Source: Sphingobacterium allocomposti
Lineage (GTDB): Bacteria; Bacteroidota; Bacteroidia; Sphingobacteriales; Sphingobacteriaceae
Assembly: GCF_008124885.1 (NCBI RefSeq)
Contig: NZ_VNHX01000002.1
Coordinates: 62,001-126,000 of the forward strand
Reading direction: 5' to 3'
Length of the DNA: 64,000 nucleotides
Shown here: positions 1 through 64,000 of the stretch, in pieces
How positions within the stretch are numbered: the stretch's first letter is position 1
Layout: each line of letters starts with the position of its first letter
Notes under the pieces: model-generated
What the model was told of the DNA's origin: nothing
What the model saw: only the letters and a program-made list of their open reading frames with translations
Database searches by the model: none
Made by a program: the position numbers and the translations under genes

Positions 1-194
1 CAGCGCTTTTTTCCAAGTCTCTAAACCGTTCTCTTGTGTCTTTTGTTCTACCAACTCTACGGCGTCGTAAAAAATAGAGTACGCGATAGATTTTTTACCA
101 TCGACCATCATATTGTTTACGAAACGCGTTACCTGAACATCATTAAACTTTGGATCAGGTAAAATGATTCTCTTTTTTGGTTTTGCTTTTCTCA
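1..194 (-). CDS. rpsG: 30S ribosomal protein S7 (partial, C-terminus outside window)
   Basis: The minus strand reads [17 protein letters not shown] from an ATG at 194, followed by [21 protein letters not shown], which is the conserved S7 N-terminus. S7 is the primary assembly protein of the 30S head and binds the 3' major domain of 16S rRNA. About 64 residues are visible; the rest lies beyond position 1. A GGAGGG stretch sits just upstream of the ATG, which is unusual for this phylum. It follows rpsL by 20 bp, the classical str operon order (rpsL-rpsG, probably then fusA). Confidence 0.95.
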
Positions 195-214
195 TTTTCT
201 TTCCCTCCGTTTAA

Positions 215-625
215 TTATTTCTTTTTACCTTTTGCAGGAGCAGCAGCTTGTCCTGGTTTAGGGCGTTTGGTTCCGTATTTAGAACGACGTTGGTTACGTC
301 CTGCAACACCTGATGTATCCAAAGCTCCACGAATGATGTGGTAACGAACTCCTGGTAAGTCTTTCACACGACCACCGCGGATTAACACGATAGAGTGTTC
401 CTGTAAGTTGTGGCCTTCACCCGGAATGTAGGCATTCACCTCTTTACCGTTTGTTAAGCGTACACGAGCCACTTTACGCATTGCTGAGTTTGGTTTTTTA
501 GGGGTAGTAGTGTATACACGAGTACACACGCCTCTTCGCTGTGGACATGAGTCCAACGCTGGAGATTTACTCTTATCTTCCAGAGCTACTCTACCTTTTC
601 TAACTAATTGTTGAATAGTAGGCAT
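215..625 (-). CDS. rpsL: 30S ribosomal protein S12
   Basis: This 136-residue protein carries the S12 signature [15 protein letters not shown] and the [16 protein letters not shown] block. S12 sits at the decoding centre of the 30S subunit and takes part in translational accuracy. Lys43 and Lys88, the positions where streptomycin-resistance substitutions usually occur, are both the wild-type lysine. The C-terminal tail ([13 protein letters not shown]) is basic and alanine-rich, normal for Bacteroidota. It is the first gene of the minus-strand str operon, and the promoter lies at about 676-683. Start at 625 fits the universal [13 protein letters not shown]-terminus. Confidence 0.98.
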
Positions 626-671
626 TTACCTGATTTTGTTTTTTTTAATTTGTTTAAAATTAATTTTTAAG

Positions 672-747
672 TCCGCAAAGATAAGTATAAAAAAATGAAC
701 TGTAAAGAGTTGGATGTTAAATTTTTTTTATTCCGTATCTTTGCGGA
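672..747. promoter_or_regulatory. Divergent, mirror-image promoters for rpsL (-) and the groES-like gene (+)
   Basis: TATCTTTG at 736-743 (plus) and its reverse complement CAAAGATA at 676-683 (minus) both match the Bacteroidota -7 consensus TAnnTTTG. The identity extends to a perfect 12-bp inverted repeat (TCCGCAAAGATA at 672-683, TATCTTTGCGGA at 736-747) separated by 52 bp. The plus copy is 24 bp before the ATG at 768; the minus copy is about 50 bp before rpsL. A possible -33 TTG for the plus promoter lies at 710-712. The pairing is seen directly; promoter function is inferred from the consensus. Confidence 0.7.
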
Positions 748-767
748 AAATATAACATAGTGCGTAT

Positions 768-1148
768 ATGAACTTAACATTGACAGAGGATAACAAGCTA
801 AAAAAGATCATTGTGGTGGGCGATCGGGTCTTGGTTAAGCCTATCGCTGGCGATGAACGTACAGAAAGCGGTCTGTACCTGCCGCCCGGCGTGCAGGAAA
901 AGGAAAAGGTGCAGCGGGGATATGTCATCAAAACAGGGCCGGGGTATGTTATGCCGGCGGTTTCCGACGAGAGTGAAGACTGGAAGCCGCGGGAAGAACA
1001 GGTTAAATATATACCGCTGCAGGCGCGGGAGGGCGATCTGGCACTTTTTCAGGCCGGCATGGCAACCGAACTGCAGTATGGGGGTGAAAAGTACTATATT
1101 ATGCCTCATCAGGCCATCTTGATGCTGGAAAGGGAAGAAGAGATATAG
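768..1148 (+). CDS. GroES-like (Cpn10 family) protein, stand-alone
   Basis: This 126-residue protein starts with a short extension and then follows the Cpn10 pattern: GDRVLVKPIAGDERTESGLYLPPG, the usual first strand and the stretch before the mobile loop, and near the end EKYYIMPHQAILMLE, matching the GroES C-terminal strand (normally YLIVRESDILAVI). It is about 30 residues longer than true GroES, with an insert at about 60-90 rich in charged residues. No groEL is adjacent, so it is likely the second, divergent GroES-like protein common in Bacteroidota rather than the GroEL partner. Divergent from rpsL with its own -7 element. Whether it binds GroEL is unknown. Confidence 0.8.
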   Translation: MNLTLTEDNKLKKIIVVGDRVLVKPIAGDERTESGLYLPPGVQEKEKVQRGYVIKTGPGYVMPAVSDESEDWKPREEQVKYIPLQAREGDLALFQAGMATELQYGGEKYYIMPHQAILMLEREEEI

Positions 1149-1240
1149 ACGGCGCTGCGGCCGCCGTTTCCCCAGAAAAGTACGTAAAAGAAAGCTGATC
1201 CCTGGAAGGACGATAAGGTGCAGACCGAAGGGGCGGTTAT

Positions 1241-1282
1241 GTCCCACTGCGCATGCGAATACACCGGCGTGCGCAGTGGGAC
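1241..1282. repeat. Strong inverted repeat between convergent genes
   Basis: GTCCCACTGCGCA (1241-1253) and TGCGCAGTGGGAC (1270-1282) form a perfect 13-bp inverted repeat around a 16-nt loop. It lies between the stop of the groES-like gene (1148) and the stop of rnr (1352). No T-tract follows on either strand, so it is not a textbook intrinsic terminator; it may be a REP-like palindrome or a transcript-end stabiliser. Confidence 0.6.
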
Positions 1283-1351
1283 AAACCTAATCGCGATCAT
1301 CTATTTTAAGGAACGGCTTTTCCTGTTTAGAAGGCTCCTGCGTGTGGCGGC

Positions 1352-3481
1352 TTATGATAACAATGTGAAATCAATCTGTCTTTTCTCCAGGTCTACCTTT
1401 TTTACCTTGATTTGAACCTCGTCTCCAAGCTGATATTTCTTCTTCTTACGTTGTCCTATGATCGCATAGTTTTTCTCATCCAGTGTGTAGAAGTCGTCCG
1501 TAATATCCCGTAGCCGTACCATCCCTTCACATTTGTTTTGTTCTATTTCGACGTACATGCCCCATTCGGTGACGCCCGATACGATACCTGTGTATTCTAC
1601 GCCGATCTGCTCCTGTAGGAATTCGGCTTGTTTGTATTTGATGGAGGCTCTTTCTGCCTCTGCGGCCTTTTTCTCCATTTGGGACGAGTGTTCTGCCATC
1701 TTTTCGTAGTGTTCGGCGTTAATTTTCTGACCTCCGTCGAGATAAAATTGTAGGAGGCGGTGCACCATCACATCCGGATAACGGCGGATAGGAGACGTGA
1801 AATGCGTATAATAGTCGAATGCCAGTCCATAATGGCTGGTGCTTTTTGTGGTGTAGATCGCTTTGGCCATGGATCGTACAGCGAGTGAGGTGAGTAGGTT
1901 CTGCTCCTTGCTGCCTTCAATCTTCGTCATCAATGCATTGAGTGATTTTGCTGTTTCCTTGTCGGTCTTGATGGATAGTTTGTGTCCAAAGCGGGATGCG
2001 AACTGAGAGAAAGTCGTTAAGGTCTCGGGGTTTGGTGTGTCGTGGAAGCGGTAGACAAATGTAAGTTTATTTTTTCCACGTCCCTGTTTTCCGATGTATT
2101 CAGCAACCTTCCGGTTGGCGAGCAGCATGAAGTCTTCAATCAGTTTATGTGCATCCTTTCTTACTTTGGTATACACGCCCAAAGGCTTACCATTTTCATC
2201 GAGGTGGAATTTAACCTCTTCACTCTCGAAACTGATTGCGCCATTTTTGAACTTCCGTTCGCGGAGAATGTATGCGAGCTCATTCAGTTTTAACAGGGCT
2301 TCCACGTGATCTCCCTCTCGGTTTTCTAAAACGTCCTGAGCTTCCTCATAAGTGAAGCGTCGGTCTGAGTTGATTATCGTTCTGCCGAACCATTGGTCAA
2401 GCACGTTGGCTTTATTGTCCATTTCGAAGACGGCTGAGAAGCACAATTTGTCTTCGTTCGGACGTAATGAGCAGACACCGTTGGATAGTCTCTCCGGAAG
2501 CATGGGTATAACGCGGTCCACCAGATATACGGACGTTCCCCGCTCGTATGCTTCCTTGTCCAGCAAAGAGTCCGGTGTCACATAATGAGAGACGTCGGCG
2601 ATGTGCACGCCGATTTCGTAGTTTCCGTTGTCCAGCTGCTGGAAAGATATAGCGTCATCAAAGTCTTTGGCGTCGAAAGGGTCTATTGTAAATGTCAGGA
2701 TGTCACGGAAGTCCCGCCTTTTGCTGATTTCCTCTGCGGGGATTTTGTCGGGGATGGCATTCGCTTCGTCTTCGACTTCTTTCGGGAACGAAAGTGGGAA
2801 TCCGAAATCCGCAAGGATGGCGTTCATTTCGGTATTGTTCTCTCCCTTTTTGCCGAGAATGTCTTTTACGGTACCTATCGGGTTTTTTGCATTCTTTGGC
2901 CACTCGGTGATTGACACAACTACTTTCTCTCCGTTTTTAGCTCCGTTCAGGTTGTCGAGCGGAATGAAGATGTCGTGTATCATCTTTCGGTCGTCGGCCA
3001 AAAAGAAGGCGTAGGATTTGGAGATGTCTATGGTTCCTGTAAAATCCGTTTTGGCCCGCTGTACAATTTCGACAACTTCTCCTTCTCGTTTACGTCCTTT
3101 TTTTCGTTCGTATACGTGCACTTTTACGATGTCGTTGTGCAGCGCTTGCCGGAGCTTCCGTGGGGCTATATAGATGTCGGTTTCGAATTCGTCGTCAGGA
3201 ACAACATAAGCGGAACCATCGGCGGTCATGTCTACTTTGCCTGTGATGTATACGTTAAGTTGGCGGAGCTTAAACTTTCCGCGTTCCACCTGCAGGAACT
3301 TGCCGGATTTAGATTCGTCTGTAAGAATGTCGGCTATGGCCACTTTGGAGTCCGCATCTGTTAGGTTCAGTTTCGCCGCCACCTGTTTGTAGTTTAATGG
3401 GGCGTTTTTGGATTTCTCAAATATGTCGACGATAAGCTGTGTTAATACGTCTTTGTAGGGATTTTCTTTTCGTTGTTTCAT
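1352..3481 (-). CDS. rnr: Ribonuclease R
   Basis: A 709-residue 3'-to-5' exoribonuclease of the RNase II/R family. The N-terminus is a winged-helix-like region (about 1-75) followed by two cold-shock domains. The RNB catalytic domain contains DPFDAKDFDDA at about 267-277, whose aspartates bind Mg2+. A C-terminal S1 domain (about 625-700) includes GIVSGVTEWGMYVEIE. It degrades structured RNA, including rRNA and mRNA decay intermediates. I chose the ATG at 3481 (MKQRKENPYKD); the open frame extends 43 codons further upstream, but that stretch has no family similarity. Downstream of fur on the same strand, separated by 528 bp, so probably its own transcription unit. Confidence 0.93.
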   Translation of the reverse strand: MKQRKENPYKDVLTQLIVDIFEKSKNAPLNYKQVAAKLNLTDADSKVAIADILTDESKSGKFLQVERGKFKLRQLNVYITGKVDMTADGSAYVVPDDEFETDIYIAPRKLRQALHNDIVKVHVYERKKGRKREGEVVEIVQRAKTDFTGTIDISKSYAFFLADDRKMIHDIFIPLDNLNGAKNGEKVVVSITEWPKNAKNPIGTVKDILGKKGENNTEMNAILADFGFPLSFPKEVEDEANAIPDKIPAEEISKRRDFRDILTFTIDPFDAKDFDDAISFQQLDNGNYEIGVHIADVSHYVTPDSLLDKEAYERGTSVYLVDRVIPMLPERLSNGVCSLRPNEDKLCFSAVFEMDNKANVLDQWFGRTIINSDRRFTYEEAQDVLENREGDHVEALLKLNELAYILRERKFKNGAISFESEEVKFHLDENGKPLGVYTKVRKDAHKLIEDFMLLANRKVAEYIGKQGRGKNKLTFVYRFHDTPNPETLTTFSQFASRFGHKLSIKTDKETAKSLNALMTKIEGSKEQNLLTSLAVRSMAKAIYTTKSTSHYGLAFDYYTHFTSPIRRYPDVMVHRLLQFYLDGGQKINAEHYEKMAEHSSQMEKKAAEAERASIKYKQAEFLQEQIGVEYTGIVSGVTEWGMYVEIEQNKCEGMVRLRDITDDFYTLDEKNYAIIGQRKKKKYQLGDEVQIKVKKVDLEKRQIDFTLLS

Positions 3482-3951
3482 GTGTGTTCGTTTAACTTCC
3501 GGCGGCCGTATGGAGGACTGTATTAGCACATAAAAAATGTACAGGTCTTCCTGGCGGTCTAAAGAGGAGGGGAGCCAATGGTGCACCGCGCATCGGGTAA
3601 CACCCTCCATATATAATTAACTAAGATACTAAAAAAATGTTCGATTCTGGCAGAAATCAACCCTTGCTCAGGTTATAAATGTAAATGGTCTATTTTTTAT
3701 TTATTTTAGCTATTTTATTTATCTCATATACATTGATATATATTATTTATAGCTAAAATAGTATGAGGGGAAAAGGGGATTTAAAGTCCCAACGGTGCCA
3801 TTTGGGCTTGTTTCGTTCTTTATGCTAAAATTATAAATATGTATCTTATGTTTTGTTTACTGTTGTTAATTTATTAATTATCAGATTTTTCTTTTTTTAA
3901 AGCTAAAATATGTATCGATTTTTGTATTGTTTTTTAGCGGGGTGAAATGCC
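3482..3951. other. AT-rich intergenic region upstream of rnr
   Basis: No gene was found. From about 3640 to 3950 the sequence is much richer in A+T than the flanking genes. It holds a perfect 12-bp inverted repeat (TATTTTAGCTAT at 3702-3713, ATAGCTAAAATA at 3749-3760) with a 35-bp spacer, and the related word GCTAAAAT recurs at 3824 and 3902, each followed by TATGTATC-like sequence. The rnr promoter must lie here, but no element matching TAnnTTTG exactly was seen on the minus strand (closest TATCTTAG at 3621-3628). Confidence 0.5.
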
Positions 3952-3979
3952 AAAAAAAACGCTTCCTTGTGGGAAGCGT
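3952..3979 (-). terminator. Intrinsic terminator of the fur-family gene
   Basis: ACGCTTCC (3959-3966) pairs with GGAAGCGT (3972-3979) around a 5-nt loop; on the minus strand the stem is followed by a run of eight T. It lies 31 bp beyond the stop codon of the Fur-family gene, which ends at 4010. Confidence 0.85.
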
Positions 3980-4009
3980 CGGGATGTAGATATCTTTAAC
4001 GTATACCGC

Positions 4010-4459
4010 TTATTTTTGTGCCTTCTGGCAATGGGCGCATAGGCCAACAGCGTTAAGTGCGATGGCATGCAGTGTAAAATCAGGCGGTAGCCCGATCTTT
4101 GGCAAACTCACCTCATCGAGGCAATAGACGCTATTGCATACCGAGCAGATAAAATGTACGTGTTGATCGTGGTGATGATTTTCCGTACAGTCTGCCGTAC
4201 AGATGGCATAGGTCGCCGTCCCATGCAAGTCGAAGATTTTGTGCACTATTCCCTTTTCCTCGAAACTCGAAAGTATCCTGTATAAAGTCACCCTGTCAAT
4301 ATCCTTTCCGACAATTTTCTCTAAATCCGGTTGGGATATGGCTGCATCTTTTTGCGTTATCTCTGTTAAAACACGCAGTCTGTGCGGCGTGACTTTTAGT
4401 CCGTTCTCCCGAAGTAGCTTACCGAAATCTCGGCTTTTCTGTAAAGTTTCGCTTACCAT
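4010..4459 (-). CDS. Fur-family metal-dependent transcriptional regulator
   Basis: This 149-residue protein has the two Fur domains: an N-terminal winged helix (about 10-85, with TPHRLRVL and VTLYRILSSFEEKG) and a C-terminal dimerisation/metal domain. Metal-site candidates are the His cluster HHHDQHVHF at 95-103 and two CxxC pairs, CSVC at 105-108 and CAHC at 141-144, which form the structural zinc site. Whether it senses Fe (Fur), Zn (Zur) or peroxide (PerR) cannot be told from the sequence; the short form with a shifted His cluster is Zur-like. Monocistronic, with a terminator just downstream. A Fur-box-like palindrome occurs at 5580-5592 and the haem locus lies further along, but a link is only inference. 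Confidence 0.88.
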   Translation of the reverse strand: MVSETLQKSRDFGKLLRENGLKVTPHRLRVLTEITQKDAAISQPDLEKIVGKDIDRVTLYRILSSFEEKGIVHKIFDLHGTATYAICTADCTENHHHDQHVHFICSVCNSVYCLDEVSLPKIGLPPDFTLHAIALNAVGLCAHCQKAQK

Positions 4460-4555
4460 GATAGATGTAAAATTACGGAAAATTTAACAAAACTTCGAAT
4501 TGGCAGGAAGCCTCTTTCTAGTAGCTACGTCCGGCGATCACTTCCACGGCGGCAT

Positions 4556-4586
4556 AAAAAAACTCCTTAGCGATGAAGCTAAGGAG
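4556..4586 (-). terminator. Intrinsic terminator of the transaldolase gene
   Basis: CTCCTTAGC (4563-4571) pairs perfectly with GCTAAGGAG (4578-4586) around a 6-nt loop; on the minus strand a run of seven T follows (4556-4562). It lies 30 bp past the stop at 4616. Confidence 0.9.
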
Positions 4587-4615
4587 CGTTATTTACGTTC
4601 GGATTCTTTAGATTC

Positions 4616-5275
4616 CTATTTGCCCGCGGCCTTCGCGTGGTCGGCCAGGAATTGGGCAAGTCCGCTGTCAGTTAACGGATGTTTCAGCAAAGATAATATA
4701 GCCGATAGCGGACCTGTCATCACATCTGCTCCGATCTTGGCACAGCCTAAAATGTGGGCACTGTGACGAACGGATGCCGCCAAAATCTCTGTTTTAAACC
4801 CGTAATTGTCGTAAATCAAGCGGATTTCCTCGATCAGTCCGAGTCCGTCAACCGAGATGTCATCCAAACGGCCGATAAATGGAGACACATACGTTGCGCC
4901 AGCTTTCGCCGCCAACAGAGCTTGACCTGCCGAGAAGACGAGCGTGCAATTTGTCTTGATACCTTTTTGGCTAAAGTATTTAATAGCTTTTACGCCGTCT
5001 TTAACCATTGGAACTTTCACGACGATCCGTGGATGAAGCGCAGCCAGTGCTTCTCCTTCTTTTATAATGCCTTCGTAATCCGTCGAGATAACTTCGGCGC
5101 TCACATCTCCATCTACAATTTCGCAGATCGCTTTGTAATGGTTCAATACATTTTCGTCGCCGCTGATCCCCTCTTTAGCCATTAAACTGGGGTTAGTCGT
5201 AACGCCGTCGAGAACGCCTAGATCTTGTGCTTCTTTGATTTGAGCTAGGTTTGCTGTATCAATAAAAAATTTCAT
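4616..5275 (-). CDS. Transaldolase / fructose-6-phosphate aldolase-like
   Basis: The 219-residue length and the start [20 protein letters not shown], followed by [14 protein letters not shown], are typical of the small transaldolase subfamily (TalC/MipB/FSA). The Schiff-base lysine lies in [12 protein letters not shown] cytosolic (beta/alpha)8 enzyme of the non-oxidative pentose phosphate pathway or a related aldol reaction; small family members may have either activity, so I leave the symbol open. The frame is open upstream to 5383, but the family N-terminus and a promoter element at 5341-5348 within that extension favour the ATG at 5275. Monocistronic. Confidence 0.92.
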
Positions 5276-5340
5276 GTTTGATAGGGTGCTATATGGTAAT
5301 TTAAAAAGATTTCTAAAACATAACATAGTTATTTCCGTTA

Positions 5341-5348
5341 CAAAAGTA
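5341..5348 (-). promoter_or_regulatory. Candidate -7 element for the transaldolase gene
   Basis: CAAAAGTA on the plus strand reads TACTTTTG on the minus strand, matching TAnnTTTG, 66 bp upstream of the ATG at 5275. No clear -33 TTTG was seen at the expected distance. Confidence 0.5.
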
Positions 5349-5579
5349 GCTATATTATTTTTATAAGTGAACTCGTAGTGCATTATAAGCGCTCAAATTG
5401 TTAGACGGTACGGCACGATCCGTGGGAGCGTGCTCGACGCGCTCGGTCCGATGACAACCATTGTTACAGCTTGTAATTCTGGAGCTTATATTTTTACGGA
5501 GCAGAATGAGGCAGGTCCACGGTAAGTGACATACGGACAGGTATGTATTGCGGGGAGTAAAAGTGTTCATTCATTAGGT

Positions 5580-5617
5580 TTATCATTGATAATCATATGG
5601 GATATTCGTTACTTTTG
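5580..5617 (+). promoter_or_regulatory. Candidate promoter with overlapping Fur-box-like palindrome
   Basis: TACTTTTG at 5610-5617 matches TAnnTTTG and a TTG at 5586-5588 lies 21 bp upstream, the expected -33 spacing. The palindrome TTATCATTGATAA (5580-5592, 6-1-6 perfect arms), followed by TCAT, overlaps the -33 element. It resembles half of a Fur box (GATAAT units). The position would allow repression by a Fur-type protein. The elements are seen; regulation is inferred. Confidence 0.45.
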
Positions 5618-5721
5618 TTGTGGCAATCATTCGTGGTCTGCCCTTTTCATAAGTTCAATGGTCGGTTCAACCACGGATGTTTTATTCTTATCGAGTCTGA
5701 TCAAAACATTTTGTCTTCCTG

Positions 5722-6942
5722 ATGGATATATTCAGATCCCTTTCTTACCCCAACTTTCGTCTGCATGTCATCGGCCAGTCGATCTCGCTGTTGGGTACCT
5801 GGATGCAGAGGGTCGCGATTAGCTGGCTGGTCTATGAGATGACGGGATCGGTCTTCTGGCTTGGCTTTGTACAGTTCATCTCGCTCTTACCATCCTTGGT
5901 GCTTTCTCCTTTTATTGGGTCGTTTGTTGATCGCCATAAAAAATATAAGCTGGTTTTGGCTACGCAGATAGGGTTAATGATTCAGGCGGGTATTTTAACG
6001 TTAGTAGTCGGTCTAAGGTGGGAGAGCGTTCTGCTGCTTTCCCTTTTAGGGTTCCTCCAGGGTATAATTAACGCATTCGACGTGCTGGGGCGGCAGTCTT
6101 TACTCGTCTCGTTGGTAGACAAAAAAAGTGATCTTCCGAATGCCATCGCGCTCAATTCATCGATATTCAATGCCGCTAGAATGGTGGGGCCGGCAATCGG
6201 CGGCATCTTGTTAACAGCCTATGGTGAATTTGTCTGTTTTGGGGTGAATTTTATCAGTTTCATTCCTGTAATAATATGTCTTCTGTTGATGCGGGTAAAG
6301 GAGGACCGAGCTAAGCTGACGAAGGAGAGTAATTGGGATGGGCTTGTAGAAGGTTTTAGTTACCTACGGAGATCTCCTCATATTGCTTCGTTGGTGATTG
6401 TCCTTAGTTTTTCCAGTCTATTGGTGATCCCCTATACATCGCTGCTACCGGCCGTTGCGAAAGATCTTTTCTCGGGCGATGAATCTACGTTTTCCTGGTT
6501 CGAAAGCGCTGCGGGCCTTGGCGCGATGATCGGAGCTATTAACATGGCCAGCATTAAAACCGGACAAAATCTACGTTATCGGGTTTTGTTTTCAGCGTTT
6601 ATGATGGGGGCGTCGCTGGTGCTGTTAGCGTATGCGCACTTCCTTCCTTCGGCGTTGCTGTTCACTGCAATGGTCTCCTTCTCCATGATGATGCAAAACT
6701 CGTCGATCAATACCTACATCCAGACGCATGCCGTTCCCAGCTATAGGGCGCGGGCTATGAGCTATTACGTGACGGCATTTCAGGGTGTAGCGCCGATAGG
6801 GGCCTTATTAACCGGTGCTTTAGCAGAGTCTATTGGTCTAAAAGCCACGCTGTATACCATGGGCGGATTGGGAATAGCAATCGCGCTTAGCTTCTATACG
6901 TACCTGCGGCTGCATATACACCGTCGTCTATTTAAGTTTTAG
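5722..6942 (+). CDS. MFS transporter, EntS/MFS_3 type
   Basis: This 406-residue inner-membrane protein has about 12 hydrophobic segments. The start MDIFRSLSYPNFRLHVIGQSISLLGTWMQ and the loop-2/3 motif GSFVDRHKKYKLVL are typical of the MFS_3 group (enterobactin exporter EntS-like). VGPAIGG in TM5 is the drug/proton antiporter motif C region. Substrate is unknown; siderophore or drug export is the family expectation. The stop overlaps the convergent protease gene by 15 bp. A Fur-box-like palindrome in its promoter would fit a siderophore exporter, but no siderophore biosynthesis genes are seen nearby. Confidence 0.82.
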   Translation: MDIFRSLSYPNFRLHVIGQSISLLGTWMQRVAISWLVYEMTGSVFWLGFVQFISLLPSLVLSPFIGSFVDRHKKYKLVLATQIGLMIQAGILTLVVGLRWESVLLLSLLGFLQGIINAFDVLGRQSLLVSLVDKKSDLPNAIALNSSIFNAARMVGPAIGGILLTAYGEFVCFGVNFISFIPVIICLLLMRVKEDRAKLTKESNWDGLVEGFSYLRRSPHIASLVIVLSFSSLLVIPYTSLLPAVAKDLFSGDESTFSWFESAAGLGAMIGAINMASIKTGQNLRYRVLFSAFMMGASLVLLAYAHFLPSALLFTAMVSFSMMMQNSSINTYIQTHAVPSYRARAMSYYVTAFQGVAPIGALLTGALAESIGLKATLYTMGGLGIAIALSFYTYLRLHIHRRLFKF

Positions 6943-7371
6943 TGGTCTGTCCCGTAGGGTGAGGCTTTGTTTCCTATAGTCTATCCGTGCTCCAAAGGTA
7001 TGGAGAATATCGCCGCCTAGCACGCCGACTACCGGTGCCAACTGCATCTGCTCATACGCATAGTTGATTGAGCTTAGGTCCAATACAGCAACAGGGTAAT
7101 TCTGTCGTTGCCAACGTCCGATCTTTAACAGCGGAATATCTAATATGAAGCTCTGCATAGAATTGGTGCCGAGCCCGCTGGAGAGGATGTCGGTGCTTTG
7201 AAACTGTTCTTCGGGAATCCCGGCGTTTAGTAAGGTGTTTTTGTCGAGTACCGTTTTCGAGGCCCCTGTATCGACGACCATCTTAAAGTCGCGATCAAAC
7301 AGGTTGGCCTCAATCAGGATGTGGTAACCATCACCTTGTAGGTTTAATACGTCAAAAGATATTTTTTGCAT
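6928..7371 (-). CDS. Retropepsin-like aspartic protease (clan AA)
   Basis: This 147-residue protein has one DTG active-site triad in MVVDTGASKTVLD (34-36) and, later, VGVLGGDILHTFGARIDY, matching the ILG-D helix-flap pattern of single-domain retropepsins. Such proteins act as homodimers, each giving one aspartate. No signal peptide or membrane segment is seen, so it is probably cytosolic. Physiological substrate unknown. Its 3' end overlaps the stop of the convergent MFS gene by 15 bp. It is followed upstream by mdh, also on the minus strand and 39 bp away, so the two may be cotranscribed. Confidence 0.82.
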   Translation of the reverse strand: MQKISFDVLNLQGDGYHILIEANLFDRDFKMVVDTGASKTVLDKNTLLNAGIPEEQFQSTDILSSGLGTNSMQSFILDIPLLKIGRWQRQNYPVAVLDLSSINYAYEQMQLAPVVGVLGGDILHTFGARIDYRKQSLTLRDRPLKLK

Positions 7372-7410
7372 GGGTTCAAAGATAAGATAAACCCATGCAA
7401 AAAGTAGGCG

Positions 7411-8349
7411 CTAAATGATATTGCTGTCATTCAGCACTTGGTTCATATTGCGTACGGCTGCCGCACTGTTTTTGAAGAGCTCCTTTTCCTCATCCGACAA
7501 CTCCAACGGTACAATACGATCCCATCCGTTCCTGTTGATGACAACGGGAACGCCAATATTGATGTCTTCTTCTCCGTATTCTCCTTCGAGATATATAGAG
7601 GCGGTAAATAGCTTGTTCTGGTCGCGGACGATGCTCTCCACCATCGCTGCTGCTGCCGCGCCGGGGGCGTACCACGCCGACGTTCCGATTAGGGCCGTCA
7701 ACGTTGCGCCGCCCACCATTGTTTTTTTAACGACTTCCTGCTGTTCTTCTTCTGTCAGAAAATGAGCTACCGGGATACTGTTCCACGTGGCGTGCTTGAT
7801 GAGCGGAATCATGGTGGTATCGCCGTGCCCGCCGATCACGATGGCTTGGAGATCGTTCGCCGACGCGTTAAGCTTCTGGGCAAGCTGATACTTAAAACGG
7901 GCCGAATCCAGCGCTCCGCCCATGCCAATGATGCGGTTTTTCGGGAGGCCGCTGGTTTTGAGTGTGAGGTAGGTCATGGTGTCCATCGGGTTGGAAACGA
8001 TCAAAATAATGATGTCCGGAGAATACCTGATGAGATTTTCCACTACCGATTTCACAATGCCGGCGTTTGTACCTATTAACTCTTCGCGCGTCATTCCGGG
8101 TTTTCTGGGAATTCCAGAAGTAATGACCGCCACTGCTGAACCTGCGGTTTGTATATAGTCGTTCGTAACGCCTTTCACCGACGATTCGAAGCCCAGTAAA
8201 GCTGCGGTTTGCATCATGTCCTGCGCTTTCCCTTCAGCAACGCCTTCTTTGATGTCCAACAAAACGATTTCTTCCGCAATGTTTCTACGTACGAGGTTGT
8301 CTGCCGTAGTGGCGCCAACCGCGCCTGCACCGATGATCGTTATTTTCAT
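7411..8349 (-). CDS. mdh: Malate dehydrogenase (NAD-dependent)
   Basis: This 312-residue protein starts with the Rossmann motif GAGAVGATTADNL. The substrate loop PRKPGMTREEL supplies Arg82 and Arg88; an Arg at the first position marks malate rather than lactate dehydrogenase. Catalytic His175 lies in GGHGDTTMIP and its partner Asp148 in LDSARF. It interconverts malate and oxaloacetate in the TCA cycle and belongs to the LDH-like (MDH-III) group usual in Bacteroidota. The retropepsin-like gene follows 39 bp downstream. No exact -7 element was found within 100 bp upstream. Confidence 0.95.
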   Translation of the reverse strand: MKITIIGAGAVGATTADNLVRRNIAEEIVLLDIKEGVAEGKAQDMMQTAALLGFESSVKGVTNDYIQTAGSAVAVITSGIPRKPGMTREELIGTNAGIVKSVVENLIRYSPDIIILIVSNPMDTMTYLTLKTSGLPKNRIIGMGGALDSARFKYQLAQKLNASANDLQAIVIGGHGDTTMIPLIKHATWNSIPVAHFLTEEEQQEVVKKTMVGGATLTALIGTSAWYAPGAAAAAMVESIVRDQNKLFTASIYLEGEYGEEDINIGVPVVINRNGWDRIVPLELSDEEKELFKNSAAAVRNMNQVLNDSNII

Positions 8350-8787
8350 ATGTAAACAGTTATTAGGGTGTATGTATTGTATTCATTGGAAAAAATAAGC
8401 TTACTCGTTAGTTTCGGATAAAAGAACGGATGTTGTGTAGACGCCGACGGCCTACTCTCACTGTCAAGCATAACGTTGCAAATACAACGGAGCTGTGCCA
8501 TTACCTTCTGCGGCTGAAAGCCAGCTTTCATAGAGGAAATATACTAAAAACTTATGGCAATAATGTTTTTAATGGTAAGATGTTTGTCATTTGTTCGAAT
8601 TTGCAGCAGGGCTCGCATTGCAAGCCAACACTGTTTTGGGAAAGGTTCATTAGGTGGTAGCTTTTGAGGTGCTGGTAATGGGGCGGATGGTGGATGGCCC
8701 AGCCGTTTGCTGCGTCTTTCGACCGCGCCGGCTGGACGTCGTCGGAAGATGAAGAAACAGCCCGGCTGGGCCCGAACTTACGCTGGA
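8350..8787. other. Intergenic region between tamL and mdh
   Basis: No gene seen. It must contain the mdh promoter; the best minus-strand candidate is a weak TGTATTTG near 8475. A GC-rich segment at 8690-8780 contains overlapping CAGCC/GGCTG palindromes (for example around 8758-8770) that could serve as the tamL transcript end, but no T-tract follows. Confidence 0.4.
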
Positions 8788-11094
8788 CTAGAATGGATAG
8801 CCGATAGCGAGGTTAAATACGAGATTGTTTCTACGCCAATCGCCGTCGCGGATATCGATGTACTTGAATACCCAGCGGTCGCCCGGTGCCCGGTAGGGGA
8901 CCCGTAGCGGGGTGGCAAGGTCGGTACGCACCACCAGAAAATCCAGATCGACGCGCAGCCCCAAACCGGCACCAACGGCCAGCTCTTTGTAGAAATCTTT
9001 TGTCAGCCTGCCCCCGGGTTTGTTTTCGTCTCTCCGCTGTAGCCATACGTTCCCTGCATCTATGAAAGCCGCCCAGTGGAACATTCCGGATATCTGAGCG
9101 CGGTATTCGGTATTCAGCTCCAGTTTAAAGTCTCCGGTCTGATCCGCAAAGAAATTATTCTCGCCGATGTTCTCAGGGATAGTTGTGCCCGGCCCTACGG
9201 CGCGCGCGCGGAAAGCACGCAGACCGTTCGGTCCACCCGAAAAATATTGCTTCAGGTAGGGAAGGGACCGTGAATTTCCGTATGAGTAGCTCGTTCCAAT
9301 CATCACGCGGGAGGCCAACTGGGAGGTGGATGACAGTTTCATGTAGTGACGGAAGTCGGCTTCTGCCTTTACGAACTGCGCATACGCGGTGCCGAATAAT
9401 TTCTTAATATTATCGTCTTTATAGTTTGCTCCTTGGATGAGCCCGAGAACGTTTCCTGACGTATTTAGTCCTGTTTTTACAAAGAACGTATGCGTCCGTG
9501 CAGACTCCATGGTGTTGGTGAAGGTGTAGGAATAGTTAGGCCCGAATGAAAACTGAGGATCCACAATATGTCTTAATGTAGGAACGGTATCCATCTGCGC
9601 GCGATAGTCGTCGGAAATATTACGGGGCTGCACATAGATAATTTCCGCCACGGCCAGGTCGTGCTGCTTTTGTTCGTTCTCCTTCCAGTTGTACCCATAA
9701 TTCATCGTCAAGGAGTTTAAGGTATATGCATTTCTTCTGTTCAGGAACTCATAGCCTACTTTTGCGTACGTCTTAGGGATGAAACGGCGTGAAGGCGCCC
9801 ATTTATATGGTGATAATAGCCGCGGCCAAACGATACCCACCTCCGCCCCGTAGCGAATGTAGCTTGAGTTCAGATTGACGTTGCCTCCGGTTTGCGTTTC
9901 GTATCCTCCAAAGACAGATAGGTTTAATGTTTCGAACCCTCTAAAGGCATTACGTAATGTCCAGCTTACGTTGGCCTCTGTTCCATTGTAAACCGAGGCT
10001 GTCTTCCCTAATACTTCGAAGCGTATGGACTTTCGCTGCATTGGCGTAAGGTAGTAGTAAACATCCATAGTGTTCGCCGAGTCGGGGTTGTCCACGAAGT
10101 TGTTTTTCACAAACTTAAACGCGTTCAGATTGACCAGGTGACTGATGGTCATATTATGATCCGTCCGATTGTACGTGTCTCCTCTATGAAAAAAGATGTG
10201 GTTTGCGAGGACAGGCTTCCGGTAGGTGTTCGCGGGGTCGATGATATAGTAGTTATCCCTGAACAGCTGCGACGCCCGTGGCCTGGTCGTTCGGAATCCT
10301 TCTGACGTTTGCGTATAGTTTGGGTAAATGAATATATTTCCTATCTTTTGCGGAGATCTGGCTTTTTCGGCAGTTTCGGGTTTGACGGTTACATACATAT
10401 CCACTTTGTCATTTCCTTTTGTACTGTCGACCTCCACGAGAATGTTGTCCGGTGAAAAATAATAGTATCCCTTGTTTTTCAGGTCGTTATCAATCCGATC
10501 CCGTTCGTTAAGGATAACATCGAGGTTATAGTTGCTTCCGATTTTGAGCAGTGTACTATCCTTGGTACTAAGAATGTCGCGGCCCAGGCTGCTGCTGGAG
10601 TCTACTTCGAAGTCTACTTTGGCGATGCGATAGATATTTCCGGGAAATGCATTATAATTTACTTCTGCAAACTTGCCATCGATGATGGTGTCGGACGTTA
10701 CATAGGCATGAAAAAAGCCGAGGTTTTCCATGCGGTTGCGTAGGAGGTTTTCGTTATACTCGCGGTTTACATCTTCGAGCAGTACGGGTTCCTCGCCCCG
10801 CTTTTTCAGCCAGTTTTTTACAGCGCTATTCGTGCTATCTGGCCCGCCGCCCATATTCCATAGACCTAATTTGATGCGCATCCCGAGGAACTTCTTATTG
10901 GGTTTGGGCGTCAGCATGGTTTCGAGGTGATCCTCGAATGCTTCTTTTCGTTCCTTTGGAATACTGTCTTTGTGGATAATGACATTTCCGCCGTTGTATA
11001 GCTTTTCGTCTTCGGCCAGATATTTGGTCGGGTTACAGGCGGCCATGGCGACAATCAATAGGCCAGCCAATATAGGTTGCCGGTTAGTCTTCAT
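8788..11094 (-). CDS. tamL: TamA/BamA-like outer-membrane lipoprotein (TamL type)
   Basis: This 768-residue protein (counted from MKTNRQPILAG) has a lipoprotein signal with lipobox AMAAC (Cys20), POTRA-like domains (about 30-300) and a C-terminal 16-strand Omp85 barrel. The barrel includes GGPNGLRAFRAR, the family VRGF/Y-like motif, and ends in FNLAIGYPF with terminal Phe. Many Bacteroidota have such a lipidated TamA (TamL) that works with TamB in outer-membrane assembly or lipid transport. Its start overlaps the end of tamB by 11 bp, so they are translationally coupled. The frame is open to 11145, but the lipoprotein signal supports 11094. Confidence 0.88.
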   Translation of the reverse strand: MKTNRQPILAGLLIVAMAACNPTKYLAEDEKLYNGGNVIIHKDSIPKERKEAFEDHLETMLTPKPNKKFLGMRIKLGLWNMGGGPDSTNSAVKNWLKKRGEEPVLLEDVNREYNENLLRNRMENLGFFHAYVTSDTIIDGKFAEVNYNAFPGNIYRIAKVDFEVDSSSSLGRDILSTKDSTLLKIGSNYNLDVILNERDRIDNDLKNKGYYYFSPDNILVEVDSTKGNDKVDMYVTVKPETAEKARSPQKIGNIFIYPNYTQTSEGFRTTRPRASQLFRDNYYIIDPANTYRKPVLANHIFFHRGDTYNRTDHNMTISHLVNLNAFKFVKNNFVDNPDSANTMDVYYYLTPMQRKSIRFEVLGKTASVYNGTEANVSWTLRNAFRGFETLNLSVFGGYETQTGGNVNLNSSYIRYGAEVGIVWPRLLSPYKWAPSRRFIPKTYAKVGYEFLNRRNAYTLNSLTMNYGYNWKENEQKQHDLAVAEIIYVQPRNISDDYRAQMDTVPTLRHIVDPQFSFGPNYSYTFTNTMESARTHTFFVKTGLNTSGNVLGLIQGANYKDDNIKKLFGTAYAQFVKAEADFRHYMKLSSTSQLASRVMIGTSYSYGNSRSLPYLKQYFSGGPNGLRAFRARAVGPGTTIPENIGENNFFADQTGDFKLELNTEYRAQISGMFHWAAFIDAGNVWLQRRDENKPGGRLTKDFYKELAVGAGLGLRVDLDFLVVRTDLATPLRVPYRAPGDRWVFKYIDIRDGDWRRNNLVFNLAIGYPF

Positions 11095-14000
11095 AGCCAC
11101 TCCTTTCTTCTTCATCATCTTCTCTTTGGACGGTCGGTGTCGCATCTAATTTACTTTTTGTAGAATCGTTTTTATCTCGTTCTTCCTGCTGTTGCTGGTT
11201 GGTTTTGAGTTCTTCTTCGCGGATATATCTAACGGAATCCTGCGTGTTGTTTTGCGTGCTGTCTGCATCCCTGCTTCGTTGTTCCTGTTCTTCACGTTGC
11301 CGTTCTTCCATGCGCTTGCGGAATTCAGGGCTGTGTCTCATAAGGCTGTCGCGAATTACGAGGCGCACACTATCGCGGTAGGCCGAGTCGGTTTCCATTC
11401 TTTCCACGTCGAAGCGACGGCGGAAACCTCTGCTGTCGGTATTATAGTATTGCTCGAGGGCTCGTGAGCTCATGAACAGCTCCTTGAACCTGTCGTAGCT
11501 CATGTTGATGATAAAACCTATCCCCGTTTCCACGAACTGTCCCTGAAGTGTCGCCTGGTATTGATTTTTCCGATAGACGCGGGCGAAGTACCTACCATCT
11601 TTAGATAACTGATATTCGAGCGAGATGTCTCCCGCGATGTTTGTCGCTTTTTCGCCCGGTCTTGTATTTCCTTCCACTTCAAAGTTGGAGCCGATTGTAA
11701 CTTTCAGGCGGTCATCAAAGAGCATTTTCGAGACGCCCACGTTCAGGTCGGTTCTCGTCTGGGCATTTCCTGTAAGATAGTCCTCCTCCGATTGTAGGTT
11801 GAAGTCTAGTTCCACGCCCTTTATAAGGTCGGAGGCCAGGTTATTAAGCTGGCTGGTTAGAAACGAGCTCACGGTGCTGCGTGCCAAACCTTCTGCTCCT
11901 CCGCCACCGGAAAGGCTCTCGAATGGGTTGGAGGACATGAACCGTCCAAGGGCGATTAGGGAGAATACCTGTTTGTTCAGTTCTGCTGGGTCTGACCGGA
12001 TATTTGCCAGAGCGATATTCACTTTGCTTACGACATCTTGTGAGGCAATGGCGTTGTTTTCATCTAGATCGATGTCAAAATTGATCTCCGGTTTGAAAAG
12101 CTCGCCCGTGAGGATCAGCTTCACATCAAAAGGAATACGCTGTTTGTACGGATTCTGGCTTTCCGAGCCGATTTGAGATTGTACAAGCTCTAACGTAGAA
12201 AACCGGTTTCTATAGATAGCCGTAATGTCGAGTCGGGCGTCCAGCGGATCGCCGTTCCACGTGATGGTGCTTCCTTTCTGGAAGATAAAAGGTCTTGAGA
12301 TCGGGCCTAGGGAAAACGTATAATCTCCTTTTTCCACGGTGAACGTGCCCGACATGGTTATCTTGTCGCTGGCGTCGATCGTCGTGTTCAGTTCGGCTAT
12401 CCCCTGAATATTTAGAGCGTCCTGCGTTCCTTCGTCGAGCACGACTCTAAATTTGGCGTCCCGATCTGTGGATAGGTTGAGTGCGATGTCGTAACCGGAG
12501 AGTTTGGTCGCTGTAGTCATGGAATCCAGGCGAGCAAAAACGTTAGCACGGGCGGTGTCGCTTCTGTTGACAAATTTAACGACGCCGTCGCGCTGGGCTA
12601 TGCCAGGGTCGTCGTTGGGAACGATAAATACGAAGTCTGTTTTGTCATTCGCTTTTACGCTTCCGTCAACCCGCGGATTATCGAGGTTGCCCGTGATACG
12701 CAGGTTCGACGTCAGATAAAGTTTGCCAAAAAACAGGTCGTTATCCTCCCTGGTCGAGTTGACTGCGGCGAAATCATCCATGTTCAGGTTGAGGTTGAAG
12801 TCAAAATCGGTATAAGTTGCCGTCCGTATGGATCCGTTAAGCCGCGTGGTGTTGCCGCGCGAGTCTTTGATTTCAAACTGTCTGAACTGTATGCCTTGGT
12901 TATTAAACCGTATAGCCTGATTGTCCATCAGCAGGTCGGCATTGAGCATGGCAATGTTAAGCTTTCCGTTTCTGAATACCAATTCGCCGTTTATCCGAGG
13001 TGCGTCTGCGGTTCCGGAGATTTTTAAGTCGCCGACAAGGTCGCCGGCACAGTCTTCGAGATACCCAAAGCTGAATGCCTGTACCGTGGTTAGCTTCATC
13101 GGTTTTAGGGATAACGTAGCCTCCATGGACGAGGGCTCTCCAGGGGGGCTGATAAAATCGCCGATAAGCTGGACGTCATTGCCATTACCTGTAATCTTGA
13201 TGTCGGCCGAGAATGTATTTTCTCTGATATTGTTGACGTTAATCAGGACGTCTCCGACGGTATCCTTTCCGAAGTAGAACTTCTCAATGCTTAAATCGGA
13301 GACGAAGACAGGCTTGCTTTCTAGGCGCGATACCGTGGCTGTCCCATTGATCCCTCCGCCGACCTGCAGCATTTCGGATTCCAGAATTTCTGTAAAAGTC
13401 TCTATACGGAAATTGTTAAAAGTGAGATCTAGGGGAGCATTCGCTGTAGAATCTTTTGACTGGATGAGGAACTCCTGGCCATCGTTGGTCAGGCGGAAGC
13501 TGTGTGCGAGGATCCCATCTGATCCAAAGTGAAGGCGATTGGCGGGGTCAATCTGCCACTTTTCGTAGTTTAACATGAGGCCGTCCTGATTGAGGTTCAG
13601 CACATAATTGTTTTCAGTCACCTGCATTTTTGCGCCTAGATGGTACTGTTCCTTATCAACTTTGTCCTTGATCCACAATCCGAAATCCAGATTGTTTTCA
13701 ACGACGCTACCGCTGAAAACCGTGTTATTTAGTTCTATGTTGTTTACTTTGATCTTATTAATTAGGGCCGCGTAGTACAGCGTGCTGTCAGCTGTGGTCA
13801 GGTCGACACCCACATTCTCTATTAGTATACCGTCGTACAGCAACCGCGGCGCTATCAACTTGGCCATGATCGTTTTTGACTCACTATTGAACGTTCCATC
13901 CAATGTTATGTCGCGCATCTCCTGCAACTCGGGGACAAAGTCGCGGATAAAGCGGGAGTTGTTCAACGTCGCACTGAACTCAAAGTTCTGCGGTTCGTAT

Positions 14001-16444
14001 GCAAGTGTCGTCGGAGGTGTGCCCTTGGGATTATAATACATGTGTACGATGTCCTGAATGGACGCGCCGAGCTCTGTCAGCCGGTATTTGCCCACGAGAT
14101 GTGCCCGTAGAAACTCTGATCGTAAGATCAGCGTATTCCTTGACGTGTCCGCGCGGGCCGTCAGGGTTATGCTATCGAGCGTGTATCGTTGGTCGTTATA
14201 GGCGATGGAGGAATTGGACACGGCCAATGTCCCGTTTAGAAAGTCGGGGTCGGCGGTTTCAAAGTCGGCAACTATCTTACCATGGTACCGGAGGTCGTCG
14301 TCCATCAGCTTTAAGTTCTGCAGATTAACGCTGTCTATCATTAATGTCGCCTGAAGCTTGGGATAAGTGCCCCGCATGTCGGCGGCAAAATCCATGTTGA
14401 ACTGTACGTTTGGATCCGGACTTGTCACCGTGCCGGCGATATCTCCTCCCGCCGCCTGCACGTCCAGACGTATATCATGATACCGATAGCCCAACGCGTC
14501 AAGCCGGTTAAGCGTGCCCTCTACGGAGGCGTTCATGTTTTTGGGATCCAATCCTGTACCTGTGACTTTCGCTTCCGCAGACAGTATCCCCAGAACGGAG
14601 TCCTGATTTAATATACTGCCGATATTGAAGTTGTCGATTGATACGTAGGCGTCATAGGTGGTGTCGCGCCCCATGGTCAGATTACCGTTGACGGTGGCAT
14701 TCCCCTTCTCCGTAATCAAGCTTAAGTTGGCATCGAACCCCTGCATCCCGCCCTTAAACGTTCCCGACAGACTGATAGCGTTCGGCAGCTGTAAACTATC
14801 TGGAAGCAGCGATTTGGCAACGAGTCGCTCAATGTCTGCCCTTCCTGTTGTTAGTTTTCTGAGCTTGAGGTCGATATTGAATCTGTCCATATCCGGAAGT
14901 CCGCGTACGATGGCGCTGGCCAATAAATGCGTCCGTTGAAGTGTTTTGATCTCAAGGTTCGGAATAACAAGATTGTCCATACGCCCTTTTACGGTCCCAT
15001 CGATGTAGAACGACCGTGCAAGTAGAGGTTTCATGACTTCCATTGTATCCAGAAATGGTGCGAAATATCGGATATCCCGCATATCTATGGTAGACTTGCG
15101 TATACGGGCGTCGACCTGCACGAGGGAAGGATTTTCCGATAGCGCGTTCAACGATGGATACGTTACTTTGATATGGTCGCGTATGGTCGTTAATGGCGTC
15201 TCTGCAAGGAGGTTCGTAAGCTCTACGCCGGTGTTGCCATATACAAAATCACCTTGCAGGGTCTTTAACGTAAAGCCAGAATGATCTTTGGCCGTCAGCT
15301 TTTTCAGCGATCCTGAAATAGAATCTGCAGCGTAATAAAAATCTTCCAGATGCCCCAAAAAGTCGGTAATATTAATGTTAAAGTAGTCGAACCCTTTCGT
15401 GCGAGGCTGGTTGTCGTCGCGAAAGGCTACGTTGGTCTTATTGACGATCAGCTTATCTGCGGAAACCACCCAGTTGACAGGTGTGCTGTCCCCGCTGCTT
15501 TCGGGAGCGCTTTTTTTCGATGTCTTTCCAAATAATACCTTGGCGTCGGTTTCGTCCAGGGCGACTTCATCGAGCCGTACAATTTCGTTGTTTAAGTCTA
15601 GCTCTTTGATGTTCGCGGTAAGCTTTTTGATGTCAAACCTCGTGTCCATGGCGGAGGATGCGTCCTGGTATTGCACCAGGATATTGGAAAGGTCTATGGT
15701 TCTGATATCCAGATCGGGCAGGAGGGACGTTTCCGCCGTGTCCGAGCCGGGAACGCCAAAGTCGGCAGCTGAAGGGATCTCCTCGTCCGATGCCGGCGCC
15801 CATTGCTTTATCACTGCAGTAAGCCCATCGACTTTCAGGTTGGGCATGGAAAAAGCCATGTTATTCGTCAGATCAAATTTCTTGACTTTCGTGTCGAAGT
15901 GTTGCAGACGGATGCTGGCATTCATGCCGATGACTTCATCGTTGTATTCGAAATGGATGCGCTTGAACCGGACGTCATCGATATCGAAGATTAAAGCTGA
16001 TGCCGTATCTGTTGTCGGGGCGCTTTCTTTCTCGGAGGAAAATGCTGCGACGATATAATCAAAGTTAAACGCGCTGTCGGGGAGTGTTCGATTAATTTTT
16101 GCGGTAATTCCTTCTAATTCAAGCTCTTCGATCTCAACGGTGTTTTTTAACAGCTTGAACATGTTGATGTCTACGAGCAGCCTATCACCGGCTATCAAAG
16201 TGTCTTTGGACTGGTCTTCGAAATAGACGTCTTCAAGCACCAGCTTTTTAGGAAAGGTAATGTTGACATAGCCGATTCTGACCGGCGTTCCAATCTTCGT
16301 CTCGACATAGTTTGTTACTTTTCCTACGACGTAGTTCTGCACGGCCGGTATCCGGATTAGAAAGATGACAAGTAAAATAAGAGCGATGATGCTACCTATA
16401 ATCCACAGTATGGTTTTTAAAGCTATTCGTCCAAATCGATTCAA
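11084..16444 (-). CDS. tamB: TamB/DUF490 translocation-assembly protein
   Basis: This 1786-residue protein has one N-terminal membrane segment (about 10-30, IALKTILWIIGSIIALILL), a long repetitive beta-rich body of the AsmA/TamB type and the conserved DUF490 C-terminal domain at about 1250-1600 (for example LDIQGIAELNTT-like and ASGTFTVEKGDYTF-like segments). It spans the periplasm and bridges inner membrane to TamL, probably as a hydrophobic groove for lipid transfer. After DUF490 there is an unusual tail of about 120 charged residues rich in R, E, Q and D. Operon with tamL (11-bp overlap). A -7 element TATCTTTG lies at 16557-16564, 113 bp upstream. Confidence 0.92.
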   Translation of the reverse strand: MNRFGRIALKTILWIIGSIIALILLVIFLIRIPAVQNYVVGKVTNYVETKIGTPVRIGYVNITFPKKLVLEDVYFEDQSKDTLIAGDRLLVDINMFKLLKNTVEIEELELEGITAKINRTLPDSAFNFDYIVAAFSSEKESAPTTDTASALIFDIDDVRFKRIHFEYNDEVIGMNASIRLQHFDTKVKKFDLTNNMAFSMPNLKVDGLTAVIKQWAPASDEEIPSAADFGVPGSDTAETSLLPDLDIRTIDLSNILVQYQDASSAMDTRFDIKKLTANIKELDLNNEIVRLDEVALDETDAKVLFGKTSKKSAPESSGDSTPVNWVVSADKLIVNKTNVAFRDDNQPRTKGFDYFNINITDFLGHLEDFYYAADSISGSLKKLTAKDHSGFTLKTLQGDFVYGNTGVELTNLLAETPLTTIRDHIKVTYPSLNALSENPSLVQVDARIRKSTIDMRDIRYFAPFLDTMEVMKPLLARSFYIDGTVKGRMDNLVIPNLEIKTLQRTHLLASAIVRGLPDMDRFNIDLKLRKLTTGRADIERLVAKSLLPDSLQLPNAISLSGTFKGGMQGFDANLSLITEKGNATVNGNLTMGRDTTYDAYVSIDNFNIGSILNQDSVLGILSAEAKVTGTGLDPKNMNASVEGTLNRLDALGYRYHDIRLDVQAAGGDIAGTVTSPDPNVQFNMDFAADMRGTYPKLQATLMIDSVNLQNLKLMDDDLRYHGKIVADFETADPDFLNGTLAVSNSSIAYNDQRYTLDSITLTARADTSRNTLILRSEFLRAHLVGKYRLTELGASIQDIVHMYYNPKGTPPTTLAYEPQNFEFSATLNNSRFIRDFVPELQEMRDITLDGTFNSESKTIMAKLIAPRLLYDGILIENVGVDLTTADSTLYYAALINKIKVNNIELNNTVFSGSVVENNLDFGLWIKDKVDKEQYHLGAKMQVTENNYVLNLNQDGLMLNYEKWQIDPANRLHFGSDGILAHSFRLTNDGQEFLIQSKDSTANAPLDLTFNNFRIETFTEILESEMLQVGGGINGTATVSRLESKPVFVSDLSIEKFYFGKDTVGDVLINVNNIRENTFSADIKITGNGNDVQLIGDFISPPGEPSSMEATLSLKPMKLTTVQAFSFGYLEDCAGDLVGDLKISGTADAPRINGELVFRNGKLNIAMLNADLLMDNQAIRFNNQGIQFRQFEIKDSRGNTTRLNGSIRTATYTDFDFNLNLNMDDFAAVNSTREDNDLFFGKLYLTSNLRITGNLDNPRVDGSVKANDKTDFVFIVPNDDPGIAQRDGVVKFVNRSDTARANVFARLDSMTTATKLSGYDIALNLSTDRDAKFRVVLDEGTQDALNIQGIAELNTTIDASDKITMSGTFTVEKGDYTFSLGPISRPFIFQKGSTITWNGDPLDARLDITAIYRNRFSTLELVQSQIGSESQNPYKQRIPFDVKLILTGELFKPEINFDIDLDENNAIASQDVVSKVNIALANIRSDPAELNKQVFSLIALGRFMSSNPFESLSGGGGAEGLARSTVSSFLTSQLNNLASDLIKGVELDFNLQSEEDYLTGNAQTRTDLNVGVSKMLFDDRLKVTIGSNFEVEGNTRPGEKATNIAGDISLEYQLSKDGRYFARVYRKNQYQATLQGQFVETGIGFIINMSYDRFKELFMSSRALEQYYNTDSRGFRRRFDVERMETDSAYRDSVRLVIRDSLMRHSPEFRKRMEERQREEQEQRSRDADSTQNNTQDSVRYIREEELKTNQQQQEERDKNDSTKSKLDATPTVQREDDEEERSGYED

Positions 16445-16858
16445 AGCGCTTCTATTATATGATGACGTTATTCAATAAATAAATTTATAACTTAAAAACG
16501 TAAATAAAGTTCAAATGTTTAGTTTGATGGACATTATTTACATGATTAAATAAGAACAAAGATAGTATTTGCTGTCTAACAATATAATGGAATACGGTAA
16601 ATAGGGGACGAGACGAAAGTGGATGGATTGTTAGGGACTTCTCGGCTCCTCAGTTAATATCGTGGTTGGTGCGACTTGTTTACCGTTATGAAATTTAATA
16701 ATATAGATGAAATCGGTTCGGATTAGCTTTTTCCTCGTCCTGTGAACTTCCGGTAGTTTTTTTTCGTTCAGCTATTCCATCCCTAAATTGCATCAACGCC
16801 TTTCGTCTAACATGTTTCGCTGTATCAAAAACTTTTTTTTGTAGGCGGTAATTTTCTG
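16445..16858. other. Intergenic region upstream of tamB
   Basis: No gene seen. It carries the candidate tamB -7 element (CAAAGATA at 16557-16564, minus TATCTTTG). The rest (16600-16850) shows no repeat or structure that stands out. Confidence 0.4.
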
Positions 16859-16890
16859 TTTGCATATTTCAATGATTTTTTCTAAATTTG
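16859..16890 (+). promoter_or_regulatory. Consensus promoter TTTG-N20-TAAATTTG
   Basis: TTTG at 16859-16862 and TAAATTTG at 16883-16890, with a 20-bp spacer, match the Bacteroidota consensus at every fixed position. It lies 21 bp upstream of the small open frame at 16912 and 158 bp upstream of the DUF3857 gene. Confidence 0.75.
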
Positions 16891-16911
16891 ATTTACCGAT
16901 TATTAATTGAT

Positions 16912-17031
16912 ATGAAATACTCATGTTTAAAAGACGAGCGCAACCGGCTCGTTGATTCCAGCGAAATCAAACGGTTAACTGTACACGTGACAGTGAATAA
17001 GCAGTACTTGACTATTTCCTGCAACCTTTAA
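16912..17031 (+). CDS. Possible 39-residue leader peptide
   Basis: An ATG-started frame of 39 codons ends with TAA 17 bp before the DUF3857 gene. It begins MKYSCLKDERNRLVDSSEIK and ends LTISCNL. It starts 21 nt after a consensus -7 element, so any transcript of the DUF3857 gene contains it. No family is recognised; it has two Cys, no signal peptide and no clear Shine-Dalgarno. It could be a leader peptide, or chance within a 5' leader. Confidence 0.3.
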   Translation: MKYSCLKDERNRLVDSSEIKRLTVHVTVNKQYLTISCNL

Positions 17032-17048
17032 AAAGCCGTTAAAATTTC

Positions 17049-19028
17049 ATGAAATCTCTTTTTTTATCAGTCATACTTTTTTTACTGTCTTCCGGATTGT
17101 ATGCGCAGGATTTCTCGTTCGGTAAGGTCAAACAAGAAGATTTTGCCACAGCAGGCCCGCTCGTCGACAGTACAACACGGGGCATCGTGCTGAATGAATA
17201 CGGCTATGCGAATATAGAACTTAGTCCGATTGCCGATAAGGGCTTCGAAATAGAATATTATTACCACACGTTGATCAGAATTCTTAACAAAGACGGATAC
17301 GAGCATGCTAATTTTACTGTCCCACTCTATATAGATAATACCAGAAAGGAAACCTTGGTAGAGATTAAAGGTATCACCTATAATCTTGAAGGAGGGAAAG
17401 TGGTCAGAACCGAGCTCGCTAAGGAGAACGTGATTCCCGAAAAAACATCAAAAAATCTGTCGCAGGTAAAGGTTGCCTTTCCGGGAGTGAAGGAAGGTTC
17501 CATCATTGAACTGCGTTACAAAACCAAGTCGCCTTTTCTGTTTAGTCTAAATGCGTGGACCTTCCAGACCGATATACCGAAATTAAGGAGTGAGTTCGTT
17601 ACCCGCATTCCCGAAATCTGTACCTATCGGGTGAATTTGAAGGGCGTGCTTGCCTTGACTGATCGTAAGATCGACAACTACAATACGCAATTAAGCACAA
17701 GTGTGGGCGAGGTCAGAGGAGTTAAAACCTCTTATGTGATGACGGATATCCCAGCGTTTATTTCGGAAGATTACATGACGGCAGCGAAAAACTTCACTTC
17801 GGTACTCACATTCGAACTGGCCCGTTATGCCATTCCATTCGGCCCTAGCGAGACGTTTTCCTTAACGTGGGAAGACGTCTACAAGTCGTTGCTTGAGAAC
17901 GAAGATTTCGGAGGGCAGCTGAAGAGGAAAGCGCTTTTAAAAGACTTTATTGATCCAATTGTACGGGAGGGCGGGACCGACTACGAAAAGGCACGCCGGA
18001 TATATGCTTTCTTTAAGCAGTATTTTAAATGGAACGGGAAACATGGCATTTTCGCCGAGGCAGGAATTAAAAAGGTGGTTGAAGCACGGACAGGAAATAG
18101 CGCAGACCTGAATCTGGCGTTGATTAGCGCGTTGAGTTATTGTGGCATACCTACGGATCCGATTATTCTGTCCACCCGGGATAATGGCTATGCGGGCATT
18201 TATTCGGCGGCCATTTCAGAATTTAACCATGTTGTCGCCAGAGCCAAGATAGGCGACCAGTATTACTTTCTCGACGCAACGGGCACCTATGAACCTTTTG
18301 GAAGTTTACCGCTAAAGTGTATTAACCATCAGGGGCGTAGTATACCACTGAACGGCCTATCGGATTGGGTGCCTTTACAGTCAAATCTGATAGCATCTTT
18401 ACATGCCGATTTCGTGGGCGATCTCCGCGAAGATGGAACGCTGGTGGGACAGCTCGTTTTAAGCAGAGGCGGGTATAACGCTTCCGCAATGAGAGCGGAG
18501 GTCAACAGCTATAATTCGCTCGAAGAATATTTAGAGGATAGGGAGAAAAAGCTGTCCCACATGACGATATCAGGGCATCAGCTCGAAAATAGGGAAGACT
18601 ACGACCTGCTGCTGAAAGAATCTATGGACATCGAGGTCGCTAACTTTGCCACAGTGTCCGGTGACGAAATACATTTCAGCCCGCTCGTGTACGGCAGGAC
18701 GGAGAGAAACCCTTTCAACCTGGTATCCAGAACTTATCCTGTAGATATCGGCTCCAAGCTACACGAAAACCTGTCTTTTTCGATCCGTGTTCCAAAGGGC
18801 TATACCCTGACCGACTCGCCCGGGAACAAGCTGAATATGGCGTTGCCGAATAGGGACGCGCGCTATGTATTTACGGTATCACAAAAAGACGACCTGATCA
18901 ATTTACAGGCGATAACACAAGTTAATAAGCCTATCTTTCTCCCGGAAGAATATTTCGATCTGAAGGAGTTCTTCAACAGGATTATCCAATGTCAGAAGAT
19001 GTCATTGACGTTACATAAAATCAATTAA
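17049..19028 (+). CDS. DUF3857 / transglutaminase-like secreted protein (Cys replaced by Ser)
   Basis: This 659-residue protein has a signal peptide ending at GLYAQ, an N-terminal DUF3857 domain (about 60-240, HTLIRILNKDGYEHA onward) and a transglutaminase-like core at about 290-430. In the core the usual catalytic position reads RTGNSADLNLALI, with Ser instead of Cys, while the His (FNHVVARA) and Asp (YYFLDATG) are kept. It may therefore be non-catalytic or use another chemistry. Function is unknown; members are periplasmic or cell-envelope proteins of Bacteroidota. Convergent with a second DUF3857 protein at 19455. Terminator at 19078-19113. Confidence 0.85.
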   Translation: MKSLFLSVILFLLSSGLYAQDFSFGKVKQEDFATAGPLVDSTTRGIVLNEYGYANIELSPIADKGFEIEYYYHTLIRILNKDGYEHANFTVPLYIDNTRKETLVEIKGITYNLEGGKVVRTELAKENVIPEKTSKNLSQVKVAFPGVKEGSIIELRYKTKSPFLFSLNAWTFQTDIPKLRSEFVTRIPEICTYRVNLKGVLALTDRKIDNYNTQLSTSVGEVRGVKTSYVMTDIPAFISEDYMTAAKNFTSVLTFELARYAIPFGPSETFSLTWEDVYKSLLENEDFGGQLKRKALLKDFIDPIVREGGTDYEKARRIYAFFKQYFKWNGKHGIFAEAGIKKVVEARTGNSADLNLALISALSYCGIPTDPIILSTRDNGYAGIYSAAISEFNHVVARAKIGDQYYFLDATGTYEPFGSLPLKCINHQGRSIPLNGLSDWVPLQSNLIASLHADFVGDLREDGTLVGQLVLSRGGYNASAMRAEVNSYNSLEEYLEDREKKLSHMTISGHQLENREDYDLLLKESMDIEVANFATVSGDEIHFSPLVYGRTERNPFNLVSRTYPVDIGSKLHENLSFSIRVPKGYTLTDSPGNKLNMALPNRDARYVFTVSQKDDLINLQAITQVNKPIFLPEEYFDLKEFFNRIIQCQKMSLTLHKIN

Positions 19029-19077
19029 AACCCGCGTTCGCACAAAAGCTTTACTTATATAATAATTTGGTTAACGT

Positions 19078-19113
19078 GCAGCTAGTCCGGTAATCGGCTA
19101 GCTGCCTTTTTTT
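19078..19113 (+). terminator. Intrinsic terminator of the DUF3857 gene
   Basis: GCAGCTAG (19078-19085) pairs with CTAGCTGC (19098-19105), extended by CCG/CGG inside the stem, followed by CTTTTTTT. It lies 50 bp past the stop at 19028. Confidence 0.9.
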
Positions 19114-19454
19114 CGCGCATAGGCTTATAACCTGAGCGATATTTTTAGACCGGGGATGGTTAATAGCACATGGTCACAGCTAACAGCCAAAAGCCAGTTC
19201 AGCCACTCTCCGTAGAGTTGGCGAAGCGGTCTGTATGGATGGGTCTATAAACAGAAGTAAGACTCCCTTTTATCGTAAGATCCTTCGTGGCACTCCGCTT
19301 CACACGAAGAATAGCGTTGTAAATCACATCTTAAGATCGCGTTGTCGTTCCTCCTGTCGACGACGCTGTTTACGCTTTTTGATCTGGCGGGGAAGTGACG
19401 ATCACGGATTGCCAATAGCCTCTCTAAGGGGGCTTTTTTTATCGAGTTGAGAAC
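19114..19454. other. Intergenic region between convergent DUF3857 genes
   Basis: No gene seen. It holds the REP-like element at 19209-19311. Towards 19430 the sequence CTCTAAGGGGGCTTTTTTTATCG could end a transcript, but its stem is weak. Confidence 0.4.
19209..19311. repeat. REP-like intergenic element, copy A
   Basis: This segment resembles 56474-56576. Shared blocks include TCCGTAGAGTT (11/11), AGCGGTCT-TATGGAT (15/16) and a hairpin with loop text CTCCGCTTC; here its arms are CTTCGTG and CACGAAG. Because both lie outside genes and keep the palindrome with changed arms, a dispersed intergenic repeat is the best reading. Confidence 0.5.
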
Positions 19455-21353
19455 CTACAGGAGCTCTAACGAGAAGCGGCCTCTATCTGTCTGGCTGACC
19501 GACCTTAAAAACTCCTGAAAAGAAGCGTACTGGGCAGGATCATAAACCCCTTGTTTTATGACGAGTGTTCGGCTGCATCGCAGGGTGTTCCCTTCAATCG
19601 CTGCGGTAAATCTATACTCCCCCATTGGGCAGCTAAATTCTTTCTCCGTCGGTACCATCTGTTTATTGATATCGTCCGGAAGCTCGATCTCAATGTGATC
19701 TTCATCCGTGAAGCCACGGTTGATATATACCTGTTGTTGGCGGTCGTCATACCGGGGAATCGTTGTAAACGTATTGAACAAGGAAGACGGAAGCATCAGC
19801 CTCTTATTCGAATGAAGACCGATATTGGATATTGACAGCGAAAGGTTTTCTACCAGGTGGGGAGAGTCGTCCTTAACTTCCTTATAGGCGATGTCGCTAA
19901 AGCTGATGTTGTTGATATCGTAGTGTTTTGCCAGCAATTTAGGTTTCTCCGTATTATTTGCATGTAAAACATCCGCATGGTTATTGTACTGGGTTCCATA
20001 GAATTTAGTAACCAGCCTCCCTTTCAGATCGGTGTTAACGAGTTTTAGTTTGCCTATTCTTACTTGTTTGTTCTCCAGATGGGTATAGGCAGGGGTACGC
20101 AGAACTTTTCCACCTTGTGGTGTGCATGCCAATACCAGGCGGTCGTCTGTAAAGTTTCCGAGGAAGCCAAATGGCATCTCCTGACTGGTACATTCAAGCC
20201 ACGTCGTATCCTGCTCAAACGGAATACATAGAATGATGTGATTTCCGTCCTGTACATTTGCAAAGTCTGCTTTCAGGTCCTGTTTGAGGTTTCCCGCCTC
20301 AACGATGCAGTAATACGAGGGGATATCGACAAGCGCCAGCAGGTTTTGCATATAGTTTACCAGCGCTTTGCAGTCGCCGTAACCATAGCGGTCGACATCG
20401 CTGGCCTTAAAAGGCTCGAGGCCGCCGATACCAACCTGTATGCTGATATATCTTGTTTTTTCCTGTAAATAACGGTAAAGGACTTTTGCTTTCTCTTTGT
20501 CGGTCGTACAGTCTTTCGTTAACTGGAGCACGTTGTTCCGGACGGTTTCATTTAAGTCCTGTTTGCCCTGAAGTAGGTTTTCGTATACCCACTTTCCGAA
20601 GCCCTGCCAGTCGTCGAAAGCGCCCTTCCTTCCGTAGTAGGACACCTCTTGAGGTACGATATAGACCGATATGGAGCGTTCCCGGAAGTTGCGGGTGTAG
20701 GATTCTTCTTTGACAGCAGGAATATTAGTAGCTTCCCACTTGTGTAGAACAAATTTATCGGTATGGCTCACAGACGCTGCTGCGGGGACGTTTTGTGTAT
20801 ATGTACGCACGGCAGCGCCCGCAGGGGCAGCAAAGATATATGTACTTTGCTCTACCGATACTTCCGGACTGAAGTTTGGGTTCCAGGCTGGTATGGCGAG
20901 GTTTTGTTTGTGCTGAATCTCATATTCGACCTCAATAGTGTATGGATATGTTATTGCGTGATATTGATAATATTTTAAGCGGGTATCAGAAAACATAGAA
21001 AAGCCGTCTGCGGCGCTAACATCCGTGAAATCTTTGTGATTGATCTTTCTGATCGGCGATCCGTCTGCATCGTAGATCGTCCCTTTGACAGATTTAATGG
21101 TTGCGCTTTTATCGTAATATAATGGAATGTAGGCATAATTGTCGCCATTCCTGTTATAGACGGTGATTGCTCTTTTCACTTTCTGAAGGACATCATGGGC
21201 GGCGCGCATCTCTATGTAAACCGACTCGTTTCTGATCGTGACGGCCGCACGGGATTTCAGTGCCTGCGGTACCGATTCTACCGCATAATTTAAGGATTGT
21301 GCGCGGCTCATCAACGTTCCGAACAGCAAAAGGAATATCCATAGAAACTTCAT
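19455..21353 (-). CDS. DUF3857 / transglutaminase-like secreted protein (Cys present)
   Basis: This 632-residue protein has a signal peptide (MKFLWIFLLLFGTLMSRAQS), DUF3857 (about 55-230) and a transglutaminase-like core with YGYGDCKALVNYMQNLL, giving the catalytic Cys at about 338, then DGNHIILCIPF (His) and WLECTSQ (acid). A C-terminal beta-rich domain follows (about 500-632). The triad looks complete, unlike the convergent neighbour at 17049. The likely location is periplasm or cell envelope; no substrate is known for the family. Monocistronic as far as can be seen. Confidence 0.87.
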   Translation of the reverse strand: MKFLWIFLLLFGTLMSRAQSLNYAVESVPQALKSRAAVTIRNESVYIEMRAAHDVLQKVKRAITVYNRNGDNYAYIPLYYDKSATIKSVKGTIYDADGSPIRKINHKDFTDVSAADGFSMFSDTRLKYYQYHAITYPYTIEVEYEIQHKQNLAIPAWNPNFSPEVSVEQSTYIFAAPAGAAVRTYTQNVPAAASVSHTDKFVLHKWEATNIPAVKEESYTRNFRERSISVYIVPQEVSYYGRKGAFDDWQGFGKWVYENLLQGKQDLNETVRNNVLQLTKDCTTDKEKAKVLYRYLQEKTRYISIQVGIGGLEPFKASDVDRYGYGDCKALVNYMQNLLALVDIPSYYCIVEAGNLKQDLKADFANVQDGNHIILCIPFEQDTTWLECTSQEMPFGFLGNFTDDRLVLACTPQGGKVLRTPAYTHLENKQVRIGKLKLVNTDLKGRLVTKFYGTQYNNHADVLHANNTEKPKLLAKHYDINNISFSDIAYKEVKDDSPHLVENLSLSISNIGLHSNKRLMLPSSLFNTFTTIPRYDDRQQQVYINRGFTDEDHIEIELPDDINKQMVPTEKEFSCPMGEYRFTAAIEGNTLRCSRTLVIKQGVYDPAQYASFQEFLRSVSQTDRGRFSLELL

Positions 21354-21499
21354 AACAATTGGTTTTTTTTCATTACTAAGATAATAAAATCATGACATTA
21401 GCAGGAAATAAAATGTGCTTTTTTGGTCTGAAATGTCGATACATAAATCCGAAGGCGATGATTAGCAGGGAGTAGCTATCTGGTACCTGGCGAGCTGGG

Positions 21500-21530
21500 T
21501 TGCAGATGAAAGCGAATTTGCGTAAGTTTG
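21500..21530 (+). promoter_or_regulatory. Promoter TTG-N20-TAAGTTTG
   Basis: TTG at 21500-21502 and TAAGTTTG at 21523-21530 with a 20-bp spacer fit the phylum consensus. The ATG at 21548 follows 17 bp after the -7 element. Confidence 0.7.
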
Positions 21531-21547
21531 GTTAATCAAGCTAAGTC

Positions 21548-21967
21548 ATGGAAAGAAGAAAATTTTTAAGATCTGTAGCGGTGGCGGGTACATCGGCTAC
21601 AATCATGCAGTCCTGCACGACAGTTTCCATCAACGAAGGAGGAGACGACCTGTCTGGTGGAATCATCGTTCATTCCGTTTATTTCTGGCTAAATGAAGGC
21701 ATTACGGAAGACGAGGAGAAAGACTTTTTGAACTTTTTCGAAGCCCTCAAAAAAGTTCCGGGTATAAAGCGTTTTTATGTGGGCAAACCTGCCTCAACCA
21801 CTCAACGTGATGTTGTCGACAATTCGTTCGACTACAGTCTGCTTGTCACATTTGCCAACATGGACGACATAAACACGTATGAGAAGCATCCGGACCACCT
21901 TGCTGCCGCGGAGAAGTACAGTAAATATTGGTCAAAAGTTGCTGTCAGAGATATGGAACTTATGTAG
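21548..21967 (+). CDS. Dabb-type (A/B barrel) protein with Tat-like lipoprotein signal
   Basis: This 139-residue protein begins MERRKFLRSVAVAGTSATIMQSC: a twin-arginine motif (RRKFLRS), a hydrophobic stretch and a Cys in a lipobox-like QSC. The rest (about 38-139) fits the stress-responsive Dabb domain: IVHSVYFWLNEG at the start, then VPGIKRFYVGKPASTTQ and SYDYSLLVTFANMDDINTYEKHPDHLAAAEKY. Dabb proteins are small dimeric alpha/beta barrels with varied roles, including polyketide cyclisation and stress. Folding before Tat export might mean a cofactor or early dimerisation. Own promoter just upstream. Confidence 0.8.
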   Translation: MERRKFLRSVAVAGTSATIMQSCTTVSINEGGDDLSGGIIVHSVYFWLNEGITEDEEKDFLNFFEALKKVPGIKRFYVGKPASTTQRDVVDNSFDYSLLVTFANMDDINTYEKHPDHLAAAEKYSKYWSKVAVRDMELM

Positions 21968-22015
21968 ACGCCCCGACCCATTATCGTTTTAGAGCGGAAG
22001 CATTGCCCGGTTATC

Positions 22016-22219
22016 TTAGATAGTCGGGCGATGCATATTGCGTTCGAGCCGGCGGATACGCCTTTTGTTTTTGCCATCCACATGAGAAGCCACGGCCCAG
22101 ATGGCAGCCGGTAACCAGCCGATCAGTGTGATCTGCAGAATCAAACATACGAAGCCGATCAGTATTTTGCCCCGGAGAAAAAAAGACAACCATGGGAAGA
22201 GTACTGCTATCAATGTCAT
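22016..22219 (-). CDS. YqaE/Pmp3-family small membrane protein
   Basis: This 67-residue protein begins with two hydrophobic segments, LFPWLSFFLRGKILIGFVCLILQITLIGWLPAAIWAV, matching the YqaE/Pmp3 pattern (LPP.AVFL..G....F..LLLTL.G..PG.I.A). A basic tail, GKNKRRIRRLERNMHRP, follows. Family members are stress-linked inner-membrane proteins; their molecular role is unsettled. It sits 30 bp downstream of another small membrane protein on the same strand and is probably cotranscribed. Confidence 0.8.
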   Translation of the reverse strand: MTLIAVLFPWLSFFLRGKILIGFVCLILQITLIGWLPAAIWAVASHVDGKNKRRIRRLERNMHRPTI

Positions 22220-22249
22220 TGTTTTTGTCGGTTTAGTGTGTGAAAAATA

Positions 22250-22534
22250 TTACTTTATATCGATGATTCCGCTTTTGGAAGCAATGTCTTCCTTCGTCCG
22301 CTGAAAGGATACGTGCCATCCCAACAGTGTTCCGATAAGCAGTCCGAGGATAGAGAAAAACGGGAGAATAACAGCAATAACAATCGCGGCAATCAGCGGG
22401 AGGCTTACGTATTCTCGGCCGGTTTTCGATGAGATGGCGATTTTCGTCGTCCGCAACCAGTTAAATGCCTGCTGAAAGCCGCTGCTGATATTTTCACTGT
22501 TTAGCTGAAATGTTGTTTCTGATTGTGTTTTCAT
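22250..22534 (-). CDS. Small hypothetical membrane protein
   Basis: This 94-residue protein has an N-terminal soluble part (FQQAFNWLRTTKIAISSKTGREYVSLPL), one long hydrophobic segment at about 47-73 (LIAAIVIAVILPFFSILGLLIGTLL) and a short charged tail. The layout recalls DUF4342-type proteins (amphipathic segment, then a membrane helix with LP), but similarity is too slight to assign. With YqaE downstream, the pair may act in envelope stress. A -7 element (minus TATCTTTG at 22579-22586) lies 45 bp upstream. Confidence 0.6.
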   Translation of the reverse strand: MKTQSETTFQLNSENISSGFQQAFNWLRTTKIAISSKTGREYVSLPLIAAIVIAVILPFFSILGLLIGTLLGWHVSFQRTKEDIASKSGIIDIK

Positions 22535-22578
22535 ATTACCTTTTGTTGATGTTAAACCTTATTTGTTTTTTGTTTACA

Positions 22579-22586
22579 CAAAGATA
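22579..22586 (-). promoter_or_regulatory. -7 element for the small membrane-protein operon
   Basis: CAAAGATA reads TATCTTTG on the minus strand, an exact TAnnTTTG match, 45 bp upstream of the ATG at 22534. No -33 TTTG at the usual spacing. Confidence 0.5.
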
Positions 22587-22750
22587 ACACGATAACGGCT
22601 GCTGGCCGAGGCTTACTAGGCGAACTTCGCCGCATTTTCGGTGAATATAACCCATTGATCGGTGAATCTTATCTGATTACTCCGGAACATGGCGTGGGCG
22701 TCGAAGCTGGGGCGGGGAAACTCGCCACGTGAGAATATCGATTCACCTTA

Positions 22751-23324
22751 CTATTTTTTATAGAGTTTTTCGTGGCGGAGTTCCTGGCTGATGTCCGAGT
22801 TGTCTACGACCGTATCAACAAATCTGTATTCTTCTTCCATGGATTCAAAATCAAATTCGCAAACCTGCTTTTTTAACTGTATGAGCTCAACCAAGAGAAA
22901 ATCATTAAATGAGTGGAACAAAAGGTGCTTTCCAACAGGCTTTTTGGTAAACGTATAGATGGCCTGCGTGTCGATATGGAGGCAGATCGGCTCGCCTGTA
23001 ACGGATTCTGAAATCACAACGTAGCCGGCGAGTGTATCGTCGGAAAATTGTTCGGCTAGAGCGGCTACATGCCTGCTCTGGTGCAGCCACTCCAACTCCG
23101 CCGGTTTCCGCAAGTAATACATAAACTCCGCGCTATCTGTCCGTCCAAAATGTTTGTAGTACAAGCGTATTTCACCCCCCCAATCCAAACGTAATTAAGC
23201 TTGTCTCTTCCTGTAGGGAGATGCCCTGTGCAATGATATCGTATTTATGGAGAAACTTTTTAAGATTGTCTGCCCAATGTATTTCACCGATCTTCTGTAG
23301 CGGTAGTACGTGTTTAGTTCCCAT
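22751..23324 (-). pseudogene. Gene split by a 7-G tract (frameshift); SUKH-like product
   Basis: A frame from ATG 23324, with a perfect AGGAGG Shine-Dalgarno before it, encodes MGTKHVLPLQKIGEIH... and stops after 50 residues at 23172. The stop comes directly after a run of seven G (plus strand C7, 23175-23181). Removing one G joins it to the downstream frame, giving about 190 residues: ...ITFGLGG-EIRLYYKHFGR.... The downstream frame alone has no ATG start near its beginning. The joined protein shows a SUKH (SMI1/KNR4)-like order, with GYVVISESVTGEPICLHID and LLFHSFNDFLLVELI; that assignment is tentative. Phase variation, a sequencing error and gene decay are all possible. Confidence 0.7.
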
Positions 23325-23400
23325 ATTTTTTCCTCCTGGCGCAGATCCGAATTGATCTTATTATTCTTTAAAACATCTCTTTTTAGCTGTGGTTTCGTTT

Positions 23401-23423
23401 TTTTTGAAATAGAATTTCAAAAA
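23401..23423. terminator. Weak AT-rich palindrome downstream of valS
   Basis: TTTTTGAAAT (23401-23410) and ATTTCAAAAA (23414-23423) form a perfect 10-bp stem with a 3-nt loop, between valS (ends 23537) and the split gene. It could act as a terminator in either direction, but its GC content is low. Confidence 0.35.
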
Positions 23424-23536
23424 ACTTGTGCCGCGTTTCGCTTTTCATTCCGGAATCCTGTCGACGCTCCCTTTTTCTCCCAAAAGTATGCTGCTGCCCT
23501 CGGCCAACGCCTCCAGTCCTGTGCCGGCCGCTAATG

Positions 23537-26152
23537 CTATCCTAAACTGCGTAAGCTTTCTTCCAGAATGGCAATTTTTGCTTCTGCATCTGCCTTTTTG
23601 TTTTGTTCGTTCTGTACAATCTCCGGTTTGGCATTCTGAACAAACCGTTCGTTGGAAAGCTTCTTTTCTACTGATGCCAAAAAGCCCTTCAGGTAGGCGA
23701 TCTCCTTCGTTATACGTTCTTTTTCGGCAGCCACATCTATGTTGCTTTCCAAGGCAACATAACATTCGTCTTTACCCGCCAGGAAGCTGACCGCGCCGTG
23801 GACTTTCTCGCTGACGAATGTAAGTTCAGCAATATTGGCTAGTTTGATAATGCTCTCCTGATATTTCTTGAAGTCGATAACTGTTGCATTAATGGCTAAT
23901 GGTAAAGCGACCTTGGGCGAGATGCCTTTTGTATTGCGTATACTCCGTACCTCTGATATGACTTGCTGTACAACTTCAAATTCCTTGATGATTTGCTCGT
24001 CAAAAGGTTGTGTTATAGGATACGTTGCCACGATGGCACAATCACCCTTCTCCCGTGCGCCGAACAGCTCGTCGTGCCACAGTTCTTCCGTGAGGAACGG
24101 CATAAATGGATGGGCTAATGCGAGGACTTTCTCAAAGAAGGTTTTAACCGTCTCTAATGTCTCTGTCTCGATAGGCGCCTGATAAGCCGGTTTTACCAGT
24201 TCCAGATACCAAGCGCAGAAGTCGTCCCAGATGAGCTTGTATGTGCTCATTAGGGCGTCAGAGAGCCGGTAGTTTGCAAAATGCTCATCTATGTCGGCTA
24301 CAGCTTGATTAAACCTGTTTTCAAACCATGTGGCCGCCGTCTTTTGGGCATCCGTAGCAGGTTGGTCAACCGTTTCCCAACCTTTCACCAGGCGGAAAGC
24401 ATTCCAGATTTTGTTGGCAAAATTTCGGCCCTGCTCGCAATAAGAAACGTCGAACATGAGGTCGTTACCCGCAGGAGAGGAGAGAAGCATGCCAACACGT
24501 ACACCATCGGTGCCGTACTGTTCCATCAATTCGATGGGGTCTGGCGAATTGCCGAGCGATTTGGACATCTTACGCCCCAGTTTGTCGCGAACGATCCCTG
24601 TGAGATATACATTTCGGAAGGGCGGCTTTTGCGTATAATCATGTCCCATAATAATCATACGGGCCACCCAGAAGAACAAAATTTCCGGCGCTGTTACCAG
24701 GTCGTTGGTCGGGTAATAATAATTGAACTCCGCATTATCCGGATGACGGACACCATCGAATACGGACATTGGCCATAGGCCGGAAGAAAACCATGTGTCC
24801 AACACATCGTCCTCTTGGCGTATCCCGTTTGTTGATTTCCCCAGGCTTTCAAATTCAGCCACTGCCTCAGCTTCCGTTTTGGCGACTACCCATTCATTGC
24901 GGTCGTTATACCAAGCCGGAATCCGTTGCCCCCACCATAGCTGTCTGGAGATACACCAATCTTTTACATTTTCCATCCAATGTTTATAGGATGCGAAGAA
25001 TTTCTCGGGTATCAGCTTTATCGTGCCGTCTTCGACGTATTCTAGCGCGGGCTTGGCCAGCTGATCCATTTTGCAGAACCATTGCATCGATAGTTTGGGC
25101 TCGATAGCGGCATCCGTCCGTTCCGAGAAGCCTACCTGCGATTTGTAATCCTCTATTTTATCGATCTGTCCTGCTTCTTCCAGCATTTTGGCCACCTTCT
25201 TACGGGCAATGAAGCGATCTTCTCCCACCAGAATCTGCGCCTTTTCATTCAGTGTCCCGTCGTCATCGAGGATGTCGATAACTTCGAGGTTATGCTTCTG
25301 CCCAAGTTCGTAGTCGTTTAAGTCGTGCGCTGGGGTAACCTTCAGGCATCCGGTTCCAAATTCCATCTCCACGTACTCATCCGTGATGATCGGAATTTCG
25401 CGGTTTATCAGTGGCACCAGTGCCGTCCTGCCTTGTAAATGGCTATATCGTGTATCGTTTGGATTTATACATATAGCGGTGTCCGCCATAATCGTTTCCG
25501 GACGGGTGGTGGCAATGGTTACATATTCGTCGCTGTCTTTTATCTGGTACCGGATATAATATAGTTTCTGGTTTACTTCTTTGCGGATTACCTCTTCATC
25601 AGAAAGGGCTGTTTTTCCTTGCGGGTCCCAGTTCACCATACGCACCCCGCGGTATATATATCCTTCCTTATAAAACTTTATAAAGGTGTCGATGACGGCC
25701 TCGGAAAGGTCGGGATCCATCGTAAATTTCGTTCTGTCCCAGTCGCAGGAAGCGCCGAGCTTTTCCAATTGCTTTAAGATGATCCCGCCATATTTCTCCT
25801 TCCATTCCCAGGCATATTTTAAAAATTCCTCGCGCGTTATCGACTTTTTGTCAATTCCCTGTTCTTTTAACATAGCAACCACCTTTGCTTCCGTTGCGAT
25901 CGAAGCATGGTCGGTACCTGGAACCCAACAGGCATTCTTGCCCTGCATGCGCGCCCGTCGGATCAGAACGTCCTGTATGGTGTTATTTAACATGTGCCCC
26001 ATGTGCAGTACGCCGGTGACATTGGGCGGCGGCATCACGATGGTGTAGGGCTCTCGCTCGTCCGGTGTGGAACGGAAAAAACCGTTTTCCATCCAATAGG
26101 AATACCACTTTTCTTCTGCTTCTTTAGGATTGTATGTTTTTGCTATACTCAT
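23537..26152 (-). CDS. valS: Valyl-tRNA synthetase
   Basis: This 871-residue class I synthetase has the HIGH-type motif PPPNVTGVLHMGHML (41-55), the editing domain (about 190-340, with TTRPETIMADTA), the KMSKS motif at 528-532 (GRKMSKSLGN), an anticodon-binding domain and a C-terminal coiled-coil arm (about 810-871). It charges tRNA-Val with valine and edits threonine mischarging. The start MSIAKTYNPKEAEEKWYSYW is the family N-terminus. Minus-strand -7 element TATTTTTG at 26176-26183, 24 bp upstream. Confidence 0.98.
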   Translation of the reverse strand: MSIAKTYNPKEAEEKWYSYWMENGFFRSTPDEREPYTIVMPPPNVTGVLHMGHMLNNTIQDVLIRRARMQGKNACWVPGTDHASIATEAKVVAMLKEQGIDKKSITREEFLKYAWEWKEKYGGIILKQLEKLGASCDWDRTKFTMDPDLSEAVIDTFIKFYKEGYIYRGVRMVNWDPQGKTALSDEEVIRKEVNQKLYYIRYQIKDSDEYVTIATTRPETIMADTAICINPNDTRYSHLQGRTALVPLINREIPIITDEYVEMEFGTGCLKVTPAHDLNDYELGQKHNLEVIDILDDDGTLNEKAQILVGEDRFIARKKVAKMLEEAGQIDKIEDYKSQVGFSERTDAAIEPKLSMQWFCKMDQLAKPALEYVEDGTIKLIPEKFFASYKHWMENVKDWCISRQLWWGQRIPAWYNDRNEWVVAKTEAEAVAEFESLGKSTNGIRQEDDVLDTWFSSGLWPMSVFDGVRHPDNAEFNYYYPTNDLVTAPEILFFWVARMIIMGHDYTQKPPFRNVYLTGIVRDKLGRKMSKSLGNSPDPIELMEQYGTDGVRVGMLLSSPAGNDLMFDVSYCEQGRNFANKIWNAFRLVKGWETVDQPATDAQKTAATWFENRFNQAVADIDEHFANYRLSDALMSTYKLIWDDFCAWYLELVKPAYQAPIETETLETVKTFFEKVLALAHPFMPFLTEELWHDELFGAREKGDCAIVATYPITQPFDEQIIKEFEVVQQVISEVRSIRNTKGISPKVALPLAINATVIDFKKYQESIIKLANIAELTFVSEKVHGAVSFLAGKDECYVALESNIDVAAEKERITKEIAYLKGFLASVEKKLSNERFVQNAKPEIVQNEQNKKADAEAKIAILEESLRSLG

Positions 26153-26175
26153 GTTCGATTTGGAAGTTCAAGACG

Positions 26176-26183
26176 CAAAAATA
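26176..26183 (-). promoter_or_regulatory. -7 element for valS
   Basis: CAAAAATA reads TATTTTTG on the minus strand, matching TAnnTTTG, 24 bp upstream of the valS ATG. No T-box-like leader fits in this short distance. Confidence 0.55.
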
Positions 26184-26270
26184 GACAATTACTCACATTT
26201 TACGGAATGCTCCGTGTAATAAAATGTTGCTGATATGACAGGTTTTTCACGAACTATTATGGAATAACTG

Positions 26271-26278
26271 TATTTTTG
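26271..26278 (+). promoter_or_regulatory. -7 element for the LtaS-like sulfatase gene
   Basis: TATTTTTG matches TAnnTTTG and lies 43 bp before the ATG at 26322. The -33 region has only a T-rich GGTTTTTCAC at 26241-26250. Confidence 0.5.
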
Positions 26279-26321
26279 CGGGTTATTTTATTTTTAATAA
26301 TTTGTTAGACGAATATTAACC

Positions 26322-28196
26322 ATGGAGAGAAGGCCCGGCTGGCGCGCCAACCTGTCATTTTTTTTAGCCCTGTGTGGCTACTGGATGCTGTTATCCTTTT
26401 TGGACAGGATCGTTTTTGCGATAAGCGTATGGCATAAAATTGAGGATCCGATCGATGTACTCTATGCTTTCTGGCATGGGATAAAACTGGATCTGTCTTT
26501 AATGGGCTACTTGCAGGCACTGCCATTTTTGTTCTTTTTCATTCAGCAGCTGTGTTTGAAAATAAGTGTTTCTGCCTGGATTTTAAGAGGTTATGTATTT
26601 GTGCCCACGGTTCTTTTTGCAGCGGTGACGACGGCCAATCTACCGCTCTATGAAGCGTGGGGCGAAAAGATCAGTAAGCGGGCAATTACGCTGGGCATGG
26701 GCGCTATTGGTGGGGTGTCCAACTCTATCGATTTCGGAATGGTATGGCGGGGGGCGGTCGTACTGGCCGTCTTTTTCCTCTGCGCACACTATTTCTATCA
26801 TCTCGTTGTTGTACGTTATGCCAAATATGCTGCGCTTCCCAACCGTTTCGTTCAAGCGGCGGCGCTCGTCGTCGGCGCGGCGTTGATTTTTTCGCTTATC
26901 CGGGGCGGATACGGAAGGGCAACATTGAATCAAAGTTCCGTGTATTTTTCCGATGATAACATCGCCAACCACGTTGCAGTAAATACGTACTGGTCGTTTT
27001 TAAAGGATTTAACCAAAAGCACAAAAAGGAACCCTTATAAGTTCATGAGCGAACAGGAAGCTTCACGGGTTGCCGAACAGGTATTACGGCCTGCAAACGA
27101 CTTCGAAGAAGTTTTAACGACCAAGAGGCCCAACGTTATTCTGGTTTTACTGGAAGGCATGGTAGCGCAGGTTTTTGAAGATCTGGGCGGGGAAAAAGAC
27201 GTGACCCCCAAGATGAAACAGCTCATGGACGAAGGGATTTCATTTCGTCGGGCCTATGCTGCTGCCGATCGATCCGACAAGGGAATGATAGCCGTCATGA
27301 GCGGTTTCCCCGCTCAAGGGCCGGAAAGTATTATCAAATATATCCCCAAACACGAGAAGCTACCGGCTGTAGGGCAGATCTTTGACTCTTTGGGCTATGC
27401 GACATCCTTCTACCACGGTGGGCAGAGCGAGTTTTACAACTTTAAATCGTTTATGTTTACCCATGGTGTTGAGCATGTCGTTGATGACGCCGACTTTCCG
27501 TTAGGCGCGCAGCGGAACTCGTGGGGGGTATACGACCATGTGGTTGCGCAGCGGATGTTGCATGATCTGGGCGCTGGCGAAAAGCCTTTTTTCAGCATCT
27601 TTTATACAATTGTAAATCATGAGCCTTTTCATCTTTCACCGGGCTATAAATTCGGAAACAGTAGTAAAGCTAATGCTTACAGGAGTACAGCGTACTACAC
27701 GGATACGATGCTGTTTAATTTCATCGAAAAAGCAAAACAACAGCCATGGTACGAAGAATCGGTCGTTGTTGTCACCTCAGACCATGGGCATGTCTATCCG
27801 CAGGAGAAGTTTGGACTGGAGCGGCCGGAACGTTACCATATTCCCCTTTTCGTATTTGGAGGTGCGTTAAAAGATGAGTATAAAGGGAAGAAAGTTGATG
27901 AGGTGGTGAGCCAACTGGATGTGGCCAGTACGCTGGCCGGTTTTGTCGGTGCTCCGGCCGGCCGATTTCGGTATTCGCAGAATTTATTCGCCCGGAACCG
28001 GGCACATACGGCTTTTTTCAATGCTAACGGGACGTTTGGTGTGGTTAATAGCGAGGCTGTGGTCAGTTACGATATGTTGCGCCGCGACGTGGGGTATACG
28101 ACAGTTCCAAAGAGCGACAAAGAAAGGCGGGACAGCCTATTGCACATCGCAAAAGGATACTACCAAAGGGTTTTTGAAGATTTTTTGGCGTATTAG
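26322..28196 (+). CDS. LTA synthase-like membrane sulfatase
   Basis: This 624-residue protein has about five N-terminal membrane segments (to about residue 200) and a C-terminal sulfatase/alkaline-phosphatase-type domain facing the periplasm. NVILVLLEGM contributes the first metal-binding Glu; AADRSDKGMIAVMSGFP holds the nucleophile position (Ser318, Thr in LtaS); TSDHGH near 490 supplies Asp-His metal ligands. Relatives transfer phosphoglycerol or phosphoethanolamine to envelope glycans or lipids, but in Bacteroidota the substrate is unknown. Divergent from valS with its own -7 element; convergent with the outer-membrane protein gene at 28231. Confidence 0.87.
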   Translation: MERRPGWRANLSFFLALCGYWMLLSFLDRIVFAISVWHKIEDPIDVLYAFWHGIKLDLSLMGYLQALPFLFFFIQQLCLKISVSAWILRGYVFVPTVLFAAVTTANLPLYEAWGEKISKRAITLGMGAIGGVSNSIDFGMVWRGAVVLAVFFLCAHYFYHLVVVRYAKYAALPNRFVQAAALVVGAALIFSLIRGGYGRATLNQSSVYFSDDNIANHVAVNTYWSFLKDLTKSTKRNPYKFMSEQEASRVAEQVLRPANDFEEVLTTKRPNVILVLLEGMVAQVFEDLGGEKDVTPKMKQLMDEGISFRRAYAAADRSDKGMIAVMSGFPAQGPESIIKYIPKHEKLPAVGQIFDSLGYATSFYHGGQSEFYNFKSFMFTHGVEHVVDDADFPLGAQRNSWGVYDHVVAQRMLHDLGAGEKPFFSIFYTIVNHEPFHLSPGYKFGNSSKANAYRSTAYYTDTMLFNFIEKAKQQPWYEESVVVVTSDHGHVYPQEKFGLERPERYHIPLFVFGGALKDEYKGKKVDEVVSQLDVASTLAGFVGAPAGRFRYSQNLFARNRAHTAFFNANGTFGVVNSEAVVSYDMLRRDVGYTTVPKSDKERRDSLLHIAKGYYQRVFEDFLAY

Positions 28197-28230
28197 ATAG
28201 GAGTTAGAGAAGTTCTTCTGCCCCCTCTGA

Positions 28231-29259
28231 CTATTTTAACTCTTCTAACAACGTCTTTTTGTTGCGGAATTTATAGCGTAATGTAAATGCTTGCTGGTTG
28301 CTGATCTGATCGGGGGCGAAATGAAAGGAGGCGGTGAACTTGCCTTCTAAGGGCCCCTTGCGAAACGGGATCCATCCCAAGTCAAGACGATTATACTTAT
28401 CACGATGGTAGAAGGAGTCGCCCATCGGAAGGTGCTGTGCCTGGCCGAGATACAAGGTGTTCATCAGGAAGAAGCGCCGGAAACCGAGGTAAAGATTCGA
28501 AACAAAGCCCCTGGCGACACGGAGGTCATATCTGGTCCGTATGCGGTCGAATCCAACAGCAATGCCCGCGTCGAACGTCAGGGAGTCCAAAAAGCTCCGG
28601 TGGCTAAAATCTACTCCGGCGCGGACGATCACGACGCCGTTATCCTGAATGTGTTCCTCGATACTGTCATTACTGCTCAGTGCGTTATGATAGAGCAGTG
28701 CGTCGTCGGCAATGAAGAATCGTCCGATTTTATACTTGCCGGACAGGCCAACTACGAATCGCTCCCGAAAATGGTGACTTTGTTTACTCAGCCAATCGAT
28801 AAACAAGGCTTGTTGTAACTGTTTGTTCTGAAAACCGAGGTACATCCCTTCGATGTTTGGACGGTCATAGAAAAGCGTATCAGAGAGTACCATACGCGGT
28901 ACGTCTTTTAGACGTTCATAACGTGGCATATGCCCCAGCGCGAAATCGAACTTTTTATTCCTGAAATTATAATAGGCAATCGGCAGAACGCGATCTTTGT
29001 TTTCCCGATGCTTACCAAAATCTTGGTTATACTGGATTCCGCCAACAATGCGGTGGTTGCTATCGATGGCAAAAAAAAGACTTGGCGAGAGGAGCGTTCC
29101 CAAAATGGTTTTGTCTTCCGTATAGATTGATTTGTATTCCCTGTTGTCTACATAGCCAAAGAAGTCTACGGTCAAGCCGGTTTGTTGCGCAATGGCCGCC
29201 GGACAGATCCGAAAACATAGGAGTAAAAAGATAGCTACAACGCGTGTCGATTGTTTCAT
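28231..29259 (-). CDS. Outer-membrane beta-barrel protein, function unknown
   Basis: Counted from ATG 29259, this 342-residue protein has a signal peptide (hydrophobic AIFLLLCF, cleavage near AAIAQQ) and alternating-hydrophobicity strands throughout, with aromatic-rich turns such as GYVDNREYKS and HMPRYERLKDVPR, ending in QQAFTLRYKFRNKK. This suggests an outer-membrane barrel of porin type. The open frame extends 17 codons upstream, but that part (PRRYVPRND) is translation of the REP element at 29280 and is rejected. No family could be named. Convergent with the sulfatase gene, 34 bp apart. Confidence 0.7.
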   Translation of the reverse strand: MKQSTRVVAIFLLLCFRICPAAIAQQTGLTVDFFGYVDNREYKSIYTEDKTILGTLLSPSLFFAIDSNHRIVGGIQYNQDFGKHRENKDRVLPIAYYNFRNKKFDFALGHMPRYERLKDVPRMVLSDTLFYDRPNIEGMYLGFQNKQLQQALFIDWLSKQSHHFRERFVVGLSGKYKIGRFFIADDALLYHNALSSNDSIEEHIQDNGVVIVRAGVDFSHRSFLDSLTFDAGIAVGFDRIRTRYDLRVARGFVSNLYLGFRRFFLMNTLYLGQAQHLPMGDSFYHRDKYNRLDLGWIPFRKGPLEGKFTASFHFAPDQISNQQAFTLRYKFRNKKTLLEELK

Positions 29260-29279
29260 CAATAGTTGGTAAAAAAATA

Positions 29280-29417
29280 CGTCATTGCGAGGTACGTAGC
29301 GACGCGGCAACCGAACGTAGTAAACTCCTGAATGCCATTAGAAATAAGTGCTAATGGATGATCTGTGTTTCCTATCGCCAGATTGCCACGTCGTCATTTT
29401 TCCTCCTCGCAATGACG
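29280..29417. repeat. Nested palindromic REP/MITE-like element
   Basis: Perfect 13-bp terminal inverted repeats, CGTCATTGCGAGG (29280-29292) and CCTCGCAATGACG (29405-29417), enclose a second imperfect pair (GCGACGCGGCAA near 29299, TTGCCACGTCGT near 29384) and a core hairpin CCATTAG/CTAATGG (29335-29341, 29351-29357). The whole 138-bp element can fold into one long stem. The terminal sequence is a widespread REP-type text in intergenic DNA of many bacteria. No coding capacity. Confidence 0.8.
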
Positions 29418-29449
29418 GCGATGACTCAATTATAAATCATCGTATATGT

Positions 29450-30688
29450 TTACACTTCCAACAACAACCTCGCAGGGTCTTCCAGCAACTGTTTGACGCG
29501 TACCAGGAAACTGACAGATTCCCGTCCGTCGATGATGCGGTGGTCATAGGAGAGTGCAATGTACATCATCGGTCGGATAACGACCTGTCCATTTTCTGCT
29601 ACAGGACGTTGAACGATATTGTGCATACCTAGGATCGCAGACTGAGGAGCGTTGATGATAGGTGTGGACATCATCGAGCCGAAGACACCGCCATTTGTAA
29701 TTGTAAATGTACCACCAGTCATCTCATCGATTGTTAACTTATTATCACGGGCTTTGGTAGCCAGCGCGACAATTTCCTTCTCAATCTGATGTAAACTCAT
29801 GGATTCTGCGTTTCTAATTACCGGAACTACGAGTCCTTTAGGAGCCGATACCGCGATCGAGATGTCGCAGAAGTCCGAGTAGACGATCTCGTTTTCTTCG
29901 ATGCGCGCGTTTACGGCAGGCCATTCTTTTAAAGCCGTTGTTACGGCCTTCGTGAAGAAGGACATGAATCCGAGTCCGACGCCATGTTTTTCTTTAAAGG
30001 TGTCTTTATACTTCGAGCGAAGATCCATAATCGGCTGCATGTTTACCTCGTTAAAGGTAGTAAGCATGGCCGTTTCATTTTTAACGCTAACGAGGCGTTT
30101 CGCGATAGTTTTACGCAGGGAAGTCATCTTCTCACGACGCTCATTCCGCGCTCCGGCAACCGGAGCAGGAGCTGGGGCTGCAGCAGGCTTCGATTCCGCC
30201 GCTTTAGCTGTCGCAGAGGCCGCCTGCGCTTTCTCGGCATCTTCTTTCGTAATACGGCCGTCTTTACCGGTTCCTTTGATGGTGGACGGGTCAATGCCTT
30301 TTTCTCTTAAGATCTTAGCAGCGGCAGGTGAAGCCGTGCCTGCTGCGTATGATTCCGGGCTTTCCGGATCATTTTTGGCAGCTGGAGCAGCGGCGCCTTC
30401 AGCCGCTGCGGCAGGAGCTTCTTCTTTCTTTTCAGCACCACCGGCAGGAGCATCACCATCTTCGATAGTACATACTACTGCGCCAATTTCTAAAGTGTCT
30501 CCTTCTTGAGCTATAATCTTTAGAATTCCGGCTCTTTCAGCAGGTAGTTCAAAAGTAGCTTTGTCAGATTCCAATTCAGCGATATTCTCGTCCATTTCAA
30601 CGTAATCGCCATCTTGTTTTAGCCATTGTGCCAAGGTCACCTCTGTGATGGATTCACCTACGGCTGGTACTTTGATTTCTAAGCTCAT
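29450..30688 (-). CDS. sucB: 2-oxoglutarate dehydrogenase E2 (dihydrolipoyl succinyltransferase)
   Basis: This 412-residue protein has an N-terminal lipoyl domain with the lipoylated Lys43 in [12 protein letters not shown], an Ala/Pro/Glu-rich linker (about 80-125), a peripheral subunit-binding domain ([28 protein letters not shown]-like, about 130-165), a second Ala/Pro linker and the catalytic acyltransferase domain, with His and Asp in [10 protein letters not shown] near the C-terminus. It transfers succinyl to CoA in the TCA cycle. Start at 30688 ([13 protein letters not shown]) follows the family. 48 bp after sucA, same operon. No lpd (E3) gene is adjacent. Confidence 0.96.
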
Positions 30689-30736
30689 ATTTTCTTTTTC
30701 TGGTATACCGAACAACAGTTAAGCTGCCGATATGTT

Positions 30737-33466
30737 TTATATTTGAAATGCTTTGTTAATTATCTCTGTCTGTTGTGCAACGTGCTGCTTCATATATCCT
30801 GTAGCAGGGGAACCGCTTTCCGGACGGGCAATATATTTCAGATTCAGTCCGGTGTCGCGGAGTTTGCGTGAGTAGTATGGCCATGCGCCCATATTCTCAT
30901 TTTCTTCCTGCACCCATACAAATTCTGCTTTGGCGTATTTCTTCCGCAACGTTTCGAGTTGGTCGTATGCAATTGGGAATAGCTGTTCAATACGCACGAT
31001 CGCCACATCCTTACGCTTATCCGCCTCTTGTTTTTCCAATAAGTCGTAGTACACTTTGCCGGAGCACAGAAGAACACGTTTTACGGATTTAGCCGTAACA
31101 GTTGTATCGTCGATGATTTCCTCAAATCCTTTTTCTGTAAAGTCGCTTAGCGCCGACACCGCTTTCGGATGACGTAGCAGGCTTTTCGGAGTCGCTACGA
31201 TCAGAGGCTTGCGGAATTCGCGGTGCAGCTGTCTGCGCAACAAGTGGAAAAAGTTGGCTGGTGTTGTACAGTTGGCAACGATCATGTTGTTGTTGGCACA
31301 CAGTTCGAGATAACGCTCGATGCGGCACGAAGAGTGCTCGGGGCCCTGTCCTTCCATACCATGGGGTAACAACATAACGAGCCCGTTGGAACGTTTCCAT
31401 TTTGTTTCGCCCGACGAAATATATTGGTCGAACACGATTTGCGCGCCGTTGGCGAAGTCGCCGAACTGTGCTTCCCAGATGGTCAGCGAATTGGGGTTTA
31501 CGGATGCATATCCGTATTCGAAGGCAAGCACGCCATACTCGGAAAGCAACGAGTTATAGATGTGGAATTTATCACCACCTTTCATTTTCGAAAGCGGCGT
31601 ATACGTCTCGTCCGAATCTTCAAGCGTGACGACCGCATGGCGGTGTGAGAAAGTTCCGCGCTGTACGTCCTGACCGGAAATACGCACACGGTAGTCCTCG
31701 TTCAGCAAGGTCGCGTATGCCATCAGTTCTCCCATTGCCCAATCGTATTTATCTGTCTCGATCATTTTAAGGCGATCCTCAAATACCTTGGTGATCTTAC
31801 GGAAGAATTTCTTGTCTTTTGGAAGCGTATTCATTTCCTTTGCCAAAGCGAGGAACAGCTCCTTCGACACTTTTGTATCTGCAGGTTGAAAGATATCGGC
31901 CTGCCTAGCCGGCCGAAGGCCCTTCCAGGCACCGGCAAACATAGGACGCTCGTCGCTGATCTTTTCTACTGCTTTAGCTTCGTCCAGACGTTCTTGCAGC
32001 AATGTGCGGAAGTCTTTTTCAAGCAGTTTCGCGAAATCGATATCGATGCTTCCCTGGTCTACCAGTTTTTTAACATAGATAGCCAACGTGTTTGGATGTT
32101 TCTCGATCAGTTTATACAGCGATGGCTGCGTAAACTTAGGTTCGTCCGCTTCGTTGTGTCCATAACGTCTGTAGCCCAGAAGATCTATGAACACGTCTGT
32201 CTTGTATTTCTGACGGTATTCTACCGCCAGATTGATCGCATATACCAATGCTTCCACGTCATCGCCGTTGACATGAAATACAGGAGATAGGGTTACTTTG
32301 GCAATATCTGTACAATAGGTGGATGAGCGGGCATCCTTATAGTTTGTCGTAAAACCAACCTGGTTGTTGATAACGATATGGATGGTTCCTCCCGTCTTAT
32401 AGCCATCAAGTTTAGACATCTGGATGGTCTCATAGACGATACCTTGTGCGGCCACTGCCGCATCTCCGTGTATGAGGATAGGGGCTATCTTGGACGAGTC
32501 GCCTCCATATTTCATGTCGATTTTTGACCGCACCATACCTTCTGCAACGCCGTCAACTGTTTCCAGATGGGATGGGTTAGGAGCCAAGCTAAGGTGAATG
32601 TTTTTGCCGTCCTGGCTGGTGATGTCGGAAGAAAAACCAAGGTGATATTTTACATCGCCTCCAAACTGTATTTCCGGGTCGGCCTCGTACATCTTTCCTT
32701 CGAACTCGGAGAAAATTGTTTTATAGGATTTGCCCATGATGTTGGTCAATACGTTTAATCGACCGCGGTGAGCCATACCGATTACAAATTCTTCGATACC
32801 TAAAGATGATCCCTTTTGGATGACGGAGTCTAATGCCGGAATCAAAGATTCGGCACCTTCTAATGAGAACCGTTTTTGCCCCAAAAATTTAGTACCGAGG
32901 AAGCTTTCAAAAATAACAGCTTCGTTTAGTTTCTTTAAAATACGTTTTTTCTCCTCCAATGTAAATTTAGGCGTATTTCTTTCCGCCTCCATTTTATCCT
33001 GAAGGAATTTGATTTTCTCTGGATGACGGATGTACCGAAATTCCGCTCCGATAGAGCGACAGTACGTGTCTTCAATAAGTTGCCGGATATCCCTTAGCTT
33101 GGCGGGGCCCAGCCCCACTTCCACACCTGCATTAAACACGGTGTCGAGGTCGGCTTCAGAAAGGCCAAAGGTTTCCAGTTCTTTGCCCGGAAAATACCTG
33201 CGGCGTTCGCGGACAGGGTTGGTTTCTGTAAACAGATGTCCACGGTCCCGATACCCGTTGATCATGTTCAGCACGTTTATCTCTTTAAGCGCCTGTTCCG
33301 GCGTTTCTACGGCTACACCGCCGCCGCCGCTGCTCTGTCCAAAGTCAAAACCTTCAAAAAATTTCTGCCAGCTTACATCTACTGCGTTAGGGTCTTCCTT
33401 GTATGCTTGATATAACGAGTCAATATAGCCTGAATCTGCGTTACTCAAATATGTTAATTTATCCAT
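30737..33466 (-). CDS. sucA: 2-oxoglutarate dehydrogenase E1
   Basis: This 909-residue thiamine-diphosphate enzyme has the SucA N-terminal segment (YLSNADSGYIDSLYQAYKEDPNAVD), GMAHRGRLNVLTNI, the ThDP/Mg site HGDAAVAAQGIVYET...INNQVGFTT and the C-terminal transketolase-like domain with EGQGPEHSSCRIERYLEL. It decarboxylates 2-oxoglutarate and passes succinyl to the E2 lipoyl group. First gene of sucA-sucB. The -7 element TAACTTTG (33496-33503) is 29 bp upstream, and a long palindrome lies at 33557-33589. Confidence 0.97.
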   Translation of the reverse strand: MDKLTYLSNADSGYIDSLYQAYKEDPNAVDVSWQKFFEGFDFGQSSGGGGVAVETPEQALKEINVLNMINGYRDRGHLFTETNPVRERRRYFPGKELETFGLSEADLDTVFNAGVEVGLGPAKLRDIRQLIEDTYCRSIGAEFRYIRHPEKIKFLQDKMEAERNTPKFTLEEKKRILKKLNEAVIFESFLGTKFLGQKRFSLEGAESLIPALDSVIQKGSSLGIEEFVIGMAHRGRLNVLTNIMGKSYKTIFSEFEGKMYEADPEIQFGGDVKYHLGFSSDITSQDGKNIHLSLAPNPSHLETVDGVAEGMVRSKIDMKYGGDSSKIAPILIHGDAAVAAQGIVYETIQMSKLDGYKTGGTIHIVINNQVGFTTNYKDARSSTYCTDIAKVTLSPVFHVNGDDVEALVYAINLAVEYRQKYKTDVFIDLLGYRRYGHNEADEPKFTQPSLYKLIEKHPNTLAIYVKKLVDQGSIDIDFAKLLEKDFRTLLQERLDEAKAVEKISDERPMFAGAWKGLRPARQADIFQPADTKVSKELFLALAKEMNTLPKDKKFFRKITKVFEDRLKMIETDKYDWAMGELMAYATLLNEDYRVRISGQDVQRGTFSHRHAVVTLEDSDETYTPLSKMKGGDKFHIYNSLLSEYGVLAFEYGYASVNPNSLTIWEAQFGDFANGAQIVFDQYISSGETKWKRSNGLVMLLPHGMEGQGPEHSSCRIERYLELCANNNMIVANCTTPANFFHLLRRQLHREFRKPLIVATPKSLLRHPKAVSALSDFTEKGFEEIIDDTTVTAKSVKRVLLCSGKVYYDLLEKQEADKRKDVAIVRIEQLFPIAYDQLETLRKKYAKAEFVWVQEENENMGAWPYYSRKLRDTGLNLKYIARPESGSPATGYMKQHVAQQTEIINKAFQI

Positions 33467-33495
33467 GAGGAAATCTTACGTATAAAAATTTTGCC

Positions 33496-33503
33496 CAAAG
33501 TTA
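33496..33503 (-). promoter_or_regulatory. -7 element for sucAB
   Basis: CAAAGTTA reads TAACTTTG on the minus strand, an exact TAnnTTTG match, 29 bp before the sucA ATG. Confidence 0.6.
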
Positions 33504-33556
33504 GCAAATAATAAATATTATGTCACGCTTTAAGTGAACAAAATACGCGTTATAAC

Positions 33557-33589
33557 GGCATAAAATTCAAGAAATCGAAATTTTATGCC
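33557..33589. promoter_or_regulatory. Palindrome upstream of sucA (GCATAAAAT half-sites)
   Basis: GGCATAAAATT (33557-33567) and AATTTTATGCC (33579-33589) are a perfect 11-bp inverted repeat with an 11-bp spacer, 53 bp upstream of the sucA -7 element and 50 bp past the cryptochrome stop. No T-tract follows, so an operator is more likely than a terminator. The half-site resembles the palindrome at 34913-34930. Confidence 0.45.
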
Positions 33590-33639
33590 AAAATTCGAAA
33601 CAAGCTCTTATTCAGCCCTGCCAAAAAGTTGAAAAGCTG

Positions 33640-34878
33640 TTAAACGGTCTCTTTTGGACGGTAGTGTTTTTTAACCAGATCCTGCCAGGACGCTTTCAGA
33701 TTATCCTTGGTGCTGGTGCCTTTCTGTGCAAAATGCAGCCAGTAACCGTAAGTGGTCGAAGGGGCATAGTCGAGCAGGGATTCTTCGAAAAAGCTAGCCC
33801 CGGCAAGGTAATGAATGTTCTCCTCCTGCATGAAATACGCGGCTAGAATTTCCCGGTATTCGTAAGGCAGGTTGCCCTCTGTCTTCAATGCGGTGAGTAA
33901 GTCATCGATCACCGGATGTCTGCTTCCCTTGGAGACGCATTTTTGTAGCTGCCGTGCACTGGACACGAGGTCGTTATCGGGGTCGAGATTCTTGAAGAAG
34001 ATATTCGGATACTTCTTGAGCATAAAACGGAAGTAGTCGCGCCATAGCAGACGCAGGATGAGCCGGTCGTATTTCTTCTTGTTTGAAGCCGTATACCGCT
34101 CTTTTATTCTGTGGTAATAATACGCCGGGGATACAGCGCCTAAGGCGATGTACGGGGATATGAGGTTGTAGTCGTCCATATCGTCGTAGTCTGGCGCTAA
34201 CGTTGTTTCTATGGTCTGCAATGCAGAAGCCTCGCCTCCGGGTAGTAAAGACGCACCGCCCTGTGCGATGCTATCGGCTTCAGCGTCGCTATAGCCAAGC
34301 TCGCTCAGTGTTGGTATGTCCGTTGCCTCAAGGTGCGGGTGTGTAATAAACGGAGCAACCGGCGGTATAACAGGCCGGACAAAACTTTCTTTTTCGACCT
34401 TTTTCTTGAAGGCACTGAAAGCATCCGGAATGTCACGGATGGGAAAGGGAAGATCCTCTTTATGATAAAGCGTGTGTCCGATGAAGTGCTTTAGGTTGAT
34501 TTTTTCCTGCCAAAGCACAGCCTCTACCAGTTCGGAAATTTTAGTCTCCCTGTTTGCGACTTCCCGATGATGGTAAACCTCTGTGACATCATATTTAGCA
34601 CAGAGCGTGCCGATTAAGTCTTCAGGTTTACCCTGGAAAACCAGCAGATCGGCCCCCATATCCTGTAGTGTCTTCTTAAAGTGTCTTACGGATTCCAGGA
34701 GAAAGCGGGCTCGGAGTATGCCCGTGTTCTTAAATCCCAGCCGGTTTTCACCGAAATAACGTGGGTCAAAGAAGTAGACGGGAATAACAATGTCTCCTTT
34801 ATTAACGGCCTCCGACAAAATTTCGTTGTCATGAATACGTAGATCATTTCGGAACCATACTAAAATCACCTTTTTCAT
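33640..34878 (-). CDS. DASH-family cryptochrome / photolyase
   Basis: This 412-residue protein starts KKVILVWFRNDLRIHDN, the photolyase/cryptochrome antenna-domain N-terminus, and has the C-terminal FAD-binding domain with RLLWRDYFRFMLKKYP and FFEESLLDYAPSTTYGYWLHFAQKGTS-type segments of the DASH group. DASH proteins repair cyclobutane dimers in single-stranded or looped DNA using blue light. It is slightly shorter than most DASH members (about 430-500). No other photobiology genes are adjacent. A GCATAAA/TTTATGC palindrome lies 35 bp upstream of the ATG. Confidence 0.88.
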   Translation of the reverse strand: MKKVILVWFRNDLRIHDNEILSEAVNKGDIVIPVYFFDPRYFGENRLGFKNTGILRARFLLESVRHFKKTLQDMGADLLVFQGKPEDLIGTLCAKYDVTEVYHHREVANRETKISELVEAVLWQEKINLKHFIGHTLYHKEDLPFPIRDIPDAFSAFKKKVEKESFVRPVIPPVAPFITHPHLEATDIPTLSELGYSDAEADSIAQGGASLLPGGEASALQTIETTLAPDYDDMDDYNLISPYIALGAVSPAYYYHRIKERYTASNKKKYDRLILRLLWRDYFRFMLKKYPNIFFKNLDPDNDLVSSARQLQKCVSKGSRHPVIDDLLTALKTEGNLPYEYREILAAYFMQEENIHYLAGASFFEESLLDYAPSTTYGYWLHFAQKGTSTKDNLKASWQDLVKKHYRPKETV

Positions 34879-34912
34879 TCAAATAATTTGTTTTTTAATG
34901 GTGATGAAACTT

Positions 34913-34930
34913 GCATAAATTATTTTATGC
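34913..34930. promoter_or_regulatory. Palindrome upstream of the cryptochrome gene
   Basis: GCATAAA (34913-34919) and TTTATGC (34924-34930) are a perfect inverted repeat with a 4-bp spacer, 35 bp upstream of the ATG at 34878. An outer GATGAA...TTCATC pair surrounds it. The half-site matches that of the sucA palindrome. Confidence 0.4.
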
Positions 34931-35373
34931 TTCTCTATAGGTTAATTTATACAGGCTTCATCAAAAAAACTTTCGCAGAGGCGTTAATAAATATCACAAA
35001 TATAATGTAAACTATCCACTATCTGGGTTGGGGGAGACATGTTAGCCCTCTTTTGACAAAGTATAGACAATCGCCCCCGCCACCTACACCGGTCGGGGCT
35101 ATGGGTCAGCTAAAGTATATCGCCGGTTGGCTTTTTTTCACTTCTCCATTGCCGATGCAATCCGAAGGTCCCTCATATTCTAGTTAGGTGATTGGGCTCT
35201 CGTTTGTAACAATTATATTTTCACCGAACATTCGGAAGAGTCTTCTGTTATTTGTTATTGAATTTCCTCTTATAAATAAGTCTTCAATAGTGGAGGAGAG
35301 CAAGAGGTCCATTTTATATTCATTACATTTTATATAAAATGAATTATTTAGGTTTGAATGCGACTGTGTGTTT
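34931..35373. other. Intergenic region between divergent cryptochrome and SDR-like genes
   Basis: No gene seen. 35060-35140 is locally GC-rich and ends in a T-run (GCCGGTTGGCTTTTTTTC near 35123-35140). A 71-codon minus frame at 35184-35399 shows no coding signal. AT-rich sequence before 35374 presumably contains the promoter of the plus-strand gene, but no exact TAnnTTTG element was found. Confidence 0.4.
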
Positions 35374-36249
35374 ATGAACGTATTAATTAGTGGGCTCAAT
35401 AACTATGTCGGGCGGCGGAGCGTTAGTCTGATGGCGGAAAAGGGTTTTGGAGTGTTCGCAATAACGCGTAATCTTAAATTATTTGAATCCCGTCTATTCG
35501 AACCTTTGCGGGCGAAGGTGTATGAACTCGATCTTATCCGGGGTAGCGTAGATTATGATTTTTATATTCCTGATCTTCGGGCTTCTTTTTATTTCACACA
35601 GGTGCCTACGTTACAGGATGTCGTGAACCTGAAACTGGAGCTGTTGTCATTGAGGAATTTTATACAGCTGCTGTCTAGGATGAATTGCAGGCGTCTAGTC
35701 TATGTAGCAGGGCTGGTAGACCGGGACGAGATTCAACCGATTCTGGATCTGTTGGAGGAGTTCAATATGGACTACACTGTCGTGTTAAAGAATAGTGTCT
35801 TGGGAAGAGATGCGCTATTGGACAGAGTTTTTCGAAGTATCGCAGAGCGACGTTTTATATTGTACTCCAAGCAATATGCCGGCCGGTCGTTTCAGCCTAT
35901 CGGCGTGCGCGATTTTGTGCGGTGGCTGAAGCGGATGTTGGATGTTCCCGCGTTTCACTATAAAGTGCTGGAGGTCGGCGGTGGCGAGATTATCTCGTTT
36001 ATGAAGCTTTTTGATCTTTACCGTTCATTCCATCTTATCAAGTCGGGACAACGGATCATCAATGTGCCACGTTGGCTGGTTAAATTTCTGTATAGCCGTA
36101 AGCTCGATATCAGCAGTACAGACTATGCCGAGCTGACCACGGTAATCCGCTCGGACTATAGGGTCGAAAATGGATGGCAGACGGATATGCCTTTCGAGTT
36201 TTCGTCTATACAAACTGCACTGCTGGCCGACAATATGTCAAGGACATAG
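35374..36249 (+). CDS. NAD(P)-binding SDR/NmrA-like protein, divergent
   Basis: This 291-residue protein begins MNVLISGLNNYVGRRSVSLMAEKG, a Rossmann start with a G-x-x-x-x-x-G variant, then VYELDLIRGSVDYD and a CRRLVYVAGL strand, the pattern of atypical short-chain dehydrogenases/NmrA-like proteins in which a usual Tyr-x-x-x-Lys active site is missing. The C-terminal half (SFQPIGVRDFVRWLKRML..VPAFHYKVLEVGGGEI) matches the epimerase/NmrA substrate domain. It may bind NAD(P) and act as a sensor or quinone-related reductase; no substrate can be named. Start at 35374 chosen over 35368 because the next residue pattern fits better. Isolated gene. Confidence 0.65.
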   Translation: MNVLISGLNNYVGRRSVSLMAEKGFGVFAITRNLKLFESRLFEPLRAKVYELDLIRGSVDYDFYIPDLRASFYFTQVPTLQDVVNLKLELLSLRNFIQLLSRMNCRRLVYVAGLVDRDEIQPILDLLEEFNMDYTVVLKNSVLGRDALLDRVFRSIAERRFILYSKQYAGRSFQPIGVRDFVRWLKRMLDVPAFHYKVLEVGGGEIISFMKLFDLYRSFHLIKSGQRIINVPRWLVKFLYSRKLDISSTDYAELTTVIRSDYRVENGWQTDMPFEFSSIQTALLADNMSRT

Positions 36250-36705
36250 CGTCCTCTACGGGAGGCGCGTCTTCTCGTGGTCGGCGGTTAGAATTCAGGC
36301 TAGCATCGTCTAACGTTCTAACTTATCTCACCATACAAGAAGCGCTCAACAACTTAACGTTTTCACACCGGTACGGATATACAACTTTACGTCTTCACAA
36401 CTTTCGGCCGTTATTAAGTACATCTGAAAGGTTATAATAATATATGTGTTCTACGGTCCGGCTCCGACGGGAAGGCGGCGACCGTCTCCAGAATTTGTCG
36501 GAGATCCTTTTATACCAGACTAATTCTCCTATTTTTGTGGTTGGTATAGCCTATTGTGCGTTGGGCCTCAAAAACCATCCGTGTAATCTGCGTTTGGCAC
36601 CGCCTGTGCTATTCTTAGCCCGCGCGGGAGGACAGTCGGGGTGCGCAGGATCGTAGCCCGACGCCGTGATACGCAATGGCTGGATAGTATAATATTTTTT
36701 TAAGC
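36250..36705. other. Intergenic region upstream of ubiD
   Basis: No gene seen. 36380-36398 matches, in inverted orientation, 18 of 19 bases at 63136-63154. A -7 element lies at 36530-36537, followed by a 168-nt leader before ubiD containing GC-rich segments (around 36618-36670) with no recognised riboswitch. Confidence 0.4.
36530..36537 (+). promoter_or_regulatory. Candidate -7 element for ubiD
   Basis: TATTTTTG matches TAnnTTTG. It lies 168 bp upstream of the ATG at 36706, giving a long leader; the -33 region is T-rich (TTTTATA) rather than TTTG. Confidence 0.4.
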
Positions 36706-38544
36706 ATGGGATACAAAAGTTTGGCGGCCTGTGTGGCTGACCTTGAGCGGCATGGCCATCTGGTACGTATTAAGGAGGAGGTCGACCCTTATCTGGAGAT
36801 GGCTGCAATACATATGCGGGTGTTTGATGTGGAAGGGCCGGCATTGTTTTTTGAAAATATTAAAGGCTCCAGGTTTCCGGCAGTTTCGAATCTCTTCGGA
36901 ACGCTCGACCGTTCAAAGTTCATGTTCCGGGATACGTTAGATCATGTCAAGCGATTGGTGGATGTTAAGATGGATCCATTGTCTGTGCTTAAAAAGCCGT
37001 TGACGTATGCCGGATCCTCTATGGTTGCGTTAGGTGCGCTGCCTTGGCGAAGGAAAGCCGGAGCGCCTATTCTATATGGGAGAACGAAAATATCGGAACT
37101 GCCTCAGATTGTGAACTGGCCCATGGACGGTGGTGCTTTTGTGACTATGCCACAGGTGTATACGGAAGATGTGACGCGTCCTGGAATTATGAAGGCGAAC
37201 CTTGGAATGTACCGTATCCAGCTTTCGGGAAACGATTACGTGCAGAACGAAGAAATAGGGCTGCACTACCAGCTACATCGGGGGATCGGTGTACACCAGA
37301 CGCGGGCGAACGCCGCCGGAAAGCCGTTGAAAGTGAGTGTCTTCGTGGGAGGTCCGCCGGCACACCCCTTGTCGGCAGTGATGCCGCTCCCCGAGGGGCT
37401 GTCGGAAGCTATTTTCGCCGGCGCGTTGGGAAATCGGCGTTTCCGTTATTTCTATGATGAAGAGGGGTTCTGTATATCGGCGGATGCAGATTTTGTTATT
37501 ACGGGCACGGTCTATCCGCAAGAAAACAAACCGGAAGGTCCGTTCGGAGATCATATAGGGTACTATAGCTTGGTGCATCCCTTTCCGCTGATGAAAGTCC
37601 ACAAGGTATATCACCGCAAAGACCCGATCTGGTCGTTTACCGTGGTGGGACGTCCGCCGCAGGAAGATACCAGTTTTGGAGCTCTCATTCATGAGATTAC
37701 CGGAAGTGCGATCCCCCAGCAGATCAACGGTCTTCACTCGGTCCACGCTGTTGACGCGGCAGGAGTGCATCCTCTACTTTTTGCGATCGGGAGCGAGCGC
37801 TATACGCCATATCAGCGGATAAGCAGGCCACAGGAGGTGTTAACAATTGCTAACCAGATCCTGGGTACCAATCAGCTGAGTTTAGCGAAATACTTGTTCA
37901 TTTCGGCTTATCAGGATGATCCGTCGCTTGATATTCACGACATTCCTGCTTTTCTTACACATATCCTTGAGCGGATAGATCTGTCAAGGGATCTGCATTT
38001 TATGACGAATACGACGATCGACACGTTAGACTACTCCGGCGATGGGCTCAATACGGGGTCTAAGGTAGTGTTGGCAGCCGTCGGTGACAAGAAGCGGGAG
38101 CTAAGACGGGAGCTTTCCGGCGGGTGGGCATTGCCGCGGCCGTTTGCGCAAGGGAAGTTAATATTGCCGGGGATCGTTGTTGTGGATGGGCGGCCGTTTA
38201 CTGGCTACGACGAAGAGGCGTCTGTCATCGCTTCGTGGGCAGCGTCTTTAGATAAGGGTGCCTTGGACGGGTTGCAGATGATCGTGCTGGTGGACGACGC
38301 GCATTTCGCTGCGGCGTCGATCAATAATTTTGTGTGGGTTACTTTTACACGGAGCAACCCTTCGCACGATATACATGGCGTGGATAGTTTTATCACCTTT
38401 AAACACTGGGGCTGCAACGGGCCGCTCATCATCGATGCCCGTCGTAAACCTCATCACGCGCCCGACCTTGTCAAGGACGAAAGCGTGGAACGTAAGGTTG
38501 ACCGACTGGGCGCAAAGGGAGGGTCGTTATACGGCATCATATAA
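36706..38544 (+). CDS. UbiD-family decarboxylase
   Basis: This 612-residue protein fits the UbiD family (aromatic/acrylic acid decarboxylases needing prenylated FMN): GYKSLAACVADLERHGHLVRI at the start, IMKANLGMYRIQLSGNDYVQNEEIGLHYQLHRGIGVHQTRA for the prFMN region and EGPFGDHIGYYSLVHPFP in the active site. A family member in Bacteroidota makes quinones (menaquinone side branch or ubiquinone-like step), but the substrate cannot be read here. It is longer than E. coli UbiD (497) by a C-terminal extension after 500. The prFMN synthase ubiX is not in this window. asnB follows 221 bp downstream. Confidence 0.88.
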   Translation: MGYKSLAACVADLERHGHLVRIKEEVDPYLEMAAIHMRVFDVEGPALFFENIKGSRFPAVSNLFGTLDRSKFMFRDTLDHVKRLVDVKMDPLSVLKKPLTYAGSSMVALGALPWRRKAGAPILYGRTKISELPQIVNWPMDGGAFVTMPQVYTEDVTRPGIMKANLGMYRIQLSGNDYVQNEEIGLHYQLHRGIGVHQTRANAAGKPLKVSVFVGGPPAHPLSAVMPLPEGLSEAIFAGALGNRRFRYFYDEEGFCISADADFVITGTVYPQENKPEGPFGDHIGYYSLVHPFPLMKVHKVYHRKDPIWSFTVVGRPPQEDTSFGALIHEITGSAIPQQINGLHSVHAVDAAGVHPLLFAIGSERYTPYQRISRPQEVLTIANQILGTNQLSLAKYLFISAYQDDPSLDIHDIPAFLTHILERIDLSRDLHFMTNTTIDTLDYSGDGLNTGSKVVLAAVGDKKRELRRELSGGWALPRPFAQGKLILPGIVVVDGRPFTGYDEEASVIASWAASLDKGALDGLQMIVLVDDAHFAAASINNFVWVTFTRSNPSHDIHGVDSFITFKHWGCNGPLIIDARRKPHHAPDLVKDESVERKVDRLGAKGGSLYGII

Positions 38545-38649
38545 GAGACGGCCGCGCTGTCGGGCTGGGTAGGGGCGAACCGCGGTGGTTGGGCTTGTCT
38601 TGTTTAATGAATTTTTGTTTTTGATGTTGAAATGTTAACTTAATGTTTC

Positions 38650-38674
38650 TTTTGTTGTTTTTTTTGCAACAAAA
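38650..38674 (+). promoter_or_regulatory. Hairpin in the asnB upstream region
   Basis: TTTTGTTG (38650-38657) and CAACAAAA (38667-38674) form a perfect 8-bp stem with a loop of mostly T. It lies 92 bp before the asnB ATG. It might end ubiD transcription or act as an attenuator, but neither is shown. Confidence 0.3.
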
Positions 38675-38765
38675 ATTGTAAAAAATTATGAATTTAATTT
38701 TTTAATACCTTTCTTTGTTTAGTAATTGATATTAAACGTAGAGAACAGTATTAAAATTTAAATTT

Positions 38766-40457
38766 ATGTGTGGAATTGTCGGTGCTTTTGAATTGAAGCC
38801 CTCCTCCCCGGAGACCCTAAGGCTACAGGTTTTGGAGATGTCTAAACGTATTAGACATCGAGGACCGGACTGGTCGGGTATTTTTACAAGTGAGAAATCT
38901 ATTTTAGCACATGAGCGTCTGGCGATCGTCGATCCTAAATCCGGAAGCCAGCCACTTTTTAGTCCGGACGGGAAAGTGGTGCTGGCCGTTAATGGCGAGG
39001 TGTATAATCATCAACAATTAAGAAATACATTACCTAACTACCAATTTGCTACCCAATCGGATTCCGAAGTTATTCTCGCCTTGTATTTAGAAAAAGGGCC
39101 ATCGTTCATTGAGGATTTGAACGGTATTTTTGGCTTTGCATTATACGACGGCAGAGATGACACTTTTCTGGTTGCGCGGGACCATATGGGGATTATCCCT
39201 CTTTATTATGGAAAAGACGAGCATGGTCAATTCTTCGTCGCGTCGGAGTTGAAGTCTCTAGAAGGCTTTTGTGTCGACATTGAACAGTTTCCTCCGGGGC
39301 ACTACGTGTATAGTAAAGGGGGACTTACGCCGCAAAGGTGGTATACGCGCGACTGGGAGTCGTACGATGTTGTAAAAGATGCGGAAACCGATATCGCTAA
39401 GTTGCGGCAAGCGTTGGAAGAAGCTGTGCAGCGGCAGCTGATGTCGGATGTGCCGTACGGCGTGCTGCTGTCGGGTGGACTTGACTCGTCGGTGATTGCT
39501 GCTGTTACCAAAAAATTCGCATCTAAACGTATAGAAAGCGGAGGAAAGGAAGAGGCGTGGTATCCGCAGCTACATTCCTTTGCGGTAGGGTTAAAAGGGG
39601 CGCCCGACCTGATCGCAGCGAAGAAGGCTGCCGACCATATCGGTACGATCCATCACGAGATCAACTTTACGATTCAGGAGGGGTTGGATGCTGTCCGTGA
39701 TGTTATTTATCACCTGGAGACCTACGATGTTACCACTGTCCGGGCGTCTACGCCGATGTATTTACTGGCGCGTGTCATCAAGTCGATGGGAATCAAGATG
39801 GTGTTGTCGGGCGAGGGGTCGGACGAGCTATTTGGGGGGTATCTTTACTTTCATAAAGCGCCAAATGCACAGGAATTTCATGAAGAGACCGTCCGTAAGC
39901 TAAAGAAGCTATATCTGTACGATTGTTTGCGTGCGAATAAATCATTGGCCGCGTGGGGAGTCGAGGGACGAGTGCCTTTTCTGGATAAAGAGTTCATGGA
40001 TGTGGCGATGACCATCAATCCCGCTGACAAGATGATCAAAGATGGACGTATGGAGAAGTGGGTCGTTCGGAAGGCTTTCGAAGATTATCTACCTGAAAGT
40101 ATAGCCTGGCGACAAAAAGAGCAGTTTTCGGATGGTGTAGGGTATAGCTGGATTGATACGCTGAAGGAGCAGGCTGAGAACCGCGTGTCTGATGTCGAAT
40201 TTGAGACTGCGGCCGCCCGTTTTCCAGTTAATACACCCAAGAACAAGGAAGAGTTCTATTACCGGACAATTTTTGAGTCGTATTTTCCGTCGGACGCGGC
40301 TGCCCGGACCGTACCTTCCGTTAAGTCGGTGGCCTGCAGTACACCCGAGGCGCTGGCCTGGGACGCTTCTTTCCAGAATCTGAATGACCCTTCTGGCCGT
40401 GCCGTGGCCAGCGTGCACAACGAAAGCTACGAAAAAGCGAAAGAGACGACCGTTTAG
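38766..40457 (+). CDS. asnB: Asparagine synthetase (glutamine-hydrolysing)
   Basis: This 563-residue protein has Cys2 as the amidotransferase nucleophile (MCGIVGAFEL), class II glutaminase motifs (RHRGPDWSG, VNGEVYNH) and the ATP-pyrophosphatase loop SGGLDSS at 236-242. It makes asparagine from aspartate with glutamine and ATP. Length matches bacterial AsnB of the B type. Start at 38766 is fixed by the required N-terminal Met-Cys. Terminator at 40598-40618 and a further long hairpin at 40510-40545. Confidence 0.97.
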   Translation: MCGIVGAFELKPSSPETLRLQVLEMSKRIRHRGPDWSGIFTSEKSILAHERLAIVDPKSGSQPLFSPDGKVVLAVNGEVYNHQQLRNTLPNYQFATQSDSEVILALYLEKGPSFIEDLNGIFGFALYDGRDDTFLVARDHMGIIPLYYGKDEHGQFFVASELKSLEGFCVDIEQFPPGHYVYSKGGLTPQRWYTRDWESYDVVKDAETDIAKLRQALEEAVQRQLMSDVPYGVLLSGGLDSSVIAAVTKKFASKRIESGGKEEAWYPQLHSFAVGLKGAPDLIAAKKAADHIGTIHHEINFTIQEGLDAVRDVIYHLETYDVTTVRASTPMYLLARVIKSMGIKMVLSGEGSDELFGGYLYFHKAPNAQEFHEETVRKLKKLYLYDCLRANKSLAAWGVEGRVPFLDKEFMDVAMTINPADKMIKDGRMEKWVVRKAFEDYLPESIAWRQKEQFSDGVGYSWIDTLKEQAENRVSDVEFETAAARFPVNTPKNKEEFYYRTIFESYFPSDAAARTVPSVKSVACSTPEALAWDASFQNLNDPSGRAVASVHNESYEKAKETTV

Positions 40458-40509
40458 ATTGTAGTATCCGGTAAAGCCGACAGTGAATGCCGGTACCGGT
40501 CAGTAATAG

Positions 40510-40545
40510 GCCTATCATGGCGAGCGTGGGCGGACCATGATAGGC
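40510..40545. repeat. Long hairpin after asnB
   Basis: GCCTATCATGG (40510-40520) and CCATGATAGGC (40535-40545) form a perfect 11-bp stem with a 14-nt loop, between the asnB stop and its terminator. No T-tract follows, so the role is unclear. Confidence 0.6.
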
Positions 40546-40597
40546 TCCATTGTTCCTTCAGGTGTGAAGTATCCTGATCGGGCCGAAGGATGGATAG

Positions 40598-40618
40598 AGG
40601 AGCTAAGGCTCCTTTTTT
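40598..40618 (+). terminator. Intrinsic terminator of asnB
   Basis: AGGAGC (40598-40603) pairs with GCTCCT (40608-40613) around a 4-nt loop, then T continues to 40618. 141 bp after the asnB stop. Confidence 0.85.
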
Positions 40619-40671
40619 AGTTATATCCGCAGCGCCCCGACGGAGTGCTATAGACTTTAGTGCCTCATACA

Positions 40672-41406
40672 TTACAGCGGTCTGATCCATATGCGGCGGA
40701 AGTCTACCAAATCGCCATGGTCCTGTAAAACAATAGGTCCGGCCCCGTGTGCCTTCATCTTCGGTAATCCTATGTATTCTGTTGTTCCTTCGATCTGGGT
40801 GTTGTTCTGTACGAGGACGCCGTTATGTAATACCGTAACCGTGCCCTTGCTGATCAGCATGCCGTCTTTATTAAAGCGCGGCGCTCTGTAGATAATATCA
40901 TAGCGGTGCCACTTGTCCTCGCCGGCTCTAACCTCTACAAGTGGTGGACGCTGTTTATATATACTTCCTGCCTGCCCGTTTACGTATGTGGGGTTGTCGT
41001 TGTTGTCTAGAACCTGGATTTCGTACAGCCCCTGCAGAAAGATGCCGCTGTTTCCGCGGCCTTGTCCTTCACCTTTAACGACCTCGGGGCTTCTCCATTC
41101 GACGTGCAGCTGAAAGTCCTCAAACTGCTGTTTGGTCTGTATGGCGCCTGTGCCTGGCTTCACGGTTAGGATGTTGTCCCGGACGGTCCAAGGGGCTGCC
41201 TGCTCAGGGTGTTCGCTGCTTACCCATTGCTGTAGTCCGCTGCCGTCAAAAAGGATGAGCGCGTCGCTTGGTATTTCGTTACGGAGCATCACCACGGGCG
41301 GCTTAGGCGAGTAAAACTCCGTGTCCTCCGGTTTGAATGTAGTCTGTGCCGTTCCTGCCAGAGATAAGGCTAGGAGGGCGGCTATACTTCCTAGTTGTTT
41401 CTTCAT
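40672..41406 (-). CDS. Secreted DUF1080 protein (3-keto-disaccharide hydrolase type)
   Basis: This 244-residue protein, counted from ATG 41406, has a signal peptide (KKQLGSIAALLALSLAGTAQT) and one DUF1080 beta-jelly-roll domain (about 45-244) with LILFDGSGLQQW, NNPTYVNGQAGSIYKQ and the conserved DKWHRYDIIYRAPRFNKDG. Such proteins are reported as 3-keto-glycoside hydrolases; in Bacteroidota they are often periplasmic. No keto-forming dehydrogenase is adjacent. The frame is open upstream to 41475, but the signal peptide supports 41406. Confidence 0.85.
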   Translation of the reverse strand: MKKQLGSIAALLALSLAGTAQTTFKPEDTEFYSPKPPVVMLRNEIPSDALILFDGSGLQQWVSSEHPEQAAPWTVRDNILTVKPGTGAIQTKQQFEDFQLHVEWRSPEVVKGEGQGRGNSGIFLQGLYEIQVLDNNDNPTYVNGQAGSIYKQRPPLVEVRAGEDKWHRYDIIYRAPRFNKDGMLISKGTVTVLHNGVLVQNNTQIEGTTEYIGLPKMKAHGAGPIVLQDHGDLVDFRRIWIRPL

Positions 41407-41509
41407 ATGTAGTGTGTTTGATCTTCGCTTGTTTGTCGTCAGCAATTTACTAATATTATAAGTAAAATTGAGCATTCCTATTTTGTGATTTGGCCTTTCC
41501 GTATTTAGA

Positions 41510-41540
41510 TTTGATCAGACCCGGATATTTCCTATGTTTG
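41510..41540 (+). promoter_or_regulatory. Consensus promoter TTTG-N19-TATGTTTG
   Basis: TTTG at 41510-41513 and TATGTTTG at 41533-41540, separated by exactly 19 bp, match the Bacteroidota consensus fully. The folB ATG at 41544 is only 3 bp further, so transcription should begin at or within a few bases of the start codon. Confidence 0.8.
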
Positions 41541-41543
41541 TGT

Positions 41544-41909
41544 ATGGGTACAATCACGCAGGAGATCGCGCTTCGCGATGTTCGTTTTTTTTCGCCTATA
41601 GGTTATTTCGAGGAAGAACGGATTTTGGGGAATGAGTTTTACGTGGATGTGTATGTCCGTTTCCCTTTTCGTCATGTTGATACGGAAGAGCTGTCGAATA
41701 CCATCAATTATGGGGAGCTCTACAGTTTGCTGTGCGACGTGATGCAGAAAGAACGCAAACTTTTAGAATCTGCTGCCCAGGAGATTCTTTCTAAGATTCA
41801 GGGTAAGTACTCTTTCATTGATGAAGCGCGGGTGGCTATCCGCAAGACGACGCCTCCTTTTGGTCATGATCAGGTTCATGCGGAGGTTTCCCTTAGCTAT
41901 AAGCGATAG
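41544..41909 (+). CDS. folB: Dihydroneopterin aldolase
   Basis: This 121-residue protein starts MGTITQEIALRDVRFFSPIGYFEEE and continues with NEFYVDVYVRFPF, then TEELSNTINYGELYSLLCDVMQKERKLLESAAQEIL, the FolB/tunnelling-fold pattern with the Glu and Tyr of the active site. It splits dihydroneopterin to hydroxymethyl-dihydropterin and glycolaldehyde in folate synthesis. The frame is open to 41490, but the -7 element at 41533-41540 lies inside that extension, so the later ATG is the start. Probably leaderless or nearly so. Confidence 0.9.
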   Translation: MGTITQEIALRDVRFFSPIGYFEEERILGNEFYVDVYVRFPFRHVDTEELSNTINYGELYSLLCDVMQKERKLLESAAQEILSKIQGKYSFIDEARVAIRKTTPPFGHDQVHAEVSLSYKR

Positions 41910-42027
41910 TGGACTGTCATTTTGTCTTTATATCCCGATTTTTAGCGACAGTTTGTCTTGTTTTTATTTGTATTACATTCCGGTACGCCGTTTGATTAAT
42001 GGCAAGTGTACGTAACAATAGAAAAAT

Positions 42028-42033
42028 AGGAGG
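42028..42033 (+). promoter_or_regulatory. Strong Shine-Dalgarno of hsp20
   Basis: AGGAGG lies 8 bp before the ATG at 42042. Such perfect sites are rare in this window, seen here, before rpsG (GGAGGG) and before the split gene at 23324, suggesting high expression or an inducible switch. Confidence 0.8.
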
Positions 42034-42041
42034 ATATAGAT

Positions 42042-42485
42042 ATGACATTAATCAAATTTCCAAGCAGAACTATCAATTCAGATGCGGTTAACCCGTATGT
42101 TAACAGCTTCTTTGACAACTTCTTCAACGATTCTTTTATAACGGATCGTCTGATAACCCGTGTCCCAGCGGTCAATATCGCGGAAACGGATAAAGCATTT
42201 AAAATTGAGCTTGCGGCTCCCGGGCTGCAGAAATCAGATTTTAAAATCAACGTCGACAAAAACATGATTACGATTTCTGCTGAAAAGAAAGAGGAGAAGA
42301 ATGAAGAAGATAAGCTGTACAGCAAGAAAGAGTTTAGTTACAGCTCGTTTACACGTTCGTTCTCGCTTCCGGATACGGTCAACTACAACGACATCGAAGC
42401 TGAATACGTAGATGGCGTATTGCTGGTGACAGTCGGCAAGAAAGAGGAAGCCATTGTGGCCAAGCGACTTATTGAGGTTAAATAA
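42042..42485 (+). CDS. Small heat-shock protein (Hsp20 / alpha-crystallin)
   Basis: This 147-residue protein has a short N-terminal region, the alpha-crystallin domain at about 40-140 (VNIAETDKAFKIELAAPGLQKSDFKI, then KEFSYSSFTRSFSLPD and AEYVDGVLLVTVGKKEE) and a short C-terminal tail. The usual I-x-I motif near the end is not obvious; the last residues are VAKRLIEVK. ATP-independent holdase in the cytosol. Terminator downstream at 42513-42555. Confidence 0.92.
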   Translation: MTLIKFPSRTINSDAVNPYVNSFFDNFFNDSFITDRLITRVPAVNIAETDKAFKIELAAPGLQKSDFKINVDKNMITISAEKKEEKNEEDKLYSKKEFSYSSFTRSFSLPDTVNYNDIEAEYVDGVLLVTVGKKEEAIVAKRLIEVK

Positions 42486-42512
42486 GAAAAGAGCGTGTAT
42501 TGGTTTAAAGTG

Positions 42513-42555
42513 GATAAAGCGTCCCTGCACTTCTGCGGGGGCGCTTTATCTTTTT
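42513..42555 (+). terminator. Intrinsic terminator of hsp20
   Basis: GATAAAGCGTCCC (42513-42525) pairs with GGGGCGCTTTATC (42538-42550), one G-T wobble, followed by TTTTT. The T-run touches the stop of the convergent haem-oxygenase gene at 42554. Confidence 0.9.
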
Positions 42556-43123
42556 ATTGACCGGTTATTGCGGCCTGGGCAAATACATCACCAAACTTAG
42601 CAAATGTCTCGTTGGCTACCTCGGCAGCACGGGAATGGGTTGCCGGATCTTCACCGTACCTGTTCAGCACGTCCGTGAAGACAGTCCACATTTTCCCGGT
42701 TTCTTCCCCGTAGCCGGAAAAAAAAGAGGTGCCCGCACTGATGCCGTATTTGTTAAGCATCTGCACAATGTAAGGACCGCCCATAATAGAGCCTTCCAGG
42801 ACATATAGGGCGCTTAACGCTTCTAAGATGTTGTTTACAGCCGGTACGGCCGGTTCTGGCAGATCCTCCACCTGTCCGCCAAGCTCCTCGATGTCCGTTT
42901 TAATATACGATGAATTGCGACGGTTGGCGTAATCGGGCAGTACATCCGCACTAATATAAGGAGCGACGTTTCTTTCTACCGCGCGGAAATAAGCGTAAAA
43001 GTTTTTTAATACAGCGGCGTAGTCTGCATTTGAGCGGATCGACTTTAATTGCCGCACGACCACACCTTCTAAGGTTTGGTGTGCCTCTTTTGTGTTTTCT
43101 TTAATATATTGACTTAACATCAT
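42554..43123 (-). CDS. Biliverdin-producing haem oxygenase
   Basis: This 189-residue protein belongs to the haem oxygenase/BphO group: TKEAHQTLEG supplies the proximal haem-ligand His (residue 15) and ALYVLEGSIMGGPYI is the distal helix with its GxxxG flexibility. It opens haem to biliverdin, Fe2+ and CO in the cytosol. Starting MMLSQ, so either of two Met may serve. Together with HmuTUV and the HmuY/receptor system it supports iron scavenging from haem. A near-match -7 (minus AATCTTTG, 43158-43165) lies 35 bp upstream; a terminator at 43323-43359 separates it from the peroxidase, so it is likely a separate unit. Confidence 0.88.
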   Translation of the reverse strand: MMLSQYIKENTKEAHQTLEGVVVRQLKSIRSNADYAAVLKNFYAYFRAVERNVAPYISADVLPDYANRRNSSYIKTDIEELGGQVEDLPEPAVPAVNNILEALSALYVLEGSIMGGPYIVQMLNKYGISAGTSFFSGYGEETGKMWTVFTDVLNRYGEDPATHSRAAEVANETFAKFGDVFAQAAITGQ

Positions 43124-43322
43124 GTGTGTTCTATTTTATTTTTAAAACGGTTATTTACAAAGATTCTTATTTATCACGGAATTTGTATGCTGCGTTTCGC
43201 TCTTTCGTATATGAAAAACGATATTTTTTCATTGTCCCACGGCGCATAATTTGAAATCGCCGAACTGGATCTTATATTTGCCGTACTGATTTATTATATA
43301 GACGTCTCGGCACGACTATTCA

Positions 43323-43359
43323 CAAAAGCCTCCTCGGGTAGATCCGAAGGAGGCTTTTT
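43323..43359 (-). terminator. Intrinsic terminator at the end of the peroxidase operon
   Basis: GCCTCCT (43328-43334) pairs with AGGAGGC (43348-43354), with a CGG/CCG extension, and has T-runs on both sides. It overlaps the end of the dihaem peroxidase gene (stop 43358-43360) and separates the operon from the haem-oxygenase gene. Confidence 0.85.
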
Positions 43360-44479
43360 ATTGCGTTAAGTCTGGCGCTACCACATGGGGCTCTGGACTG
43401 CTCAGTGCGTTCAGAAATGCGACTATGGCCTGCTGCTCATCCGAGGTTAGTTGTAACGGACGTATATGTGGGGAAAGCCTGCCGTTTATTCTTTGGCGTC
43501 CCGTGTGGGGCATGCCGCGGTTAAGCAGATCGATGACCTCTTCGAGCGTACCAATCTCGCCATTGTGCCAGTAGGGCGCCGTATTGGCAACATTCCGTAA
43601 CCCCGGCGTACGGAATTTTCCTTTGTCGGCTTCTAAGCCCGTGGCTTCTTGGCAACCATTGTCCAGGCTTCCTCGATAATTGGTTGCATAACCTAGATTA
43701 TGGTAGTCCAAATCCGTAAAGAACGGCCCATTGTGGCAGTTGATACACTTGGCTTTGGTGCGGAAGAGATGCAGGCCCTCGATCTGCTGATCGGTCAGCG
43801 CGTTATAGTCGCCACGCACGAAACGGTCGAAGGCGGTCTCGCTGCTATGAATACTTTTGATATACACCTCCAATGCATCCAAGATGCGTTCTCTGGTGAT
43901 GGTGCTGCTGCCATAAGCAGCCTCAAACAAAGCTATATAGCCGGGAATCTGCGATAGCCGCCACGGAATGATGTTCAGGTCGCCATCCATCTCAATAGGC
44001 GATTCAATGGCTTCCGTAATCTGATCGGCATAGGTCGTTGCCCTGCCGTCATGAAAAAGATGGCCTTTTAAATACCAGGCATTTTCTATGGAGGGCGTAT
44101 TGCGCACCCCACCACCAAGAGCTACTTTACGGCCATCTGTCCAGAACTTCGCGGGGTTGTGGCAGGACGAACAGGAATTTTGTATGCTGCCCATACGCTT
44201 CTCAAAAAACAGTGTCTTGCCGAGTTGGAGTACGGAAGAGGACGGACCGGTATGCGGGTTGGCGGGCAGCTCTGCCAATTCCCTTTTTATGATGCCGGTG
44301 TACCACTCCGCCTCCGGACATTCGGTGATGGCTGTGCTGTATTTCTCCCGGGTACTGCGTAGATCCACGGGTACTGGTTCCGGTGCAGGCTCTTCCCGGT
44401 CGGCTACGGGCGACTTGGAGCAGCTGCCCAACAGCAGTAGCAGAATGTATAAGCCATATCTGTTTTTGGTATACTTCAC
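43358..44479 (-). CDS. Dihaem cytochrome c peroxidase-type lipoprotein
   Basis: This 373-residue protein has a lipoprotein signal with Cys20 (LLLLGSC) and two c-type haem sites, CSSCH at 103-107 and CINCH at 245-249, the arrangement of the CcpA/MauG family. Conserved segments include LFFEKRMG, GRKVALGGGVRNTPSIENA and EGLHLFRTKAKC. It may reduce peroxide in the periplasm or act as a MauG-like haem protein. Next to haem-uptake genes it could detoxify peroxides or use haem directly, but this is inference. Last gene of the minus-strand operon. Confidence 0.88.
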   Translation of the reverse strand: MKYTKNRYGLYILLLLLGSCSKSPVADREEPAPEPVPVDLRSTREKYSTAITECPEAEWYTGIIKRELAELPANPHTGPSSSVLQLGKTLFFEKRMGSIQNSCSSCHNPAKFWTDGRKVALGGGVRNTPSIENAWYLKGHLFHDGRATTYADQITEAIESPIEMDGDLNIIPWRLSQIPGYIALFEAAYGSSTITRERILDALEVYIKSIHSSETAFDRFVRGDYNALTDQQIEGLHLFRTKAKCINCHNGPFFTDLDYHNLGYATNYRGSLDNGCQEATGLEADKGKFRTPGLRNVANTAPYWHNGEIGTLEEVIDLLNRGMPHTGRQRINGRLSPHIRPLQLTSDEQQAIVAFLNALSSPEPHVVAPDLTQ

Positions 44480-44501
44480 GAACCTTTATTTCAACCCGTG
44501 C

Positions 44502-45431
44502 TTATTCGATGGTCATTTGTTGTCCTATGACGGACTTGTTACCGGCCGTTAGGTTAAACCAAACAGATCCGGTATTTATGCCGGCAGGGATCGTGATCTG
44601 TATTTCCGCTGCATTCACAAACTTAACGTTTGGATCGAACTCAACGGCACTATTGTCACTATAATAAAACATCTGAGCCGTAAAGTCGGCATTCTGGTAA
44701 AATTTTAAGGCTTGCTCCTCGGTGAAGTAAAGCGACAAGACCTGTCCTGGGGTAAGCGTCGACGGTAGCCTTGTTTTGTCTAACAGCGCGGCTAGGTTGG
44801 GAGCATTTAAGTGCATCCGTTCTGGAGCCGTCAGTGTATACCTGCCCGTCACGACTTTGAGTTCGTAGTAGCCGGTGTCCAATGGGGTCGATAGTGGAAT
44901 AAAGGGCTGAATGACGGAATTCGTTAATTGACGAAACTCCGTTAATTCGTGTTCTTGGCCGTTTGCGATTATGTAGACTTTCGTACGCTCGGCATCGGGT
45001 ACAAAGTAATCGCCTAATATGCTAAACGTGCTGTTGATATAAATCTCGGTACTCGGGATGTGTAGGTATGGAATAGGCTGTCCGCCTTCAGGACGCAGCG
45101 TATAGGTCTTTTTGCTGCCGTCCTGCGCTGTTACGGTATAGGCGGTTGCCGCGCTATAAGGCACAGCTTCGCCCGATGCAGGAGATATGGTTGCACCCTC
45201 GGACAGGGTGATAACAGGACGGATGGTTTCGGGTTCTTCTTCCAGGGGTGTCCAGTAGATGATAATCTCCGCATCTTTAATAACTGCCCGTAGTGGTTGG
45301 CCGTGCGCATCTTCGATGGTGAACGTTTCTATTTCGGCATAAGGTAAGTCGGGATACTCTGTTTTGCATGCGCTAAACAGTATTGTGCAGCCAATCGCTA
45401 TAGCCAAATATGTTTTGTATAATGTATTCAT
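44502..45431 (-). CDS. DUF5018-like lipoprotein A of the haem locus
   Basis: This 309-residue protein has a lipoprotein signal with lipobox FSAC (YLAIAIGCTILFSAC). The N-terminal domain ends in a segment typical of DUF5018/SusE-like Ig folds: ASGEAVPYSAATAYTVTAQDG-SKKTYTLR. The rest is beta-rich with TIG/IPT-like strands (STFSILGDYFVPDAERTKVYI). No cofactor motif is visible. Its partner at 46172-47167 has the same layout, so the two are probably paralogues. 22 bp upstream of the peroxidase gene, same operon. Function unknown; a surface or periplasmic scaffold is plausible. Confidence 0.7.
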   Translation of the reverse strand: MNTLYKTYLAIAIGCTILFSACKTEYPDLPYAEIETFTIEDAHGQPLRAVIKDAEIIIYWTPLEEEPETIRPVITLSEGATISPASGEAVPYSAATAYTVTAQDGSKKTYTLRPEGGQPIPYLHIPSTEIYINSTFSILGDYFVPDAERTKVYIIANGQEHELTEFRQLTNSVIQPFIPLSTPLDTGYYELKVVTGRYTLTAPERMHLNAPNLAALLDKTRLPSTLTPGQVLSLYFTEEQALKFYQNADFTAQMFYYSDNSAVEFDPNVKFVNAAEIQITIPAGINTGSVWFNLTAGNKSVIGQQMTIE

Positions 45432-45519
45432 ATTTATGGTTCTCAAAAAATCGATAATAAGTAGAGGATTTCCTCCGCGGTCTGCCAACGTGCTTCGCGG
45501 AGGAAATCCTCAATTCACT

Positions 45520-46095
45520 TTATAGTTGGTTCACGTTAATCGTAACGGTACCTTGTATGGTTAATGGATTTTGGGTGACAATAGAAGCTGTCGCCGAACC
45601 CAAGGTAAATGCCCATACGGTGTTACCACCGTCATTGCTGACCAGCATCACCACACCTGGAATCGGAGTTGCTACTTGATTCTCATAGGTATACCATACA
45701 TCTTCCCCTACGGCACCGCTTAGCGGCGTTGCATTACCCCAATTTGAAGCCGTAACTGAACAAATATCAGCACCGGTCAGTATTCTTAATTCAGCATTGC
45801 CGTTGGCAGCTACGGCGGCATTGGCATGCTCGGTGAAGATAAGTTGCCCACTCGGAATACTGCTCTGTGATGCCGATCCGTTCCCCAGAGTTACGTAAAC
45901 ATTTCCAAAGGAGGAAGGGTTAAAAGGGCTGCCGACATTGCCGGTGACACTGTATGAGTAGCCACAGGAAATAGCGGTTACTTTAGCAGGTGTTAACGGT
46001 TGAATAACGGCTGGGTTGTTGTCTTTCGCATATGAAGATAAGCTGAGCAAGGCTGCCGCTGCGACAGCCAGGCTTGATTTGAGGATGTTTTTCAT
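45520..46095 (-). CDS. Orphan secreted protein of the haem locus
   Basis: This 191-residue protein has a clear signal peptide (KNILKSSLAVAAAALLSLSSYAK) and a beta-rich mature part with ISCGYSYSVTGNVG near the start and ADICSVTASNWGN later, giving two Cys that could form a disulphide. It is rich in Gly, Asn, Ser and Thr and ends in TVTINVNQL. I know of no family for it. It is not lipidated, so it could be released or located in the periplasm; a haemophore-like role is a guess from its location only. Start at 46095 chosen for the signal peptide. Confidence 0.65.
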   Translation of the reverse strand: MKNILKSSLAVAAAALLSLSSYAKDNNPAVIQPLTPAKVTAISCGYSYSVTGNVGSPFNPSSFGNVYVTLGNGSASQSSIPSGQLIFTEHANAAVAANGNAELRILTGADICSVTASNWGNATPLSGAVGEDVWYTYENQVATPIPGVVMLVSNDGGNTVWAFTLGSATASIVTQNPLTIQGTVTINVNQL

Positions 46096-46171
46096 ACTCG
46101 TTTTTTTAATTTTTGTGTTATCAAATACTAATTTATTATATAGACATCTCTTATCGGAGATAAGCACGTGG

Positions 46172-47167
46172 CTATTTGGGGCTGACATTCATGTATGTCC
46201 TTTCGGAAGTTGCCGGCCAGTCCTTATACATCGTTTCAAAGATCAAAATGGAGGTCGGCATTCCCACCGGAAAGTCGTCGGGTATTTTTAGGGTAATGCT
46301 CTCCATGTCGTATTTCACGATCGATAAATCATAGACCTTTCCGGTCTCGGTGTCTGTCGCCTTGACCGATGTAGGGTCTAATATCAGATACTGTGGTGTC
46401 GCCTTAAAAACGACCTCTCCGCCTTGTTGCGCTGCCGTACCAGCCGCATAGTTGATCCTGGGCGCCCGGTATTGTATATTGACTGGATCTGCCAGCGTGG
46501 CCCGATGGCCCAGAAAATCGATCTGTACATCGTTGTATCCGGTGTCAACGTCCTTCGGAATCGGGATGCTGGATAAACTGTATTTATAATTCTCGCCAGT
46601 GACCGGACTAAGAGCGGCTCTTTCAGCGCGGGTATTGAGCTGTACCTCTTTCCCGGTACGACGGGAAGTCAGCCTAACATCTACTAACGCTATATTATTG
46701 CTGTAAAAATTTCCATAAATCGTCGGCAAGACCTGCAGCGGATAAGCGCTCGGCTGCGTTGCAGGGTAGTTGTATATGCCCCAGACGACTTCCAGTTGTG
46801 GTGTATTCTGCGGAACGATCTGCAGCTTATACGTATTGGTGGTGCCGTCTGCCGCAATCACGGTATAGGTTTGACCTTTGGTGTCCACCGGGATGGGTTG
46901 GATGGCTTCCTGTAGTTTCGCTCCGGGAGATACTTTGATGTCGGCATCTATCAGTTCCAGTCCTAGGTAAAATGGTACATAGAGTGTAATGGTTCCTTCG
47001 TTTTGGTCGATAGCTCCGTAAAGGCTGGTTCCCGTGGGTACGTTGTCTACCCGGTATTCCAATATTTTGTCCTGCGGAAGAGGAGCGAGATCTTCCTCTT
47101 TGGTACAGGAAGCCAATACGAGCCCGATAAACAGGATGCTGAGGTAAGTAAATGTTTTATTCATCAT
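46172..47167 (-). CDS. DUF5018-like lipoprotein B of the haem locus
   Basis: This 331-residue protein has a lipoprotein signal (lipobox LASC, Cys at about 21) and a DUF5018-like domain (TLYVPFYLGLELIDADIKVSPGAKLQEA... then YTVIAADGTTNTYKLQIV), then beta-sandwich strands similar in order to those of the protein at 44502. It starts MMNKT, so two Met are possible. It is the second gene after the third HmuY. No haem-binding motif is visible. Role unknown; its position suggests surface complex formation with HmuY proteins. Confidence 0.7.
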   Translation of the reverse strand: MMNKTFTYLSILFIGLVLASCTKEEDLAPLPQDKILEYRVDNVPTGTSLYGAIDQNEGTITLYVPFYLGLELIDADIKVSPGAKLQEAIQPIPVDTKGQTYTVIAADGTTNTYKLQIVPQNTPQLEVVWGIYNYPATQPSAYPLQVLPTIYGNFYSNNIALVDVRLTSRRTGKEVQLNTRAERAALSPVTGENYKYSLSSIPIPKDVDTGYNDVQIDFLGHRATLADPVNIQYRAPRINYAAGTAAQQGGEVVFKATPQYLILDPTSVKATDTETGKVYDLSIVKYDMESITLKIPDDFPVGMPTSILIFETMYKDWPATSERTYMNVSPK

Positions 47168-47205
47168 GGGTCTATTGTTTTTTTCTGCATTAAGATTTTT
47201 ATTGT

Positions 47206-47985
47206 TTACTGTGTCACTTCAAACTTGGTGCTTCCTTTTTTAGCCAGCACATAATCGAAAGAGAAGTAAGGTTTCTCGTCGTTCCGCTTCCACGTATCGC
47301 GCTCCAGTTTATTTTTATAAAGGCTACGCATCCGTACTTTGGCATAGTTGCCGCGAGCGGTGCGGACAATCACTGTACGTGGGCTAACGGTTTTCTTTTC
47401 GCCGTTGGGCAGCGTGATGTCGAGCGGTTCGTCAAGTGCGTAGGCAATATGCGCGTTGTCATATGCGCCGTCGCGTACCCGCGTGCCGCCAAAATCGTAC
47501 AGATACCAGCCTATGGCATCAGACATATCGCCGTTGATATCAGGGCCAACGACATTACGCTGGATCTTGAACTCCGCGTCCGCGGGGATATCCACCACCT
47601 CATCAAAACTTTTTTCGACGATCATAATACCGCCTACGCCAGGGCCATTCAGTCCATAATTGGGAGAAACCCCGGTGCCGTTTCCATTGTTCCCGGCGAG
47701 GTAGGATCGGTATATACCAGCGAAGGACAGATCCCAGCGGTTGGTTCTGCGGTGAGAAACATCGGCAGGCTTATTTTCTTCCATACTATAATAAATTGGA
47801 TCCTGATCGCTGTCAGGCGCGCTTCCGACTGGCAGATCCTCGCCGAAGTTGCGGACTTCAATCAAGCGGTTAAACATAGTTTCGGGGATAGCTGGTTCTG
47901 GCTCCGGTGCAGGATCACTTTTGCTACATCTGCCGAAGACTACGACAAAGAGCAAGGATAAAGCAATCATCAATAGTTTTTTCAT
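47206..47985 (-). CDS. hmuY: HmuY-family haem-binding lipoprotein 3
   Basis: This 259-residue protein, from ATG 47985, has a lipobox-like signal (VVVFGRC) and the HmuY pattern: RTNRWDLSFAGIYRSYL, then GWYLYDFG with IAYALDEPLDITLPNGE and finally GNYAKVRMRSLYKNK and PYFSFDYV. HmuY proteins capture haem, from haemoproteins or solution, and deliver it to the TonB receptor. The residue before IAYAL is His, in the place of haem-ligand candidates of relatives. It has its own promoter (TAACTTTG, minus, 48028-48035) and the shared 32-bp motif upstream, so it starts a second unit. Confidence 0.85.
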   Translation of the reverse strand: MKKLLMIALSLLFVVVFGRCSKSDPAPEPEPAIPETMFNRLIEVRNFGEDLPVGSAPDSDQDPIYYSMEENKPADVSHRRTNRWDLSFAGIYRSYLAGNNGNGTGVSPNYGLNGPGVGGIMIVEKSFDEVVDIPADAEFKIQRNVVGPDINGDMSDAIGWYLYDFGGTRVRDGAYDNAHIAYALDEPLDITLPNGEKKTVSPRTVIVRTARGNYAKVRMRSLYKNKLERDTWKRNDEKPYFSFDYVLAKKGSTKFEVTQ

Positions 47986-48027
47986 TTTCAATATGATTAC
48001 GGTGTTGTTATTTAAATTGATTCTAAA

Positions 48028-48035
48028 CAAAGTTA
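48028..48035 (-). promoter_or_regulatory. -7 element upstream of the third hmuY
   Basis: CAAAGTTA reads TAACTTTG on the minus strand, an exact TAnnTTTG match, 42 bp upstream of the ATG at 47985. No TTTG -33 is present at 19-21 bp; instead a 32-bp motif begins 23 bp further upstream, as expected for an activator-dependent promoter. Confidence 0.6.
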
Positions 48036-48058
48036 AGATGGGAGTCTATTAAGTCGTG

Positions 48059-48090
48059 TATGCAAAACGGTAAATCATGTCTGCAAAGTG
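48059..48090 (-). promoter_or_regulatory. Shared 32-bp haem-locus motif, copy 1
   Basis: TATGCAAAACGGTAAATCAT plus the following TGTCTGCAAAGTG agrees at 26 of 32 positions with 52194-52225, upstream of the TonB receptor. In both, a CAAA (minus TTTG) lies exactly 31 bp away from the first base of the motif. The size, position and two A-rich half-sites would fit an AraC-type activator site. The similarity is seen; the regulator is inferred. Confidence 0.6.
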
Positions 48091-48150
48091 TTTTTTATCT
48101 ATACTTATTCTAAAGTCTAGCGGGTATACAGGATTTTCCTTGCTCTAACT

Positions 48151-48834
48151 CTATTTAAATCCCTGATAATCAACAGAGTAGTATACATAGTTATCGGAAG
48201 CAGATTCTTTATTAGGTGTCTCATTCGAATAGATGCTATTGATACGGAATTTAAATAGCAGTGCACCGTCCTTGGAGACGATAAGGGTGCGGTTAGCTAT
48301 AGGCAAGATATGGTGTACGGACATGTCGTAATTAGACCATCCAATGGTTCCCTCTGGTGAAAATGGGGTTACTATTCCTACTTTGTTATCGGGGGCCGCT
48401 GTAAAGTTATCAGCTGCAGTAACAGATTCGAAGGCTTTATCGATGTACGAAAGGGTGTATCCCCTGCTGGTATTGGAAACAACGTCCATATTGCGCTGCG
48501 TGGCGTTAAGCGTTAACATCGCATCTTCTGCCGACACCCCATCATTCTCTTTGAAATTAAAATAAAACTGCGGAGCTACGTTTTCAGTTACCGCCCCATC
48601 TTCGCCAATGATAAATTGCCTGAAATTACGGAGGGAGTATACCGCTCCATGTCGGGATATTGTTCCTTCGGTGTTTATGCTGACGGAGACGTCAGCGAGT
48701 TTTTTTGTTTCGCCGTCTTTAACCATCACGCGCGCTTGATATTCCTGGTCTACCGGCGCCTCGTCCTTGTCGCAGGAAGTAAATCCAACAATTAGTGTGT
48801 ATGCCAGTGCGGCAATTTTAAATAGCTTGTTCAT
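48151..48834 (-). CDS. HmuY-family haem-binding lipoprotein 2 (divergent)
   Basis: This 227-residue protein, from ATG 48834, has a lipobox (VGFTSC). The middle is divergent, but the C-terminus VHHILPIANRTLIVSKDGALLFKFRINSIYSN, then YVYYSVDYQ, aligns with the HmuY proteins on either side (HI-x-x-L-P-x-R, then GxxxK-x-R-x-x-S-Y-x-N). The two His before ILP are haem-ligand candidates. It lies 29 bp after HmuY 1, with the same direction. Probably a HmuY-family member with altered pocket. The gap of 120 bp to the next gene holds the second promoter. Confidence 0.65.
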   Translation of the reverse strand: MNKLFKIAALAYTLIVGFTSCDKDEAPVDQEYQARVMVKDGETKKLADVSVSINTEGTISRHGAVYSLRNFRQFIIGEDGAVTENVAPQFYFNFKENDGVSAEDAMLTLNATQRNMDVVSNTSRGYTLSYIDKAFESVTAADNFTAAPDNKVGIVTPFSPEGTIGWSNYDMSVHHILPIANRTLIVSKDGALLFKFRINSIYSNETPNKESASDNYVYYSVDYQGFK

Positions 48835-48863
48835 GTGAATTTTGAAAATTAAAGGTGTTGACA

Positions 48864-49598
48864 TTATTGTGTTTTCAGATTTTTACTACCGTCCGGCTGC
48901 ACATAGTAGCGGAAGGTGAAGTAAGGTGCTGGCCAGTTCATATTGGTAACGGCTTCGGGATTGCCTTTATAAGCGTTGATGAGTTGCAGCTTGGCGTATT
49001 TACCATCCGGTAGGCGTATGGCGTAAGTGCGGTTGGGTAATGCCTGCATAATATGGGTTTGCAGGCTGTAGCGGAACCAGCCGGACGAGCTTTCGGTACC
49101 AGCCCATCCGATTTTGTTTACATCACTGCCATCAAAATCTGCATCCGACGGCGCCTGTGCCACAGTTTCATAAGCCTGACGAAGGAGAACGACGGCCGTG
49201 TTTTCTGCTTCCCCCCCATAGCCGGGGTTAAATTCGTGAAATGCGTTGTTTACAAAAATCTCCGAATTGTAGGGGCCGGTGAAGGCTAAATCCCAATCCT
49301 TGGTTTTGAGCCATTGCGCTGAATCGGTGGCGTTCCTGATCCATATCTGCCGTTGATCCCTGAACCGGAAAAGAAAAATGTGAAAATTTCGTCTTTCTTT
49401 TCCGTCAATGCCGTCGCCCATGGATGCTTCCGTGTCGCCCGCCAGATCATAGATAACGCTACTCTTGCCGTCTTCATACAGGGGTTGGGCATTTTCTTCT
49501 TTCCCACAGGAAGCCAGCACCAACACCAGTCCGGGAATTATTTTGCCTAGCAAAATAAAGCTCCGGCATTCATTGATGATTATTTTTAATGTATTCAT
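48864..49598 (-). CDS. hmuY: HmuY-family haem-binding lipoprotein 1
   Basis: This 244-residue protein has an N-terminal hydrophobic stretch with lipobox LASC and the HmuY pattern TKDWDLAFTGPYNSEIFV, GWFRYSLQTHIMQALPNRTYAIRL, GKYAKLQLINAYKG and PYFTFRYYV. The His and Met in THIMQ correspond to known HmuY-family haem ligands (His or Met pairs). It is the first gene after the TonB receptor, 162 bp away. Two further HmuY paralogues follow, so three different haem-capture proteins are encoded in a row. Confidence 0.88.
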   Translation of the reverse strand: MNTLKIIINECRSFILLGKIIPGLVLVLASCGKEENAQPLYEDGKSSVIYDLAGDTEASMGDGIDGKERRNFHIFLFRFRDQRQIWIRNATDSAQWLKTKDWDLAFTGPYNSEIFVNNAFHEFNPGYGGEAENTAVVLLRQAYETVAQAPSDADFDGSDVNKIGWAGTESSSGWFRYSLQTHIMQALPNRTYAIRLPDGKYAKLQLINAYKGNPEAVTNMNWPAPYFTFRYYVQPDGSKNLKTQ

Positions 49599-49760
49599 AT
49601 CTATATTGTTATTCGTGTGTGTTTATCTTTAGCGACATTCATAAATGGGCCACATTTTTTTGCCTGCTAAGCCAGGTTATCGTGGATGGGGCGCGAGCCG
49701 GATTTTCATTCCCGTTTATGGACTTTGCCTATTTTTCGCTGCTTCAAATGAGCTATCTTC

Positions 49761-52127
49761 CTAGTCCTTCATCCACCGATAGCTTAACCCTCCAAGGATG
49801 ACCCTTCCTGGCTGTCCGAGCATATACCGGTGGGTGAAATCCAATAGGTTATCTGCGATCAGCCGCAGGGATATTTTTTTGTTCAATAAAGCCTTTTCCA
49901 GCGTAACATTGATCAGGGTATGGTAGGGGACAAACCTGTCGCCGTCATCGATAAATTGGTTGCCATTGGTTTCCTGGAAAGGGTATTTCCCACGGATGTT
50001 CGCGCGGACGTTGATGCTCGTTTGCCAAGGCCGGTATTCATACATCAATTTCAGATTCGCCATATGGCGAGATCGATCTTCGATGCCCCAATAGTCGGAC
50101 GGCCTGCTCTGCCGGTATTCCCCGGTACCGGCGTTGTTGTATTGGTTGTAAGGATAATTGCCCGCCCGGATGCTATCTAGGACTCCCAGATCTTTGGCAA
50201 TGAGGTACTGATAGCCTGCCGACAATTGCAGGTCGCGCGTAGCCTGATAGCTGAAAGAAATCTCTATACCTTTGTTAACTGCTTTCGGCAGATTTCGGTA
50301 GGTATATATCTGCGAAATACGCGTTCCCGTTGCGATGTTGACGGAGTTGATCTGGTTGTTGATACGGTGATAGAATACTGAAGCTTCTGCCTGAATTTTC
50401 GGTATAGGGTTCCAGATCAGCCCGATATGGTTTGACCAGCTTTTCTCGGCTAAAAGGTTGCCGGCCAGCTGGTTTAACATATAACTGTTCTTATAACTGA
50501 GTTCTCCAGCGGCCTCCAGACCATTGACGACTTCTTCAAGACGGTCGTTGCCAACAACAAGATAGTTTGCAGAAGGATTGAAGAACACCTGATAACGCAT
50601 CTTATAGTCGGGAGCTTTAAATCCGGCGCCTGTCCCGGCTTTTAACAATAGTTTTTCGTTGAGGTGATATTGCAGTCCGAGGCTGGGGCTCACCCGTCCG
50701 GGATATACATTTGTCAGATCGTAGCGTAATCCAAGGGTGGCCAAGATGCGGTCCTTAGGACGCCACTCGGTCTGTATATAGGCAAACGCTGTTTGTAGGG
50801 AGCGTTTATCGTCGAGGTTCTGGTTGTCCATCAGCTCCATGCTGCCGCCCAAACCGCCAGTAAGTTTCAGGTTGCTGAGTGGGTTGTATGCAAATTGCTG
50901 CTCGATACGGTGGTCGTATTGGCCAAAAGCCTCCTCACCTGCTAATACTCCCTGATTAAACCATTGTGCCTGTAGCTCGGTATGAAAACGCGTGAGGTAG
51001 TAACGTGTCATACTGCGCAGTCCACTGGCAAAGCTGCGATCATAACTAACACCCATGTTGATGTCCTGATCTTTCTGCCCGTCTTCCAGTGTAAGATCGT
51101 TCGACCAGGCATTGTACATTTTGGAATTTCTTGCAGCGTAACGCGCCGTGAGACCTATTGTACCATCCTTGCTTGTACGGTAGCGGAGGCGTCCTTGAAA
51201 ACTGTAGTTTTCATAAGGAGGAAATGTGGTACTCCCCGTCATGAGATACCCCTTGTCTGTATTGAACCCGTCGGTACGGTAGTAATTGCCCGATACCACC
51301 ACCGATCCACGTTGGTTTGCAAATGCTGTTTCGCCTTCCAGCGTAGCATCTACGGTATTCAGTGTTCCGTATAGCAGGGACGCTTGCGCCTGTGGGGTTA
51401 TAGCACCGTGACGCGTCACGATATTGATGGCTCCGCCTAATGCATCGCTGCCGTAAAGACAAGATGAAGCGCCTTTAATAATTTCGATGCGCTCGATGTT
51501 GGTAACGGAAATCCGCGAGAGGTCGAAGTTGCCATTATTGCGGCCCAGCATCGGCTGCCCGTCGATGAGCACCATAATATAGTTGCTGCTGAAGCCCTGT
51601 ATCTGTACGCCGACCGCCCGTGACCCTCCAGCGATATCGTTGACGACTGCCACACCGGTCTGCTCCTTCATTACCTCATCAAGCCGACGACTTCCCATCA
51701 GCTCGATCTCGCGGCGGGTGATGATCTTCACCGGCATAGCGGCCTGCTCCACCTGAACAAGATTGTCGACGGCCGTTACTTTGCCCTGCACTTCCACCTG
51801 TTCTATCGCATGACCTGTGGCTTCCAACCGGATAGAGAGGACTGTATCGATGCGAGGCACGACTGCCTCCAGATGTTTGGTGGTATATCCCATATGGCGG
51901 ATCTCCAATTGATAGACTCCTTCGTAAAGTCCGCTGAATTCGAAATAACCATACTGATCCGTTTTATAAACCTTGTTGTCTGGTTTTAGTATAACGGTGG
52001 CATGGACGATAGGAAGCTCCATCGCATCACGGACATGGCCTCTTAATTCATGCTCCTGCGCGTTGGTAAAAAATGTAATACAGTTGATGAAAATGACTAA
52101 CAATATAGTTTTTTGCCGATAATACAC
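49761..52127 (-). CDS. hmuR: TonB-dependent haem receptor (HmuR type)
   Basis: This 788-residue protein has a signal peptide (ending TNAQ), a carboxypeptidase-regulatory-like domain (about 25-100), a plug domain (about 120-240, with GFSSNYIMVLIDGQPML and CLYGSDALGGAINIVT) and a 22-strand barrel. At about 500 it has FKAPDYKMRYQVFFNPSANYLVVGN, at the position of the FRAP/NPDL region of haem receptors. The C-terminus (GGLSYRWMKD) lacks a terminal Phe but is common in Bacteroidota. It takes haem from HmuY and moves it to the periplasm. Divergent from hmuT. Confidence 0.88.
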   Translation of the reverse strand: MYYRQKTILLVIFINCITFFTNAQEHELRGHVRDAMELPIVHATVILKPDNKVYKTDQYGYFEFSGLYEGVYQLEIRHMGYTTKHLEAVVPRIDTVLSIRLEATGHAIEQVEVQGKVTAVDNLVQVEQAAMPVKIITRREIELMGSRRLDEVMKEQTGVAVVNDIAGGSRAVGVQIQGFSSNYIMVLIDGQPMLGRNNGNFDLSRISVTNIERIEIIKGASSCLYGSDALGGAINIVTRHGAITPQAQASLLYGTLNTVDATLEGETAFANQRGSVVVSGNYYRTDGFNTDKGYLMTGSTTFPPYENYSFQGRLRYRTSKDGTIGLTARYAARNSKMYNAWSNDLTLEDGQKDQDINMGVSYDRSFASGLRSMTRYYLTRFHTELQAQWFNQGVLAGEEAFGQYDHRIEQQFAYNPLSNLKLTGGLGGSMELMDNQNLDDKRSLQTAFAYIQTEWRPKDRILATLGLRYDLTNVYPGRVSPSLGLQYHLNEKLLLKAGTGAGFKAPDYKMRYQVFFNPSANYLVVGNDRLEEVVNGLEAAGELSYKNSYMLNQLAGNLLAEKSWSNHIGLIWNPIPKIQAEASVFYHRINNQINSVNIATGTRISQIYTYRNLPKAVNKGIEISFSYQATRDLQLSAGYQYLIAKDLGVLDSIRAGNYPYNQYNNAGTGEYRQSRPSDYWGIEDRSRHMANLKLMYEYRPWQTSINVRANIRGKYPFQETNGNQFIDDGDRFVPYHTLINVTLEKALLNKKISLRLIADNLLDFTHRYMLGQPGRVILGGLSYRWMKD

Positions 52128-52193
52128 AACGCTGTTTATTTGTATTCGTTCTAAATAAGCTACAAATGACGGTAATCCTACTCACTTTTTTTC

Positions 52194-52225
52194 TATGAAA
52201 AATGGCAATTCATATCTGCAAATTG
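52194..52225 (-). promoter_or_regulatory. Shared 32-bp haem-locus motif, copy 2
   Basis: TATGAAAAATGGCAATTCAT plus ATCTGCAAATTG matches 48059-48090 at 26 of 32 positions. A CAAA (minus-strand TTTG core) at 52163-52166 lies at the same 31-bp offset as in the other copy. It is 66 bp upstream of the receptor ATG and also within the divergent region to hmuT. Confidence 0.6.
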
Positions 52226-52294
52226 GCTTTTCTAGCCTTCGGTAATTGTTTTTGCGTAATGTAATGTGTTGTTTTTCAGTGTTTTTGTGCTGTT

Positions 52295-52309
52295 TTGTCA
52301 ACATGACAA
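52295..52309. promoter_or_regulatory. TTGTCA-N3-TGACAA palindrome upstream of hmuT
   Basis: TTGTCA (52295-52300) and TGACAA (52304-52309) form a perfect 6-3-6 palindrome that overlaps a possible -33 TTTG (52294-52297) of a weak hmuT promoter with -7 TTAATTTG. It may be the site of a repressor or dimeric regulator. Confidence 0.4.
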
Positions 52310-52391
52310 GTGACGGCTTTAATTTGTATTTAGATTGATTATTGATTTGTTTTGTATGAGAATAGGACAGGTAAGAAATAGAAAATCGAGC

Positions 52392-53267
52392 ATGAAAAAC
52401 AGAAGAAATAAGTTTAGTGGATTAAAATGGGCGGTGGTGCTAGTCTTAGTTGGTGTACGCTGTAGCATGGCGCAGCAATTGCGTGTAGTAACCTTGAACA
52501 GCGCTATTACTGAGACGGTGTTCGCATTGGGAATGGGGGACAATATTGTCGCCACCGATGTAACCAGCATATCGCCGAAAGCGGCCGCAGATCTTCCACG
52601 TGTTAGCCGGAACCGCTCCATATCGGCTGAAGGAGTGATGGCTTTTCACCCGCACATTGTCTTAGCGCCTGAAAAAGACGTTCCCCCCGCTGTGGCGCAG
52701 CACCTGCGGCAATCCGGTATTCGGTTCATAGCAATCCGGCAGGAGTTTTCTGAAAAAGGAGCCTATCGGTTTATTCAGGAAGTAGCCAATGCGCTCGATA
52801 TACCGAAAAAGGGGAAAGAGGCCGTTCTTCGGACAAAGTTGGCCATGGACAGGGTAAGAGCGGTGGTCGAGGAACAAACAGCTGGTCGGACAAAACCGAA
52901 GGTACTTTTTATTTATGCCCGCGGTGCGGGGGCAATGAGTGTCGCCGGCAGAGGCAGCAGCCTTGATGCTTTGATTGAACTGTCGGGAGGGAGAAATGCC
53001 GTGCAGGAATTTTCGGATTTTAAACCTTATACGACGGAAGCACTGGTTAAGGCAGATCCTGATGTTATTCTGATGTTTGACTTTGGCGTCAGCAGCCTCG
53101 GAGGAAAGCGGTCTATTCTGAAGATGCCGGGAATGAATATGACGACCGCGGGACGACATGGGCGTATTCTTGCCCTGAATGCGTCGTTGCTGGTGAATTT
53201 CAGCACGCGCCTTCCCGAAGCCGTGGCATCCTTGCACCGGGAGCTGATGCAGTCTCCACAGGAGTAA
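52392..53267 (+). CDS. hmuT: Haem ABC transporter, periplasmic binding protein
   Basis: This 291-residue protein (from MKNRRNKF) has a signal peptide ending near SMAQ and the class III binding-protein fold: RVVTLNSAITETVFALGMGDNIVATDVTS, then YTTEALVKADPDVILMFDFG and a C-terminal FSTRLPEAVASL segment. Tyr in IRFIAIRQE... is not obviously a haem ligand, while VARYSRNRSIS-type loops resemble HmuT/PhuT. It carries haem to HmuU in the periplasm. Upstream Met at 52335 and 52356 are possible starts, but the signal peptide fits 52392. First gene of hmuTUV, divergent from the receptor. Confidence 0.85.
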   Translation: MKNRRNKFSGLKWAVVLVLVGVRCSMAQQLRVVTLNSAITETVFALGMGDNIVATDVTSISPKAAADLPRVSRNRSISAEGVMAFHPHIVLAPEKDVPPAVAQHLRQSGIRFIAIRQEFSEKGAYRFIQEVANALDIPKKGKEAVLRTKLAMDRVRAVVEEQTAGRTKPKVLFIYARGAGAMSVAGRGSSLDALIELSGGRNAVQEFSDFKPYTTEALVKADPDVILMFDFGVSSLGGKRSILKMPGMNMTTAGRHGRILALNASLLVNFSTRLPEAVASLHRELMQSPQE

Positions 53268-53350
53268 GGAAGAAAACACCGGAACCGTTTTACAGGGATT
53301 AAAAAAGTCGGTATATGGATTAGTCCGCTGGATTTGCCTTCGCAAAAAGA

Positions 53351-54430
53351 ATGTGCGGAAAGTGCATCGTCCTACTATCGTCTATCATATTTTGGAAGAA
53401 AGGAAACGTGTCAACAAAACAACGGATTATTATAATGGTACTGACTAGCACTTTGCTAGCCGTAGCGTTGCTGTCTTTAAGTCTAGGAGCTTATTACATA
53501 GCAATCGACGACGTCTGGCGCCTTATCCTGGAGAAAATTGGGATGGCGACCAGTGATTCGTTGGATGGTGATGTTCTTTTTGTAGTGCGGACGCCACGGG
53601 TTCTACTTGGACTCTTGGTTGGGGCCGCATTGGGTGGGGCGGGTGCCGCGGTTCAAGGTATCTTCAGAAATCCGCTGGCTGATCCAGGGTTGATCGGCAT
53701 TTCCGCTGGCGCATCGTTATTTGCTGTATTGGTAATAGCATTTGAAAGTATCCTGTTCGTCGGACTATCGCAACTGTTTGGACATTACCTGTTGATCTTG
53801 GGATCTTTTGTGGGAGCAGGACTAACGGCATTTATGGTATATCGTCTTTCCTTGAAGGAAGGACGTCCTCAGGTGACGACCATGTTACTGGCGGGAATCG
53901 CCATCAACGGACTGGCAGGAGCGCTTACAGGCCTGACGACCTATATGGCAACAGAGCAGCAGTTGCGTACTATTACGTTCTGGATGCTGGGAAGTTTGGG
54001 CGGAGCGACGTGGGAAAGTGTGGCCGCGGTCACGCCCTTTATCATACTACCGGTGTTCGGCATGCTGTTTTTCGGAAAGGCGCTGAACGCTTTTGCGCTT
54101 GGGGAAACACAGGCCGACCTCTTGGGTATGCGGACCGACAACGTCAAGCTTTGGGTCGTTACGTTGGGCACTCTTGCTGTGGGAGCCGCCGTTGCTGTGT
54201 CGGGTATCATCGGATTTGTTGGTCTGCTGGTGCCCCACACTGTCCGCCTGATGGGGGGGGCAGACAACCGGTATGTGCTGGTCGCATCAATCATTATGGG
54301 ATCGATGGTACTGACGCTGGCCGATGTGCTGTGTCGTACCTTGGCAGCGCCCATTGAGCTACCGATCGGTGTAATAACCGCGCTGCTGGGCACGCCGGTT
54401 TTTCTGTATATTTTAATAAAAGAAAGGTAG
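53351..54430 (+). CDS. hmuU: Haem ABC transporter permease (FecCD type)
   Basis: This 359-residue protein has about ten membrane segments and the FecCD motifs RTPRVLLGLLVGAALGGAGAAVQGIFRNPLADPGLIGISAGA and, at the end, GFVGLLVPHTVRL. It forms the channel of the haem importer as a homodimer. ATG 53351 starts the longest frame; a GTG at 53408 with AAGGA before it is a strong alternative, since residues 1-19 have no family counterpart. It follows hmuT by 83 bp and precedes hmuV by 148 bp. Confidence 0.87.
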   Translation: MCGKCIVLLSSIIFWKKGNVSTKQRIIIMVLTSTLLAVALLSLSLGAYYIAIDDVWRLILEKIGMATSDSLDGDVLFVVRTPRVLLGLLVGAALGGAGAAVQGIFRNPLADPGLIGISAGASLFAVLVIAFESILFVGLSQLFGHYLLILGSFVGAGLTAFMVYRLSLKEGRPQVTTMLLAGIAINGLAGALTGLTTYMATEQQLRTITFWMLGSLGGATWESVAAVTPFIILPVFGMLFFGKALNAFALGETQADLLGMRTDNVKLWVVTLGTLAVGAAVAVSGIIGFVGLLVPHTVRLMGGADNRYVLVASIIMGSMVLTLADVLCRTLAAPIELPIGVITALLGTPVFLYILIKER

Positions 54431-54578
54431 ACTATTTATGTTTGTGTGCTTTCAAGGTATTCATGTATTATGTGGTGCGTTTTGCTCTCCGCTGTTATTG
54501 AGGCCTATGTCAGAGAGGAAATGCGGAAGATAGCACTACCTCGGAGACTTATTTAGATGTTGCTTAACACGTTGTACT

Positions 54579-55388
54579 ATGTTACGGGTAGATAAATTAA
54601 ATTATGAAATCAAGGGTCGAACGCTGTTGAAGGACGTCTCGCTGCAGGTGCGGAAAGGAGAGATCGTAGTTTTATTGGGAGCTAATGGTGCCGGAAAGTC
54701 AACACTGATGCGCCTCCTGGCCGGCGATGTGGCGCCGTGCTCAGGAACGGTGAGACTATGTGGGCAGCCGCTGGAAAAATACAACATGCGCCGGCTGGCC
54801 AGGCAACGTGCAATGCTCATCCAACAACAGCAGGTGGCCCTGTCATTTACGGTTCGGGAAATCGTCCTGATGGGACGTTACCCACATTTCCGCTCGGCAC
54901 CACAAGCTGCCGATCTCGCTATCGTGGAAGAGGTGATGGCCTTGTGCGGTGTATCGGATTTCGGAGATCGGGTTTATATGAGTTTGTCAGGAGGGGAGCA
55001 GCAGCGGGTGCAGCTTGCCCGTGTACTCGCACAGATCTGGGACAATCCTGAGGGGCTGTTGTTGCTTGACGAACCTATCTCGGCGTTGGACATGTACTAT
55101 CAGCAAAAGGTGCTGGCTATTGCTAAGGCCCTTTCGCGCCGGGGCTATATGGTGGTATTGATTCTACATGACCTCAATTATGCCGCAAGCTATGCAGACC
55201 GGATCGTCATGCTAAAGCACGGACGTAAGTTGTTCGACGGCACTCCCATAGAGGTGCTGACCACTCCGAACATATATACCGTTTTTTCCGTGGAAGCCGA
55301 AGTCGACATTAGTCCGTATACCTTACGTCCCTATGTCAGATTCAAGGAGATGAAACTGGATGAACCAGTGATGAGGTGTGTTATTTAG
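54579..55388 (+). CDS. hmuV: Haem ABC transporter ATPase
   Basis: This 269-residue protein has Walker A GANGAGKST (34-42), the Q-loop (IQQQQVALSFTVRE), signature LSGGEQQRVQLARVL (136-150), Walker B LLLLDEP (160-166) and the H-loop HDLN (197-200). It powers haem import with HmuU. The C-terminal tail (YTLRPYVRFKEMK) is typical of HmuV. A TATGTTTG element at 54437-54444 could give an additional promoter, but the gene is probably cotranscribed with hmuU. The AraC gene follows after 65 bp. Confidence 0.9.
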   Translation: MLRVDKLNYEIKGRTLLKDVSLQVRKGEIVVLLGANGAGKSTLMRLLAGDVAPCSGTVRLCGQPLEKYNMRRLARQRAMLIQQQQVALSFTVREIVLMGRYPHFRSAPQAADLAIVEEVMALCGVSDFGDRVYMSLSGGEQQRVQLARVLAQIWDNPEGLLLLDEPISALDMYYQQKVLAIAKALSRRGYMVVLILHDLNYAASYADRIVMLKHGRKLFDGTPIEVLTTPNIYTVFSVEAEVDISPYTLRPYVRFKEMKLDEPVMRCVI

Positions 55389-55453
55389 AATTAATTTAAA
55401 TAATTGAAATAAGTTGTATATCTTTAAGGCATGAATTTGCAGGAACTTTCACT

Positions 55454-56416
55454 ATGCGTGTAAAAAGTAAAATAGTAGAGTTGAGCGAATGGCTTTTTAT
55501 CGAGGAAGTACCGGATAGCTATGACCCCAATAGACCGTTGGAAGAGCACCGCTCCGTCATCGACAATGAAGCGATGCATATGGAGATATTTCACCTATCT
55601 ACAAGCGGACTATTTATTTTGCATACAAAAATGTTGTTCGAGCAGGCCATGCACATCCATATCGACATCGAAGGCGAGGCTGTCACGAGCCAGTTTGTCT
55701 TTTTTAAATCGGCGGATAATAAACTCCCGTATGGTATGAGTCGCCACAATATCCGGTATATTCCTTCAGCGAAGACCGTACACGGGGTTAAGGAGAATAT
55801 CGAGTACAGCTATTTTATTGCAGTAATATCAAAGGAATATTATCTCAACCTGATAAAGCGGGACTCGCTGCTTCACGAACATTTTATGCAGGAAATAGAA
55901 AAGGGGCAATATGCCTCGTTTTCAGAAGAGGATCTGACGGCGACATATGAGATGCAGCATACCATTACCGAACTGGTTGAATCCAGAAAAACGGGGGAGA
56001 TCCGGCGCCTGCATACCGAGTCGCGTGTCGTCGAACTGCTCATGTATCAATTTGAACAGTATAATGAAAAGAACGGGAAGCATGCCCCTTTGTTCAATGA
56101 AGACGATATCGCCCGCCTTGAGCTTGCGCGGCAGATCCTTGAGCAGCGCCTGTCTAACCCGCCGACGCAGAAAGAGCTGGCTGCGGAAGTGCTGATGAGC
56201 GAAAGCAAGCTGCGGAAAGATTTTAAAGAATATTTCTCCGTGACCATACACGACTATCTAACACGGATTCGGATGGAGAAAGCCCGTAGCTATCTACTCG
56301 ATGATAAGATGTCGGTATATAAAGTAGCGTTGTTAACCGGTTTTGGTCATCAGAACAACTTCAGCAGTGCTTTTAAGAAATACTACGGTATATCCCCGGG
56401 AGAATTGAAGTTTTGA
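55454..56416 (+). CDS. AraC-family regulator of the haem locus (PchR-like)
   Basis: This 320-residue protein has an N-terminal sensing region (about 1-200, no known ligand motif) and a C-terminal AraC DNA-binding domain (about 215-320) with ARQILEQRLSNPPTQKELAAEVLMSESKLRKDFKEYF and YKVALLTGFGHQNNFSSAFKKYYGISPGELK, the double helix-turn-helix. PchR-type members sense ferric siderophores or haem and activate uptake genes. Its place after hmuV suggests control of this island, with the shared 32-bp motif as the candidate site. AATTTGCAG at 55434-55442 in its leader resembles part of the motif and might reflect autoregulation. Confidence 0.82.
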   Translation: MRVKSKIVELSEWLFIEEVPDSYDPNRPLEEHRSVIDNEAMHMEIFHLSTSGLFILHTKMLFEQAMHIHIDIEGEAVTSQFVFFKSADNKLPYGMSRHNIRYIPSAKTVHGVKENIEYSYFIAVISKEYYLNLIKRDSLLHEHFMQEIEKGQYASFSEEDLTATYEMQHTITELVESRKTGEIRRLHTESRVVELLMYQFEQYNEKNGKHAPLFNEDDIARLELARQILEQRLSNPPTQKELAAEVLMSESKLRKDFKEYFSVTIHDYLTRIRMEKARSYLLDDKMSVYKVALLTGFGHQNNFSSAFKKYYGISPGELKF

Positions 56417-56473
56417 AACGTTTAGGAAAAGAAGATTTTAAGTGCGTATTGTTATTCACCCGAACACATGCTG

Positions 56474-56576
56474 TCCGTAGAGTTAGCGGTCTCTATGGAT
56501 CGGCTCAAAAACGGGGGGCTGAGATTTCCTTTTTTTGTACTATCCCTTAGTGACGCTCCGCTTCGCAATAAGGACG
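56474..56576. repeat. REP-like intergenic element, copy B
   Basis: Similar to 19209-19311: TCCGTAGAGTT, AGCGGTCTCTATGGAT and the hairpin CCTTAGTG...CAATAAGG around the loop ACGCTCCGCTTCG. In this copy the arms have one mismatch. Same strand orientation as copy A. Confidence 0.5.
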
Positions 56577-56753
56577 GTGCTGGGGCCTCGTAGAGGTCCG
56601 ATGTTTATAGCTTATACATGTTTGTGATTAATACGCCCCCCGTCAGGGGTCGAACTATAACATGCATATATTTCTATAATGTGCAACCCTTCGGGTATAT
56701 TTTTCATATACGATATATACCAGTCGGAGAATAATTGTATCCAGTTTTTTACT

Positions 56754-56761
56754 ATCTTTGC
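56754..56761 (+). promoter_or_regulatory. Candidate -7 element for the MFS gene
   Basis: TATCTTTG matches TAnnTTTG, 187 bp upstream of the ATG at 56948. The nearest TTG (56736-56738) is only 15 bp before it, shorter than usual. Confidence 0.4.
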
Positions 56762-56947
56762 TTTCGTTATGAAAGTTATTTGGCTCCAATTCCTATTGTC
56801 TGTCCGCTACAGAATAGTCTAAAATAGGCTTTTTCTTAGCTTAGACACCGTTAAACAAGCTGTTCCGTGCTTGTTTTATTTCTATTCCCATTTTTATTTA
56901 TTGATTAAAAGCGCCGGAAGGCATTGGCGTTTTATAGTTTAAAGTGT

Positions 56948-58177
56948 ATGCACGAAAAAGAAAACTGGAAAAAAAAGTTCCTTGTTATTTGGGTTGGGCA
57001 GTTTATATCGCTGATGACGAGCTCAGCCGTAAATTTTGCCATCATTATATGGCTGAGTATTGAACATGGATCGGCAGAAGTGTTGGCCTACGGTGCTATA
57101 GCCGGGATGCTGCCGGCAGCGGTTATCGGTCCATTTGCAGGAATATACATCGACAGGTGGAACCGTAAAAAGACGATGATGTTTGCCGACGGCTTTGTGG
57201 CGCTTTGTACGCTGGTCATGTCGATCAGCTTTTATCTGGGATATGAAAGCCTCCTTTTGATCTATGCAATGCTTGCCTTGCGGTCGGTGGGTTCTGCCTT
57301 TCATATGCCTGCTATGCAGGCTTCCATTCCGATGATCGCTCCCGAGCGGGAGCTGTTGCGCATTGCAGGTGTCAACCAGATGATCCAGTCGGTTTCGGCG
57401 ATCGCCGGGCCTGCATTGGGAGCGCTTGCTATTACACTGCTGTCAATAGGCAACGTGCTGCTATTGGATATCGTGGGCGCTGTCGTGGCGATTGTATCGT
57501 TGTTATTTGTCTACATTCCAGATCCAGTCGTTCCCGAAAAGGCTAAAGCGAGTTTCAGGCAGGCCCAGAGCGACCTCCGGTTGGGTTTTAGAGCTATTTT
57601 GGACAACAGGGGGCTAACCTGGCTGTTTACGTATTCTTCGATCGCTACTTTTTGTATTATGCCTGTTGCGGTTTTGTTTCCGTTGTTAACGTTGCAATAC
57701 TTCGGCGGTGGCAAGTTGGAGATGAGCATTATCGAAATGGTGTGGGGGATAGGTATGTTAGTGGGCGGCAGTGTGCTGGGCGTTTTTAAGCTGACGGTCC
57801 GGAAGGTCGTCATGATTAACGTTATGCACATGGTGCTTGGCGTGAGCCTTTCTCTATCCGGTGTTATTCCTCCGTACGCTTTTTGGTTGTTTGTGGGCTT
57901 GACGGCTATCGGTGGCGTTGCGGCGACAATATATAATGCAAGCTTTATGACCGTGCTACAGGAAGAGGTACGCCCCGAGGTGATGGGCCGTGTTTTCTCC
58001 TTGTATTTCAGTATTGCCATCATACCTACCGTGGTCGGATTATTAGGTACCGGGTGGGCGTCTGATCTGTTTGGGGTAAATAATATCTTTATTGTGTTGG
58101 GCGCGGTGATTGCCCTCATCGGGATACTGTCTTTCTTTAATCCTTATATAATGGCGTTGGGGAAACGGGACGGCTAG
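56948..58177 (+). CDS. MFS exporter (macrolide/DHA3-like)
   Basis: This 409-residue protein, from ATG 56948 (MHEKENWKKKFLVIWVGQF), has 12 predicted membrane segments. LALRSVGSAFHMPAMQASIPMIAPERELLR-type loops and the GPFAGIYIDRWNRKKTMMFAD motif are typical of DHA3 (MefA-like) and MFS_3 exporters. Drug or small-molecule efflux is the family expectation; a role in haem or porphyrin efflux next to the haem island is only a guess. Terminator at 58190-58228. Confidence 0.83.
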   Translation: MHEKENWKKKFLVIWVGQFISLMTSSAVNFAIIIWLSIEHGSAEVLAYGAIAGMLPAAVIGPFAGIYIDRWNRKKTMMFADGFVALCTLVMSISFYLGYESLLLIYAMLALRSVGSAFHMPAMQASIPMIAPERELLRIAGVNQMIQSVSAIAGPALGALAITLLSIGNVLLLDIVGAVVAIVSLLFVYIPDPVVPEKAKASFRQAQSDLRLGFRAILDNRGLTWLFTYSSIATFCIMPVAVLFPLLTLQYFGGGKLEMSIIEMVWGIGMLVGGSVLGVFKLTVRKVVMINVMHMVLGVSLSLSGVIPPYAFWLFVGLTAIGGVAATIYNASFMTVLQEEVRPEVMGRVFSLYFSIAIIPTVVGLLGTGWASDLFGVNNIFIVLGAVIALIGILSFFNPYIMALGKRDG

Positions 58178-58189
58178 TACATTGGACAT

Positions 58190-58228
58190 AGCAGGGGGGC
58201 TTCTTTCTTTACCTCCCCCGCTGTTTTT
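58190..58228 (+). terminator. Intrinsic terminator of the MFS gene
   Basis: AGCAGGGGGG (58190-58199) pairs with CCTCCCCCGCT (58212-58222) with one mismatch and one wobble, followed by GTTTTT. It starts 13 bp after the stop. Confidence 0.8.
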
Positions 58229-58291
58229 ATATGTTAAGGACGGCGTCTTATCTTATGGACTTGGACTTCATGGATTAAGAAAAAGCTGCCT

Positions 58292-61200
58292 CTAAGCGAC
58301 GTCCCGTAGGTCTACCGGCACCACCCGTGATACTCCCTGCTCGACCATCGTAACACCGTAGATAATATCCGTGCTAGCTATCGTGCGCTTGTTGTGCGAC
58401 ACAATAATAAACTGTGAGTTCGCCGAAAAATCACGTATGATGTTGTTGAACTTGTCGATATTCGTGTCATCGAGCGGCGCATCAACTTCGTCGAACACGC
58501 AGAACGGAGCCGGCTTGAGTAGGTATAAGGAGAACAACAACGCTGTCGCTGTCAGTGTCTTTTCACCACCCGAGAGCTGGTTGATCGAAAGAGGACGCTT
58601 GCCTTTGGGCCGCGCGATAATGTCAATGTCCGACTCCAGCGGGTTGTTTGGATCTGTCAGAATCATGTCGCAGGAGTCTTCTTGGTTAAAGAGTGACCGG
58701 AACACCTGAATAAAGTTATCCCGAACTGTATTAAAAGCCTGCATAAACTTGTCGTTCGCCGTCTGGTCGATCTCGTTGATGGTCGCCATCAGCGAAGCTT
58801 TCGCTTCTAAAAGGTCGCCCTTTTCTTTCGATATAAATGAGTGGCGGTCATTCATCTCGTCATAGGCTTCCTTGGCCATTGGGTTGATAGACCCGTACGT
58901 GTCAAGCTGTTTCTTCAATCTAGTGCAGGTTTCCGTCAGTTCCTCCTGGCTGGCGGCGATGTCCGGCATATCTCCCTCCAGTAAGGTGTTAATATCGATG
59001 TCAAATTCAACCGCCAGGCGTTCTTTCAGGCTGTTTAATTCTATCTGAAGTGACGTTTTTTTGTCCTTTAACTCGGCTAGTAAAAAGTCGTTTTGGTCTT
59101 TGTTGCGACGAAGCTGCGAAATCGATTCTTCCAGTTCGTTTATTTTTCGCCGGGCGGCGAAGAATTCTTCCTCGATCTCCTGGAGGCCTTTCTCCAGCGC
59201 TTCTTTTTGCGCGTACATGGCGACAAGATCATCGTCGTTAACATCTGTATACTGTTGCGCGTCGGTCATGTCTTTTTTGACCTGTTCAAATTCAGCTGTA
59301 TTTTTTGCTATACGCGTCTCCAAAGATTCTTGTTGGGTTTCACGGTATTCCACATCTTTTTGTAGACTGGATACTTTGTTTTGCTGCTGGTGGAAGCGTA
59401 TATTCTCTTGATTAAACGCTGCTGATTTGTCCGTTAGGACTTCAGAGAGTTCGGTATACACCTCCTGCAGACTCATGACTTCCTCCTGGCAGTTGGCCTG
59501 CTCAGACTTTAACGTGGCTAATGCAGGCTCGGCCGTTTCCAGTTCCTCATTAATGGTCACGATTTTACTTTCGATATCTTGTTTGCGGTTCTGGCTGTTG
59601 GTAATGAACGCCTGATATTGCTCCTGCTTGGTTTTTACTGTTAGCAGCTCATTATTGAGACGGTTTAGTATATTCCGGAGCTCGTCAATGACGTCGCGCT
59701 GCGACGACAGACGTAAGGTAGCAAGCCTGTCCACATCTTCCGCTTCCTGAGCCTGTAGTTCCTCAATCCGCCGGGTCAGGTCCTTAATCTCTTTAGCCAG
59801 ATTTTCGAGGTTCTTTGCGCGGCCAATCCGCTTGCCTTCGAACAGGCCGATAGAACCGCCGCTTACGCCGAGCCTGTGTTTGGAAAATTTGCCTTCAGGA
59901 TGTAGGATCACGACATCTTCGGCAGGCAGTTCCTCATCCAGCGAATCCGCTGCCTCAGACTTTAATAGGAAAACGTGGCGCAGCAGGTGCTCGCATAGCG
60001 CTGCATATTTCTTGTCCACTTTTACCACGTCGAGAGCTGGAACAACATAATCAGAAGGTACGGCAACAGACGGGGAGTCCGGCTGTTGTATGGCATCCAG
60101 GACGAAAAAGTTGGCTCTCCCACGGGACGCATCACTAAGAAGCTGTATGGCTTGTACGGCTTCCTGGCGGTTCTCGACTACATAGTGGTTCATCACCGGT
60201 TCGAGGTAATTCTCGATGGCGACGCGGTACTCCTCCTGGCAGAACAGGATATCAGAAAATAGTGGATATGATTTTTTCCAGCCTGCGTTTTTCCGTAGAA
60301 ATTTGATGGACTCCGGAAAACCTTCCAGATTATCGACGAGCGATTTCGTAAGGTTATACTCATTTTGTTTGGCGTCGACAAGGCGTGACTCTCGGCTGAT
60401 TTGCAAACGCGTCTCTGTCAGTCGTTCTTCCACCTCCTGCATCTGCCGCTGGAGCTGCTGCTCGGCAAGGACGGCCGCATCATACTGATTTTGTTGGATG
60501 TCTACGCGCGCCTCGAGCTCGGCAACCGCCCGGTTGAATTCCGTTAACTCTTCCTCCTTGACGGTTGTATCGCTCACGGTGCGAAGCGATTCCTGCTGTA
60601 AAGCCTCCTTCTGAATGTTCAACACCGCTATGTCCTTTTCCAGCTTGTACGTTTTGTTTTGTATTGTGCTGCTCCGAAGTGTGCATTCATCGAGCTTGGC
60701 TTTTGCAGACTGCTGCTGTATGCGGATCTCGTCGACTTCCGTTTTATTTTTTTCAATGGTTTGTTGCAACATTTCCAGCGCCTGCTGTTCCTCGTACAGC
60801 TCTTCATGCAGGCGTTTGATGGTGTGGAGTACATGTTCGAGTTGAGACCTGTCCTGGGCCAGCTCGGCAGTTAGCCGTGTTTCTTTGTCCTGCAGGTGTT
60901 TAATCTGCTCGTTTTTTATCTTTTTGTCTGATTCGTACGCACGTATTTTATTGATATACTCGTTCGTACTTTTCTGTTGCGTAGCTAAGTTTTTCTCTTT
61001 GGAAAGAATGTCTTCGCGGAGTTTCTTTAACTGCTCTTCCTGTTCAGCAATGGCCGAGTGGATTTGCGTTATTGTTTCCTGCTGGATACTTTCCTGTTCG
61101 GCTATCCGTTCCAGGTCGGCGCTGAAGCCTTCGAGACGGTAATAGGCCAAGCCCACGCTTGCCTGACGGTATTCGTCTTTCAGTTGGAAATACTTGTCTG

Positions 61201-61834
61201 CTTTTTTAGCCTGCGCCTCAAGTTGCTTTAGATTTTTGCTAATCTCGTGAAGAAGATCATCCACGCGCGACAGGTCGGACTCCGTGTCTTTAAGTTTAGC
61301 GAGGGTCTGTTTTTTACGGACTTTGTATTTAGAGATCCCCGAAGCTTCTTCAAACAAGTTTCGGCGGGAGTTATCTTTGTTGTTGATGATCTCATCGATC
61401 ATCTTCAGTTCGATAATCGCATAAGAATCTGCTCCTAGTCCAGTGTCCAAAAAGAGGTCGGTGATGTCCTTCAGCCGGCATTTGACGTCGTTGAGCCGAT
61501 ATTCGCTGTCTCCGTTGCGATACAGTTTACGGGTGATCGTTACCGTAGAAAACTCGGTAGGCAATAGCTGACTGTTGTTTTCGAAGGTCAACGAGACTTC
61601 TGCTAAATTCGCGGGCTTTCGGTTAGCCGTGCCGTTGAAGATGATGTTCTCCATCTTTTCCGACCGGAGCATACGCGTGCTTTGCTCGCCCAACACCCAG
61701 CGTATGGCATCCACCACGTTAGATTTACCACACCCGTTCGGCCCCACGATGGCGGTAACACCTTCATTGAAATTGATGGTGATTTTATCGCCAAAGCTCT
61801 TAAATCCTTTGATCTCTAATTTTGTCAACTGCAT
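58292..61834 (-). CDS. smc: Chromosome segregation protein SMC
   Basis: This 1180-residue protein has the Walker A motif GPNGCGKSN (31-39) in the N-terminal head, two long coiled coils (about 165-500 and 690-1010) separated by the hinge (about 510-670, with GFPESIKFLRKNAGWKKSYPLFSDIL at its edge) and the C-terminal head with signature LSGGEKTLTATALLFSLYLL and Walker B FCVFDEVDAPLDD. It organises and segregates the chromosome with ScpA/ScpB, which are not in the window. Length is normal. Monocistronic; start MQLTKLEIKGFKSFGDK is the family N-terminus. Confidence 0.97.
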   Translation of the reverse strand: MQLTKLEIKGFKSFGDKITINFNEGVTAIVGPNGCGKSNVVDAIRWVLGEQSTRMLRSEKMENIIFNGTANRKPANLAEVSLTFENNSQLLPTEFSTVTITRKLYRNGDSEYRLNDVKCRLKDITDLFLDTGLGADSYAIIELKMIDEIINNKDNSRRNLFEEASGISKYKVRKKQTLAKLKDTESDLSRVDDLLHEISKNLKQLEAQAKKADKYFQLKDEYRQASVGLAYYRLEGFSADLERIAEQESIQQETITQIHSAIAEQEEQLKKLREDILSKEKNLATQQKSTNEYINKIRAYESDKKIKNEQIKHLQDKETRLTAELAQDRSQLEHVLHTIKRLHEELYEEQQALEMLQQTIEKNKTEVDEIRIQQQSAKAKLDECTLRSSTIQNKTYKLEKDIAVLNIQKEALQQESLRTVSDTTVKEEELTEFNRAVAELEARVDIQQNQYDAAVLAEQQLQRQMQEVEERLTETRLQISRESRLVDAKQNEYNLTKSLVDNLEGFPESIKFLRKNAGWKKSYPLFSDILFCQEEYRVAIENYLEPVMNHYVVENRQEAVQAIQLLSDASRGRANFFVLDAIQQPDSPSVAVPSDYVVPALDVVKVDKKYAALCEHLLRHVFLLKSEAADSLDEELPAEDVVILHPEGKFSKHRLGVSGGSIGLFEGKRIGRAKNLENLAKEIKDLTRRIEELQAQEAEDVDRLATLRLSSQRDVIDELRNILNRLNNELLTVKTKQEQYQAFITNSQNRKQDIESKIVTINEELETAEPALATLKSEQANCQEEVMSLQEVYTELSEVLTDKSAAFNQENIRFHQQQNKVSSLQKDVEYRETQQESLETRIAKNTAEFEQVKKDMTDAQQYTDVNDDDLVAMYAQKEALEKGLQEIEEEFFAARRKINELEESISQLRRNKDQNDFLLAELKDKKTSLQIELNSLKERLAVEFDIDINTLLEGDMPDIAASQEELTETCTRLKKQLDTYGSINPMAKEAYDEMNDRHSFISKEKGDLLEAKASLMATINEIDQTANDKFMQAFNTVRDNFIQVFRSLFNQEDSCDMILTDPNNPLESDIDIIARPKGKRPLSINQLSGGEKTLTATALLFSLYLLKPAPFCVFDEVDAPLDDTNIDKFNNIIRDFSANSQFIIVSHNKRTIASTDIIYGVTMVEQGVSRVVPVDLRDVA

Positions 61835-61975
61835 ATGTTGCCCCTCTTCTTTCTAAAAAATCGAAGGACGAAAATACAGAATTTTCAATATAACTGAAAG
61901 AGACCGTAATCAGGAGTTGGGAATTAGGCGTTGGTGATTAGTAATCAGAAGTTGGACAGAGGGATGGAGAAAAAG

Positions 61976-62015
61976 AAAAGGGGCGAGCGAAATGAATCAT
62001 TTAGCCTCCCCTTTC
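61976..62015 (-). terminator. Terminator of the DUF4397-type gene
   Basis: AAAAGGGGCGAGCGAAATG and CATTTAGCCTCCCCTTT form a long stem with a small loop (GG-CC rich end), followed on the minus strand by TTTTCTTTTT. It lies 39 bp past the stop at 62054. Next to it 61919-61960 is a string of short GATTAG/AATTAG-like words. Confidence 0.7.
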
Positions 62016-62053
62016 CGGATTGTTATAAAGATAAATTATGGACTGTCCTATAG

Positions 62054-62752
62054 TTAGTGTGGTATTACACCAATGTATAGGGGCATACTGTTATCCTCTT
62101 TTGTTCCGATCAACAGGATGCTGTAATAATAACCTCTGGTAAAGTTGTAGCTGTCGCGTTCGGCAATCTTGTTGCCATCTGCATCCCTGACTTCGAGCCT
62201 GAAACTTCCGCTTTCTTTGGCCACGAAGGTTTGATGTTGCACGGCGGACGCTCCGGTTTCTACTGGTCTGTCAGCAAAAGCGGGGGTGGAGCTGTCTCCG
62301 ATGAAAAGGCTGACTTCCGAAACACCGTTTGCAAGATTAAAGAAACGGAAGGCCGTTTTATCGCCCAGGTTGTCAATGACCTTATCCTGTGTCATCGCAA
62401 ACTTGGGTTGGGCGGGTGTACCGTAGACAAATGAAGAGTAGGCCGTACTATCCCTTACTGTGATTGTAGAATCGACGATAGTTTTGTTTTGGCTGGCCGA
62501 CATTGCCCGCAGGTTGCGGTTTCCTACGTATAAAGATGCTGTAGAATATCCCCTGAACATGATGGGTGCATAGCCCGCATTTAAGGTCCTTCCGTCAATC
62601 TGATAGTAAAGGCCTTCCGGACTGGTAAAGGCGTTTACAAAGGTCATAAATCCTGCCGGTACTGGAACTCTATCCTCGTCTTTTAAGCAACCTGCGAAAA
62701 ATACGAGACTGAAAAGAAGGGTTCCTAATAGCTGTATCGATATCTTTTTCAT
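62054..62752 (-). CDS. DUF4397-type lipoprotein
   Basis: This 232-residue protein has a lipoprotein signal (LLFSLVFFAGC, Cys at 22) and two beta-sandwich repeats resembling DUF4397 (GFMTFVNAFTSPEGLYYQIDGRTLN...GYSTASLYVGNRNLRAM and FRFFNLANGVSEVSLFIGDSSTPAF, then YNFTRGYYYSILLIG). Members are cell-envelope proteins of unknown role. Monocistronic with a terminator at 61976-62015. Function unknown. Confidence 0.75.
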   Translation of the reverse strand: MKKISIQLLGTLLFSLVFFAGCLKDEDRVPVPAGFMTFVNAFTSPEGLYYQIDGRTLNAGYAPIMFRGYSTASLYVGNRNLRAMSASQNKTIVDSTITVRDSTAYSSFVYGTPAQPKFAMTQDKVIDNLGDKTAFRFFNLANGVSEVSLFIGDSSTPAFADRPVETGASAVQHQTFVAKESGSFRLEVRDADGNKIAERDSYNFTRGYYYSILLIGTKEDNSMPLYIGVIPH

Positions 62753-62765
62753 CTGATTAATTGTT

Positions 62766-62855
62766 TATTCATATTGTGTTTATTTTCCAATTGCATTCAT
62801 GAGCTCACTACGTTCGGTTATTCATATTGTGTCTATTTCCAATTGCATTCATGAG
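62766..62855. repeat. Direct repeat upstream of the DUF4397-type gene
   Basis: TATTCATATTGTGTTTATTT plus TCCAATTGCATTCATGAG (62766-62803) is repeated at 62819-62855 with one base deleted and one substitution; a 15-bp spacer separates the copies. It lies just upstream of the ATG at 62752 and may contain its promoter, duplicated. Confidence 0.75.
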
Positions 62856-63376
62856 TTGGTTTCACCCCACGTATGCAACCGTTGGCCGTCAATGGTATTC
62901 GGGAGTCTATGTTTTTCTCCTTTTGCGTGGTAACATATGCTGGTTTCATGCATCATTGTTTTTGGGAATAATACGAGATGGGCTTGCCGATTGCTACAGG
63001 GAACAAGACAAAAACTTCCGGAATTCTTGACGGATCGGAAATTTGTGACCCCAGGGGAAGGTAAGACGCAGCAGATGAGTGAGACGGAGGTAAAGTGGAG
63101 ACTGCTCACACGGTAGCAAAAGACACCCAAAAGTCGTGAAGACGTAAAGGTGTAAAGCGTTTTTTGTATCGTGAGATCACGTTAGCGTGTTAGACGGGGC
63201 AAGCTGCGTTCTACCCCTGATTATAAGTCTCTAATCGCAGGTTATGTATCCCTAATCGCGAGAAACGCTTTATCTGCCCATCCGGATCGAATCATATAAC
63301 GTATGTGTTTCTATAGATAGGATTAACGACGCGAAGAAAACCTACGACGGTGGCGTCAGGCTTTTTGGAATGCTTC
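62856..63376. other. Intergenic region upstream of the DUF4397-type gene
   Basis: No gene seen. 63136-63154 matches 18 of 19 bases of 36380-36398 (inverted). Two copies of CTAATCGC at 63231-63238 and 63252-63259, 21 bp apart, form a small tandem-like repeat. A 93-codon minus frame at 62849-63130 has no coding signal. Confidence 0.4.
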
Positions 63377-64000
63377 CTATTCGTGATCGTCCCCGACGCG
63401 TTCTCCCTTTTTATTTTTCTTTTCGTGCTTGCTGTTAAAGTTGGATATCTCGACGATACGGGGAATGCTGCTTTTTGGAGCCATATCGCGTAGCTTCTTT
63501 ATCCGTTTAGCCCGCTTCAAAATCTTGAATTTTTTATTATCGCGGTATAGGTTCCAGTTCATCAGCATGACGCTCGACAGCACAACTACCAAACCTGCGA
63601 TTTGTAAAGCTGTTACCTGATGGCTTGTGAAATAGTGTGCCAGTATCAGTGCGACGATCGGGTTAATATACGCGTAAGAGCTGACCTCTGTTGCCGGGCG
63701 GTGTTGAAGCAGCCAGATGTAGCTACCGAAAGCCAGTATAGAACCCATTGTCGCGAGGTAGGCCATCGCTCCCCAGTCTACGGGGTGGACAGCGTTCAAA
63801 TCAAACCGCGCATATTCGCCGCTGACCAAGGCTACAACCGTGAAAGAAACGCCAGCCGACACCATCTGCCAGGCTGTTTTAACCATGACATGGAGATCGT
63901 TACTGTCTTTCTGTCCCTCGTTGCGTCTCTTTTCTTTGCTATACTTCGAAATCAGCGATCCGATCGTCCAGCCGATCGTACCGAGGATGAGTACGACCAT
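63377..64000 (-). CDS. EamA/DMT-family transporter (partial, N-terminus outside window)
   Basis: The visible 207 residues are the C-terminal half of a drug/metabolite transporter: GTIGWTIGSLISKYS, a second EamA repeat with MAYLATMGSILAFGSYIWLLQHRPATEVSSYAYINPIVALILAHYF and a final GLVVVLSSVMLMNW helix. A charged tail (KILKRAKRIKKLRD... GERVGDDHE) of about 50 residues follows. The gene continues beyond 64000; the Met at the window edge is internal. YedA-like members export metabolites; substrate unknown. Confidence 0.85.
   Translation of the reverse strand: MVVLILGTIGWTIGSLISKYSKEKRRNEGQKDSNDLHVMVKTAWQMVSAGVSFTVVALVSGEYARFDLNAVHPVDWGAMAYLATMGSILAFGSYIWLLQHRPATEVSSYAYINPIVALILAHYFTSHQVTALQIAGLVVVLSSVMLMNWNLYRDNKKFKILKRAKRIKKLRDMAPKSSIPRIVEISNFNSKHEKKNKKGERVGDDHE

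Follow-up and report, generated by a model that had tools for sequence, protein, structure and literature searches.

In the XylS/Pm system of the Pseudomonas putida TOL plasmid, 15-bp direct repeats lie 6 bp apart (PMC5481539). PchR of Pseudomonas aeruginosa, the AraC-type regulator of the pyochelin system, acts together with Fur on a receptor operon, for which iron lack and the ligand are both required (PMC8477383, among whose references a "PchR-box" is named). Cyanobacterial regulators of the IutR/PchR type are encoded beside TonB-dependent transporters and are described as activators under iron lack (PMC11221513). With regard to haem, the hmu/hfp systems of Porphyromonas, Bacteroides and Flavobacterium psychrophilum join an HmuY-family haemophore to a TonB receptor and are induced by iron lack (PMC10434189, PMC9331221). 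The mechanism by which CdhR acts on hmuYR is described as still unclear (PMC10434189); AraC is a word that PMC9331221 does not contain and that PMC10434189 uses a single time, in a table entry for BT1385. A Bacteroidota Fur box has been published, with gel shift (PMC5609570).

The haem locus of Sphingobacterium allocomposti described here shares features with each of these systems. Like XylS/Pm, which belongs to the AraC/XylS family, it carries a pair of direct repeats that recur every 21 bp, and the likeness extends to an operator that overlaps polymerase sites, to judge by the title of a reference cited in PMC5481539; it differs from XylS/Pm in half-site sequence, in its -33/-7 promoter type, in the presumed signal and in the pathway, and it has Fur-like boxes, whereas the accessible part of PMC5481539 mentions no Fur layer. 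As with PchR, the receptor operon for an iron source is under an AraC-type regulator combined with Fur, here as predicted from sequence, but the locus is one for haem instead of a siderophore and its promoters are of the -33/-7 type. The AraC-type gene lies beside a TonB-dependent transporter gene as in the cyanobacteria, for which three potential ChIP-seq motifs are given and the term "direct repeat" does not occur in the accessible text (PMC11221513), in contrast to the direct repeat seen here. Finally, the HmuY-family and TonB receptor pairing is that of the hmu/hfp systems, whose named regulators are CdhR and, as a candidate, Fur in the accessible parts of PMC10434189 and PMC9331221, versus a candidate AraC-type protein here. 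How HmuY-type haem systems are controlled in Bacteroidota is little understood, and our literature search, with most subscription journals outside its scope, found no description of this haem-locus AraC regulator; the analysis offers a concrete candidate regulator, a predicted operator and three putative targets.

A tandem motif in two haem-locus leaders

We analysed a 64,000-nucleotide stretch of one contig (the window), in which the relevant genes are:

49761-52127, minus strand: TonB-dependent receptor, first gene of putative target unit 1
47206-48030, minus strand: hmuY_C, HmuY family, first gene of putative target unit 2
52392-55388, plus strand: hmuT, hmuU and hmuV ABC transporter genes (names inferred), divergent from the receptor; hmuT start set by eye
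55454-56416, plus strand: AraC/XylS-family regulator, predicted operator binder, with a beta-rich N-terminal domain and a C-terminal double helix-turn-helix

The 47206-48030 product matches Pfam HmuY at 28.5 bits, above the cut-off of 27, and the true hmuY_C start codon probably lies inside this reading frame. That of 48867-49598 reaches 25.5 bits, under the same cut-off, and 48154-48864, also called hmuY, gave no Pfam match. The ATPase of hmuTUV scores above the NCBIfam cut-off for haem ABC transporters.

A preliminary description of the window had reported a 32-bp motif common to the receptor and hmuY_C leaders, and direct comparison agrees: 48059-48090 and 52194-52225 are identical at 26/32 positions, the sole direct pair of 32-mers in the window at 26/32 or above. 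A pair of this quality arises in one of 21 dinucleotide shuffles of the whole window, while shuffling both leaders reached 26 in none of 3000 trials (best 23), so that the match is modest evidence window-wide and strong evidence between the two leaders. With a scoring matrix built from relatives, from which the window and the two loci closest to it were left out, the two copies score 33.5 and 30.1 and the next-best place 14.8; the top score was attained by none of 200 column-permuted matrices (highest 27.2). Other claims of that description likewise stood, namely the fixed offset (31 bp from the last core base to the first motif base at both promoters), the dissimilarity of the leaders, which have little in common beyond motif and core, the exact TAnnTTTG at the hmuY_C promoter and the lack of a TTTG at -33 there, to which we add the same lack at the receptor promoter. 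When related loci were searched, the motif preceded the receptor in 37/37 syntenic loci and hmuY_C in 25/35.

That the motif is built as a tandem repeat, 21 bp in period, had gone unremarked: it comprises two 11-bp half-sites in direct repeat, CRnTTTnCAKA (distal) and then CRnTTTnCATA (proximal), an arrangement as in the XylS/Pm-type tandem operator. A single 32-bp block is ruled out, as the halves repeat at 21 bp and vary jointly across clades. The PchR-box is 32 bp long.

52194-52225, minus strand: predicted AraC operator of the receptor operon; distal half-site 52215-52225 (CAATTTGCAGA), proximal 52194-52204 (CATTTTTCATA); matching pair in 37/37 loci
52163-52166, minus strand: TTTG core of the receptor promoter, 27 bp past the proximal half-site; no TAnn (TCATTTG, without TA) and no -33 TTTG
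48059-48090, minus strand: predicted AraC operator of the hmuY_C operon; distal half-site 48080-48090 (CACTTTGCAGA), proximal 48059-48069 (CGTTTTGCATA)
48028-48031, minus strand: TTTG core of the hmuY_C promoter (TAACTTTG)

Across the 37 receptor leaders there is a single peak, at period 21 (mean 15.9 of 18, against 11.7-14.2 at other spacings), and no peak on the opposite strand. Period 21 is also the only peak in 41 leaders at AraC-paralogue loci (10.8-11.5 versus at most 9.9 elsewhere), scored by self-similarity plus a TTTG term with the half-site consensus unused, and in six other genera, 25 leaders of which were scored by self-similarity alone (8.92 versus 6.92-7.72 for 28 other periods).

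Bacteroidota promoters have the consensus TAnnTTTG at -7 and TTTG at -33. None of the 58 operator-bearing promoters has a -33 TTTG; TAnn precedes the core in 25/25 hmuY_C sites and 0/33 receptor sites. Between the end of the proximal half-site and the -7 core lie 27 bp, which places that end where the -33 element would be expected, so that the proximal repeat lies at or adjoining the -35/-33 position as in XylS/Pm-type operators. This spacing to a TTTG/TTTA core holds in 33/37 receptor and 25/25 hmuY_C sites; in three of the 37 receptor sites the core is shifted one base earlier, so that +27 reads TTGC, and one locus (L063) has no core there. When anchors were picked without the core, +27 was the most frequent offset, yet in 18/28 distinct paralogue sites only and in 4/10 sites of other genera, partly because the scan takes the upstream pair of three repeats.

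The AraC-type protein and the distribution of its predicted operator

The 55454 protein has the C-terminal double helix-turn-helix of the AraC/XylS family (Pfam PF12833, HTH_18, 76.9 bits, cut-off 33.6; PF00165, HTH_AraC, 50.6 bits, cut-off 26.6) and also matches AraC-type DNA-binding domains in the PDB. As regards a separate sensor or dimerisation domain at the N-terminus, in an AlphaFold2 model (pLDDT 82.8, pTM 0.60) residues 2-126 are beta-rich and are followed by helices and the HTH domain; Foldseek matched the full-length model to Rns, CsvR and ToxT at E ~1e-7 to 1e-5, with low TM-scores (0.27-0.30 by query). None of the best 25 of its 27 NCBIfam matches is named PchR.

The suggestion in the preliminary description that this protein might be the activator gains comparative support from the half-sites, the 27-bp spacing, the missing -33 TTTG, co-occurrence, distant sites and clade drift. 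The gene at 55454 is the best candidate for the binder, because paralogous AraC loci, distant hmuY operons and six other genera repeat the geometry and the half-site letters shift with the clade. For instance, the operator is present at four hmuY operons distant from the AraC gene (L123-L126), one of them ~2 Mb off on the same contig (G053) and three on other contigs. Strong matches to the operator model occur in 49/53 genomes with an AraC orthologue (the G034 match lying at a paralogue locus) and in 1/40 without, a co-occurrence that is partly circular because many genomes provided training sites.

AraC and receptor are linked, which confounds the co-occurrence of AraC and operator. One genome (G068) retains the receptor (59%) and has neither an AraC orthologue nor an operator upstream of the receptor; it is a 90%-complete draft, so the AraC gene could be absent from the assembly only. 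No operator was found at six loci whose AraC is 42-45% identical (L183, L190-L194), upstream of the L068 receptor (50%) or, under automatic scoring, at the clade-D loci L145, L146, L151 and L152.

A probable Fur-like layer and haem oxygenase as a predicted target

A Fur-type box, unseen in the preliminary description, would form a second regulatory layer.

52136-52158, minus strand: Fur-box-like palindrome TTATTTAGAACGAATACAAATAA, directly past the receptor core
48008-48030, minus strand: Fur-box-like palindrome TTGTTTAGAATCAATTTAAATAA, which overlaps the hmuY_C core at its end
55381-55403, plus strand: Fur-box-like palindrome TTATTTAGAATTAATTTAAATAA, upstream of the AraC gene; one mismatch, the genome's best match to the pattern
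52323-52356, plus strand: hmuT leader, TTTG core followed by a conserved Fur-like element (TATTTAGATTGATTATTGATTTGTTTTGTA); AraC operator absent

The three palindromes have one or two mismatches to TTATTTAGAATNATTNNAAATAA and resemble the Bacteroidota Fur box (ATTTAGAATTATTCTAAAT-like palindrome), and the window genome encodes Fur-family genes. A palindrome TTGTCAACATGACAA at 52295-52309 and the pairing of the window's hmuT core with a -33 TTTG were each found in none of 36 relatives scanned.

The preliminary description had proposed two co-regulated units; both are borne out comparatively, but the predicted regulon is larger, with haem oxygenase as a third target.

43189-43220, minus strand: third, weaker predicted AraC operator, before haem oxygenase; distal half-site 43210-43220 (CGTTTTTCATA), degenerate proximal 43189-43199 (CGAAACGCAGC)
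43158-43161, minus strand: TTTG core of the haem oxygenase promoter, 27 bp past the proximal half-site
42554-43123, minus strand: haem oxygenase, putative target unit 3

Haem oxygenase promoters, which were excluded from model building, carry the operator in 22/22 sampled genomes with the AraC orthologue (window included) and in 1/26 sampled without. The window's own site is weak (PWM 10.4), and its leader is absent among Fur-pattern matches up to three mismatches. In L224 the haem oxygenase promoter keeps the core and a Fur-like box and has no operator.

A large regulon in the window genome is unsupported at the sensitivity used: a 75-position model gave two matches at E < 0.5, and the 32-bp pattern gave two, none and three matches at zero, one and two mismatches and 44 at up to three, equal to the reversed control. 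The 75-position model overlooked the weak operator of haem oxygenase, so some weaker targets may have been missed. Autoregulation of the AraC gene is also unsupported, there being no operator upstream of 55454.

Proposed regulation and alternative readings

We consider it very probable that the 32-bp motif is a tandem operator of the 55454 AraC-family protein, acting as a class II-like activator that co-regulates at least three units, with Fur as a further layer. Half-sites placed head to tail every 21 bp, that is, two helical turns, would put two monomers on one face of the DNA; from the geometry, the protein may act adjacent to -35 and supply the missing -33 contact, which suggests a way for promoters lacking a -33 element to fire. 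In the window genome the receptor operon, the hmuY_C operon and haem oxygenase, at the least, would be switched on jointly, uptake together with breakdown, probably only under iron scarcity. Given the Fur-box-like palindromes at their start regions, the receptor and hmuY_C promoters would fire only when iron is limiting, with Fur off, and a signal activates the AraC-type protein as well; haem or one of its products is the most likely such signal. AraC-type activation combined with Fur repression in a PchR-like AND logic would thus be the most likely mechanism, a predicted two-key logic of iron lack and haem signal.

Alternatively, the 55454 protein might be mainly a repressor, or a dual regulator whose ligand turns it from repression to activation. 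PchR represses without its ligand and activates with it (PMC8477383), and the AraC-type IurV of Vibrio cholerae is described as a repressor of most iron uptake systems (PMC7600106), but here the operator lies upstream of the core, in place of the missing -33 element, which suits activation, and the start region is already taken by a Fur-type box; we think this reading rather unlikely. It is more improbable still that the operator is real and bound by something else, such as another AraC paralogue or a two-component hybrid whose HTH is of the AraC type, 55454 being a neighbour with another role. The window genome does hold at least 20 matches to the 55454 protein at E <= 0.001, and G041 (L226) has the haem oxygenase operator with no AraC orthologue above 31%; against this, the site follows the 55454 orthologue across genomes, paralogue clades carry their own half-site version nearby, and L127, divergent in its N-terminal half, has a DNA-binding domain that is closely alike and an operator of the same class. 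A recent promoter duplication with no regulatory role would fit two copies that precede HmuY-system genes a few kilobases apart, but with leaders so dissimilar outside motif and core, and a period of 21 constant over seven genera despite changing half-site letters, its probability is practically negligible.

Returning to activation by the 55454 protein, we speculate, with rather more doubt than conviction, that it represents a haem-linked activator family spread over seven or more genera within a single bacterial family, forming an AND gate with Fur on -33-less promoters, with half-site letters partly readable from the second HTH and a signal, haem or a breakdown product, that would close a positive feedback between uptake and haem oxygenase. 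The half-site letters track the AraC DNA-binding domain: at half-site position 10, T goes with Asn302 and C with Ser302 in the second helix-turn-helix, with exceptions at 3/48 Asn and 3/15 Ser in an automatic repeat that used the 63/81 loci passing score, some picks among them looking like wrong sites. A seemingly perfect hand-made table (54/54 and 13/13) was set aside when the automatic repeat gave exceptions. The association follows clades and is therefore not a set of independent events, and mutual information between AraC residues and position 10 singled out no residue because clade history dominates. The natural AraC clades include the window type and a CGGATTGAACA type, and such clades with differing half-sites are ready material for a DNA-recognition code.

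A probable tandem operator at a fixed distance from the promoter core

The preliminary description held that two 32-bp segments, 48059-48090 before hmuY_C and 52194-52225 before the TonB receptor gene, agree at 26 of 32 positions and have their TTTG cores at an equal offset. Both statements hold: no other direct 32-mer pair in the window is as good, and the offset was confirmed from the two leader sequences. A pair of this quality arises in 1 of 21 dinucleotide shuffles of the whole window; shuffling the two leaders 3000 times never produced one. A matrix built from relatives, with the window and the two loci closest to it left out, gives the two copies 33.5 and 30.1 and the runner-up position in the window 14.8. 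Read on the minus strand, the motif resolves into two half-sites 21 bp apart and separated by n10 (CACTTTGCAGA-n10-CGTTTTGCATA and CAATTTGCAGA-n10-CATTTTTCATA), with 27 bp between the second half-site and TTTG. A -33 element would be expected directly after the proximal half-site, yet none of the 58 sites whose TTT core stands at +27 has TTTG there. The two promoter types, hmuY_C and receptor, differ in the -7 element, since TA precedes the core in 25/25 of the former and 0/33 of the latter.

A search with the AraC protein (the AraC/XylS-family regulator encoded at 55454-56416) gave 38 named loci, 35 titled Sphingobacterium and one each titled Parapedobacter, Sphingobacteriaceae and Chitinophagaceae. 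Of these, 36 had a readable receptor-hmuT intergenic region, as did the window (n=37); L048, where the sequence ends early, and L068, which has another gene arrangement, were left out. The recurrence in related loci that the preliminary description had called for was found: all 37 receptor leaders carry a 21-bp-spaced pair scoring at least 14/18, and the mean pair score peaks at period 21 (15.9 vs 11.7-14.2 at others). The hmuY_C leader has a site in 25 of 35 loci; in five of the ten without one (L060, L061, L062, L064 and L065) the preceding gene lies within about 60 bp, so hmuY_C may need no promoter of its own there. A TTTG or TTTA core stands at +27 in 33/37 receptor and 25/25 hmuY_C sites; three receptor sites have it one base closer and one (L063) has none.

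The same spacing emerges from upstream regions of genes in 24 loci whose AraC homologues are 36-52% identical, material that had no part in defining the motif. When 41 such regions were scored per period by self-similarity plus a TTTG term, with no half-site consensus, period 21 gave 10.8-11.5, and no other period between 14 and 32 exceeded 9.9. Of 88 gene leaders of diverged AraC loci, many belonging to operon-internal genes, 30 pass the score with generic half-site anchors, and the core lies at exactly +27 in 18 of 28 distinct sites (next commonest offset, 6). Another 25 regions, from six further genera of the family, score 8.92 at period 21 vs 6.92-7.72 at 28 other periods; there, ten sites pass the anchor score, four with the core at +27 from the chosen pair. 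Reading by eye, with three repeats allowed for and L195 (AraC 32%) excluded, found the complete layout in 12 of 19 loci (L176-L194) and did not find it in L179, L183 and L190-L194. Several loci carry three tandem half-sites (e.g., L140, L148, L176, L182, L187 and L189). In L137, L138 and L139, AraC homologues (55-63%) adjoin a six-gene operon for weakly HmuY-like proteins, a subtilase-family protein and a TonB receptor of ~1080 aa, with the same operator layout at its first gene.

Half-site letters and the predicted binder

In a hand-made table the half-sites track the AraC clade.

Half-sites and the AraC sequences that accompany them
CRnTTTnCATA: AraC with HQNNF and SESKLRKDF
CGGATTGCATA: AraC with HQNNF and NEFKLRRGF
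CGGATTGAACA: AraC with HQASF

In an automatic repeat that masked half-site positions 8 and 10, 63 of 81 loci passed the score; among these, position 10 lacks C in 45/48 loci with Asn302 and is C in 12/15 with Ser302, counts that are non-independent because of clades.

Across the genus, a 75-position sequence model (matches at E <= 1e-5) found sites in 49 of 53 genomes with an AraC orthologue (identity at least 55%) vs 1 of 40 without, a count that is partly circular because many genomes supplied training sites. The 49 include G034, matched at a paralogue locus; in G017, the single genome of the 40, an AraC gene ~0.2 kb from the site encodes a protein of 36% identity whose DNA-binding domain is closely similar. 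Among the four misses, G043 has a site by matrix score (29.5), and G028, G057 and G092 have sites scoring 19.6, 16.7 and 14.5 before another HmuY-like/TonB operon adjoining the AraC gene. Four hmuY operons (L123-L126) have a site and no AraC gene within the 16 kb read around them; in G053 site and gene lie ~2 Mb apart on one contig, and in the other three on separate contigs. G068, a 90%-complete draft, has a receptor of 59% identity, no AraC orthologue and no operator. The AraC protein at L127:12438-13391 closely resembles the window's in its DNA-binding domain and shares its operator class, with an overall identity of 36%, as if its sensor domain had been exchanged or had evolved fast.

A third, weaker operator copy lies in the window:
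43189-43220, (-), before the haem oxygenase gene, after a terminator-like hairpin 3' of the peroxidase gene

No haem oxygenase promoter was used for model training. In a sample of 22 of the 53 AraC-bearing genomes, taking the best haem oxygenase locus each, the arrangement is the same in all 22: the distal half-site is strong and the proximal one weak, the period is 21 bp, and TTTG follows after 27 bp. Not counted are four more, diverged copies from these genomes, one with a clade-B operator (L220) and three with none (L221-L223). Haem oxygenase is present in 25 of the 40 genomes without an orthologue, some of which contain more distant AraC homologues. We read 30 of the 32 matches there and set aside L249-L252, whose operator is of the version found at a clade-B AraC locus; the operator occurs in 1 of the remaining 26 promoters (L226), and in 1 of 12 where the protein is at least 60% identical. 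The cut (matrix score at least 10, with core) was set after scores were seen and falls in a wide gap, 10.4-21.5 vs -3.7 or below, L226 (15.0) excepted. L228 has the distal half-site alone, and L224 keeps the core and a Fur-like box, the operator being absent. L226 (G041) carries its operator though the best AraC homologue is only 31% identical, as either recent AraC loss or a different binder would explain.

Fur-type elements and a proposed mechanism

A palindrome resembling TTATTTAGAATnATTnnAAATAA lies at or just past the cores; the Riemerella Fur box, published with gel shift, is ATTTAGAATTATTCTAAAT (PMC5609570). At up to 3 mismatches the Fur-box pattern has 20 matches on both strands of this genome (13 places) vs 4 in a reversed control. 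The best, with 1 mismatch, precedes the AraC gene, and 2-mismatch matches fall at the hmuY_C promoter, the receptor promoter and two other places; by ORF reading, more places adjoin a ferritin-like gene and genes resembling TonB receptors. The haem oxygenase leader has no match at up to 3 mismatches. A related element, strongly conserved, stands in the hmuT leader; a Fur box alone would not account for its length. Three Fur-family genes in the genome exceed the Pfam cut-off.

52323-52356, (+), hmuT leader element, ~30 bp (TATTTAGAcTgATTATTGATTTGTTTTGTA), strongly conserved in 21 aligned loci
4112-4408, (-), Fur-family gene, Pfam PF01475, 43.5 bits, above cut-off
52295-52309, perfect inverted repeat TTGTCA-ACA-TGACAA spanning the hmuT -33 region, absent from 36 relatives scanned

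In the likeliest mechanism, the AraC-type protein occupies the tandem sites and makes the polymerase contact that a -33 element would otherwise provide, with iron-loaded Fur obstructing the start region. The receptor and the haemophore operon would then need both iron lack and a signal, which we guess to be haem or a haem product. The regulator and the inner-membrane transporter would answer iron alone, because the AraC and hmuT leaders have only a Fur-type element, and haem oxygenase, whose Fur-like element is weaker, would track the AraC signal. The protein's DNA-binding domain places it in the AraC/XylS family, and its structure model is AraC-like with uncertain inter-domain placement (pTM 0.60). 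We found no description of this regulator in the literature searched, which lay mostly outside subscription journals. The geometry is that of XylS/Pm, two 15-bp repeats 6 bp apart (PMC5481539), and the proposed logic would resemble that of PchR with Fur (PMC8477383).
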